IMG/VR virus record: IMGVR_UViG_3300006919_000193
Coordinates: 1-34,638 of that record
Strand: one strand, 5' to 3'
Length of the DNA: 34,638 bases
Origin: a virus
In this document: one piece after another, positions 1-34,638 of the stretch
Layout: each line of letters begins with the position of its first letter
How positions within the stretch are numbered: the stretch's first letter is position 1
Notes under the pieces: model-generated
What the model saw: the letters and a program-made list of their open reading frames with translations, nothing else
What the model was told of the DNA's origin: nothing
Database searches by the model: none
Translations under genes and position numbers: made by a program

Positions 1-578
1 ACATTTTGTGTAGAACCTTGTATTCTCATTACTTCTTGATAGTCGCCACCACCATCACTATCGTCAACTCTAAAAATCCAATCTTTATCTGCTGCTACTT
101 GGTCAAAGAAAAAATGATTTGTTTGATTAAATAAAAATCCACCATAAGTGTCACTATGAAATAATTGAACATCTTCTCCACCCCCAGCCATATATGCTTG
201 TCCATCTGCAATTTTTAAATGTCCTGTTGAGGTTAATGTGCCAGTTAATGCTAATACACTTCCATTAAAAGTAAGATTAGCTTCTCCATTCATAGCATCT
301 GTACCAGTAGCAGTTAATACTCTGTTATCTGCTCCATTAGACATAAAGTCAGATACATCTACTGATAAAGAAACATCTCCAGATGAGCCACCCCCATCTA
401 AACCAGTACCAGCAGTTACTGCAGTTATATCTCCAACTTCTCCACTTAGATCGACAATATCTCCATTGTCGTTAATGTATAATTTGTTTGCACTTCTATC
501 GAATGCAAGTTCTCTATCTACGATATTACTGGTAGTAGGTGTACCACTACCAGCCTTAATCTTAATAGTATTTGCCAT
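1..578 (-). CDS. Tail fibre protein, N-terminal part (runs off left edge)
   Basis: The frame starts at 578 and is open to base 1 (192 codons plus two bases). An AGGAG ribosome site lies about six bases before the ATG. The N-terminus begins MANTIKIKAGSG and continues with a motif (RELAFDRSANKLYIND) that is paralogous to the N-terminus of the next gene, so both probably share a virion-attachment domain. The rest is Gly/Ser/Thr-rich fibre-like sequence. The last visible residues, MRIQGSTQNV, are what usually precedes a VGIGT-SP fibre repeat. The right-hand edge of the window begins with SPGQKLEVNGSI, the second half of such a repeat. I infer that this is the front of the S74 fibre gene at 32590-34638, giving a protein of roughly 880 residues. 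It would be trimeric and part of the host-contact apparatus. Confidence 0.85.
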   Translation of the reverse strand, partial: MANTIKIKAGSGTPTTSNIVDRELAFDRSANKLYINDNGDIVDLSGEVGDITAVTAGTGLDGGGSSGDVSLSVDVSDFMSNGADNRVLTATGTDAMNGEANLTFNGSVLALTGTLTSTGHLKIADGQAYMAGGGEDVQLFHSDTYGGFLFNQTNHFFFDQVAADKDWIFRVDDSDGGGDYQEVMRIQGSTQN

Positions 579-594
579 GAACTGCTCCTAACTG

Positions 595-1437
595 TTAATA
601 AGTTCCACCATCAAAAGTAGTGTTTGTAAATCCACCAGTAATAGTTGCCGAGCTTGAAACAGCAAGTGTACCAGTGACTTCTAATGGTTTATTTAATTCC
701 CATTGTGTACCAGTATGATCGTAAATTAATGTAGCGTTTGCTCCATCAACTGTAAGACCTGCTCCATCTGCTGCTGCAGAATTTGCTGCACCCTTAGCAA
801 CTGTAATATTGATGTCATCAACATCTAATGTAGTAGAATTAACAGTAGTAGTGGATCCATTAACTGTAAGATTTCCTCCAACAACTAAATTTCCACCAGT
901 AGTAACATTGTTTGGTAAACCGATAGTTACAGTACCCGCATTCTCTGCAACTTCTACCTCATTGGATGTACCAGCAAATGTTACTGTACCCCCAAGAGAA
1001 ATAGCAGAGGTATTACTACCATCAGAAACTGTAATACTTGAATTTGCTAGTTTGGCATTGGCTATACTTCCTGCAAGTTCTGCATTTGATACACCACCAT
1101 CTTTAATAGTTACTGCACCACTAGAAACTGCAAAGTTGTCGCCATGAAAACTTGCTACACCTTTTACAGATGTAGTTGCATTGACTCCGGCTAATGTTAA
1201 AGTATTGTCATCATTACCGCTACCTAATGTAGCAGATAAACCAGTAGATCCAGTAACAGTTAAGTCTGCTAATGAACTAACATGGAATGATTCAACTGTT
1301 CCATTAGAATTTATCTGTTTACCAACAAATAGCTTAGAACTACCATTATTAAATGCTAATTCCCCATAACCTAATCCACTTGGATTTGTTGTACTACTAT
1401 ATGTTGCACTTCTTTTGACTTTTAATGTATTAGCCAT
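595..1437 (-). CDS. Virion fibre-like structural protein
   Basis: 280 residues. The N-terminus (MANTLKVKRSATYSS, then GYGELAFNNGSSKLFVG) matches the start of the partial fibre gene that follows it, so the two carry a common N-terminal domain. The middle is low-complexity Ser/Thr/Gly beta-repeat sequence, including GGNLVVGGNLTVNGSTTTVNST near residues 183-204, a motif common in phage fibre and whisker proteins. The C-terminus ends TNTTFDGGTY, close to the LSNKTLDGGTFV end of the preceding gene. It lies in the late operon, 8 bases after its upstream neighbour and 16 before the next start. A fibre or adhesin role is inferred from composition and context; no enzymatic domain is visible. Confidence 0.75.
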   Translation of the reverse strand: MANTLKVKRSATYSSTTNPSGLGYGELAFNNGSSKLFVGKQINSNGTVESFHVSSLADLTVTGSTGLSATLGSGNDDNTLTLAGVNATTSVKGVASFHGDNFAVSSGAVTIKDGGVSNAELAGSIANAKLANSSITVSDGSNTSAISLGGTVTFAGTSNEVEVAENAGTVTIGLPNNVTTGGNLVVGGNLTVNGSTTTVNSTTLDVDDINITVAKGAANSAAADGAGLTVDGANATLIYDHTGTQWELNKPLEVTGTLAVSSSATITGGFTNTTFDGGTY

Positions 1438-1445
1438 ATTTTCTC

Positions 1446-1685
1446 CTAAACGAAAGTTCCCCCATCAAGGGTTTTATTACTTAGAGATTGACTTGAACTA
1501 ACATCTACAATATCATCGCTCTGTGTACCACCTACAGTTTTATCATCTAACTGATTAATTTCTGAAGCAGTAGCAGACAAATTATTTAACTTAGTAAGGT
1601 CTGCTTGAGTAACACCGCTATCCTTTACCTTGGTAATATTGTTATCAATTTCAGTTCCGGTGTGTGCTGATGTATAGTTTGCCAT
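1446..1685 (-). CDS. Small fibre-associated structural protein
   Basis: 79 residues. It begins MANYTSAHTGTEIDNNITKV and continues with LTKLNNLSATASEINQLDD, which resembles the TAxEIN-L-D repeat units of phage fibres. The last residues, LSNKTLDGGTFV, are near the C-terminal motif of the 280-residue neighbour. It may be a short fibre subunit, a cap, or a detached fibre segment that assembles with the two larger fibres downstream. The gene sits between the FmdB-like gene and the fibres. Function is inferred only from motif sharing and position. Confidence 0.65.
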   Translation of the reverse strand: MANYTSAHTGTEIDNNITKVKDSGVTQADLTKLNNLSATASEINQLDDKTVGGTQSDDIVDVSSSQSLSNKTLDGGTFV

Positions 1686-1712
1686 ATCTATTCAATAGCA
1701 AATAAGATGACA

Positions 1713-1937
1713 CTAATCAATGTCTAATTCTTTATATAAATGTTTATCTGTCATTCTTTTGGATCCTCTACCTATATCATCTGACAGAATCATAGGTGTA
1801 CCCATAAGTCGTTGTACCTTGCATTTTTTATCGTTTTGACATCTACACTCATCAAAGGTTGTGAGTTTTTCGTCTTTCATAGATTGTTGAACTTCGTAGA
1901 TTTTACCTTGTTCACATTTGTAGTCGTATTTAGGCAT
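1713..1937 (-). CDS. FmdB-like zinc-ribbon protein
   Basis: 74 residues. The start MPKYDYKCEQGK, the QSMKDEKLTTFDEC segment and the QRLMGTP motif are the pattern of the FmdB zinc-ribbon family, which is frequent beside phage head genes. Cysteines are at 8, 31, 33 and 39. The first knuckle has only one Cys (C-E-Q-G instead of C-x-x-C), so metal binding may be altered. It follows the major capsid gene and is separated from it by a strong hairpin. Its role in phages is not known; a regulatory or assembly-linked function is possible. Confidence 0.65.
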   Translation of the reverse strand: MPKYDYKCEQGKIYEVQQSMKDEKLTTFDECRCQNDKKCKVQRLMGTPMILSDDIGRGSKRMTDKHLYKELDID

Positions 1938-1953
1938 ATATTCTCCATAATAA

Positions 1954-1974
1954 GAGGGGGTAGATTACCCCCTC
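1954..1974 (-). other. GC-rich hairpin after the major capsid gene
   Basis: A perfect 9-bp stem (GAGGGGGTA / TACCCCCTC) with a three-base loop lies between the end of the major capsid gene (1993) and the next start (1937). On the transcribed minus strand it is followed by TTATTATGG rather than a run of U. It may be a weak terminator or attenuator, or a 3' stabiliser that keeps capsid mRNA abundant relative to downstream fibre genes. Confidence 0.6.
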
Positions 1975-1992
1975 ATATCATTAGTTAATCCA

Positions 1993-2865
1993 TTATGGAT
2001 TTGTGAAATTAACTACAGGACAAGCAGCACTACTTGCAGCGTGTGATAATACAGCTCCGAAAAGAACATCTGCAACCACTGAGGTTGAAAGATAATCGAG
2101 ATCGTAAGAAGATTGTACACGAGGAGCAATTTGTTGTGCAAAGTAAACTGAGTTTCTGTTAAAAACAGTTGCAATTTCTTCGCCAGTGCCAGTTCCCTCA
2201 CTCCAGTCAGTAGAAGCGTATACAGGCATACCATAAATCTGCATCAAGTTTCCACCTGAAATTGGATTTACTGCATCCCCTCTCTTCTGACTTTCTGTGA
2301 AGTCGCCGATTCCCATTAACTGCATATATACTTTAGGGGAAGCATACATAAATGTTTCTCCATCTGTATAGTCAAAGCCTTGATCAAGAAGTTTTTCAAG
2401 TCCTCCTCTTAGCTCTGCAGCTAATAAAATATTGTCTGTAGCTACTGCAGTGTCGTTACCAGTTGCACCTTGTAGAATATCTACCGCAAGATAGTTTTCA
2501 ACTTTCTTTGCAAGTGCGTACCCCATACTACGAGCATAAGCATTAAATAGATCGGCAGATTCTTGAACCCTTACGATGTCTTCAATTCTTTTTGCTTCAT
2601 AGTGATGTTGGTTTACTGCTAAATCCACTTTCCCATCAGTGTTGTTTGTGTATGTTACTGCAGTGTCTGCTGATTTAGAAGCAGCAGTTTCTTCAGTCAC
2701 TTTTGGGATATTTAAAATGTCGCCACCGCCAGCAAGCATAGATGAGAAATCTAAAACTTGATTTCTTAACTGAAATTTTCTTTCGGCGTAGTCAAGAATT
2801 GCATCTCTCCACATTTCCGGAATAAAATTTGCTGCTGTTGTGATTGTTACATTACCATTAGCCAT
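1993..2865 (-). CDS. Major capsid protein (HK97-fold type)
   Basis: 290 residues. It forms the icosahedral shell. The start region has the MWRDAILDYAERKFQLRNQV segment, then an N-arm and a long-helix-like stretch near 95-125 (EAKRIEDIVRVQESADL). The C-terminal half has capsid-like motifs such as FMYASPKVYMQLM and IYGMPVYAST, and ends in hydrophobic strands near 255-285. The gene directly follows the scaffold gene, the usual order in HK97-fold phages. A GAGG ribosome site precedes the ATG, and a strong hairpin follows the stop. I recognise it by pattern and context, not by a database match. Confidence 0.85.
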   Translation of the reverse strand: MANGNVTITTAANFIPEMWRDAILDYAERKFQLRNQVLDFSSMLAGGGDILNIPKVTEETAASKSADTAVTYTNNTDGKVDLAVNQHHYEAKRIEDIVRVQESADLFNAYARSMGYALAKKVENYLAVDILQGATGNDTAVATDNILLAAELRGGLEKLLDQGFDYTDGETFMYASPKVYMQLMGIGDFTESQKRGDAVNPISGGNLMQIYGMPVYASTDWSEGTGTGEEIATVFNRNSVYFAQQIAPRVQSSYDLDYLSTSVVADVLFGAVLSHAASSAACPVVNFTNP

Positions 2866-2883
2866 GTTATTACCTCATATTAA

Positions 2884-3414
2884 TTATGATTTTTTTTGTT
2901 TGTAAGTTTCCACAATAGTTCCCCAGTTTTTTCGTCGATCGGATTGATTCATATCTTTCCAAGCGTCTTTTTCTAAAGCCATTTTTGTGGAAGTGCTTTC
3001 TTGTGTTGCAACTGGCTTTACATTATTTAAATCAACAAATTTTTGTAATTTAGTTAATGAAAGATCCTCTGCAATCACTTTTTGATCATCTGATAAACTC
3101 TCTAAAAGATTCGACCTAAATTCTTTTTGAAAACTATCAAACTCATCAGCTTTTGCCTTATATGTATCTCTTTCCTGAGAAAGGCTCTCTGAAAGCTCCT
3201 TGTATTTTTCTTGTTCTACAAGTTTTGCTTCATCAGTAGCTTTTATAGTTGCCCTAAGATCGTTAAGTTCTTCACGAAGTTTCGCTTTTTCTTGACGATG
3301 TTTTTTGGCTTCATATACAAGTTGCCCAATGTTGTCTGATGATGATGTTTCTTGAGTCGGCTCTGACTCTTTTTCTGTGACCATATTCTGGTCGAGTGTA
3401 TTGTCTTGTGACAT
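2884..3414 (-). CDS. Capsid scaffolding protein
   Basis: 176 residues, highly charged. It has a disordered acidic Gln/Ser/Thr N-terminus (1-30), then a long predicted coiled coil (about 35-105, rich in K, E and L heptads such as KLREELNDLRATIKAT), and a basic C-terminus (KDMNQSDRRKNW, ending KQKKS). This is the usual build of phage scaffold (GP20/DUF4355-like) proteins. It lies immediately before the major capsid gene. It would guide procapsid assembly and then leave; no protease domain is visible here, so the scaffold may exit intact or be cut by another enzyme. Confidence 0.8.
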   Translation of the reverse strand: MSQDNTLDQNMVTEKESEPTQETSSSDNIGQLVYEAKKHRQEKAKLREELNDLRATIKATDEAKLVEQEKYKELSESLSQERDTYKAKADEFDSFQKEFRSNLLESLSDDQKVIAEDLSLTKLQKFVDLNNVKPVATQESTSTKMALEKDAWKDMNQSDRRKNWGTIVETYKQKKS

Positions 3415-3424
3415 TTTAACCCCT

Positions 3425-3898
3425 TTATATTGTTATTGTAATCTTAAAATCTCTTTTTCTGCGTAATACTTTTTTTAAGTTACCACTTATATTCTTGTTT
3501 AAATCGTTTACAATTAAGTCGAATGTTTTAGTTGGTATCTGTTTTTTACCTTGTTCTAAGGCATATTGGTAGTTTTTACCTTTACTTAGTCCTACTGGCA
3601 AGTCCTCTAGTTTCAAATAAGAATCAAAGGCATAAGCTACCTTAGTCTTTGAAGTTACTCTACCCTCTGCCCTAAAACTTTTATACATAGATCCAGTATT
3701 AAAGAAGTCTGATCTAGCAGGTGCGCTAGGTCTTTTTCTTCTTTTTCTCGTCAAATAAGCATCTGATAACTTTGCTGTTCTCTTACCAAAAACATTTCTT
3801 TGACTAAATAATATATCTCTATGACTTTCTGCAGCTTTTTTTGCAGTTTCTTGATTTTGTTTTCTAGTTGGAAACATTTTATCGTACTTACTAGCCAT
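3425..3898 (-). CDS. Basic head-morphogenesis-region protein
   Basis: 157 residues, very rich in Lys and Arg (for example LTRKRRKRPSAPARSD near 50-64). It overlaps the end of the MuF-like gene by eight bases and precedes the scaffold. Its size and position suit a minor head or virion-morphogenesis protein. Segments such as FNTGSMYKSFRAEG and YQYALEQGKKQIPT faintly resemble phage tail-completion/virion morphogenesis proteins. I do not recognise a definite family. Co-translation with the MuF-like protein is likely from the overlap. Confidence 0.6.
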   Translation of the reverse strand: MASKYDKMFPTRKQNQETAKKAAESHRDILFSQRNVFGKRTAKLSDAYLTRKRRKRPSAPARSDFFNTGSMYKSFRAEGRVTSKTKVAYAFDSYLKLEDLPVGLSKGKNYQYALEQGKKQIPTKTFDLIVNDLNKNISGNLKKVLRRKRDFKITITI

Positions 3899-4688
3899 TT
3901 TTCCTATCCTGGTAATACTCTTGTAGAGTTTTTATGTTTAAATTACGATTTTTTGATTTATACTTATCTTGTAAACCTTTAAATCGTTTTTTTGCTATAT
4001 CTTGCTCATTATCTTCAATATTACTAGCTATTTCCCAATACCCCCTACAATTAGGACCACCACGATCTAAAAAAGCTCCTGGGAAACTAGCCTCTATTTC
4101 TTTTTTTGTCATTTTTCCATAAGAAACCATTTTTATACATAAATGTCTAGTCTTATCATCCAATGGATTAACAAATAAATATTCTGTATCTTCTGGCATA
4201 CTATTTGACATAGTTTGTGTGACAAGATTAGCATAGTCTGCTATTTGAGTTTGAATAAAGGTTGTAACTGAACTAGTTCTTAAAAAATAGTTTCTTTCAA
4301 TTAATTCTTTTATTTGAGTAGCCGAAAAACCACTTGCTAACCCCCTAATTACTTCTAATTTTACCTTTTCCCCTAAAGACAAAGTATAATTAGCTATTAA
4401 TTGTTCGTGGGCAAAACGAAATGACTGTAATTGAAGTTCATTTACTGAACCATACAAAATTAAATCATCTAAGACTGAATCTATGCGGAACAAATATTGA
4501 TTAATAGCGTTAGTCATTAATAAGTCTTGCAACCAATAATCTGCAATAATAACTCCACCTAATACAGTCAAAGGATCCAACTGCTCTTCTTCTACTTGTT
4601 TAGATTGCTCTATAAAAGTATCAATAGCAGTGTCATAAGATTCTACAAACTCTTCTTGAGCTTGTGTAATAGTATCTTGTATTGGCAT
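3891..4688 (-). CDS. MuF-like minor head protein
   Basis: 265 residues. The C-terminal half has the Mu gpF signature: DDKTRHLC at 177-184 and GPNCRGYWEI at 211-220, with conserved Cys residues and an invariant-type P-N-C-R-G. The N-terminal 150 residues are helical and acidic. Such proteins sit on or inside the head, bind the portal, and help head assembly or are injected with DNA. The start overlaps the portal stop (TAATG), so the two are translationally coupled, and its end overlaps the next gene by eight bases. No extra C-terminal toxin domain is present. Confidence 0.85.
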   Translation of the reverse strand: MPIQDTITQAQEEFVESYDTAIDTFIEQSKQVEEEQLDPLTVLGGVIIADYWLQDLLMTNAINQYLFRIDSVLDDLILYGSVNELQLQSFRFAHEQLIANYTLSLGEKVKLEVIRGLASGFSATQIKELIERNYFLRTSSVTTFIQTQIADYANLVTQTMSNSMPEDTEYLFVNPLDDKTRHLCIKMVSYGKMTKKEIEASFPGAFLDRGGPNCRGYWEIASNIEDNEQDIAKKRFKGLQDKYKSKNRNLNIKTLQEYYQDRKNG

Positions 4689-6022
4689 TATGATTTCAGT
4701 CTATTAAGTAAAGGATTTTGTGGCTCTTGCTCTTCTACTTCATTGGCTTTTAGCAATTCCTCAATCTGATTATCACTCATATCTGGGTTATTATATTTGA
4801 ACCAATTTTGTTTATTATCTAAACCTTGGTCAAACTTCCAAGTCCAGTAATTCACTTCTTCTTGTGGATCTAAATACATCTTAGGTTCTACAAAATCAAC
4901 ACTATAGTCACTATTTAAACTAATGTTCTTTTGTACCTCAATAATTCTTTTATCTATTTCATATCTTTTCTTTTCAAATACTCTATATGTGTCTTCAGTC
5001 GTAGCAATACGCTCTTCCATATTTTCAATCTCTTGAATACGAAGCGCACTACCACTAGGTGCATTACCATGTGAGTCTGCCCATTTAATTCTCAAATGAT
5101 TATTGGACAGTGTTGCAGAAACATAGAATTTTATACCATCTATAATTTGACTAATAGAAGCGTTAGGTCCGGTAATACCGAAATTAGCCCCCTCCGGTAG
5201 ATATAACAATTTATCTACACCTAGTTCAATTCTACTGGCATCATCCACTCCTGTAACATAACGAATACCTATTGCACCAAATCGTAGACATAGTGCTAGT
5301 TCAGTCATTGCTATAGAAGTGTGCAAGTCTGCAGAAACAACATCCGCTGCATTCGCAGAATAGAATTGTCCACGAAGCGGGGGATAGCGATGGGTGTATA
5401 CTACTGGAACTATTCCATAAGGATTTAGATCTCCATCGTTGAATGATACTTTATTACCATCAATGATGCCAAAATGTCTACCCTGGTAACCAGGTCTATC
5501 TTCAGTCCATACAATCATCATATCTGACGATTCTTCTGCAGAATATCCATAACTAGGAACAAAATATGCTATTCCGAATGGTTTATCTTCATAAGGCAAG
5601 AACAATGGCTCGAAGTGTGTTAAATTTTCGTATTCTACTTTTTGTGTAGCTTCATCCCACCTTGATCTGAAAGCCATACAACCTAACAAATAGGTTAAAG
5701 ATTCTAATTGTCTTCTTTTTGCATTTAAGTCATGAATATTTACATACTCATCATAACGATCATCAACATTCATAACCGGCGGTCTTTTATAAGTCATAGA
5801 ACGAGCTTTAATAACTCTTCGTGTAAGATTTTGACTAAATACTGGAATCTGTGCTAATGTTTCAGTGCCAAAATAAGAACCAACATAGTCTTCTGTGTTT
5901 AATCCCTCATAAAAATCTAATAATTTATCAATCTCTTTATGTCTTTCAGTTTCTATATAACTAAACTGCTCTGAAAGAGCATTTATAATATTTTCTGTAG
6001 CTAAATCTTTCGTTATTACCAT
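4688..6022 (-). CDS. Portal protein
   Basis: 444 residues, within the usual range for SPP1 gp6-like portals. It would form the dodecameric ring at the unique vertex through which DNA is packaged and to which the tail is joined. The gene lies directly after the large terminase (overlap of seven bases) and before the MuF-like gene. Motifs typical of the family include a helical N-terminus (about 1-40), the central IPVVYTHRYPPLRGQFYSAN segment, and a long helical region with the helix-rich stretch NMEERIATTEDTYRVFEKKR. The ATG has an AGGA ribosome site ten bases upstream. Confidence 0.88.
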   Translation of the reverse strand: MVITKDLATENIINALSEQFSYIETERHKEIDKLLDFYEGLNTEDYVGSYFGTETLAQIPVFSQNLTRRVIKARSMTYKRPPVMNVDDRYDEYVNIHDLNAKRRQLESLTYLLGCMAFRSRWDEATQKVEYENLTHFEPLFLPYEDKPFGIAYFVPSYGYSAEESSDMMIVWTEDRPGYQGRHFGIIDGNKVSFNDGDLNPYGIVPVVYTHRYPPLRGQFYSANAADVVSADLHTSIAMTELALCLRFGAIGIRYVTGVDDASRIELGVDKLLYLPEGANFGITGPNASISQIIDGIKFYVSATLSNNHLRIKWADSHGNAPSGSALRIQEIENMEERIATTEDTYRVFEKKRYEIDKRIIEVQKNISLNSDYSVDFVEPKMYLDPQEEVNYWTWKFDQGLDNKQNWFKYNNPDMSDNQIEELLKANEVEEQEPQNPLLNRLKS

Positions 6023-7326
6023 TGTATTGTTCCTGCCTTGTTCTGTTTAATAGGATAAAGGTTTACTATGAAGTACCTTAAAGTATCTGCATGGTGGTCA
6101 TTTCTACCATCTTTTAAAGGCTCTTCTTTTAATCGTTGATCAGATTTTTTCTCTGGGTATCTGTAATTCTCAATACTTTCAATACTAGACTTACATCTCT
6201 CATCATAAAAAATATGTGGATCCCCATCTCCATCCTCAAACCAAGTTCTTACATGAGCTACCCCATTTGCAATATTCCTAGAAACTCTATCTCTTTTATA
6301 CTGGACATTAATACCATGTCTTCTAAAAATTTCTATATCTCCAATACCACTTTGTGCTTGAACTCCACCCCCCGCAGGATCGCAGAAATATCTACGAACA
6401 TCATAAGGCTTTTTAATAATCATCTTTGCTAAGTCCTCAGTCTTTATATTTTCTTCGTGACATATTTCATCTATTACATAAATAGTATCTAAATCATCCT
6501 CATTCTCTCCTTTGGCTACTTGAAACCAATTTACACAAGGCATTCTAAAACCAAAGTCAATAGAACAGTAAGTAGGTAAATCGGGATCATAGTCAAACCT
6601 ACCAATATGAACTCTACGATCAAAATCGTATACTTTACCCGCAAAAGAAGTAAACTCTGCCCCAAACTCTTGAGCCAGTGTTTCTTTTGTAAGTGTTTTC
6701 TTAAGTTCATCTATACTATCTTTAAAATATGGAGATTGCCAAGATGGATGTTGCCAGGAGTCCCAATCTGCATAATCTTTAGACTGACCTCTTACATACA
6801 AGTCGTATAACCAATTATATCCTAATGGAGTAGTAGTCATTAGACACCATCCCCCCCTATCTGACAATGTAGGTCTTAAATATTGCTCCCATACTATTTG
6901 CTTTACCCTAGAAGCCTCATCTATAATCATCCAATCAAGCCCCTCCCCCACAAGTGAGTCTGGGTTATCACATGACTTAATCCATAATTCGCTATTTAGC
7001 CCTAATAATTTTAAATAATAAATTTGTCCAGATATTTCTTTTTTTGCAGCAATCGGAAGTTTGAGCTTTAACATCACATACTCTTTTATTAAACGAGCAA
7101 CTTTATCACAAAGCTCATAATTTGGAGCAACCACCCACCCCCTAGTGTTGGGGGTAAGTAAGTATGGAAGTGCTTCGGCTGCAGCAGAAAAAGACTTTCC
7201 TGATCTACGCCCTTGTATATTTACACGAAATCTAGCATTAGAATTATGTACATCTAATTGATTTTGAGTAGGAACATACTCTATTAAGTTCCAGAGCTTC
7301 TCTTTATTCAGTATCTTTTTGAGCAT
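6016..7326 (-). CDS. terL: Terminase large subunit (packaging ATPase-nuclease)
   Basis: 436 residues. It pumps DNA into the procapsid and cuts the concatemer. ATPase motifs are visible: Walker A variant GRRSGKS at 39-45, Walker B WMIIDEA at 132-138 with Asp-Glu at 136-137, and coupling motif TTTP at 164-167. The C-terminal RNase H-like nuclease has SIDFGFR with Asp at 257, an Asp near 286 (YVIDEI), and the later DPAGGG segment. The start overlaps the small subunit gene by 23 bases. The Gly-Gly pair near 158-159 is encoded by a G7 run (C7 at 6851-6857 on the plus strand). Confidence 0.95.
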   Translation of the reverse strand: MLKKILNKEKLWNLIEYVPTQNQLDVHNSNARFRVNIQGRRSGKSFSAAAEALPYLLTPNTRGWVVAPNYELCDKVARLIKEYVMLKLKLPIAAKKEISGQIYYLKLLGLNSELWIKSCDNPDSLVGEGLDWMIIDEASRVKQIVWEQYLRPTLSDRGGWCLMTTTPLGYNWLYDLYVRGQSKDYADWDSWQHPSWQSPYFKDSIDELKKTLTKETLAQEFGAEFTSFAGKVYDFDRRVHIGRFDYDPDLPTYCSIDFGFRMPCVNWFQVAKGENEDDLDTIYVIDEICHEENIKTEDLAKMIIKKPYDVRRYFCDPAGGGVQAQSGIGDIEIFRRHGINVQYKRDRVSRNIANGVAHVRTWFEDGDGDPHIFYDERCKSSIESIENYRYPEKKSDQRLKEEPLKDGRNDHHADTLRYFIVNLYPIKQNKAGTIQW

Positions 7327-7651
7327 CGCCTATTGGGTTATCTTCATATCCACATTCTTTTAAAATAGTTTCTAGGTTACCACTGAAATCAACTTCTTGT
7401 TTCTCAGATTGTCCTAAATACTGTTTTCCTAAAAATATTAATAATGCAGTGTTCCCTAACGATGCGTGTTTCCATTGAAGTTGTCTAAGTCTAATCTTCA
7501 TTTGCTCTTTCCCGGATGCAAGTTCTGACTTATATTTTTTACGAATGGTAGATTCGTCACAACCAAAAAATTTAGCTATCTCAATTGTACTACAACCGAA
7601 ACTAGCTAACATTTCTACTTTCTCTGGATTTATTTTTAAAACCTTTGGCAT
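7304..7651 (-). CDS. terS: Terminase small subunit-like HTH protein
   Basis: 115 residues. An HTH lies at about 17-43 (GCSTIEIAKFFGCDESTIRK). The rest is helical and may form the oligomerisation and TerL-binding part. Size, HTH and direct overlap with the large terminase gene fit a terminase small subunit that selects the packaging site. The ATG follows the preceding stop at once (TAAATG). No sequence signature proves the role, so position is the main argument. Confidence 0.75.
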   Translation of the reverse strand: MPKVLKINPEKVEMLASFGCSTIEIAKFFGCDESTIRKKYKSELASGKEQMKIRLRQLQWKHASLGNTALLIFLGKQYLGQSEKQEVDFSGNLETILKECGYEDNPIGDAQKDTE

Positions 7652-7822
7652 TTACTTTCTCTTTCTAGCAGTTTTAGCTGCTTTTCTGAATGCGGATGCA
7701 GTTGGTGCATATTTACTTTTTTTACTTCGCATTCTTTCCACTTTTTTAGCACCACTTGCTTTCTGTCTTTTGATTCTTTTTCTTTTCGCATGAATATTTG
7801 CGTATAACCCTCTTTTAGCCAT
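7652..7822 (-). CDS. Small basic phage protein (KRGLYANIHAKRKR type)
   Basis: 56 residues, about 40 percent Lys plus Arg. It begins MAKRGLYANIHAKRKRIKRQ and ends AAKTARKRK, with a SKYAPTASAF segment. I associate this pattern with a small family common in marine phages, of unknown role; nucleic-acid binding is plausible from charge. The start overlaps the previous stop by one base (TAATG), and its stop abuts the terminase small subunit start, so it belongs to the packaging operon. Confidence 0.75.
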   Translation of the reverse strand: MAKRGLYANIHAKRKRIKRQKASGAKKVERMRSKKSKYAPTASAFRKAAKTARKRK

Positions 7823-7965
7823 TACTTGTGCCTTTTTTGTATTTTAAAGTTAGCATATAATGAAGCCCCTTTATGTTTTTTAAATTTACCACTATGTTTC
7901 ATCAAAGTAAATTTACCACCTTTCTTTTTCATAAAATGATAACCTCTTGGAGCTTTGACTTTCAT
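7822..7965 (-). CDS. Small basic phage protein
   Basis: 47 residues: MKVKAPRGYHFMKKKGGKF, then TLMKHSGKFKKHKGAS and a C-terminus ending KIQKRHK. It is strongly basic, with Gly/His/Lys repeats. Its start overlaps the preceding tiny gene by ATGA and its stop overlaps the next by TAATG, so it lies in a chain of translationally coupled short genes. I recall similar short proteins in marine phages, with no assigned function. DNA or RNA binding, or a head-internal role, can only be guessed. Confidence 0.7.
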   Translation of the reverse strand: MKVKAPRGYHFMKKKGGKFTLMKHSGKFKKHKGASLYANFKIQKRHK

Positions 7966-8015
7966 TTCTTTTTCTTACCTTTTTTCTTTTTTTTCTTTCC
8001 CTTGTGATAAGGCAT
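7962..8015 (-). CDS. 17-residue poly-lysine peptide
   Basis: The sequence is MPYHKGKKKKKKGKKKK, that is 13 Lys in 17 residues. A GGGAGG ribosome site precedes the ATG and the stop overlaps the next start (ATGA), so translation coupling with the following gene is likely. It could be a true peptide (nucleic-acid binding) or a translated leader that sets expression of the two basic genes downstream. Very short, hence only moderate confidence. Confidence 0.55.
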   Translation of the reverse strand: MPYHKGKKKKKKGKKKK

Positions 8016-8059
8016 GGATCCTCCCAATGTTTGATCTGTTCATCTAATGCTATTTTAGA

Positions 8060-8365
8060 CTACAAAAACTGTTCGCACTTCATCAAAGCTCTACGCCAAT
8101 ATGTTTTGGCACTGCTAACAGAAATATCAAGCCCCTGAGCAATGTGGGGGAATGTCATCATTTTGAGGCGAAGTTTAAATACTTGTCTTTCTCTTTCAGA
8201 TAAAGTGTCGTATGCCTCATGCGCTGCAAGTTGCCATTTACGATCTTCTGGATCTATAAGACCACTAGAAAAAATATGAAGTTTCTCTACAAACTCAAGT
8301 CGGAGATCTTGACTATCTGTAAGCATCTCTGCATTCTTGTCTGTAAGCATTTCCCAATCACTCAT
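8060..8365 (-). CDS. Sigma-region-4/LuxR-like HTH regulator
   Basis: 101 residues. The C-terminal half (about 53-97) reads LSERERQVFKLRLKMMTFPH then IAQGLDISVSSAKTYWRRAL, which is the layout of sigma-70 region 4 and LuxR-type HTH domains. It is the first gene of the long leftward late operon, about 110 bases from a good promoter, so it may control late transcription. The N-terminus has a repeated MLTD motif (6-9 and 14-17), so the start could be one of several ATGs; the first, with AAAAGGA about ten bases upstream, is preferred. It could alternatively be an accessory packaging HTH protein. Confidence 0.7.
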   Translation of the reverse strand: MSDWEMLTDKNAEMLTDSQDLRLEFVEKLHIFSSGLIDPEDRKWQLAAHEAYDTLSERERQVFKLRLKMMTFPHIAQGLDISVSSAKTYWRRALMKCEQFL

Positions 8366-8678
8366 CTGTAAACAATCCTTTTACAAGCATACTGAAAATT
8401 TTAAGAGTCACACCCGCACCCCCCCGATGCTTGTCCTTGGGTGTAAGGGGGTAAATGTTCGCCAATTATACATAATAGATATTATACGCAAAATGTTTAG
8501 AGGAGGTCAAGCAGTTTAGATCCATCGATTGACAAAGTGGCAGAAGTTGGGGGTTTATTTCCGCTTACTTCCCTTTTTATACATTTGGACATAGAAAAAA
8601 TGTGATAAAACAAGCGCCCAGGATACCCAATAAAAATAAATCCCCCTTTTTTTTTATTTATTACTATATTTAATTATT
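8366..8678 (+). other. Divergent intergenic control region
   Basis: 313 bases without a convincing gene, between the leftward late operon and the rightward accessory block. It contains a strong minus-strand promoter (8481-8510) with two ATTATAC repeats (8465-8471 and 8481-8487), and a plus-strand TTGACA at 8529-8534 lacking a good -10 at 17-18 bases. It also has a C7 run (8419-8425) with a nearby GGGTGT that can pair with ACACCC, which would form a GC-rich structure in the late leader. Just before the first plus gene is a T-rich tract (8648-8656). Origin or packaging sites could also lie here, but I see no proof. Confidence 0.6.
8481..8510 (-). promoter_or_regulatory. Sigma-70 promoter for the late operon
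   Basis: On the minus strand: -35 TTGACC (8510-8505), 18-base spacer, -10 TATAAT (8486-8481). A second GTATAAT copy lies 16 bases further downstream. Transcription would begin near 8474, about 110 bases before the sigma-like HTH gene. The two ATTATAC repeats could also be operator half-sites. Confidence 0.65.
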
Positions 8679-9083
8679 ATGAGATTATTTAACAAACTGA
8701 AAGAGAGATTAAAAATGAGAAGTATCATATTTAAAATAATGCTAAGGTTTTGCCAAGTTGTATTTGTAATTGGTTTAGTTGTAATACCATTTATTATGCA
8801 ATTTAACCCGGAATTAAGAACCTTATTAAATGTATGGGTTCTATGTTTGTTTGGGTTCATTGGTGCTACTATGGGCTTTCAATGGGAAGAAGAAACCATT
8901 AAAGAAGATTACGATTATTTAACCATTAAATATAAAATATATAATGGGGAGATATTCAAATATAATGGGGAAGAGTATGAGGGCTTGGATTATGAACAAC
9001 TAATTAAAGATGTCCAAGAAGAATTGCAAACCCTTTCAACGCATTTCATTAAAGATGAGGAGGGGGAAGATGAGTTATACTAA
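8679..9083 (+). CDS. Membrane protein of unknown function
   Basis: 134 residues if the first ATG is used. A second ATG at 8715 (residue 13) has a weak purine-rich site and may be the true start. Two hydrophobic segments (about 19-41 and 48-68) suggest two membrane helices joined by a short loop. They are followed by an acidic C-terminal region of about 65 residues rich in Glu, Asp and Tyr, likely cytoplasmic. It opens the plus-strand accessory block, and there is no clear ribosome site at the first ATG. I do not recognise a family. Confidence 0.6.
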   Translation: MRLFNKLKERLKMRSIIFKIMLRFCQVVFVIGLVVIPFIMQFNPELRTLLNVWVLCLFGFIGATMGFQWEEETIKEDYDYLTIKYKIYNGEIFKYNGEEYEGLDYEQLIKDVQEELQTLSTHFIKDEEGEDELY

Positions 9084-9693
9084 TATTATGCAAGATGTTG
9101 CAACTAAATATGAAGAGGGCAAACATTTGACTTCTTGCTCTTGTCTTCATTATAAAGATGAAACCACTTGCAGTGATTGTGGCAGTATTAATGTTGAGTT
9201 TGATTATGAGGTTAAGTATGAAAGGGGAGGAAGTCACATAGAAGAATATTACTGCCTAGATTGTAAAAACACCGAAGAAATCAACTCTTATCAATCTTGT
9301 ATATATGGACTTGCAGAAATCATCACAAGACACCAAAAAAGGTTTGATTATACAAGGTCTGGGGGTAATGGTTTATATGCCGAAATGTGCTTTAAAAATG
9401 AACTTGAATTACAAAATGTTGTATTAGATAAAGCGCACGATTTAATAAAATTCCCAGTAATTTACAATCTGAATGAAGATGATATAAACGAACTCAAATC
9501 CAATGTTGTGTTTGTCTTTGATGAATGGGCTAGTAAGCAAAATAAATGCCCCTCAGATTGCGATAATATGGAATATATCGAAACCATAATAGGTGGAGAG
9601 TTGGAGCATTGGGGTTGTGGTGATTGTAAAAACTCTTTTAATGTTTCAATAAACATTGAAAGAGATTTTAAAAATAAGGAGGTAAGAAAATAA
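9070..9693 (+). CDS. Cys-rich zinc-ribbon-like protein
   Basis: 207 residues. I choose the ATG at 9070 (MSYTNIMQDV) because a GGAGGGGG site lies just upstream; a longer frame from 9010 would be entirely inside the preceding gene. It overlaps that gene by 14 bases. Several Cys pairs suggest metal ribbons: CSCLHYKDETTCSDCGS near 23-39, YYCLDCK, CPSDC and a C-terminal WGCGDCKNSF. The central part is mixed alpha/beta with no recognised enzyme motif. A strong AAGGAGG (9676-9682) sits just before its stop and may serve a following leader ORF. Function unknown; DNA, RNA or protein binding is plausible. Confidence 0.65.
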   Translation: MSYTNIMQDVATKYEEGKHLTSCSCLHYKDETTCSDCGSINVEFDYEVKYERGGSHIEEYYCLDCKNTEEINSYQSCIYGLAEIITRHQKRFDYTRSGGNGLYAEMCFKNELELQNVVLDKAHDLIKFPVIYNLNEDDINELKSNVVFVFDEWASKQNKCPSDCDNMEYIETIIGGELEHWGCGDCKNSFNVSINIERDFKNKEVRK

Positions 9694-9723
9694 ATGCGAA
9701 ATTGTCGCTTTTCTCGTCGATAA
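9694..9723 (+). CDS. Possible Arg-rich leader peptide (9 codons)
   Basis: ATG at 9694 directly after the stop of the Cys-rich gene (TAAATG), encoding MRNCRFSRR then TAA. AAGGAGG ends 11 bases before the ATG, somewhat far but usable. Four of nine residues are Arg, using CGA, CGC, CGT and CGA, which look unusual for AT-rich DNA. The ORF covers the 5' arm of the 15-bp stem of the adjacent structured RNA, so ribosome movement on it would open that stem. This is the layout of an attenuation leader, but it may be chance. Confidence 0.3.
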   Translation: MRNCRFSRR

Positions 9724-9800
9724 AATCAGATCGTTGGGAAAAGTGGCAATAACACCTATAAAGGCTATTCTGTCGGGTGTCTGATGAGCAGAGAATAGCC
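9701..9800 (+). ncRNA. Structured RNA with long stem and H-type pseudoknot
   Basis: Stem 1: 9701-9715 pairs with 9736-9750 over 15 positions with no mismatch, three of them G-U. An inner 4-bp helix (9718-9721 with 9730-9733) closes an eight-base loop. Directly after, ACACC (9752-9756) can pair with GGTGT (9776-9780), while GGCTATTCT (9763-9771) pairs perfectly with AGAATAGCC (9792-9800); the a-b-a'-b' order makes an H-type pseudoknot. A small GC-GAAA-GC tetraloop hairpin follows near 9829-9836, and then the AAGGAGG site of the gene at 9850. The region lies between two plus-strand genes and lacks other coding. It may be a cis-regulatory leader of the wHTH gene, a riboswitch-like element or a processed small RNA. 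I do not recognise a known class. Confidence 0.65.
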
Positions 9801-9849
9801 AAGATATTTGAAAATTAGATAACGACTGCGAAAGCAAAGGAGGTAGTTT

Positions 9850-10260
9850 ATGACTATCATTAGTAAGCTATGTTATAGGCTTAAAAAAAGCCCTATGACA
9901 TACAAACAAATGCAGAACTTCACTTATTACCAATCAAAGAAAGGGCAAGGGGTAGAGAACCCAAGGAAAGCCCCTAATGGGTGGTATACTACGAATTTGT
10001 GGAGTTTAAAGAATAAGGGCATAATATCGCAAAATAAAGAGGGGTTGTATTACTTAACTTTATTAGGCGATAAATATAAAAAAAACCCTTATGCGCTTAC
10101 CCTAGAAAGGTTAAAAATAAAATACGATAACCTTGATAGAACTTACCAAAAAATCTACTTGAGATTATGGGAAGTAAAGCGAGAGAATGAGAAACTAAAA
10201 GAACAAATAACCCGAGCCTCTAAGATCCTTAAAGGCTTGGATTATGAAAGGAGCATTTAA
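9850..10260 (+). CDS. Putative winged-helix DNA-binding protein with coiled coil
   Basis: 136 residues. The first 80 look like a winged helix (helical starts around MTYKQMQNF and WSLKNKGIISQ, then a beta-like GLYYLTLLGDKY hairpin). The C-terminal 50 residues (LERLKIKYDNLDRTYQKIY onward) form a coiled coil, probably for dimerisation. A strong AAGGAGG site is eight bases before the ATG, and the structured RNA lies directly upstream. It may regulate phage early genes; there is no recognised family name. Confidence 0.6.
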   Translation: MTIISKLCYRLKKSPMTYKQMQNFTYYQSKKGQGVENPRKAPNGWYTTNLWSLKNKGIISQNKEGLYYLTLLGDKYKKNPYALTLERLKIKYDNLDRTYQKIYLRLWEVKRENEKLKEQITRASKILKGLDYERSI

Positions 10261-10434
10261 ATGACTAGGAAACACTTCATAGAAGTTGCAAAAATTCTAG
10301 GCGAAAATACTAAAAGCAATAATGAAAATATCATGCTTGACTTTTTAGTATTTCTGAAAAAACAAAATCCAAATTTTGATAAATATCGATTTTTGGATTA
10401 TGTGCAAAATATCAGAGCCAAGAATATGGGCTAA
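10261..10434 (+). CDS. Small phage protein, unknown
   Basis: 57 residues (MTRKHFIEVAKILGENT, then DFLVFLKKQNPNFDKYRF and a short helical end). The start follows the previous stop directly (TAAATG), with AAGGAG at a good distance. The NPNFDKYRFLDYV segment resembles a common short protein of marine phages whose function is unknown. It is the last gene before a strong terminator. Confidence 0.65.
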   Translation: MTRKHFIEVAKILGENTKSNNENIMLDFLVFLKKQNPNFDKYRFLDYVQNIRAKNMG

Positions 10435-10458
10435 CACCCAAAGCAGATGAACCCAACG

Positions 10459-10496
10459 AAAGGGGGACAAATTTTTATTTGTTCCCCTTTTTTTTT
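10459..10496 (+). terminator. Strong intrinsic terminator
   Basis: A 14-bp stem (10459-10472 with 10477-10490, one G-U pair) with a TTTT loop, followed by nine T (10488-10496). It ends the first plus-strand gene group. The reverse direction lacks a long U-run, so it is chiefly a plus-strand terminator. Confidence 0.9.
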
Positions 10497-10512
10497 GCCT
10501 AAAAACTGCCTT

Positions 10513-10758
10513 TTATGTGAGATCTTCTCTAATATTATTTTTCCCAGGGTTTTTTTTGATTTTATTAACAATAGATAATTTGTTCCTGGGACTACTGGTC
10601 ATAAAACAAGATTTCAGTTCGGAAACATCCGCAGTATCAGTGTGCCACCCTAATAACTGAGAACATAGGGTTTTTTCATTTTGCTGCAAAGCAAAAGGAC
10701 AAGTCATGTCTTCTTCTTCGCTATGTATGCACTCGTTAAAAAAATTTTCTTTAATCAT
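10513..10758 (-). CDS. Possible small Cys-containing protein
   Basis: 81 codons on the minus strand, convergent with the first plus group and stopping just past the terminator. It has the acidic start HSEEEDMTCPFALQ and four Cys residues, and a basic C-terminus (SIVNKIKKNPGKNN). No clear ribosome site is seen at the first ATG; an inner ATG (codon 18) follows a purine-rich stretch. A TATAAT overlaps the first ATG, so a transcript might start inside and use the inner ATG. No opposing gene competes for this stretch, which favours a real gene, but I am not sure. Confidence 0.4.
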   Translation of the reverse strand: MIKENFFNECIHSEEEDMTCPFALQQNEKTLCSQLLGWHTDTADVSELKSCFMTSSPRNKLSIVNKIKKNPGKNNIREDLT

Positions 10759-10987
10759 TATACTATATCACAAAAAAGGCTACAACCCCCCATAACCCCC
10801 ACCCCAGTATGTTTTTTACTGGTACTATTGGTACTAATAAGTGTTATTTATACCAATACTTACCATAACTGGAAACCGGGGGGGGATACCCCCCCTACCC
10901 CCCTGGGATCTAAATTTCTTGCACTTTGTAAAAGTATTGTTTACTTTTTAAGAGTAGAAAATTAATAACAAAATGAGGTGTTAAAAA
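10759..10987 (+). other. Intergenic region with inverted repeats and G/C runs
   Basis: 229 bases between the minus-strand small ORF and the second plus-strand group. It holds an 8-bp inverted repeat (TATTGGTA 10826-10833 with TACCAATA 10851-10858), which also carries a repeated GGTACTA. A G8-ATA-C7 hairpin lies at 10878-10895. A weak promoter-like pair (TTGCAC 10919-10924, TACTTT 10942-10947, 17-base spacer) could drive the second group, since the terminator at 10459-10496 blocks read-through. The inverted repeat may be an operator. Confidence 0.5.
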
Positions 10988-11347
10988 ATGAGTAGAAAAA
11001 CCAAATTATGTCCTTTTAACGAAGTTCATGAAAATACAAAAAAGAAATATAAATTTACAAAATCTGCCCCAGTTATGATTGATAGGACTGACTTTGATTT
11101 TGAGGGTATATCTTTTAATTATGAAGAGTTAGAAGGTAGGTTTAACAAAACCGGTCGTAAATATAAAGATATTGCAATTTATATTAATAAAGAAGACTTG
11201 CAAAAAGTCTTAGATGAATATCATTATGATTATTTAATGGAGTGTACAAATGGTACAATATGGATTGATTTGTTGCATTTAGAAAAAGACCATAGCGATT
11301 ACGATTTGTATAGAAGTTTAAAGAGTAGTGTTAAGGAGGTTAAGTAA
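10988..11347 (+). CDS. Unknown accessory protein
   Basis: 119 residues, first of the second plus-strand group. It is rich in Asp, Glu, Lys and Tyr, and mixed alpha/beta in look (FDFEGISFNYEELEGRF, then IAIYINKEDLQKVLDEYHYD). A GAGG site precedes the ATG. The C-terminus ends VKEVK and its stop overlaps the next ATG (TAATG). No known domain seen. It is probably an early gene. Confidence 0.6.
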   Translation: MSRKTKLCPFNEVHENTKKKYKFTKSAPVMIDRTDFDFEGISFNYEELEGRFNKTGRKYKDIAIYINKEDLQKVLDEYHYDYLMECTNGTIWIDLLHLEKDHSDYDLYRSLKSSVKEVK

Positions 11348-11544
11348 TGAGTAAAGAAAAAGATATAAGAGGTGTTCCATTTGTATTAAAAGTTCCAGTG
11401 AATTATCAATGGAACGATGAGGTTAAAAAATATGTATTAGAGTTTGATACAATGGATAATTACTTTATGGATGAAATTAAAAAACTTGATACAGAAATGG
11501 TTGTATTATCACAAGAAGTAAATGAAGATAGGGAGGTTAAGTAA
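11347..11544 (+). CDS. Unknown small accessory protein
   Basis: 65 residues, acidic. It starts MSKEKDIRGVPFVLKVPVNY and ends NEDREVK. The start shares one base with the previous stop. The 15-base junction GGAGGTTAAGTAATG at its 5' end is repeated exactly at its 3' end, so the ribosome sites and last codons of two successive genes are alike. No domain recognised. Confidence 0.6.
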   Translation: MSKEKDIRGVPFVLKVPVNYQWNDEVKKYVLEFDTMDNYFMDEIKKLDTEMVVLSQEVNEDREVK

Positions 11545-11879
11545 TGGCAGAAAAAGATAGTGTGTATTTAGAAGATAGTTATTATATCTTAAAAAATAAG
11601 GTAGAGAACCTAGAAAAAGATAATGAGGTATATAAAGATTTATTACTTCATTATAGAGATTACTTTAATAATTTTCATAGGTTCGTGTTAGAAGATGTTA
11701 TAGGAAGTGGTCTATTAAGTGAAGAGGTTTGGGATGAGTTAATAGATGATCATCAGTCATTTGGTAGTATAGACTATTTTGCTATGCTTAGTCATATTGA
11801 TAGTATAGAAAAAGAGAATGTGAAGTTTTTAACATTTCCATTTAGAAAGCATTCTCCCCACTTGAAGTCAAATGATTAA
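11544..11879 (+). CDS. Unknown accessory protein with coiled coil
   Basis: 111 residues. The first 35 are likely coiled coil (YYILKNKVENLEKDNEVYKD). The rest is helical and acidic with aromatic residues (LLHYRDYFNNFHRFVLEDV). It is translationally coupled to the previous gene by TAATG with a GGGAGG site. No known family; possibly a protein that binds a host target. Confidence 0.6.
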   Translation: MAEKDSVYLEDSYYILKNKVENLEKDNEVYKDLLLHYRDYFNNFHRFVLEDVIGSGLLSEEVWDELIDDHQSFGSIDYFAMLSHIDSIEKENVKFLTFPFRKHSPHLKSND

Positions 11880-12087
11880 TGCGAGAGAATTACTGGGAAA
11901 TGCTCATTACCAGTTCATAAAGGGGATTGAGGGTGTATCCATAGATGAGTTTGGACTTGAGAGCCAAGATGAAACTCATATCTATATTACATCTCATATA
12001 TCAGTTAAATCAGTTAGTAAGTCGTTAATAAGCGCCCTCAACCCCCGCACCTCCAAGATCCTGCACAAGGTGGTCAGAAGAGGATGA
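11872..12087 (+). CDS. Unknown small protein
   Basis: 71 residues, overlapping the previous gene by eight bases. There is no clear ribosome site, so translation would rely on coupling. The C-terminal third is basic (LNPRTSKILHKVVRRG) and its DNA is notably richer in C than its neighbours (CGCCCTCAACCCCCGCACC), which may mark transfer or a local constraint. No domain recognised. Confidence 0.5.
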   Translation: MINARELLGNAHYQFIKGIEGVSIDEFGLESQDETHIYITSHISVKSVSKSLISALNPRTSKILHKVVRRG

Positions 12088-12206
12088 TTCGTTGTATATT
12101 ATTTGGGGTAGGGTTTTTTCTTCTATTGTATGGCTACTCAGAAGTCGCCCTACCCCCAAAAACCCCCCATACATTATGTCCAAGAAAAGATTTTACGAGC
12201 ATATAG
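12084..12206 (+). CDS. Possible 40-residue exported or membrane peptide
   Basis: ATG at 12084 overlaps the previous stop (ATGA) with AGAAGAGG just upstream. The peptide starts MIRCILFGVGFFLLLYGYSEV, a hydrophobic segment of signal or single-helix type, then a short polar Pro-rich tail with a Cys. The frame also contains both arms of a 9-bp GC inverted repeat (12105-12156), so the DNA may instead be kept as an RNA or DNA structure. Both are possible. Confidence 0.4.
   Translation: MIRCILFGVGFFLLLYGYSEVALPPKTPHTLCPRKDFTSI
12105..12156 (+). repeat. Nested inverted repeat (hairpin)
   Basis: Outer arms GGGGTAGGG (12105-12113) and CCCTACCCC (12148-12156) match perfectly. An inner pair CTTCT (12120-12124) and AGAAG (12140-12144) is nested inside, with a loop of 15 bases. 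In RNA this gives a two-tier hairpin between the genes ending at 12087 and starting at 12277. There is no U-tract after it, so it is not a standard terminator. Confidence 0.65.
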
Positions 12207-12276
12207 GGGCAATTTGAGGACATTTTTTTAAGCTGCAATGCAAAAATTTTACAAAAAACAACAAAAAGAGGTAGAA

Positions 12277-12588
12277 ATGGAAAGAATAGATAAAACGATA
12301 GAAATATTAAAAGAACTCTTATATGAAGATAGAGAAAGTCTGTCCCCCCAAGGGCTAGATGAACAACTTGATAAGGCTATTACACACTTAAGAGTATTTA
12401 AAGAAGTAGATATGAAAGAGTTAATGTTCAGTTATTTTGATGCAAGAAATAATATTCTAAATAAACAGAAAGACATCAAAAAAGACTTATTAACTTTTTT
12501 AAATGAATATTTAAGTCAATCATTTTCATTAGAACATTTAGACGATTGTGCTAATGAATTAAAAAGTAAATATGAAAGTAAGGAGTAG
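12277..12588 (+). CDS. Unknown helical accessory protein
   Basis: 103 residues from the ATG at 12277, which has AGAGGT six bases upstream; the longer frame from 12238 adds 13 Lys/Gln-rich codons without a site. It is almost all helical and acidic (for example DKTIEILKELLYEDRESLS, then VDMKELMFSYFDARNNILN). Its initiation region (GAGGTAGAAATGGAAAGAATA) is nearly copied at the next gene (GGAGTAGATAATGGAAAGAATA). No family recognised. Confidence 0.6.
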   Translation: MERIDKTIEILKELLYEDRESLSPQGLDEQLDKAITHLRVFKEVDMKELMFSYFDARNNILNKQKDIKKDLLTFLNEYLSQSFSLEHLDDCANELKSKYESKE

Positions 12589-12591
12589 ATA

Positions 12592-12858
12592 ATGGAAAGA
12601 ATAAAAAATAGTCATTTGGAAAATCAGTTGGATCTGTTAAACGATTTTACCGGTAATCCAAAAGAAATGTTTGGAGATAATGGGTGCAACATCGGACACT
12701 TCACAATCGATCATAGTTATGGTGGAGTAAAACTGGAGCAGATAGTGAACTCCGGTGGGGGAGTTCGAGAAATCACAAATTATAGATTAACTAAAAGAGA
12801 GTTGTATTATGTTTTGCATAGTATGAACAATCTTTTAAGAAATAAAAGAGGTAGATAA
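12592..12858 (+). CDS. Phage protein of a widespread small family
   Basis: 88 residues. The order L-E-N-Q-L-D-L-L-N-D-F-T-G-N-P (about 9-23), then GHFTIDHSYGGVKLEQIVN, then SGGGVREI and a closing TKRELYYVLHSMNNLL is the pattern of a small family found in many phages, near early genes. The function is not known. AGGAG lies ten bases before the ATG. The SGGG is encoded partly by a G-run (GGTGGGGGAG). Confidence 0.7.
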   Translation: MERIKNSHLENQLDLLNDFTGNPKEMFGDNGCNIGHFTIDHSYGGVKLEQIVNSGGGVREITNYRLTKRELYYVLHSMNNLLRNKRGR

Positions 12859-13052
12859 TGAAAGAGAAAAGAGTAGAAGAATTAAATAAACTAATTAATT
12901 CTTTAAGCAACGATGACTTATTCTTTATCATACAACAAGTTGAAAACAGAATTTGGATATTTGATGAAGAGGTAGGTAATTATAGAGATATTGAAAGTAG
13001 TTATGTTATTGGAGATAATGTTGTACTACAGATAGGAGGTCATAATGAGTGA
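12858..13052 (+). CDS. Unknown small acidic protein
   Basis: 64 residues starting MKEKRVEELNKLINSLSNDD and then helical (FFIIQQVENRIWIFDEEVG). Start and previous stop share one base, with AGAGGT upstream. Its last eight bases overlap the next gene. No domain recognised. Confidence 0.6.
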   Translation: MKEKRVEELNKLINSLSNDDLFFIIQQVENRIWIFDEEVGNYRDIESSYVIGDNVVLQIGGHNE

Positions 13053-13248
13053 GTTAATTTGTGGATGTGGAGATAGCCCCGCCTCTGAACCAATTTATGA
13101 TGAGGGGTTAAAAGTATATTCTGCTTTATGTCGGACTTGTAAAGATTGGAGTGATTTTCAATTAGTAAAAGAAAGGGCAGATGAATACGATAAAGAAAAC
13201 ACATGGGAACACCTTGATAAGTTTGATAATACATACGAGGAGTCATAA
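13045..13248 (+). CDS. Small zinc-ribbon-like protein
   Basis: 67 residues. CGCGDSPASEP near the start and CRTCKDW at about 29-35 supply two Cys pairs that could bind one zinc ion. The C-terminus is acidic and helical. AGGAGGT precedes the ATG. It is coupled to both neighbours (8-base overlap before, TAATG after). Role unknown. Confidence 0.6.
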   Translation: MSELICGCGDSPASEPIYDEGLKVYSALCRTCKDWSDFQLVKERADEYDKENTWEHLDKFDNTYEES

Positions 13249-13343
13249 TGATTGAAATTTTAGGATCTATAATCGGGATTTATATTAGTTATAAAATAAT
13301 AATGGACTTAGTTAAGTTCGTAAAGGAGCAAGATAATGAGTGA
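13248..13343 (+). CDS. 31-residue single-helix membrane peptide
   Basis: MIEILGSIIGIYISYKIIMD followed by a short charged tail (ending KEQDNE). The first 19 residues are a likely membrane helix. GAGGAG is eight bases upstream, the start overlaps the previous stop by one base, and the end overlaps the next gene by eight. These signs suggest that it is translated. Function unknown. Confidence 0.55.
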   Translation: MIEILGSIIGIYISYKIIMDLVKFVKEQDNE

Positions 13344-13521
13344 TAAATTAGATAAAGTAATATCCGCAGCCTTCAAAGAGTTGTCTAACATTGATAAAAA
13401 AATATCTAGGCTAAAATTAATACTTGGTCATTTAGAAGAAGTATCAAAAAAACATAGAGATAATTCCTATGCCCAAGATCTTGATATGCCAATTCTGAAA
13501 GATGAAGAAAAGGAGTTATAA
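13336..13521 (+). CDS. Unknown small helical protein
   Basis: 61 residues, charged and helical: MSDKLDKVISAAFKELSNID, then KKISRLKLILGHLEEVSKKH. AAGGAG lies nine bases before the ATG. It probably forms a helical hairpin or coiled coil. No family recognised. Confidence 0.6.
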   Translation: MSDKLDKVISAAFKELSNIDKKISRLKLILGHLEEVSKKHRDNSYAQDLDMPILKDEEKEL

Positions 13522-13522
13522 A

Positions 13523-13720
13523 ATGTTAATTACTCGTGAACAATTCAGAGGCTATAAAGCGCTACAAGGTCAAGGACATTATAATATGTTTGACACTAGG
13601 GTTTTAAGGGTGTTGAAAATTACCCGAGAACAACATAAATTCATAATAGGAAATTATAGCAAATTAGATGAACATTTTAAAAAGGAGAAAAATGGCAAAT
13701 TCGCATTCTACTTACGATAA
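13523..13720 (+). CDS. Unknown small basic protein
   Basis: 65 residues from the ATG at 13523, which has AAGGAG eight bases upstream; an upstream ATG at 13502 lies inside the preceding gene and has no site. It starts MLITREQFRGYKALQGQGHY and contains VLRVLKITREQHKFII. It might be a small helical DNA-binding protein. No definite family. Confidence 0.55.
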   Translation: MLITREQFRGYKALQGQGHYNMFDTRVLRVLKITREQHKFIIGNYSKLDEHFKKEKNGKFAFYLR

Positions 13721-13862
13721 AAAAGATAAAGAAATAAAAAATAAAAAAAGAGATACAAAGCCTTACCCCGGTTGGTGGATTTTTGTTAATGTTCCATGGA
13801 GAAAAAGAAAGACTTGGATTGATCAATATCGTAAACATGAATATGAAAATGACATATCTTGA
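13692..13862 (+). CDS. Unknown small basic protein
   Basis: 56 residues from the ATG at 13692, with AAGGAG five bases upstream. Its first half is a charged, probably disordered Lys/Asp stretch, then PYPGWWIFVNVPWRKRK, which is Trp-rich and basic. It overlaps the previous gene by 29 bases. The role is unknown; Trp with basic residues could mean membrane or nucleic-acid contact. Confidence 0.5.
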   Translation: MANSHSTYDKKDKEIKNKKRDTKPYPGWWIFVNVPWRKRKTWIDQYRKHEYENDIS

Positions 13863-14007
13863 ATACATACAAAAGATAAAATCAGATAAATATAAAATTT
13901 ATGTTCCTAAGATAGTTTGCAAGAGTTGTAGTTCTTTTGTGCCTGGAGATAGTCCTAAAATTTATGTCAATGAGTGTCATCAGTGTCCAAATACTTGTAA
14001 TTCTTAA
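13849..14007 (+). CDS. Small zinc-ribbon-like protein, last of the plus block
   Basis: 52 residues from the ATG at 13849 (MTYLEYIQKIK). Alternative in-frame ATGs lie at 13843 and 13837; none has a good ribosome site, so coupling to the previous gene (14-base overlap) is likely. VCKSCSSF and ECHQCPNTC make two Cys pairs of zinc-ribbon type. The 3' end overlaps the convergent primase-helicase gene by 41 bases. Confidence 0.55.
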   Translation: MTYLEYIQKIKSDKYKIYVPKIVCKSCSSFVPGDSPKIYVNECHQCPNTCNS

Positions 14008-15898
14008 TCAAGTAATGTCCATGAGATACTCTTTCAAATAGTCCAAATTCTATTAATCTATTGATCCATGCGTAGGTAGTTTTAGGATTTCGACCTAATT
14101 CTCCCTCTATGTAAGCCTTTATTTGTTCAATATTTAATATTGCAGGGTATTTTTTAGAATTAATTGTTTGTGCAGTTGCATAAGATTTTAGGTGTTTAAA
14201 TGCTTGAAACTCTGGTTTCTTCTTGATGTCTACATAGTGAACACTTTCATTTTCTATTGCATTTAGTTTTTCAAAGTGTAGTGTGTCTTCATCAAACTCC
14301 ATGCAAAAAGGAACATTCAAAATGTCTGCTTGCTGCGATCTACATTTTGTAAGTTTAAATATTTTTAAGTCATGCGCTAGATTAGATTGTGCGACTTGTA
14401 TAGAATTAGAAACAAAGTCAGTAAAGGATTTACCCCCCCTGATCATATCTTTATTTAAAGTTTTGGTTTCTTGTGTCATTTTGGTATGATGATTAATCAA
14501 CATTATGCCGATGTCATATTTATTTTTTATTAAAGCTATTTTACTAAGCAGCTTTGCTAGTTCTTGATTGTTCTGCACATCTTTTTCAGTGGATGTGTAT
14601 AAGTTGTCTACGATCAGAACATCATAGTCATTGCTTATTAATGATCCATCAATCATTGTCCAATTATCAACAAACACAGAATTTTCCCCAATTCCTTTAA
14701 TATCTAAAAGCCCAGGGTTTTTTATTTTTGCATCCATATTATTGTACATAACTCTGAGCCTACTTCTTAATTCTTGATTTGATAACTCAAATTGTACTAA
14801 CAACACTTTGTAAGGTTTATTAACTTTAAAGCCTAAAAACTCTGTACCAGTTGCACAAGCCAGTGCAAACTGTAAAGCTAAAAAAGATTTACCAACCCCA
14901 TCGGATCCTGCAATAGTTGTTACACCACCTCTGGTCATAACCTTATCTACTATAATTTCTTGTTCATCTTCTTCATTATCTAAAAAGTCGCCTATAGTAA
15001 AAATATCTAGTTTTTCACGAAGATCATATTTTTTGCAGTTTGCTATAGCCTCTTTAATCTGTTCCTCAGTAGCATCGGTTGCATCAAAGCCCTCGGGTAC
15101 ATCCCCCCATTCTGCTATATAAACATTTGGTATTTTTTGTAAAGCTAATTCATAAGCAAGTTGCTCCGCCCCAGTTATTCCAGGCTCATCGTTATCATAT
15201 AAAATTAATACTTTTTCAAAGTCTTTAAGTTCTTCTACAGTAGGATGTGATTTAGCGCCAGTAGTTGAGGTAATAGTCCCCCCACGAATGGACTCTATAC
15301 TTAAGAAATCTTTCTCTCCCTCAGTTATAACAAGTAAGGGAGTTTGTTTTTTTATATTTGCTGCCGGAAACCACCTAGACTTTGTATTTCCATACTGTTT
15401 ACCTTTATGCCATTTAATAAAGTCAATATCTCCATCTACATCACGATCATAAAAAACCCAGTTACTGGTATGCCAATCCCAACAAACATTCTTTAAAGCA
15501 ACTTCTTTTTTCCAATGATGTGGCTTTTCAAGTGTGTCCCAGTTCTCTTCAGTGTATTTTATGTACCCTAATACTAATCCTACTTGTTCATTAAATTTTT
15601 TATCTTTTTTGAATTTTTTTTGTTGCGAGAATGCCCCTACAATCGATTTTCTTGTTTCTTTTGGTATGATTGCATTGCTATCTGTAGAAAATCCATTAGA
15701 AGATACTTTTTCGGACAATTCTTTAAAATTACCCCTCTGATTGCAAGAAAAGCATAAATAATAGCCATTTTGATCATGAATTGATAAACTGGGACTTTTA
15801 TCATCATGAAAAGGACAACTAACTATATAATTGTCGCCACTTTTTTTGACTTTATCAAAATTTTCTCTAACAAACTTTTCAACTTTGTTCATAATCAT
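13967..15898 (-). CDS. Replicative primase-helicase
   Basis: 643 residues with three domains. A CHC2-like zinc finger has Cys28, His31, Cys49 and Cys52. A TOPRIM domain at about 187-265 has ITEGEKD (191-197, Glu193) and YDNDEPG (234-240, Asp235 and Asp237). A RecA-like helicase/ATPase has Walker A GSDGVGKS (331-338) and Walker B VLIVDNL (427-433). The C-terminal 70 residues look like a winged helix (AWINRLIEFGLFERVSHG). It would prime and unwind phage DNA. It is the last gene of the replication operon and overlaps the plus-strand gene at its 3' end. No DNA polymerase gene is nearby, so the host enzyme is likely used. Confidence 0.93.
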   Translation of the reverse strand: MIMNKVEKFVRENFDKVKKSGDNYIVSCPFHDDKSPSLSIHDQNGYYLCFSCNQRGNFKELSEKVSSNGFSTDSNAIIPKETRKSIVGAFSQQKKFKKDKKFNEQVGLVLGYIKYTEENWDTLEKPHHWKKEVALKNVCWDWHTSNWVFYDRDVDGDIDFIKWHKGKQYGNTKSRWFPAANIKKQTPLLVITEGEKDFLSIESIRGGTITSTTGAKSHPTVEELKDFEKVLILYDNDEPGITGAEQLAYELALQKIPNVYIAEWGDVPEGFDATDATEEQIKEAIANCKKYDLREKLDIFTIGDFLDNEEDEQEIIVDKVMTRGGVTTIAGSDGVGKSFLALQFALACATGTEFLGFKVNKPYKVLLVQFELSNQELRSRLRVMYNNMDAKIKNPGLLDIKGIGENSVFVDNWTMIDGSLISNDYDVLIVDNLYTSTEKDVQNNQELAKLLSKIALIKNKYDIGIMLINHHTKMTQETKTLNKDMIRGGKSFTDFVSNSIQVAQSNLAHDLKIFKLTKCRSQQADILNVPFCMEFDEDTLHFEKLNAIENESVHYVDIKKKPEFQAFKHLKSYATAQTINSKKYPAILNIEQIKAYIEGELGRNPKTTYAWINRLIEFGLFERVSHGHYLIKNYKYLDTDDTH

Positions 15899-16925
15899 AA
15901 ATCTCTCTTAGTCTTCTTCCAATAATATATGGGATTTGAGGTAATACTCCATTTCCAAGTCCTTTGATTCTATCCTTATATCTGTCCAACACAAGGGAAT
16001 CCCCATTAGCCACTCTACCCACATCGGGTTCATCTTCAAGGATTTGAAATTTTGGGACTTTGAAAGCTCTAGGTAATTCACTACATCTTGAAGCCTCGCC
16101 CCATAAGTCGAGTTTGGCTTGTTTTTCTTCCTCAAAATAAACCCCCCCGACTGATTCCTCTCCACTCTTTTTGGTTGAGGCGACTGTATGTTTGAAGCTA
16201 CTGGAGTCGGGTACTTGGTAATCTTTTCCTCCTGATCCTTGAATATCTTTCTTGGTAAAGTTCGATACTTGTAATGAGCTGTCCCCTCTGTGTCTTTCCA
16301 GTCCCTGGACAGAGGTGTCGGAAACATATTTAGGTAATTCGGAAGTTTTACCCCCCTCCAGTTGCCTTTCTTCATTTCTTTTTTCATTAGATTTCTCTCC
16401 AGGTCTAGTGGAAAACTCGCATCCAGTGCGCATGGAGTAGGTATTCTTCGTTGGGTAGGCGATAATCCAGAGCCTCTTGCGTAAGTGTCTTGCACCAACA
16501 CTGGCTGCTGATATAATTTGCCATTCTGCATCATACCCGATTTCGGCAAGATCGCTAAGGACTCTTGTTCCTCCCCTTTTTGTGAGCAACTGGACATTTT
16601 CAATAAGTGCGAATCTTGGTCGTAATTCGCTAATAATTCTGTGCATTTCAAACCAAAGACCTGACCTTTTTCCATCTAAACCCTCTCCTCTACCAGCAAC
16701 ACTAATATCTTGACAAGGAAATCCCCCCGATATTATATCTACTGGTTCTAAGTTATGTTTTCCAATAGTTTCTACATTGTCATATTGTGTAGCACCTGGA
16801 AATCGTTTTTTTAATAAATCTCTACACCACTCATCAATCTCGCAGTTCCATACAGTTTCAATGCCTGCCATTTCAAATCCTAGGTCAATCCCCCCAATAC
16901 CGCTAAACAATGAGCCATGTTTCAT
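15879..16925 (-). CDS. DNA (cytosine-5) methyltransferase
   Basis: 348 residues. It transfers a methyl group from SAM to carbon 5 of cytosine in a target site not readable from sequence. Motif I FSGIGG is at 7-12, motif IV GGFPCQ at 67-72 with catalytic Cys71, motif VI ENV at 109-111, motif VIII-like QIISAASVGARHLRKR at 136-151, and motifs IX-X GLGNGVLPQI from 322. The target-recognition part (about 160-300) is low in complexity, rich in Ser, Lys and Glu, and unlike typical compact domains; the same DNA carries a second reading frame (see 15908-16675). The start overlaps the previous stop (ATGA). It probably protects phage DNA from host restriction. Confidence 0.92.
   Translation of the reverse strand: MKHGSLFSGIGGIDLGFEMAGIETVWNCEIDEWCRDLLKKRFPGATQYDNVETIGKHNLEPVDIISGGFPCQDISVAGRGEGLDGKRSGLWFEMHRIISELRPRFALIENVQLLTKRGGTRVLSDLAEIGYDAEWQIISAASVGARHLRKRLWIIAYPTKNTYSMRTGCEFSTRPGEKSNEKRNEERQLEGGKTSELPKYVSDTSVQGLERHRGDSSLQVSNFTKKDIQGSGGKDYQVPDSSSFKHTVASTKKSGEESVGGVYFEEEKQAKLDLWGEASRCSELPRAFKVPKFQILEDEPDVGRVANGDSLVLDRYKDRIKGLGNGVLPQIPYIIGRRLREIYDYEQS
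15908..16675 (-). CDS. Nested overlapping ORF: PTP-repeat / WLMGxP family protein
   Basis: 255 codons fully inside the methyltransferase gene, same strand, different frame. A GAGGAGAGGG site (16690-16681) is five bases before its ATG at 16675. The protein has recognisable motifs: GLKCTELL near 8, PKSGMMQNGK at 44-53, three PTP units (IPTPCALD 78, FPTPLSRDWKD 118, YPTPVAS 155), RLQDVV at 194 and MNPMWVEWLMGIPLCWTD at 215-232. As far as I recall, the same set occurs in a protein family beside phage cytosine methyltransferases, usually annotated methyltransferase-associated or hypothetical. A random alternate frame would not be expected to give all of these, so dual coding is likely. Function is unknown. 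Confidence 0.7.
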   Translation of the reverse strand: MEKGQVFGLKCTELLANYDQDSHLLKMSSCSQKGEEQESLAILPKSGMMQNGKLYQQPVLVQDTYARGSGLSPTQRRIPTPCALDASFPLDLERNLMKKEMKKGNWRGVKLPNYLNMFPTPLSRDWKDTEGTAHYKYRTLPRKIFKDQEEKITKYPTPVASNIQSPQPKRVERNQSGGFILRKKNKPNSTYGARLQDVVNYLELSKSQNFKSLKMNPMWVEWLMGIPLCWTDIRIESKDLEMEYYLKSHILLEED

Positions 16926-17128
16926 TTTCTTGTTTCCTCTAACTCAAACACGACCTGATCTATAAAAGCGCTCCACAACTCTCCACTATATTCTTGTTGT
17001 GTTTTGTTAATTGCTTTTTCTATTTCTTTTTTTTCAAAAAGATGCTCCTTATCAATCATTGCAAGAGCATCCTTTATCTCTGTAATAGTAACTGTAGCTA
17101 CTATATGTTTAGTGATTCGGTTCTTCAT
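16922..17128 (-). CDS. Unknown small helical protein
   Basis: 68 residues, starting MKNRITKHIVATVTITEIKD, then helical and acidic, ending VFELEETRK. It overlaps the exonuclease end by 20 bases and the methyltransferase start by ATGA, so it is made together with them. It may be a small partner of one of the two enzymes. No domain recognised. Confidence 0.6.
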   Translation of the reverse strand: MKNRITKHIVATVTITEIKDALAMIDKEHLFEKKEIEKAINKTQQEYSGELWSAFIDQVVFELEETRK

Positions 17129-17765
17129 TGCTCTTTAAATCTGCTAAGTTTAAAATACATTCAAATACTTTCCAACCCCAGTCTAACTTGCTAAGTGGAA
17201 TAGCATGATCTTCAAATCCTTGACCAGTTTTGTCTAACCTAAGCAATCTACCCCCCTCAATCTTATTGCCAGTCTGCTTTTCATACATATATTTATAAGC
17301 AGCTAACTGAACAATAAACTCGGAGTAAAGCCCTTTAGAAGATTTTAAATCTCCAATATATAGCTTACCATCAATCTCTAAAATTAAATCACAAGTCCCC
17401 CCCACTCTTAGGTCATCATCAATTAATTTAATTTCAGACTCTATATACTTAGGTTTAAACTGTGCATCCCATTCCTTAAAAGCATCAAAACAAAGTTCTG
17501 CTGCTTTAATTTGATTTTTTGAATAGTCATCTAAATCAGTCTTTTCTTCTTTAATAAAATTTTCACATAGTAAGTGTGCTAGTGTTCCAATTTCTGCTGC
17601 CTCATTCATTACCTTAGTAGGATCATTGCCTTGCATTCCTTGAGATCTAGCCCAGTTTACTAATATTTGTTTATTCCAACCTAGATGTGCATTAATTAAA
17701 GTAGTAACACTTTTAACTCGTTTTCCATCTGATGTTTTATATGCGGTGTGTGCTTTAGTCTTCAT
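17109..17765 (-). CDS. PD-(D/E)XK exonuclease (RecB/Cas4-like)
   Basis: 218 residues. Nuclease signature: GTLAHLL with His64, VGGTCDLIL with Asp126, YIGDLKSS with Asp139 and Lys141, and a QLAAYKYMY helix with Gln153 and Tyr157. The layout is that of phage RecB-like nucleases. It would resect DNA ends for recombination or replication, perhaps with the SSB-like and resolvase-like proteins of the same operon. The Gly-Gly at 122-123 is encoded by a G7 run (C7 at 17397-17403). It overlaps the previous gene by 11 bases. Confidence 0.88.
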   Translation of the reverse strand: MKTKAHTAYKTSDGKRVKSVTTLINAHLGWNKQILVNWARSQGMQGNDPTKVMNEAAEIGTLAHLLCENFIKEEKTDLDDYSKNQIKAAELCFDAFKEWDAQFKPKYIESEIKLIDDDLRVGGTCDLILEIDGKLYIGDLKSSKGLYSEFIVQLAAYKYMYEKQTGNKIEGGRLLRLDKTGQGFEDHAIPLSKLDWGWKVFECILNLADLKSNEEPNH

Positions 17766-18192
17766 AAAACTCCTTTATCATTATTTTTGAAATCTTTCTT
17801 GCTTTTTTTATAAATAAATCGTCTGTTGTTTCTACTAACTCTTTAATAATATTTGCTACACTCTTCTTGTTATAATCACTTGCAACTTTAAGTGTATGAT
17901 ATGTTTCTGGATACAATCTTATTCTATGTTTAGCAGATAATGCTTTGTTTTTATGTCTTTGATTAAAATTAGGTTTTAGCTTTTTAATTAATCTATATTC
18001 TAATTGCTTTGCTTTATCGACACTTAAGTATCTGACTTTGACATAACTCCAAGATAGCTCATGTTTTAACAATCTATCAAAGATATTGTTTGAATATCCT
18101 ATGTATTTTAAGTCTTTTCTACCAGTGTACATAGCGTAAACACCTGAAGACCTTTTTATCTGATCTATATCTCTTTCAGTTCGCCAGTTCAT
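17755..18192 (-). CDS. GIY-YIG nuclease fused to ribbon-helix-helix domain
   Basis: 145 residues. The N-terminal GIY-YIG fold shows GVY at 17-19, YIG at 30-32, Arg40, Glu65 (KQLEYRLI) and KPNFN at 73-77. The C-terminal part (about 88-122, RIRLYPETYHTLKVASDYNK then VANIIKELVE) looks like a ribbon-helix-helix DNA-binding domain. That would make a small sequence-specific nickase or nuclease, or a homing-type enzyme that has joined the operon. It overlaps the neighbours on both sides by a few bases (ATGA before it), so it is an integrated operon member, not a late insertion. Confidence 0.8.
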   Translation of the reverse strand: MNWRTERDIDQIKRSSGVYAMYTGRKDLKYIGYSNNIFDRLLKHELSWSYVKVRYLSVDKAKQLEYRLIKKLKPNFNQRHKNKALSAKHRIRLYPETYHTLKVASDYNKKSVANIIKELVETTDDLFIKKARKISKIMIKEFYED

Positions 18193-18530
18193 TTACCCCA
18201 GATCTCTCGTTTAACTAGCAATGAAATAATTGCATAGTTAGCTAAATCAATATAAGAGTCTTCTAAGGGTTCAAACTCTACTTCATCATCATTAAAATCT
18301 TTCTTTAGAATATTTTGTATTCTTTGAATTTTATCATTCATTCTAAACCAAACACCTAGCAATGCCATTTTACGATCCTTTTCATCAGTCATATCTCCCC
18401 CCAATGATATATTATCCGGACCATACATAGCTTGTTTAGCTAAAAAAATACTAAACAAAGTGTTTGTAACTTTTTCAAAGTTTTCTACTGTTATAGGTAA
18501 ATCTTCTTTTACTTTTTTTATTTTATCCAT
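18189..18530 (-). CDS. Nmad1 (DUF1599) domain protein
   Basis: 113 residues. YGPDNIS at 36-42, LLGVWFRMNDKIQRIQNIL at 57-75, and DSYIDLANYAIISLLV at 91-106 are the pattern of the nucleotide-modification-associated domain 1 (DUF1599), a helical fold often coded beside phage base-modification genes. It may bind or alter nucleotides, or work as a helper of such enzymes. Here it is two to four genes from a cytosine methyltransferase, but no hypermodification enzyme (thymidylate synthase-like or hydroxylase) is visible. Start and previous stop share a base (TAATG). Confidence 0.78.
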   Translation of the reverse strand: MDKIKKVKEDLPITVENFEKVTNTLFSIFLAKQAMYGPDNISLGGDMTDEKDRKMALLGVWFRMNDKIQRIQNILKKDFNDDEVEFEPLEDSYIDLANYAIISLLVKREIWGK

Positions 18531-18874
18531 TAATCTGTGCTTATTGTATTTGCTCGTATAAACTTTATAAACTTTTCTAATGACTCCTCAGTAAAACAAT
18601 AATATCTTCTACCCCTATCTCTTCTAGTCATTAATATATCTGAATTAGTCTGTAAAAACCATTTAGGTAATTCTCTTCTTCTTTTGCATTGTACAATAAA
18701 TTTATCTCTTAAAAAAGACATCCTTACATCACAATCAGTAGCTTCGCCTAAAGAGCGCCCATCAGATGAGAACGCTCTTTCGACATTTGGAGAAAACTCT
18801 GCAAAAACATCTTCCAATGCTTTTACAGATTCATATTCAAATTGATTACCTTTTCTCTTTGACTTACTCGTCAT
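18530..18874 (-). CDS. Holliday-junction resolvase-like / PD-(D/E)XK nuclease
   Basis: 114 residues from the ATG at 18874; a TTG four codons before would lengthen it. Key residues: KGNQFEYES with Glu13, ATDCDVRM with Asp49, and IVQCKRR with Gln62 and Lys64. This E..D..QxK set fits Hjc-type or VRR-like nucleases. It would cut branched DNA that arises in replication and recombination, before packaging. The start overlaps the SSB-like gene end by 11 bases. Confidence 0.75.
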   Translation of the reverse strand: MTSKSKRKGNQFEYESVKALEDVFAEFSPNVERAFSSDGRSLGEATDCDVRMSFLRDKFIVQCKRRRELPKWFLQTNSDILMTRRDRGRRYYCFTEESLEKFIKFIRANTISTD

Positions 18875-19385
18875 CTGTTGCACCAAACAACTCGTCTACT
18901 TGTTGATTTAATAAATTAGTTTCTAATTTACTTAAAACAGATAACACTACCTTAGATCTATTAAGCAACTCTTGCTCAGTAAAACTGCCTGGAGCAATGC
19001 TCCAACCAGCAACTTTAACTGCCACACCTGCTACAATAGATGCTTCTCTCTGAGAAAAGCTTCTAGTATCAGTAGATCCACTAGTTGCAGTAGTAGCTGC
19101 AACATTTGAAGTAGTAGTAGGAGCATCCCCCGCTACTAATTCTACTTTATGATAAACACCTTTTGCATTTTCGTGTTTAACTTTACCAAACTTAAATGAC
19201 TCATCTCTTTTTAAACTATCAAACATTGCTTTTTGATTGTCATTTGCAAAATAGATTACTTCTTTACCATCTACTTTTAATGAGTATTTATACCAATTTC
19301 CATATTGACCAGTACCATTGCTATCTAAGCCAAGGAATACTGCATCAACAATTTGTCCATTGTTTAACTTTAATTGATCATTCAT
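18864..19385 (-). CDS. Single-stranded-DNA-binding-like protein
   Basis: 173 residues. The N-terminal 85 look like an OB-fold (VDAVFLGLDSNGTGQYGNWY, then beta-rich segments to VELVAGD). A Thr/Ser/Ala linker at about 86-105 follows, then a helical part (FSQREASIVAGVAVKVAGWS) and an acidic tail ending LFGATDDE, as in proteins that recruit partners through their C-terminus. AGGAG is six bases before the ATG. It is placed with exonuclease, resolvase and primase-helicase, so a role in covering single-stranded DNA is plausible. Confidence 0.65.
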   Translation of the reverse strand: MNDQLKLNNGQIVDAVFLGLDSNGTGQYGNWYKYSLKVDGKEVIYFANDNQKAMFDSLKRDESFKFGKVKHENAKGVYHKVELVAGDAPTTTSNVAATTATSGSTDTRSFSQREASIVAGVAVKVAGWSIAPGSFTEQELLNRSKVVLSVLSKLETNLLNQQVDELFGATDDE

Positions 19386-19393
19386 TTTTACTC

Positions 19394-19609
19394 CTAATCA
19401 CATTTACCAGACTTACACGAGTCACTGCCCCTAAGACTCTCGTCAGGTTTATTGTTTTTGGGCGAATATCCAGTTAGTATATCATATATCTGTACTAACA
19501 AGATAAATTCTTGATATTCATCAGTATGTATCGGATACTTTTCAATGCTTTCTTTAATATGTTTTATTAAGAATGTTGATTGTTCCGAATTTAATGTTGC
19601 TTTTTTCAT
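19394..19609 (-). CDS. Unknown small protein
   Basis: 71 residues from the ATG at 19609 (MKKATLNSEQSTFLIKHIKE). An upstream ATG would add 20 codons passing through a GC-rich inverted repeat and is less likely. The C-terminus is polar with two Cys (SDSCKSGKCD). No ribosome site is obvious at either start. It lies between the XRE gene and the SSB-like gene; unknown role. Confidence 0.5.
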   Translation of the reverse strand: MKKATLNSEQSTFLIKHIKESIEKYPIHTDEYQEFILLVQIYDILTGYSPKNNKPDESLRGSDSCKSGKCD

Positions 19610-19621
19610 AATGATATAGAA

Positions 19622-19664
19622 GAGGGGGGGAAAGGAAGTAGAGTAGAATGAGATAGCCCCCCTC
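19622..19664 (-). repeat. GC-rich inverted repeat before the 71-residue gene
   Basis: GAGGGGGG (19622-19629) pairs with CCCCCCTC (19657-19664), eight GC-rich pairs around a 27-base loop. It lies between the XRE stop and the next start and could reduce read-through or hide the start of the following gene. Confidence 0.55.
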
Positions 19665-19669
19665 CCCAA

Positions 19670-19855
19670 CTAAAATAACTCCTTATATTCTTTTTCCAGA
19701 ACAGAGCAAATCTTGTGCTTGTGATTTTCTTGAAAAGTTCTCTTTTCTTGCATCATTAGGGAAAGTAGGGAAACACTGATGTTTATTTTTCTAGCTAACC
19801 AGGATTTGCTTCGTTCTATTTTATTTAATTCTTTGGATAATTTTTGATATTTCAT
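19670..19855 (-). CDS. XRE/Cro-like repressor
   Basis: 61 residues from the ATG at 19855; a start eight codons upstream would lie inside the promoter. The HTH at about 14-42 reads IERSKSWLARKINISVSLLS, typical of small XRE (Cro/CI) proteins. It begins the replication operon, and a TTGACA/TATTCT promoter sits directly before the ATG with a palindrome (TGATT-5-AATCA) inside its spacer. Self-repression and control of the whole replication operon are thus likely. There is no integrase or CI-Cro pair, so a lysogeny switch is not shown. Confidence 0.75.
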   Translation of the reverse strand: MKYQKLSKELNKIERSKSWLARKINISVSLLSLMMQEKRTFQENHKHKICSVLEKEYKELF

Positions 19856-19861
19856 GCAATA

Positions 19862-19890
19862 AGAATAGTGATTGCACAAATCAATGTCAA
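19862..19890 (-). promoter_or_regulatory. Promoter of replication operon, apparently leaderless
   Basis: On the minus strand: -35 TTGACA (19890-19885), 17-base spacer, -10 TATTCT (19867-19862). The start point expected seven bases after the -10 is the A of the ATG at 19855, so the mRNA may have no leader; this fits the lack of a ribosome site. Confidence 0.75.
19869..19883 (-). promoter_or_regulatory. Candidate XRE operator
   Basis: TGATTGCACAAATCA is an inverted repeat (TGATT, five bases, AATCA) lying between the -35 and -10 elements. A dimer bound here would block RNA polymerase. The XRE protein coded immediately downstream is the obvious candidate to bind it. Confidence 0.55.
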
Positions 19891-19898
19891 GAAATCAT

Positions 19899-20042
19899 TT
19901 ACTTTCCTTGACCTCTTTTTTTCTTTTTGTAGTATTTTTTAGATATTTTACTACCGAATTTTGTATTGTGACTTTGACCTTGCCTCGTCTTTTTTGCCCC
20001 ATTACTTTTTTTTGTTCTGTTTGCAAATAAAGTCTTTCTCAT
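19899..20042 (-). CDS. Small basic phage protein (RQGQSxNTK...RGQGK type)
   Basis: 47 residues, about a third Lys plus Arg: MRKTLFANRTKKSNGAKKTR, then QGQSHNTKFG and a C-terminus ending KKKKRGQGK. The RQGQS-NTK and RGQGK motifs recur, as I recall, in a short protein of many marine phages, with unknown role. It overlaps the holin-like gene by ATGA. It is the last gene of the late operon, ending just upstream of the XRE promoter. Confidence 0.7.
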   Translation of the reverse strand: MRKTLFANRTKKSNGAKKTRQGQSHNTKFGSKISKKYYKKKKRGQGK

Positions 20043-20254
20043 TTTTTATAAACTTTTTCTGCCCCAGCAATACCAAAAGATCCTAAAGTAACCCAAACAA
20101 AAGAATTATAGATATAGTCATTAACCATTAATTCAATTCCTATAATTCCCATAATTAAGTCTACCATACCGAACACACACATTAGTGCAAACGATAAGAA
20201 TCCTATAATATTTTTTTCATTAACTTCATTTTCATCTTTAAATATAGACCACAT
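20039..20254 (-). CDS. Small membrane protein, holin-like
   Basis: 71 residues with two hydrophobic helices (about 16-39 and 50-65) and a charged N-terminus. The pattern KNIIGFLSFALMCVFGMVD, then NDYIYNSFVWVTLGSFGIAG and a basic end KVYKK resembles small membrane proteins of marine phages annotated as holin-like. The true holin candidate of this phage is more likely the 3TM protein at 30084-30455, so this may be an antiholin or a second membrane factor. Confidence 0.6.
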   Translation of the reverse strand: MWSIFKDENEVNEKNIIGFLSFALMCVFGMVDLIMGIIGIELMVNDYIYNSFVWVTLGSFGIAGAEKVYKK

Positions 20255-20266
20255 ATTGTCCCCCTT

Positions 20267-20659
20267 TTATAATTCTTCTTCAATAGTAAATGATATAGAG
20301 TATGCACCAGAAGCTATCTGTTGAAACTTTAAATCATCTTTTGTAAATCTTACAGTGAAGTGATCAGTACCTAATGTTCCAGTAAAATCATTATCTTCAC
20401 TAAATAAGAATGTTTCATAAGTTCCATCTACTGCATCGTGTAAGTTCTGCAGTTTTGTTCTGTCTGCTTCAGATAAGTAACTGTATTTTAAACCCCAAGA
20501 CTTTCTTAGATCATGTTTCTTAACTGAATATTTTTTACCACTATATGATTTATTAATGACAACATCATAGTTTCTACCATAGCTTATATTTACATCTACA
20601 TTTGTAGTTGGAGTATAGCTAGTAGATCCTTTTTTAAATCCTGCTTGTGTTATAGCCAT
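20267..20659 (-). CDS. Minor tail protein
   Basis: 130 residues, beta-rich: KGSTSYTPTTNVDVNISYGR, then KKHDLRKSWGLKYSYLSEAD and FTVRFTKDDLKFQQIASGAY. It follows the 820-residue tail-tip protein with the start next to its stop (position shared at 20659). The short beta layout fits a tail-tip or tail-end protein. No precise family is known to me. Confidence 0.65.
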   Translation of the reverse strand: MAITQAGFKKGSTSYTPTTNVDVNISYGRNYDVVINKSYSGKKYSVKKHDLRKSWGLKYSYLSEADRTKLQNLHDAVDGTYETFLFSEDNDFTGTLGTDHFTVRFTKDDLKFQQIASGAYSISFTIEEEL

Positions 20660-23121
20660 TATATTTCCCTCATTTGTATTTTTGTAGATCCTATCGTTCT
20701 AGCAACAGATGTAACAAAGAATTTTTTCCCATTAAAAGATTCTCCAAAAGGTGCAGCTATCTGACTTGTATGACTCATAGCTATTACATCTCCTACATCT
20801 ATATCAAAATGTGATGGATTTACAATCTCTGTTTCTATTAAAATTTTTGGCACTCCTTGTAAGGCATTATAATAATTTGCATATCCATCATTCTTATTAC
20901 CCGCCCCCATATTTGTGCTAGTAATTGTCTTTCCCTCTTGTCCATTCACTATGTTACCAGACAAGATTTCTAAATCTTCTGTTATAATGTTTTCATTGCT
21001 TTGCACATTATAACTGGTTCGGGGATTGTTAGTAGTGTCTACACATTCTACCTCAAATAATAGTTCATCATTTATAGGATTTCGTTGATGCTTAATAATT
21101 CTTTTTGTCTTTAAAGAGTCAAAATCAGTGATAGATATTTTTGTGTTTTTTATATCATCTTTTGTTAAAGTTTTAGATGCAGAAGAAGAGTTTGCAATAA
21201 ATATATATTGAGGAGAATTATCACTAGCTCTAAACCTAAAGATGAATCCGCCCTCTTTTTGGCATTGATCTAATATATCAATTAATGTCATTTCTTCATT
21301 TAAATAATAATAAACATTCCAACCGCTTCTAGCAGAGTCTAAAGCAGAGTAGTTTACTGGTGCAGAAGTAATACCAGCAAATCTATGTAATAAATCTCTG
21401 TGCATTTGTACTATATTTGTTACACTTGTACCCGCAGAAAATGCCTGATCTAATCCATCAGCAGGGGTATATAGTTTGTCTATACCTTTAACAGCATTAG
21501 AATCAATCAAGTTTTGTATATCTTTGTCAGAGTCAGTAGCATCTATTTCTGCATTTACTTCTAAGTACATATCAAATACTTTAACAGTAAGACCATGTGT
21601 ATCTCCACTACCTTGACCTATATTGCCAGATGAAATAGCAGAAAAGTTTAATATTACATTTTCTGGAACTCTGGATGTTGTACTTGAAAAATTGCTTGTG
21701 CTTAATAAATCTATTGTAATATTACCCGCACTTCCCATAACTGCTGTTTGGTCTGCTCCATTAACTACTTCGGCTGCAACTCCATTAATATATGCTTTAT
21801 ATTTAAATATCAAGCTTTCATCCCCCCCAGTAGGTTCATTAAAAGCTGTAATTTGATATTTAAATTTTAAGTTACATTTTTTAATAGAATGCTCTTCTCT
21901 GGGCAAGTCTTGCAAAACAAAACTTGCTCCAACAGCAAAATCATCACTTGCACTATGAGTAAGTGTAGCAAATGTTGAATCGCTTGTATCATAGGCATTT
22001 GCAATATTGCTTGTTGTAGAAAAAGTAGAAGAAGTTTCTACTGTTTGAGGTCTTATATAGTATCCTCTTTTTAAATTTAAGGGTGCAGTTAATATAGGCT
22101 TATTATTATTCTCTTCGCCCTCATATAAATTTATTGAGTTTTCTGTGCTATAAACATTGTTATCTAATAATAAAGGACAAAATAAAGGGAATCCATTGCT
22201 ATCATACATATCTTTGATTGGATAATGCAATTTACCATCATCTACCCCAGTTGCCATTGCAACTGAGTATATATCTGCGCCATCTGCATGAGCTGCTAAA
22301 GTAGTTCCTGCGTATGCTCTTATTACTGTTATAGAAACAAATGTTGATGGAACAAAAGCAGATGCTGTTATTAGCATTTTTTCACTATCTATTTGTAGAA
22401 CTTTCCCTGGCTCAAATGCAGTAGGTATAGTTCCATTTATAATTTGAAATGTATTATCGGTAACATCTGCTAACAATGATTGGTCACCAACTCCATCGGT
22501 ATTAAATCCAGTATCAGTAGAACTTCCTGCACTTATTTCTTGAAAGGCTAAACAGTTAAACTGTTCATTGTTTAAACTATCAACTTCTAATGGAAAACAT
22601 CTTGCGCTATCAATAAATCCTGGAATAGATATAGTTGAAACCTCAGATGTACCAGATCCATAAGCTATAGGAAAAAATTTACCAGACTTGCTTGTAAATT
22701 TAGGAATCTTCACAAAATCAATAGGTGTTTTTGCTGTGATAGTTAAAGTGACTGTTTCATCGTTATTAATTGAAGCAGACTTTAATCTACCAGTATAAAT
22801 AAGGGTATCTGATACAGAATTAATTCTTGATTTAATAGTAACATCTCTATTTATATAGTGAGCGCTCCCCCCAAATATTTCTGCAGACAGCTTAGGATCT
22901 CCACTAATATTATTCATTGTATTGTTTTGGCAAGTTAATGTAACATTGCTTACAGTTGATTTAGATTCTGCTAGGTCAATACTTTCTCTTATAGTAGGTC
23001 TATTTATGATATATCCATGATAGCCACTGGAGTCAGTATTACCAAATTCTTTAGTAGCTAATCTAATATATCCAGATGCACTATTAGATATTTCTACGAT
23101 GTAGTGTTCGTCTAATGCCAT
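20659..23121 (-). CDS. Large tail-tip/hub protein
   Basis: 820 residues, directly after the tape-measure gene, the usual place of the tail-tip (Dit/Tal-like or central hub) proteins. The first 150 residues are beta-rich (IYTGRLKSASINNDETVTLT). The middle is Ser/Thr/Asp-rich and probably made of beta domains. The C-terminal 210 residues include a helix-rich part (IVQMHRDLLHRFAG, then EEMTLIDILDQCQKEGGFIF) as in hub proteins that connect to fibres. It could bear receptor-binding functions or link to the fibre genes. No lytic motif seen. Confidence 0.7.
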   Translation of the reverse strand: MALDEHYIVEISNSASGYIRLATKEFGNTDSSGYHGYIINRPTIRESIDLAESKSTVSNVTLTCQNNTMNNISGDPKLSAEIFGGSAHYINRDVTIKSRINSVSDTLIYTGRLKSASINNDETVTLTITAKTPIDFVKIPKFTSKSGKFFPIAYGSGTSEVSTISIPGFIDSARCFPLEVDSLNNEQFNCLAFQEISAGSSTDTGFNTDGVGDQSLLADVTDNTFQIINGTIPTAFEPGKVLQIDSEKMLITASAFVPSTFVSITVIRAYAGTTLAAHADGADIYSVAMATGVDDGKLHYPIKDMYDSNGFPLFCPLLLDNNVYSTENSINLYEGEENNNKPILTAPLNLKRGYYIRPQTVETSSTFSTTSNIANAYDTSDSTFATLTHSASDDFAVGASFVLQDLPREEHSIKKCNLKFKYQITAFNEPTGGDESLIFKYKAYINGVAAEVVNGADQTAVMGSAGNITIDLLSTSNFSSTTSRVPENVILNFSAISSGNIGQGSGDTHGLTVKVFDMYLEVNAEIDATDSDKDIQNLIDSNAVKGIDKLYTPADGLDQAFSAGTSVTNIVQMHRDLLHRFAGITSAPVNYSALDSARSGWNVYYYLNEEMTLIDILDQCQKEGGFIFRFRASDNSPQYIFIANSSSASKTLTKDDIKNTKISITDFDSLKTKRIIKHQRNPINDELLFEVECVDTTNNPRTSYNVQSNENIITEDLEILSGNIVNGQEGKTITSTNMGAGNKNDGYANYYNALQGVPKILIETEIVNPSHFDIDVGDVIAMSHTSQIAAPFGESFNGKKFFVTSVARTIGSTKIQMREI

Positions 23122-25517
23122 TATGCAAGATTTCTCCTAATCGATCTGTCAATTTCTGGTAACAAGCTATCTCTTACAAATTCTTCTGTTCCGATAATAT
23201 TACCCATAATATTAACAGTAACTCCACTACTTTGAGGACCATCAAAATTAGGACTGCTTAGAGGAGTAATATCTACACGCTCTGCACCCCCGGGATTATC
23301 CCCAACTATAATTTGTTGTGGTCCATCAGTAACAAAAGATCCTCCACGAGCAAATGCAGGTGGTTTTTGTGAGCCAATAAGACCGGCTTGAATAGCAGAT
23401 GATATTTTAAGACTAGTAATTAATGAAGCCATTTTAGCAGCAGTTCCAGGAACTTTTGCCATAATTAAAGGTTTAGCTGCAGCTTCTATGTCAAATATAG
23501 CTCGGTTTAATGTCATATAGACTTGAGCAATTTGCATCATTTGTTGCGCCCTAAAAGCCATTCGTTGTTGGTCTGCAAATTTTGCCTTTATATCATTTTC
23601 CATATTTTCACGCTCTTCAGTAGATGCGTTTCTAAACTTATCAGTTTTCTTTAATGCTTTTAATTCCTGATCCATATTGGATTTAACAAGAGATGAAAAT
23701 CTTTGCTCAATTTGAGTAAACATTTGCATATAGCTATCTTGAACCATAAGATTAAATGATCGAGTCTGCTCTAGTAAAAGAGTTGCAGCTTCCTCATCAG
23801 ATGATACAGAATCATTTTTCATTTGTGTTATTTTATCTTCTGATTCTTGTATGATTTCTTGTCTTTTCTTTTGGAAGTTTTCTTCTATTTCTAGTCTTGC
23901 CTGAGTTCTTAAACTTTCATCAAGAAGATTTAGCTTCCCTATTGCCTCCATCTCTTTAACTCTTAATTGTTCTAATTTTAAGTTCTTAGAAGATAAATTT
24001 TTTCTAATCTCAGACATCTGCTCTTCATTATCTCTAAAAGCATCAAATCTACTATTTTCTACATCTTTTAATGTCTTCCCTTGGGCAGCTCTTTTTATAA
24101 GGTTTTCTGATTGAATCTTATTTAATGATATTTCAAATTTTTCTCTACTTTTTTCTATATCTGCTAATTCTTTAAGCTCTTCTTTTCTTTCAACTATAAG
24201 TTTTATTAGTCGCATTTCTTTTGCGCTTAAATCTCTTCCTAACTTAACAGATAACTTTTCTGCCTCAGATGTAGCATTTAACATATCTAGTTGTTTTTGC
24301 ATTTCTACTACATTTTTTGCTATATCTTCGTTGAGCTTATCTATGCTTTTAAGTTCTCTAGCTTTCTCTAGTTCTTCAATATATTCTTCTACTGATTTTC
24401 CAGTAGATTGCATTTGATCACTTTGTAAAGCCATTATTTCTACGATTGATTTATGTGCTACAAATAAAGAAGCAAGAGCTGCAGCTACAAATATATAAGG
24501 ATTTGCAGATATTGCTGCATTAAAGGCTACTGCTGCGGGAGCTGCAGCATAGAAAGCAGTTGCTAAAGCTCCTACTCCAAATCCTGCAGTACCGGCTGCT
24601 ACTGCTAAACCACTAAACACTGCTGCAACTTTTAGTGCTATAAAGGTAGCAACTGCAATGCCTAAAAGTTTCATTGCTGCAGTAAGCATAACAATTTGTT
24701 CTGCCTGTATAGAATTGAAAAAGTCAGTCATTACTTTAACAAGTTTCCTAAATGATGGCGCTAATTCTTCCCCTACCCTAGCTCTAAATCTAAATACTGC
24801 ATCTTCTAAATTAGATACAGACTGATTAATAGTACCCTCTAAATTAGTAATACCATTAGCTATAGATCCATCTTTATCAGTGAATGCTTTAATCATAGCT
24901 ATTTGAAAATCTTCTAAGCTATCTAGTTGTAAATTTTCTAATTCCGCAAAGTCACGAATTAATTTTAAAATACCTTTTTCTCTAAATACATCGGCTGCAC
25001 CTTGCCCCCCCGCAAACGCTCTACCAAAAGCAGAGGCAGCATAAGGTATGCTTTCCCCCATGAAAGCTGCTACATTAGCCAATGTGGGGATTAGAGCCTC
25101 AGCATCTGCTCCAAATGCTTCTAAAGCCACACCCCCCTCAACAACTTCTTGTACTGTAAAAGGAGTTCTAGCAGCAATGTCCATAAATCCTGCCATTTGT
25201 AATTTAGCAGTTTCCGAGCTACCAGATAATGATTTTAATCTAGCTTCAAATGTTTCTAATTGGGCAGTGGCTTGTACAAACCCTCCTAAAGTTCTCCTTA
25301 AACCCTCTGTTGCAAATGCAACCAAAAGCATATTATTTCTAACTTGTCCTAGGCTTCTTCTAAGTCCCTCTGTTTCAAGCCTTAATCTTCCTACATTCTT
25401 CTTGCCTTTTTCTCCAACATTTTTAAAGCCAACTTCAATATCTTTTAAGGCTTTTTTTGCTTTATCAGCATCCTTGACATCTATTTGTATTATTAATTTT
25501 TCAGGTTTTGTTGCCAT
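23121..25517 (-). CDS. Tape-measure protein
   Basis: 798 residues, which would suit a tail of roughly 120 nm if the usual 1.5 angstrom per residue holds. The first 230 residues are TMP-like (RRTLGGFVQATAQLETFEAR, then TPFTVQEVVEGGVALEAFGA). A hydrophobic region near 280-360 (VATFIALKVAAVFSGLAVAA and following) probably forms membrane helices used in DNA entry. Long coiled coil follows at about 380-640, and the C-terminus has a Gly/Pro-rich segment. It lies after the tail chaperone pair. The start overlaps the chaperone extension by 17 bases. A C7/G7 run (25005-25011) codes Gly-Gly. Confidence 0.93.
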   Translation of the reverse strand: MATKPEKLIIQIDVKDADKAKKALKDIEVGFKNVGEKGKKNVGRLRLETEGLRRSLGQVRNNMLLVAFATEGLRRTLGGFVQATAQLETFEARLKSLSGSSETAKLQMAGFMDIAARTPFTVQEVVEGGVALEAFGADAEALIPTLANVAAFMGESIPYAASAFGRAFAGGQGAADVFREKGILKLIRDFAELENLQLDSLEDFQIAMIKAFTDKDGSIANGITNLEGTINQSVSNLEDAVFRFRARVGEELAPSFRKLVKVMTDFFNSIQAEQIVMLTAAMKLLGIAVATFIALKVAAVFSGLAVAAGTAGFGVGALATAFYAAAPAAVAFNAAISANPYIFVAAALASLFVAHKSIVEIMALQSDQMQSTGKSVEEYIEELEKARELKSIDKLNEDIAKNVVEMQKQLDMLNATSEAEKLSVKLGRDLSAKEMRLIKLIVERKEELKELADIEKSREKFEISLNKIQSENLIKRAAQGKTLKDVENSRFDAFRDNEEQMSEIRKNLSSKNLKLEQLRVKEMEAIGKLNLLDESLRTQARLEIEENFQKKRQEIIQESEDKITQMKNDSVSSDEEAATLLLEQTRSFNLMVQDSYMQMFTQIEQRFSSLVKSNMDQELKALKKTDKFRNASTEERENMENDIKAKFADQQRMAFRAQQMMQIAQVYMTLNRAIFDIEAAAKPLIMAKVPGTAAKMASLITSLKISSAIQAGLIGSQKPPAFARGGSFVTDGPQQIIVGDNPGGAERVDITPLSSPNFDGPQSSGVTVNIMGNIIGTEEFVRDSLLPEIDRSIRRNLA

Positions 25518-26201
25518 GATCTTTTTTCGATTTATATATTTCGCATTGTGTTTGCTCTCTATCTATGGTGCGAAAGATGACTAAACGATCATTTTCTTCG
25601 TTGTGTAAGTCATTTGTTAAAGGAATATTAAATGATTTTATATAATAAAATTCTTCTATGTATCCAAGAATGTCATAATCATAGAAAAAAACAGGATTAC
25701 AAAAATGGGGCAAATAAACAAATAAATTGTTACCTGGAGTGAACTTATTGCTAGGATCCATATCATAGATACGATCAACTTCTTTCCATATCTCCTCTAT
25801 ATTATATAATATTTTTTTACCTAGTGTAGGAGAAAATGCGTAATAGTAATCGCTATTATTTTTTAGTATAGGAAAGTTAGATTCTGGATAGCCAAAGTAG
25901 TTAAACCAAGTAACTATTCTGACTTTTTGGTCTTTTTTTTACTACTGCTTTTATAGTGTTGGTAAATTTCAGAGCCTACATCATCAATCTCATTGTCATC
26001 TAACCCCTCTAACTTTTGTTCTGGAGTTATCAATGCTTTCTTTATAACCCAATCAATCATTTCAACATATTTACCAAAGTCCATTTCGCCACCAATGTTT
26101 GCAGCATCAATTTCTAACTTGTGTAATTGTCTTCTTTCAGAAAAGGTTAGTGGCTTGATCTCAAATTCGCCATGCTTTGTTTTTAATTTAACTAATTGCA
26201 T
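25501..26201 (-). CDS. Tail-assembly chaperone, -1 frameshift product (gpGT-like)
   Basis: Inferred fusion of about 233 residues. Codons 1-90 come from the short chaperone frame; at A-AAA-AAG (25938-25932) ribosomes slip back one base, and the new frame is open to 25501. The extension starts DQKVRIVTWFNYFGYPESNF and ends KSKKDHGNKT; I checked it and found no stop. Its start-free stretch (25762-25931) is otherwise uncovered by any gene. This mirrors the lambda G/GT system, in which the short and long proteins load on the tape measure during tail assembly. The stretch with its own ATG at 25761 is likely only a part of this product. Confidence 0.82.
25914..26201 (-). CDS. Tail-assembly chaperone, short form (gpG-like)
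   Basis: 95 residues: MQLVKLKTKHGEFEIKPLTF, then a helical acidic middle (EQKLEGLDDNEIDDV) and a Lys/Ser tail. It lies between the major tail protein and the tape measure, the usual place. Most ribosomes would end at the TAG at 25914; some slip at the A-tract to make the long form. Confidence 0.82.
   Translation of the reverse strand: MQLVKLKTKHGEFEIKPLTFSERRQLHKLEIDAANIGGEMDFGKYVEMIDWVIKKALITPEQKLEGLDDNEIDDVGSEIYQHYKSSSKKKTKKSE
25932..25938 (-). promoter_or_regulatory. -1 programmed frameshift site
   Basis: Zero-frame codons AAA AAA AAG contain the heptamer A-AAA-AAG, one of the most efficient bacterial slippery sequences. A weak stem (ACCAA with TTGGT) follows within 30 bases and might pause ribosomes. 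There are eight A in a row before the G, so polymerase slippage could add further products. Confidence 0.8.
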
Positions 26202-26235
26202 TTGTAATAATAGCTATAGTGTGTACTAATTACAA

Positions 26236-27261
26236 CTATATTTTAATAGATAATGCTGCTTTGTCATGCCCACTTGCAGATGGATCTGCAAGACCTTTTA
26301 ATGAAACATCAACCATCATAGCTGCAGATTCATTAAATGCAAAGTTTGTTAAAATTGCACTTGGTATTTCAAAAGCAAATTTACCATCAGTACAAGTTTC
26401 TATGGCTACATTATCTCCAATAGTTGTTAACAGTCCCTCAGCAGTTTGACCGCCACCAAATTGACTATCTAGTTCTAGTGAATTTGAATCATATTTCATT
26501 GTAATGTCACTATTAACAGTGATTTCTGGAATAGCCCTAGAAACAATTTCAAAGTCATTTCCAGAAAATCCATGGAAATTAGCAGGATTTTCAATAGATA
26601 ATGAAACAGACTGAATTAAGTTATCATCAGTTGCAGCAACTTTTCTTACAGTTGAATCTCCTAATGAATAGTAGTTAGCAGTATAATCTGTCGCTAAAGC
26701 AGCAGTAGCATCAAAGTTTGCACTCTTACCAGATTGCATAGATGCTTCAAATTTATATCTTCCAGCTTCTTCTCCCATATCTGCAGATATTGTTAGACTA
26801 GTAAATACCATACCTGGAATTGTTATAGATTTACCAGAAGTTGGAGAAATTACTGCTACTGTATAAGTAAATGCTCTATCCCCACTTGTTGTGCCATAGA
26901 CAATCTCTCCTGGAGAGTAAGTGTCTAAAATTTGAAATAATTCATTTGCTCCACCGGCATCTGAACTAGCGCTACCAATTACACCCTCAATAAGGTATGG
27001 GGCTATCTGTGTATCTAATACTCCCGAAAAACTAATTTCTTTTACTGTTTGTGCTTTTGATAAAAACACATCAATATCTTGTGCTACTCTACCTGAATGT
27101 GATCTTACATCTAAAACTTGTGTTGGATTTAGAGTTGGAAAACTAACAGAATCGACATTTACCCCTATTAAAGCATCAACTTTCACTGTGCCACAAGTAG
27201 TTTCTTGTCCTATTCCTAGTTCAAATTCTTTTGGTGAAAAGGCATTTCCTGAAATTGCCAT
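26236..27261 (-). CDS. Major tail (tube) protein
   Basis: 341 residues, beta-rich, following the connector genes and preceding the tail chaperone pair. The start MAISGNAFSPKEFELGIGQE, the Ser/Thr/Gly-rich strands and the late ALSIKI end are typical of a tube protein, and the length suggests a tube core plus one added domain. It would stack in rings around the tape measure. No motif names it directly; order and composition do. Confidence 0.75.
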   Translation of the reverse strand: MAISGNAFSPKEFELGIGQETTCGTVKVDALIGVNVDSVSFPTLNPTQVLDVRSHSGRVAQDIDVFLSKAQTVKEISFSGVLDTQIAPYLIEGVIGSASSDAGGANELFQILDTYSPGEIVYGTTSGDRAFTYTVAVISPTSGKSITIPGMVFTSLTISADMGEEAGRYKFEASMQSGKSANFDATAALATDYTANYYSLGDSTVRKVAATDDNLIQSVSLSIENPANFHGFSGNDFEIVSRAIPEITVNSDITMKYDSNSLELDSQFGGGQTAEGLLTTIGDNVAIETCTDGKFAFEIPSAILTNFAFNESAAMMVDVSLKGLADPSASGHDKAALSIKI

Positions 27262-27262
27262 C

Positions 27263-27433
27263 TTACTTCTCCTTTATTGACTTTTCTTTTTCTATAAAAG
27301 GCTTTACCATTTTTGGTAATTTATCCAATTCTACTTCTTTACCTGCATTTAGACTGTTCCAGTCTTCTTTAGATAAACCACTGAAACTATTATCTCTTGG
27401 TACTGATTGCCCTTTTTTTAATTTTATTTTCAT
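27263..27433 (-). CDS. Small protein before the tail tube gene
   Basis: 56 residues: MKIKLKKGQSVPRDNSFSGL, then SKEDWNSLNAGKEVELDKLP and a basic end. AAGGAG lies nine bases before the ATG, and the stop is two bases before the tube gene start. Short proteins of this kind sit in the connector region of several phages; role unknown. Confidence 0.65.
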   Translation of the reverse strand: MKIKLKKGQSVPRDNSFSGLSKEDWNSLNAGKEVELDKLPKMVKPFIEKEKSIKEK

Positions 27434-27455
27434 ATCTATATACTCCTTAAAAGGT

Positions 27456-27974
27456 TTACGAGGTTACTGCTTTTTCTATGTTAGCATCTATGTTAAAGTC
27501 AAAAATATAATAATTTTTTGATTCTTCTACATTAATAGAAACATTATTTACATTTAAATCATGATAGTTATATAAGTCATCTTGATTTTTTCTAACATTA
27601 AAATTCTCTCCATCTGCTAGAATAAATCTATTATTGTCTGCTGTAAAAAACTTCTTAGAAGACAATAATTGATTTCTGTAACTAAAAAGTAATTGTCTTA
27701 ATCTTTCTGCATTTCTTAGCCCCATATCGAAACCTTTATTTCTTTTTCTAGGATAAAAGTTTTTAATATAAAACTGTAAGCTAACGCTATAGTTTCTATC
27801 TGATGAAGATCTTCTAATCTCATTTAAATCGTCTGAAACTTTATTCATTTTAAAAAACATAGATTTTGTTGTACTGTCATTTGCTTGATATACAGGGACT
27901 CCTGGAAATTCACTTCTTAGTATGTCTTCTATACTATTATTAATATCTATACTATATCTTTTTCTAAATGCCAT
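27456..27974 (-). CDS. Tail completion/terminator-like protein (paralogue A)
   Basis: 172 residues. It has the same general build as the next gene upstream: an N-terminal helix (SIEDILRSEFPGVPVYQAND), an RYA/ERLR helix in the middle (LRNAERLRQLLFSYRN) and closing strands. Its position between the connector and the tube protein fits a tail terminator. Start and previous stop share a base (TAATG-type). Confidence 0.65.
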   Translation of the reverse strand: MAFRKRYSIDINNSIEDILRSEFPGVPVYQANDSTTKSMFFKMNKVSDDLNEIRRSSSDRNYSVSLQFYIKNFYPRKRNKGFDMGLRNAERLRQLLFSYRNQLLSSKKFFTADNNRFILADGENFNVRKNQDDLYNYHDLNVNNVSINVEESKNYYIFDFNIDANIEKAVTS

Positions 27975-28438
27975 TATTGTTCTATTATAAATGTTTGCAT
28001 AGTCATAAATTCACACGAAAGTTCACATACTAAGTAGTTATCTTCATTTTCTTCTAGGTCTGGTTCATAATCAATACTGGAAACCAATCCATTAATCCAT
28101 TTGGTGGATCCAGATATAGTATAATTAGAATTTTGCTCAATTAAAGCTCGTATTCTTTCTGCATATCTATTTTGAATTGATTTATTTTTATTGTGTTCTT
28201 GTAGCCCTTGCAAGGACTGATAAAGTCTAATTGCTACTTCAATTTTTCTTAATTTGCCTTGAGTAAAAGATTCTTCATCTACATCATCTGCTATCACAAT
28301 ATTTAAAAACATACTACCCCCCCTACTCATAAAAGGAAAATCATTATAAATGGGCAATTTATTAAACTCTGTTGAGATAATTTTTTTAAGACCATCCAAT
28401 ATATTATCTTTGTATATATTGGCAAATGTAATTGTCAT
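27974..28438 (-). CDS. Head-tail joining/tail terminator-like protein (paralogue B)
   Basis: 154 residues with the layout of the neighbour: N-terminal helix (LDGLKKIISTEFNKLPIYND), RYAERIRALI helix near 90-100 and beta end. The pair likely provides two stacked rings at the neck (connector or stopper and tail terminator). It overlaps the previous gene by four bases. Confidence 0.65.
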   Translation of the reverse strand: MTITFANIYKDNILDGLKKIISTEFNKLPIYNDFPFMSRGGSMFLNIVIADDVDEESFTQGKLRKIEVAIRLYQSLQGLQEHNKNKSIQNRYAERIRALIEQNSNYTISGSTKWINGLVSSIDYEPDLEENEDNYLVCELSCEFMTMQTFIIEQ

Positions 28439-29397
28439 CGAAATACCTGACGAGATTTGACACTAGCGACATCTTCTGCCATTCCGGACATAATGATCGA
28501 AAACTCATCGTTAGTCGTGTATACGCCCTCTGAGGCTCTAAAATACACCCCATACGCTAAAGGATCATACGCACCGGTAAGAACTTCATCTTCTATGACT
28601 AAATTTCTTCTTAAACCAGTATCATCTTTGGTGTATACTGAATATTTTACAGTAGAGGCACTACCTGGAGATAATGTCCCCCCGGATGTAATAACTAATC
28701 TTACATCATCCCAAGTTACATTAGGATGCCCTTTTGTATCCATAATAGAACCAGTAGAGCTACCATCATAATTTATAAAATGTATAACTCCATTTTGGAA
28801 TCTTTCTGAGCTTTCATTAAATAATTGAAATTCTCCTCTTTTAATTCTGTCTAATAAACCCTCATTGTTTTCGTTCATGATTCTGAACTCAATCTCATTT
28901 GCTTTTTCTACATCAAGAGTTCTTACTAATTCTGCTACTGCTAAGGCAGCATTGCAATATATAACAACATAGTCATATTCTCTTGCATTAGCTCCTTGCA
29001 AAGCAGAGTTTTTAATTTTATAAATAGGTCTATTTAAATAAGAACGAATAAAATCTGCTTTTTCTTTTACTACTCTAGTTTTTATTGTTTCCCAGTCTTC
29101 AGAAGCCTCTACAACTAAATCGTTAGGAGAAGTTGAGCTTTTAAGATATACTGCATCTGCAGCACTGTCATAATAATATTTATTGTTTGCATCTACTGCC
29201 CCAACTGATCCTACAGAAGTTCCCTCTAATCCATCTATATATAATTGTGAAACATATCCTGCATCATGTGATACATATACAGATCCACTATGAACAACAA
29301 AATTTTGTAATAGTCTTTTTCTATCAAAATTATCTACATCTGGCAAGATCATTGCCAAGTCTGTTGTGGTATTACAAAATGCCTCGTATCTACTCAT
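28435..29397 (-). CDS. Neck/connector-region structural protein
   Basis: 320 residues. It starts MSRYEAFCNTTTDLAMILPD and contains FVVHSGSVYVSHDAGYVSQL. I associate this N-terminal pattern with a structural protein in marine siphoviruses coded before the tail genes. The middle (about 95-170) is helical like head-tail adaptors (YKIKNSALQGANAREYDYVV). The C-terminal half is beta-rich and could decorate the virion. The start overlaps the previous gene (ATGA) with AGGAG upstream. Confidence 0.65.
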   Translation of the reverse strand: MSRYEAFCNTTTDLAMILPDVDNFDRKRLLQNFVVHSGSVYVSHDAGYVSQLYIDGLEGTSVGSVGAVDANNKYYYDSAADAVYLKSSTSPNDLVVEASEDWETIKTRVVKEKADFIRSYLNRPIYKIKNSALQGANAREYDYVVIYCNAALAVAELVRTLDVEKANEIEFRIMNENNEGLLDRIKRGEFQLFNESSERFQNGVIHFINYDGSSTGSIMDTKGHPNVTWDDVRLVITSGGTLSPGSASTVKYSVYTKDDTGLRRNLVIEDEVLTGAYDPLAYGVYFRASEGVYTTNDEFSIIMSGMAEDVASVKSRQVFR

Positions 29398-29597
29398 GCT
29401 ACTCCTGCCTCATCATCTGTACAAATAATTTGTTCATCTTCTTTTTGAAAAAGTTTTAGTTTATCTATAGTATTTAACATATCGAATAATAAGAATGAAA
29501 ATTCTAAAGAGTTTTCTTTTTCTAAAACATCTAACTTGCAGAGCTTTTCTTTTTGCTCTTTTAGTTCTTTAATATTCTGATTGTTTTCCTTTAACAT
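29394..29597 (-). CDS. Small coiled-coil protein
   Basis: 67 residues from the ATG at 29597, right after the endolysin stop (TAGTATG). A longer frame from 29624 would overlap the endolysin and lacks a ribosome site. The first 30 residues are coiled coil (NQNIKELKEQKEKLCKLDVL), and the rest is helical and acidic. Unknown role; it links the lysis and connector genes. Confidence 0.55.
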   Translation of the reverse strand: MLKENNQNIKELKEQKEKLCKLDVLEKENSLEFSFLLFDMLNTIDKLKLFQKEDEQIICTDDEAGVA

Positions 29598-29598
29598 A

Positions 29599-30087
29599 CT
29601 ATAAATTACCCTTTTGGGCGACATCTACTGTTTCTAAGAAGTGTTTTACTGTTCCCTTACCTCCAGCATTATAAAACTGTTTCCAGTATGCTGCCATCCC
29701 ATCTGTATCTTTTGGCAATGGGTGCGGAACTCTATAATATTTTAATCTGCAAAGTAAAATTCCTAACCCTATATTTTCTTCTAACAACTCTTCCATAAGC
29801 TCTTCAGTAGGATAAAGAAGTAAATCTTCTTCTAAATTAAGTGTTTTAGCATAATGCTTAGCTTCTGTTCTTCTAAAGGCTAGATAATTCACACAAATAT
29901 CCCAAGCAGTGAAAGGTTCTACTTGAAAAAATCCTCTTGCAGGACCACCGACTTGTTGTATGTATTTATATTTTGATTCTACTAATCCGGTCAAGAATAC
30001 TAACTCTGATGCTTCCTCGGAATATAAACCGGCTTTCTTTAGAACTTTATCTACAAGTTCTTTCATTTGTTTTAATCGTTGTTTCAT
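29599..30087 (-). CDS. Endolysin (lysozyme/transglycosylase-like)
   Basis: 162 residues from the ATG at 30087, chosen because it overlaps the holin stop (ATGA); the longer frame to 30288 lies inside the holin gene. Motifs: TGLVESKYKYIQQVGGPARG (likely catalytic Glu37), GFFQVEPFTAWDI, YYRVPHPLP and MAAYWKQFYNAGGKGTVKHF. This set occurs in a family of phage lysins with a lysozyme-like SLT fold. It lacks a signal peptide, so release depends on the holin. It would cut peptidoglycan at the end of infection. Confidence 0.85.
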   Translation of the reverse strand: MKQRLKQMKELVDKVLKKAGLYSEEASELVFLTGLVESKYKYIQQVGGPARGFFQVEPFTAWDICVNYLAFRRTEAKHYAKTLNLEEDLLLYPTEELMEELLEENIGLGILLCRLKYYRVPHPLPKDTDGMAAYWKQFYNAGGKGTVKHFLETVDVAQKGNL

Positions 30088-30455
30088 GTCGATTTCTTTA
30101 CTTTCTCGAATGAACGCATACCCCCCAAACCGAGCATCCCTGCCAGTATAGTTGTCAATGTACTCATATCGAACTGTGGTAGATCCATTGGGTGTCCAAA
30201 TGAGAATAATAAGAAAGTAAAAAATGGTTGTAAGACGAAGTGATAACATAATGCTACTCCGCAAGTCCAACCAATGAAAGGTCGCCAACCGGCAACAAAT
30301 AAACTTGTATGACCGGCTTCAACCTTATTAACTTCAAGTTGAGCTTTATTAACTTCTGCAAGAAGTTGAGCTTTCTCTTCTTTATCAAGAGTAAATCTAT
30401 CAACATTGTCTGCGACCTTATCAATTATTCCTGCTATAACATTAAGTTTTGGCAT
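30084..30455 (-). CDS. Three-helix holin (3TM GTA-holin family)
   Basis: 123 residues from the ATG at 30455 with AAAAGG just upstream; a start 19 codons earlier overlaps the neighbouring gene. A charged helical N-terminus (DKEEKAQLLAEVNKAQLEVN) is followed by GWRPFIGW at 56-63 and three membrane helices (about 60-75, 74-88, 100-113), ending GMRSFEKVKKST. This is the pattern of the 3TM holin of gene-transfer agents and many marine phages. It permits endolysin access to the wall; the endolysin gene overlaps its end. Confidence 0.85.
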   Translation of the reverse strand: MPKLNVIAGIIDKVADNVDRFTLDKEEKAQLLAEVNKAQLEVNKVEAGHTSLFVAGWRPFIGWTCGVALCYHFVLQPFFTFLLFSFGHPMDLPQFDMSTLTTILAGMLGLGGMRSFEKVKKST

Positions 30456-30624
30456 CCTTTTTTCCTTTTTGTACACTTTCCAGTGCTTGTACAACCCCTT
30501 GCTTATTAGCAATCTGCATTCTTATCTCTGCAAGAGAAGATTGCAACATCTGAATTTGCTCAGATGTTTGATTGTGTTGTTCTACTAGTGATTCTAATTC
30601 TGTTTTTTGTTCTTCAAGTTTCAT
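30442..30624 (-). CDS. Small coiled-coil lysis-region protein
   Basis: 60 residues from the ATG at 30624 with GAGG seven bases upstream. Nearly all coiled coil (LEEQKTELESLVEQHNQTSE, then IQMLQSSLAEIRMQIANK). It overlaps the holin start. Small coiled-coil proteins of this type sit beside lysis genes in marine phages; role unknown, perhaps a holin partner. Confidence 0.6.
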   Translation of the reverse strand: MKLEEQKTELESLVEQHNQTSEQIQMLQSSLAEIRMQIANKQGVVQALESVQKGKKDAKT

Positions 30625-30640
30625 AGTTTTCCTCAATTAA

Positions 30641-30660
30641 TTAATATTTTGTAATATTAA
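30641..30660 (-). repeat. AT-rich inverted repeat before the coiled-coil gene
   Basis: TTAATATT and AATATTAA form an 8-bp repeat with four bases between. It sits about 16 bases upstream of the lysis-region coiled-coil gene, in a short gene-free stretch (30625-30699). A weak promoter-like TTGAGT and TAATAT pair on the minus strand overlaps it, so local control of the lysis genes is possible. Confidence 0.45.
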
Positions 30661-30699
30661 CAAATACATTAATTAAACTCAACCTTAGATTTGTAAGAT

Positions 30700-31086
30700 T
30701 TATTGTTTTCTGACTTCTTTCCTTATATCTTCCATAATAGTCCTTTCATCAAAACTCATACTGATACCAGGTTCAAAGCGTTTAACTTCTTTACCCTCTT
30801 TTAATACAATAATAGTAGGAACTATTGCAATGTTCCATTCTTTAGCTATTACAGCACCTATATTTTTATTTTCAATATCTATTTCTGCGATATAGCACAA
30901 TTTATCTAATTGTTCTATGCGTACTCTGTTTTGATAATTCCACGATGCGTTTACTTGCACTACTGCACAATTCTGCACATTAAGCAACTGCACATCCTGG
31001 AAACTATCCAAAGATACTGATTGCGAATATAGCGATGATGTAGATAACCCAAGCACCAACAGCCACATATTTATCATATTTTTCAT
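30700..31086 (-). CDS. Exported thioredoxin-fold protein lacking the CxxC
   Basis: 128 residues. A signal peptide (MKNMINMWLLVLGLSTSSLY, cut probably near residues 20-24) sends it to the periplasm. The rest fits a thioredoxin fold: VVQVNASWNYQNR at 42-54 in place of the W-C-x-x-C site, then IVPTIIVLKEGKEVKRFEPG at 88-107 with the cis-Pro90 and Gly turn typical of the family. The active Cys pair is absent; two other Cys are at 40 and 64. It lies upstream of the lysis genes and may serve as a chaperone or lysis regulator, not as a classic disulfide enzyme. Confidence 0.7.
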   Translation of the reverse strand: MKNMINMWLLVLGLSTSSLYSQSVSLDSFQDVQLLNVQNCAVVQVNASWNYQNRVRIEQLDKLCYIAEIDIENKNIGAVIAKEWNIAIVPTIIVLKEGKEVKRFEPGISMSFDERTIMEDIRKEVRKQ

Positions 31087-31098
31087 AACCCTGCCTCA

Positions 31099-31395
31099 TT
31101 AATTATTATTCATTTTTAGTAGAGTGTCATTAATACTTCTTGTGTCTTCTTTAATGTCATCTACTTTTTCTTCAAGCTTTTCTACTTTTTCTTCAGTATT
31201 CATAATGCTATTACGAATCATTTGGTCTTTTAGATCATACTCTGTTCTACTTACTGGTGGCTCAGGAAGCTCTTTAGCTTCTTGAATGTCAGCTTGTAGA
31301 TTAAACCATAACCCAACTACCATAAAGATTGTAACACCAATACTTACTGCAGTTTCTAAACTTAATGTAAATTTTGTATTTTTATTAACTTCCAT
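31099..31395 (-). CDS. Membrane-anchored coiled-coil protein
   Basis: 98 residues: one membrane helix (about 13-32, VSIGVTIFMVVGLWFNLQAD), a Pro-rich linker with PEPPVSRTEYDLKD, then a long coiled coil (KVEKLEEKVDDIKEDTRSIN). I have seen this pattern in marine phages near holin and endolysin genes; a spanin-like or holin-helper function is only a guess. It is 12 bases before the thioredoxin-like gene. Confidence 0.65.
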   Translation of the reverse strand: MEVNKNTKFTLSLETAVSIGVTIFMVVGLWFNLQADIQEAKELPEPPVSRTEYDLKDQMIRNSIMNTEEKVEKLEEKVDDIKEDTRSINDTLLKMNNN

Positions 31396-31404
31396 TTTTA
31401 TCCC

Positions 31405-31677
31405 TTACCATTTCACTTTATTTGCCCAATATGCTGCGCTCATGCGCCCTTTTCTTATGTTTTTTGCGTTTCTTGCTTTAAAGGATCTTCTTCTAGCTTT
31501 TTGAGCAGCTGACCTTGGATTCTTTCCTGCACCTCTGACACCTTGTTGTCCAAACCTAATTAATTTTATTTTATTGCCTGATTTAGCCAACACAGCGTGT
31601 GACTTCTTCGGGTGCTTTGGGGTACGCTTAGGTTTATTATACCCACGAAATTTTATTCCTCTATATGTAACTGCCAT
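31405..31677 (-). CDS. Small basic phage protein
   Basis: 90 residues from the ATG at 31677 (MAVTYRGIKFRGYNKPKRTP), with AGGAT upstream; a start 18 codons earlier overlaps the previous gene. It is very basic. Its middle and end (KLIRFGQQGVRGAGK, RRRSFKARNAKNI, SAAYWANKVKW) follow the layout of a small family common in phages (KLIRFG ... RR-SF-AR-...-A-YWA-K-KW), function unknown, perhaps DNA binding within the virion. Confidence 0.65.
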   Translation of the reverse strand: MAVTYRGIKFRGYNKPKRTPKHPKKSHAVLAKSGNKIKLIRFGQQGVRGAGKNPRSAAQKARRRSFKARNAKNIRKGRMSAAYWANKVKW

Positions 31678-31678
31678 A

Positions 31679-32299
31679 TTACAATCCTGATAGCCTACAA
31701 TTAATTTGTAAATCTGTATTACTAACGCCATTGTTAGTAAATGTTATTGTTCTATCCTCAGCAGTATTTAAATTTCCAGAGTCTGCTTTAACCTCTGCAA
31801 GTTTAAACCTTAAATACAAAGTGCCAGATGTAAATGAAATACCGCTAACAGTATTTCCATACCCACTACCACTATTTGCAGTTCCACTTGTGCCAGGATC
31901 TCCACTTGTTGAATATGCAAACTTTAGCTCTATATTACCATTGCTTGGCTGTTGGCAACTAACACTTGTAGTTCCACTACCGCCAGATAATGTAATGCTT
32001 TTAGCTCCAGACACAACTGAATCTACTGAAAAATCACTACCATCTAATGTATGCAAATTAAAGTCTGCTGGTACATTACTCCAAGAAGTAGTAGACGCAC
32101 TATGATTATAACTATAAAACTCGCTCATGTTATGCGGAGCAGAACCATCTGGTCTATCTCCACTTGCATTGCCAGTATTAATAGTTGCAACAGTACCATC
32201 AGATAAATCTTCTAATGAACTATTCGCTGTGGATCCACTCCTACCAAACTCTCCATTAATATCACTAATGCTTATTTGTCCTGATGAGGTAAGTGTCAT
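31679..32299 (-). CDS. Fibre-like virion protein
   Basis: 206 residues, rich in Ser, Thr, Gly and Asn. The start TLTSSGQISISDINGEFGRS and the later APHNMSEFYSYNH match an N-terminal module of marine phage virion proteins (dIN-EFG ... P-x-x-M-SEFY). The rest consists of beta strands. An AGAGGTAGG ribosome site precedes it. It is probably a tail or capsid decoration, or an adhesin; exact placement unknown. Confidence 0.65.
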   Translation of the reverse strand: MTLTSSGQISISDINGEFGRSGSTANSSLEDLSDGTVATINTGNASGDRPDGSAPHNMSEFYSYNHSASTTSWSNVPADFNLHTLDGSDFSVDSVVSGAKSITLSGGSGTTSVSCQQPSNGNIELKFAYSTSGDPGTSGTANSGSGYGNTVSGISFTSGTLYLRFKLAEVKADSGNLNTAEDRTITFTNNGVSNTDLQINCRLSGL

Positions 32300-32345
32300 T
32301 ACCTACCTCTCATAATACTAATTAGCTTAATTAAATACCCGATCA

Positions 32346-32588
32346 TTATGCGTCTTTAATTTTTTTGTATTCTACTAATTCAGCTTCTACTTCTGCTAAT
32401 CTTGCTTCAAGACTTGCTTTGTTTGCTTCTGCGTCTGCGATAGCTCCATCAAGTGGTTTTGACTCTTGAAAGTCTAATACTTCTACATCATTACCAGATG
32501 AATCTTGCATAGTTCTTGTATGCTTGATTTCAACTATTTTAGATGCTTCAACTGATTCTTGTGCTATTTCTGTAATTACTTTAGCCAT
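32346..32588 (-). CDS. Small coiled-coil protein after the S74 fibre
   Basis: 80 residues. The first half is beta-like (VEIKHTRTMQDSSGNDVEVL) and the second half a coiled coil (KASLEARLAEVEAELVEYKK). It is one base after the fibre gene stop, where many phages have fibre-assembly chaperones; that role is inferred from position only. Confidence 0.55.
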   Translation of the reverse strand: MAKVITEIAQESVEASKIVEIKHTRTMQDSSGNDVEVLDFQESKPLDGAIADAEANKASLEARLAEVEAELVEYKKIKDA

Positions 32589-32589
32589 T

Positions 32590-34638
32590 TTATTCTCCTA
32601 ATTTAACTTTGAGTCCATTTATTTCTTCTTTTAATTCCTTTATTGACTCAATTAATAAAGGTACTAATTTTTCATATTTTACTGCCTTATATCCATCTTC
32701 TCTATCTTCAACGACTTCTGGCATTACCTCTTCTACCTCTTGTGCTACTACACCCACATCGTGTCCTTGATATGTTTCTTGTTTATCGTTCCAGTCAAAT
32801 TCGTATCCAGATAGCTTAGAAATCTTATCTAAAGAATTTTTAATAGGTTTTAAGTTATCTTTTAATCTTTTATCAGACGAAGAATAAGCAATAACATCTG
32901 CTGTCGCACTAATGTTACCTTGCACTATTAATGGTTTATTCATAGTTACACTATTAACACCCCAAGTCTGCAACATAGCACCATTGGTAATATCTCTCAT
33001 ATATAATACATTTTCAGTAGCATTATTGTATTGAAGAAAGTTAGTATTTCCATTTGTAAATGTTACACCATAATTAACTGTCACTCCATTTGGAACATTC
33101 AATCCAGAAGAAGTAAGAACCATTCTATCTGTAGCATCTACTGTAAATCTATGTGCTGAAGGTTCAATAGAAATTCTATCATCATTGTTAGTAGTTCTTC
33201 TAATTTGGAAATCTGCAGAACCATGTCCAGATATAAAGCCACTTGCTACTTGCAAATCTCCTGTTACTACTAAACTTGCATTACCTCCGTCTGCTTGTTT
33301 AACATACAATGTTCCACCACTTGCAACAATACCCGTTGCTGCTCCGTAAGTGCTATTTGAACTACTATAAAAACCTCCACCTTGATTAGTACCAGCTTCG
33401 TAAGCAAAATAACTACCATCAATTAGTGTACTTACTTGTCCATTTTTTTCAACAAGTACAAACTCTCCACCATCGTGAGATAAACCAGCTACTCTTTCCC
33501 AACCATTGCTTGTTAAGTCACCTGCCCAACTACCTGTGCTTAATACTCCAGATGTACTATCTCCATAAAACACATTTCCATCTGTAGCTCTTATAGAACC
33601 ATTAACATCAAGCTTATGTGCGGGAGTGCCAGTACCAATTCCAACCCTTTCATTACCAGCATCAACTCTAACCAAGTTAGTGTCTGTATCTCCCTCAATT
33701 CTTGTATCGCTATCGTGTCCACCCTCATTAATTGTTACACCATATTGTACTGTCATTGGAGAACTAAAATCAGTATTACCATAAATCTGATGATTACCAG
33801 AACCATCTATTTGGTATCTTGTAGTTTCATTTGTTCCAAATCTTAAAGAACGAGAACTTGAATTATGATATATGTGCATTGCATTTCCATCTAATGCTAT
33901 TGCACCAGTATAACCATCACCCTCTACTTTAAATTGTCCAGCTGAACTACTTGACATAGATATATCAACAGCATCTTTAATGTGTAGTTTAGCAGTAGGA
34001 CTTTCTATTCCAATTCCAATATCTCCACCACCCTCTATCATTAATAAAGCGTGACTACCTTGTGCTACTGAAGTATCGTGTGAAGCAGTTGATGTTTTTC
34101 TTGTTACAGCCCAAGCATCATTTGCATATAATGTTCCAGCAAAATATTCTATATCACTTGCTGCATCGTGATAAAATGTTCCTTGTCCACGATAACTTGC
34201 ATCATCATCTGTTCCTTGGAATACAATTTGTCCTTGAGTATAACCATTACCTGCTCCATCTATATAAAGAGTAGTATTGCCTGATGATTTAATTTTTGCT
34301 ACTCCAGCTACATGCAAGAGTTCTTCGGGAGAATTTGTACCTATACCGACTCTATCTGTACTTGCATCTACAAAGAATAGATTAGCATCAGTATCTCCCT
34401 CTACTTTAAAGTTGTAATCTCCACCACCTTCATTAATAACTAAAGCAGTTGAAGCTAATCTAAATCTGTCTACACCATTGTATGTAATTAATAATGGATT
34501 ATTGCTTACATTGATTCTTGAATCTCCTGCAGGGTCGTGTGCATATAACTCTAAATCAGAATTTGCACCAATAATTAATTTTTGATTATCAGAAGATATT
34601 CTTATACTTCCATTAACTTCAAGCTTTTGTCCAGGTGA
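32590..34638 (-). CDS. Tail fibre with S74 chaperone domain, C-terminal part (runs off right edge)
   Basis: 682 residues visible, open through base 34638; the TTG at 34317 is only an internal codon. Fibre repeats of the VGIGT-SP type occur (VGIGTNSPEELLHV, IGIGIESPTAKLHI, VGIGTGTPAHKLDVNGSIRA), each followed by beta-helix-like strands. The C-terminal 100 residues are a peptidase S74 intramolecular chaperone: SSSDKRLKDNLKPIKNSLDK with the Ser and Lys of the self-cleaving dyad, then GHDVGVVAQEVEEVMPEVVE and a coiled-coil end. The chaperone helps trimer folding and cuts itself off. Its N-terminal part is at 1-578. Confidence 0.9.
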   Translation of the reverse strand, partial: SPGQKLEVNGSIRISSDNQKLIIGANSDLELYAHDPAGDSRINVSNNPLLITYNGVDRFRLASTALVINEGGGDYNFKVEGDTDANLFFVDASTDRVGIGTNSPEELLHVAGVAKIKSSGNTTLYIDGAGNGYTQGQIVFQGTDDDASYRGQGTFYHDAASDIEYFAGTLYANDAWAVTRKTSTASHDTSVAQGSHALLMIEGGGDIGIGIESPTAKLHIKDAVDISMSSSSAGQFKVEGDGYTGAIALDGNAMHIYHNSSSRSLRFGTNETTRYQIDGSGNHQIYGNTDFSSPMTVQYGVTINEGGHDSDTRIEGDTDTNLVRVDAGNERVGIGTGTPAHKLDVNGSIRATDGNVFYGDSTSGVLSTGSWAGDLTSNGWERVAGLSHDGGEFVLVEKNGQVSTLIDGSYFAYEAGTNQGGGFYSSSNSTYGAATGIVASGGTLYVKQADGGNASLVVTGDLQVASGFISGHGSADFQIRRTTNNDDRISIEPSAHRFTVDATDRMVLTSSGLNVPNGVTVNYGVTFTNGNTNFLQYNNATENVLYMRDITNGAMLQTWGVNSVTMNKPLIVQGNISATADVIAYSSSDKRLKDNLKPIKNSLDKISKLSGYEFDWNDKQETYQGHDVGVVAQEVEEVMPEVVEDREDGYKAVKYEKLVPLLIESIKELKEEINGLKVKLGE

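Follow-up and report, generated by a model that had tools for sequence, protein, structure and literature searches.

A very probable type II hammerhead ribozyme between two co-directional genes of an uncultivated tailed phage

Type II hammerhead ribozymes, in which loop I forms a pseudoknot with the 3′ tail, were described by Perreault et al. 2011 (PMC3088659), where cleavage became one to two orders of magnitude slower when the pseudoknot was disrupted, and recovered upon compensation. In the same work, hammerheads clustered around phage genes, cleavage of hammerhead arrays was observed both in vitro and in E. coli, and the suggested function was to process long phage transcripts (PMC3088659). 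Here we analyze an RNA element in a 34,638-nucleotide viral record (IMG/VR record IMGVR_UViG_3300006919_000193; the entire stretch is referred to as the window), which represents an uncultivated tailed phage with genes for terminase, capsid, tail, primase-helicase, methyltransferase and exonuclease. The RNA located between two genes of this phage is, with high probability, a cis-acting, self-cleaving type II hammerhead ribozyme, where cleavage is expected by analogy with the family. The preliminary description of this DNA considered the RNA to be undescribed; given that every element matches the type II hammerhead (RF02276; PMC3088659), it is a fresh example of a known ribozyme type and not an undescribed class of RNA.

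The intergenic element and its identification

The element belongs to a short plus-strand operon that consists of ORFs 8679-9083 and 9010-9693, the ribozyme, ORFs 9850-10260 and 10261-10434, and a terminator-like hairpin (Table 1). Neither of the flanking genes (9010-9693 and 9850-10260) had a match in Pfam, PHROGs or NCBIfam, and searches of genomes, named phages and plasmids recovered no member of the downstream protein's family. The AlphaFold2 model of the downstream protein (mean pLDDT 81.9), with its winged-helix-like fold and C-terminal coiled coil, gave the best Foldseek matches to PadR-like and other winged-helix regulators, none at E ≤ 0.001, so that the DNA-binding role ascribed to this protein in the preliminary description is plausible only.

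Table 1 Features of the operon and the predicted ribozyme (window coordinates).
Feature	Position	Strand	Evidence or remark
Upstream ORF, 227 aa	9010-9693	+	Stop codon 1 nt before ribozyme; homologues in L002-L005
Probable type II hammerhead ribozyme, whole motif with pseudoknot	9695-9800	+	Rfam RF02276, 19.9 bits, sub-threshold; descriptor scan; homologue covariation
Stem II 5′ strand, UGC	9695-9697	+	Pairs with GCA 9788-9790; open stem, as in type II
Catalytic core G12 A13 A14 (GAA)	9698-9700	+	Identical in 6/6 sequences
Stem III hairpin	9701-9750	+	A15.1 = 9701 to U16.1 = 9750; folding, pairing kept in homologues
H17 = A	9751	+	Position following U16.1
Stem I 5′ strand, ACACCU	9752-9757	+	Pairs with 9775-9780; in L011 one C-G pair is U-A
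Loop I pseudoknot strand, GGCUAUUCU	9763-9771	+	9-bp helix with 9792-9800; L002 and L011 vary with compensation
Stem I 3′ strand, GGGUGU	9775-9780	+	Pairing with 9752-9757; homologue comparison
Catalytic core CUGAUGA (C3 to A9)	9781-9787	+	Invariant in all homologues; matches CUGANGA
Stem II 3′ strand, GCA	9788-9790	+	Pairs with 9695-9697
3′ tail pseudoknot strand, AGAAUAGCC	9792-9800	+	Pairs with 9763-9771; folding and covariation
Downstream ORF, 136 aa	9850-10260	+	Start 49 nt past ribozyme; winged-helix-like model, C-terminal coiled coil
Terminator-like hairpin, 15 bp and T tail, closes operon	10458-10491	+	Consensus match only

The structured RNA with a long, G-U-containing stem that was initially noticed in this gap is real: the predicted folding energy of the 157-nt gap (9694-9850) is −47.6 kcal/mol (z = −4.56), a value equaled by none of 200 shuffles. 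The stem consists of 16 uninterrupted pairs including G-U (9701-9716 with 9735-9750), not 15, followed by a 1×1 mismatch and 4 more base pairs. The H-type pseudoknot was also found as described, with ACACC (9752-9756) pairing with GGTGT (9776-9780) and, in DNA letters, GGCTATTCT (9763-9771) pairing over 9 bp with AGAATAGCC (9792-9800). Thus, the structure stood, whereas the labels did not: the 15-bp stem is stem III, the ACACC/GGTGT helix is stem I, and the “9-bp hairpin” is the pseudoknot. What had been missed were the conserved boxes CUGAUGA and GAAA that lie between the stems; the catalytic GAAA is the 5′ copy at 9698-9701, not the tetraloop to which attention had been drawn. A GC-GAAA-GC hairpin does exist near the ribosome site, at about 9827-9836; L011, the most distant homologue, lacks it, so it is probably incidental. 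An alternative hammerhead with the downstream GAAA (9830-9833) and a closed stem II (GCAG/CUGC) was rejected, by eye, because the required stem III does not pair, and a tRNA reading of the element found no support.

All catalytic positions are present, in the correct order and with the correct spacing, in the Rfam alignment, the descriptor match and the folding alike. Three helices, backed by covariation, surround the core; the A15.1-U16.1 pair (A9701-U9750) is invariant; loops close stems I and III while stem II is open, which is the type II arrangement; and the pairing between loop I and the 3′ tail, typical of type II albeit not obligatory, extends over 9 bp.

At the gathering threshold, Rfam gave no match anywhere in the window. 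A permissive scan identified Hammerhead_II (RF02276) at 9694-9797, and a search of the whole phage record with this family alone yielded a single match (E = 0.0027). The default search misses the ribozyme because its score, 19.9 bits, falls below the cut-off of 37, as do those of its relatives (27.6-33.6 bits); this cut-off is a curation threshold, neither a structural nor a catalytic feature, and the structural features are all in place. As judged from the alignment, the AT-rich stems and the long stem III insert account for at least part of the low score. Because the cut-off loses type II hammerheads with a long stem III, their counts in viral metagenomes are probably too low.

In 400 simulated windows with the dinucleotide make-up of the real one, a descriptor that demanded the exact core and stems III, I and II of at least 5, 4 and 2 bp produced 0.0025 matches per window, and a stricter version (6, 5 and 2 bp) produced none, compared to 16, 6 and 3 bp and a 9-bp pseudoknot in the real element. 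Chance formation of hairpins in AT-rich DNA is contradicted by these simulations and the fold shuffles, and already refuted by the covariation reported below; its probability is negligible.

The compact, stable fold in an intergenic gap is also what would be expected of a discrete phage small RNA that acts in trans on the host, as contemplated in the preliminary description. Neither promoter-like nor terminator-like sites flank the element, the nearest same-strand terminator-like hairpin being located past the downstream genes (Table 1), and a cis ribozyme already explains the parts, which makes a small RNA extremely improbable. The structured RNA does lie in cis beside a gene, as the preliminary description had it.

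Conservation, covariation and rival readings

Relatives were sought in IMG/VR through the neighbouring proteins, not through the RNA, and three further distinct sequences were recovered, namely, L002, L003 (with an identical element in L004 and L005) and L011, so that the lineage sample consists of four distinct sequences including the window. Every core base is kept in all three relatives, and the Rfam score of L003 is 27.6 bits. The sequence of stem III is wholly different in L003 and L011, where it pairs outwards from A15.1-U16.1 for 10 and 15 bp, respectively, and across the lineage its length varies from 10 to 34 nt beyond the first 8 bp. L011 has U-A in place of C-G at pair 2 of stem I and compensated changes through most of the pseudoknot.

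Covariation in the stems, the check proposed in the preliminary description, was assessed in an alignment of the four lineage sequences with hand-placed cores and loops removed (alignment A6). Of the 92 cells, 98.9% are paired, and 11 of the 23 pairs show two-sided changes; the covariation score was 0.667 compared to 0.281 ± 0.063 for shuffles, with 0 of 500 shuffles scoring as high. Because the cores were placed according to the hammerhead model, these counts lean towards the model, whereas control registers obtained by sliding (34-39% paired) show the excess over other registers. In this unbiased set, the two-sided changes include 6 pairs in stem III, 1 in stem I and 4 of the 6 counted pairs of the pseudoknot; the inner two G-C pairs of stem II, unchanged across six sequences, are silent in the covariation test. 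Invariance of the catalytic bases while stem III and the pseudoknot turn over is expected only under selection for catalysis. The RNA is real, conserved and almost certainly catalytic.

The position of the element is kept in all cases, with 0-14 nt separating it from the preceding stop codon and the next gene starting approximately 30-50 nt downstream. The stop codon in L011 precedes the stem II strand by about 7 nt; L003 has a different ORF upstream, of 49 aa, and its TAG ends at 4681, at the start of the ribozyme. Independent lineages keep the element close behind a stop codon and ahead of the next gene as the stems turn over, which points to selection for intercistronic cutting.

Pattern scans of IMG/VR with GGTRTCTGATGAGCAGA and GCGAAA..CTGATGAGCAGA yielded, among the matches listed, mostly chance or coding sequences, and only L065 and L178, two unrelated viral contigs, carried new hammerheads by the descriptor. 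Both have a type II hammerhead of matching architecture between co-directional ORFs, and adding them to the alignment raised the covariation counts; having been picked by a pairing descriptor, they are weaker evidence. The L065 element (10791-10889, minus strand; 28.8 bits, below the cut-off) has the same GCAGA tail as the window and a 5-bp pseudoknot, and follows the upstream ORF by about 14 nt. The L178 element (3302-3417, minus strand; 33.6 bits, likewise below the cut-off) begins at the upstream stop codon: the upstream ORF runs to 3416 and shares the initial one or two bases of the match. The gene after the L178 element ends in an HTH-like sequence and its L065 counterpart looks ParB-like (both by eye); neither had a Pfam match. 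The L178 region holds an ArdC-type anti-restriction gene; hammerheads adjoin another anti-restriction gene, ardA, in the data of Perreault et al. 2011 (PMC3088659).

H17 is A in the window and L002, and C in L003, L011, L065 and L178, in conformity with the rule that this position is H (not G). The triplet AUA is not the commonest at hammerhead cleavage sites. A once-active hammerhead could have become a plain structured intergenic element, protecting mRNA ends or serving as a leader, with cleavage lost or negligible. The A at H17, the score under the Rfam cut-off and the helix favoured by nested folding are compatible with such a loss: without the pseudoknot, a competing fold reaches −38.7 kcal/mol, compared to −24.5 kcal/mol for the ribozyme before the pseudoknot is added, by lengthening the 9763-9800 helix and trapping part of stem I and the CUGAUGA strand, and the pseudoknot duplex on its own is worth about −12 kcal/mol. 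The invariance of all catalytic bases across lineages with turned-over stem III and pseudoknot argues against loss of cleavage, which we regard as improbable.

A riboswitch-like cis-regulator, i.e. a ligand sensor of the downstream gene that possibly gates ribozyme activity, would fit the location of the element ahead of a gene whose product plausibly has a DNA-binding fold, and a metabolite sensor had been among the initial proposals. However, once the hammerhead parts are assigned, no conserved domain remains that could serve as an aptamer with an expression platform; there was no Rfam riboswitch match; stem III varies freely in sequence and length; and cleavage does not expose the Shine-Dalgarno site in the folding model. 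A ligand sensor is improbable. Translational control, with stem I of the uncut RNA pairing to the Shine-Dalgarno site, was considered as well and rejected: cleavage does not relieve this pairing in the model, and it looks weaker in the relatives (by eye).

Predicted cleavage and possible roles

Under the type II hammerhead reading, the co-directional genes 9010-9693 and 9850-10434 would be transcribed, and stems III and I would fold as hairpins. The GAAA strand and the CUGAUGA strand would be joined by the short open stem II (2-3 bp), and the pairing of loop I with the 3′ tail, a 9-bp pseudoknot, would keep stems I and II side by side. The 2′-OH of A9751 would then attack the next phosphate, cutting the RNA at 9751^9752, where both the chemistry and the site are predicted from the known family. 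Of the two products, the upstream mRNA would carry the 16-bp stem III hairpin and a 2′,3′-cyclic phosphate at its end, right behind the stop codon, and the downstream mRNA would start with a 5′-OH and a stem I/pseudoknot leader about 90 nt ahead of the Shine-Dalgarno site.

By the precedent of Perreault et al., a cut of the transcript between ORFs 9010-9693 and 9850-10434 is the most likely outcome. Such a cut would probably serve to split one phage transcript into two messages of separate stability. What the analysis shows directly is the sequence, structure and covariation, and the conserved core and intergenic position. As a type II hammerhead in a phage, the element is a well-supported new case.

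In a blastn comparison of the window with L003, homology stops at 9702, inside the GAAA strand, and restarts exactly at 9752, the first base past the predicted cut. The L003 segment that corresponds to window positions 9702-9752 (4539-4714) contains the extra 49-aa ORF followed by its own GAAA/stem III half of a different sequence. These sequences are most simply explained by exchange of the variable stem III half, or by gain or loss of the 49-aa gene together with a stem III half, while the constrained 3′ half stayed. Conceivably, albeit with low probability, the ribozyme is a modular joint, with halves swapped along with gene cassettes, perhaps through the cleaved RNA, in which case each new gene would bring its own cut site; the idea of exchange using cut RNA comes from one case, the window compared to L003. 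In the window, a Shine-Dalgarno site (aaggaggtaag) and an ATG at 9694 open a 9-codon frame (MRNCRFSRR) that overlaps the ribozyme (region 9675-9723). This frame is not conserved in L011 and looks like a relic because the 49-aa ORF of L003 starts from the equivalent site.

Comparison with known self-cleaving RNAs

Theta ribozymes of gut phages (PMC10879173) are likewise self-cleaving RNAs in phage genomes; they have an HDV-like fold and are tied to tRNA-based recoding, whereas no tRNA was found in the window. Type I and type III hammerheads share the catalytic core with the phage element and differ from it in that the phage element has stem II open; layout scans detected neither of these arrangements in the window or in L011, L015, L019 and L021. 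The type II hammerhead (RF02276) shares with the phage element the order GAAA, stem III hairpin, UH, stem I hairpin, CUGAUGA, as well as an open stem II of 2-3 bp, a pseudoknot between loop I and the 3′ tail, and the location between co-directional phage genes. The phage element differs in its score under the Rfam cut-off and in its dimensions: stem III has 16 plus 4 bp in the phage compared to 6 in the Rfam model, the phage stems are AT-rich, and the phage pseudoknot comprises 9 bp compared to 6 in the example tested in PMC3088659.

Follow-up and report, generated by a model that had tools for sequence, protein, structure and literature searches.

Two overlapping reading frames of a phage gene probably encode two subunits of one C5-cytosine methyltransferase

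Single-chain C5-cytosine methyltransferases have two natural exceptions, M.AquI and M.EcoHK31I (PMC3404938). In M.EcoHK31I the large chain carries motifs I-VIII and X and has been assigned the recognition domain, leaving only motif IX on the small chain, and in M.AquI a natural split after motif VIII places both IX and X on the small chain (PMC3404938). The locus described here lies in a window of 34,638 nucleotides, the whole stretch of DNA that was analyzed (virus record IMGVR_UViG_3300006919_000193), and the surrounding terminase, tape-measure, tail fibre and primase/helicase genes mark the record as that of a tailed phage. It shares with the two-polypeptide M.EcoHK31I (YGGCCR) the division of motifs into I-VIII plus X on one product and IX on the other. 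Lee et al. reportedly found in 1995 that the M.EcoHK31I genes are nested in alternate frames, and the fully nested inner gene of the window matches this arrangement.

The two differ in the location of target recognition, which is assigned to the large chain in M.EcoHK31I, whereas in the window the nested chain appears to provide it through tandem PTP modules. Since the recognition region of the window behaves as part of the nested chain, we regard the pair, compared by description, as a variant of the M.EcoHK31I type rather than a member of it. In contrast to M.AquI, whose second chain carries IX and X, the window pair keeps X on the large chain and its second gene is fully nested. The catalytic domain and motif X of M.HhaI and other single-chain C5 enzymes align with the outer chain, but the M.HhaI type has its recognition domain and motif IX in frame on one chain, unlike the window pair. 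The parts of the locus are as follows (ratios are the substitution ratios defined further below):

15879..16925, minus strand: outer ORF, predicted C5-cytosine methyltransferase large subunit, 348 aa, with motifs I-VIII and X and without IX
15908..16675, minus strand: inner ORF, predicted small-domain subunit, 255 aa, ATG start, +1 frame of the outer ORF
16452..16925, minus strand: outer catalytic part, motifs I-VIII, from the M.HhaI alignment; outer-frame ratio about 0.2-0.3
16701-16727, minus strand: GGFPCQDIS, within the outer catalytic part
15980..16451, minus strand: outer variable region, read as an open linker with little or no amino-acid constraint; outer ratio 1.08 (0.94-1.26)
15936..15974, minus strand: motif X in the outer frame, DRIKGLGNGVLPQ, from the A2/M.HhaI alignment; outer ratio 0.20-0.24 after IX
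16681..16691, minus strand: Shine-Dalgarno-like AGAGGAGAGGG 5' of the inner ATG, from the sequence
16445..16675, minus strand: inner N-terminal part across motifs IV-VIII, open, with amino-acid constraint little above baseline
16325..16444, minus strand: PTP module 1 (IPTPCALD...), from PTP repeats across the family
16214..16324, minus strand: PTP module 2 (FPTPLSRDWKD...); in relative L003 an unrelated module takes its place
16061..16213, minus strand: PTP module 3 (YPTPVASNIQ...GGFILRKKNKPNSTYGARLQDVV), common to relatives
15980..16039, minus strand: motif IX in the inner frame (LKMNPMWVEWLMGIPLCWTD), from the M.HhaI alignment via a relative; inner ratio 0.19

A preliminary description had proposed that a 255-codon frame is nested out of frame inside a methyltransferase gene, and both ORFs are present at these coordinates. 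The sequence contains every landmark it listed: the start context AGAGGAGAGGGTTTAG-ATG, PKSGMM, three PTP units, RLQDVV and MNPMWVEWLMGIPLCWTD. PKSGMM was rejected as a motif of the inner protein in its own right: reading the outer LAEIGYDAEW block in +1 yields it, so that its conservation taken alone is uninformative on the inner protein. The outer motifs that had been named hold for I-VIII and X and fail for IX, which lies instead at the inner C-terminus, and the view of the outer protein as a complete enzyme with motif IX is thus unsupported.

The outer ORF matches PF00145 (E 3.9e-45), with catalytic motifs I-VIII including PC and ENV, and also phrog_363. It departs from the usual PF00145 form, in which motifs I-X lie on one chain, in that IX sits in the inner frame. 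The inner ORF matches phrog_1008 (E 1e-15), labelled 'DNA methyltransferase'; no family in Pfam or NCBIfam is matched by it, and phrog_1008 is without counterpart in either collection. Elsewhere in the window (17755-18192, minus strand), a 145-aa ORF has a start that looks GIY-YIG-like by eye (GVYAMYTGRKDLKYIGYSNNI) and no PHROG match.

An initial query with the inner protein retrieved 55 viral loci; the inner match, down to about 30% identity, lay almost always in the +1 frame of the methyltransferase. Profile searches of viral and genome collections, plus a few annotated phage records, expanded the set to 219 loci (L numbers below) from phages and bacteria of many phyla with GC contents of 0.36-0.71, nearly all of them retrieved by the inner-protein query. 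Loci were classed with motif profiles (I-VIII, IX, X) and counted as nested when I-VIII and X shared an ORF that was overlapped over at least 300 nt by a +1 ORF containing IX. This class, with IX inside and I-VIII and X outside, comprised 191 of the 219 loci, a fraction that, with inner-query sampling, measures the consistency of nesting and not the share among all C5 methyltransferases. Its hosts come from about a dozen phyla, and the class includes other phages with the same nesting, which the preliminary description had proposed to look for. A plasmid search for further nested relatives, aimed also at an EcoHK31I-like one, returned 8 plasmids, none of them enterobacterial.

Under synonymous shuffling of the outer codons, the longest +1 open run was significant at p<=0.01 in 171 of 190 loci and at p<=0.05 in 186, and the same shuffling applied to the +2 frame as a control gave p<=0.01 in only 1 of the 190. 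In the window sequence (identical to L001) the +1 run is 255 codons, compared to a shuffled mean of 75. Because shuffled outer genes rarely reach the observed run, the long +1 frame is no by-product of the outer protein, and chance is excluded as its source.

Constraint was estimated frame by frame from 79 independent locus pairs with 68-98% nucleotide identity, each locus being used once. Possible and observed changes were classed by their effect in both frames, and each ratio holds the effect in the other frame fixed. These dN/dS-like ratios are approximate, having no multiple-hit correction, and the unconstrained +1 baseline, upstream of and after the inner gene, is about 0.55-0.81. Over the 79 pairs, the outer ratio was 0.17 before the overlap, and from the inner start to VIII the ratios were 0.25 (outer) and 0.61 (inner). 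Between VIII and IX they were 1.08 (0.94-1.26) for the outer frame and 0.22 (0.18-0.26) for the inner one, and at motif IX 0.96 and 0.19. After IX the outer ratio was 0.23 and then 0.20, with the inner ratio at about 0.6. The +2 control stood at 1.1-1.35 in well-sampled regions. In finer bins, the switch takes no more than about 15 codons from VIII, and the switch back comes right after IX. The same pattern was seen in the 9 pairs of window relatives (recognition region, outer 0.82 and inner 0.24). The inner part across motifs IV-VIII is near baseline (0.53-0.69).

Dual coding is strongly supported by these computations. The outer region between VIII and IX evolves as if its amino acids were unconstrained, and the constraint sits in the inner frame, bearing out the earlier impression that a loose outer target-recognition section was constrained by something else. 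Purifying selection, which had been proposed for testing in each frame, acts on the outer frame up to VIII and at X, and on the inner frame between VIII and IX and in IX itself. These values also bear on the possibility that the inner chain gives motif IX only and that the recognition domain lies in the outer variable region, as is the literature assignment for M.EcoHK31I (PMC3404938). Carried over to the window, that assignment meets an outer variable region at 1.08 over an inner frame at 0.22, together with PTP modules that are conserved, repeated and swapped, and we consider it extremely unlikely here.

Stop codons tell of both frames. Over the 60 outer codons that lead up to the end of VIII, no +1 stops were observed, compared to 464 expected from shuffles; further upstream there was no depletion (223 observed, 181 expected). 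The outer frame, for its part, contained no stops between VIII and IX, compared to 698 expected given the inner protein. This figure is conditional, since an outer ORF without breaks is part of the definition of the nested class; a broken one kept only a few of the 219 loci out of the class. From this depletion both frames are predicted to be translated. Closure of the inner frame in homologues had been set beforehand as the observation that would count against dual coding; the frame is kept open, and dual coding stands.

Programmed frameshifting, from 0 to +1 after VIII and back for X after IX to give a single chain, would fit the sharp hand-over of constraint at VIII and after IX, which is as for a spliced coding sequence. 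However, it needs neither an open +1 frame before VIII nor an open outer frame between VIII and IX, precisely where stops number 0 against 464 and, conditionally, 0 against 698. It would also require two shifts, and there is no common slippery site, only 36 of 190 loci having an X3Y3Z-type heptamer near VIII. We reject frameshifting as very improbable and favor a nested chain with its own start. Relatives of the window type keep AAAGGAG(C/A)AGGATTAG-ATG at the inner start, and a second group of loci has a GAGGAGGATATTAGAA-ATG start. Only 67-114 of the 190 loci have a Shine-Dalgarno-supported ATG in the expected region, and initiation therefore varies among them. In 67 of the 190, an ATG that has a 5-nt Shine-Dalgarno match is open to VIII, when 2 would be expected, or 45 if stops are ignored, which makes the start signal beyond openness modest. 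It had been suggested that any phage with the conserved loop of the enzyme might carry the inner start; this did not hold, as the G-x-G-L-x-G loop has ATG in 29 of 73 loci and ACG in 23.

The outer profile A2 aligns to M.HhaI residues 12-176 (I-VIII) and weakly to 288-318 (X), with nothing between, where the small domain lies. In relative L171, whose outer frame holds both IX and X, the alignment pairs NPDWVEWLMGFP...LGNAVVP with LHPRECARVMGYP...FGNSVV of M.HhaI; the IX part has a weak score of its own (second domain, 3 bits) and rests on order and pattern. By this alignment, the inner end NPMWVEWLMGIP is identified as motif IX. An NPxWVEWLMGFP-like IX lies beside X in the outer frame of L051-L053, L055, L171, L198 and L233, and the PTP modules stay in the +1 frame in L051, L052, L055, L171 and L198, where they were read out. 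IX and X are both in the inner frame in L060, L074, L081, L100, L161 and L199, and likewise in the actinophages L227 and L229-L231. Among these, L060, L074, L227, L229 and L230 are M.AquI-like, their second chain combining the recognition modules with IX and X. The pairing of IX and X on that chain, which the window does not have, is found by the M.AquI criterion in L060, L074, L161 and L199. The partition of IX and X between frames changed at least 7 times on a tree of the catalytic part. In L054 (1685-2622) and L206 (2165-2999), the catalytic motifs and IX share one frame and X lies in another, through either rearrangement or a sequencing indel.

The inner protein could instead be a separate accessory, acting as an anti-restriction factor, an inhibitor or a regulator, whose gene was overprinted on that of a complete methyltransferase. 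In favor of this, the inner ORF starts and stops independently, and no database family assigns the protein a tested function. Yet the outer frame is without motif IX or a constrained recognition region, which leaves that methyltransferase incomplete, and the inner end is motif IX itself, found in the outer frame in relatives. A separate accessory is, in our judgment, very unlikely. Of the functions offered in the preliminary description, target recognition as a methyltransferase partner gives the best fit, and the anti-restriction role falls away.

Target recognition would reside in the PTP modules. PTP occurs 434 times in the family, compared to 18 in shuffles; the modules begin [W/F/Y]PTP-T-A-x-D, number 1-6 per protein and have a median spacing of 36.5 aa. 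L001 and L003 show mostly 87-100% nucleotide identity outside module 2 and 41-61%, with gaps, inside it. Such a replacement is what a specificity cassette would be expected to show, and if the modules recognize DNA, it would be a natural swap of one. In L033 (2174-3352), the inner ORF has 393 codons and extends well beyond motif IX, and beyond the outer gene as well, the extension containing one more PTP-like unit and an unrelated-looking C-terminal part. A PDB profile search with the inner alignment gave chance-level matches only and no solved structure. AlphaFold2 models of the inner chain were of low confidence (pLDDT 48 with 24 sequences and 61 with 95), and Foldseek found no match to the better one.

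Judged from sequence comparison, the gene very probably makes two subunits of one C5 enzyme, a catalytic chain and a small-domain chain from the nested frame. For this proposal, the computations show dual coding, constraint handed over from frame to frame, motif IX at the inner end, both frames kept open and, in relatives, IX and X moving from one frame to the other. The outer chain would carry the catalytic large domain, motifs I-VIII and then X; it must be read through the interval from VIII to IX to reach X, and the stretch there would be a near-unconstrained linker. The nested +1 chain would start at its own Shine-Dalgarno/ATG within the outer gene and supply the small domain, that is, tandem PTP target-recognition modules followed by motif IX. 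The two chains would assemble into an active enzyme in which the PTP modules contact DNA. Methylation would most likely mark the phage or host genome, at a sequence set by the PTP modules.

Proteins of the same kind, in the same +1 overlap, already exist in annotated phages: Rani RANI_51 ('g50 Internal gene'), Arcticfreeze gp57, ArV1 067b and Samy gp50. The Paenibacillus phage Arcticfreeze has two nested methyltransferases annotated, ArV1 has 067a/b, and the inner gene of Samy is a 'DNA methyltransferase domain protein'. Inner-gene records carry only hypothetical or second-methyltransferase annotations, and no statement of a recognition-subunit role was found in them. The literature search found no description of nested recognition subunits in phage C5 methyltransferases, which is weak evidence of novelty, subscription journals being largely uncovered. 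In Acidovorax phage Alfacinha3 (L058, 1051-2217), the annotation 'cytosine-specific methyltransferase' sits on a CDS in the inner frame and not on the catalytic outer frame. For phage phiBT1 (L231, AJ550940.2, from 1227), the record describes gp9.1 as 'DNA methylase may be inactive'. An unannotated +1 frame overlaps gp9.1, reaches beyond it, stays open for 310 codons and matches motif IX weakly; the phiBT1 enzyme may be intact but split.

On balance, it seems probable that a class of C5 methyltransferases across many phyla uses the +1 frame of the catalytic gene itself to encode the specificity subunit, made of tandem swappable PTP modules and motif IX, with the outer variable region serving only as a linker; this would allow cassette-like exchange and maybe several targets per enzyme. 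The locus is an unusually clean case of overlapping genes, in that constraint is split between the frames by segment and segments change frame in relatives. What had been two cited oddities, M.EcoHK31I and M.AquI, would become a widespread gene architecture. Many genes annotated 'DNA cytosine methyltransferase' would then be half an enzyme, the specificity half being hidden in the +1 frame or called hypothetical, and prediction of specificity from the outer variable region would be reading a linker.
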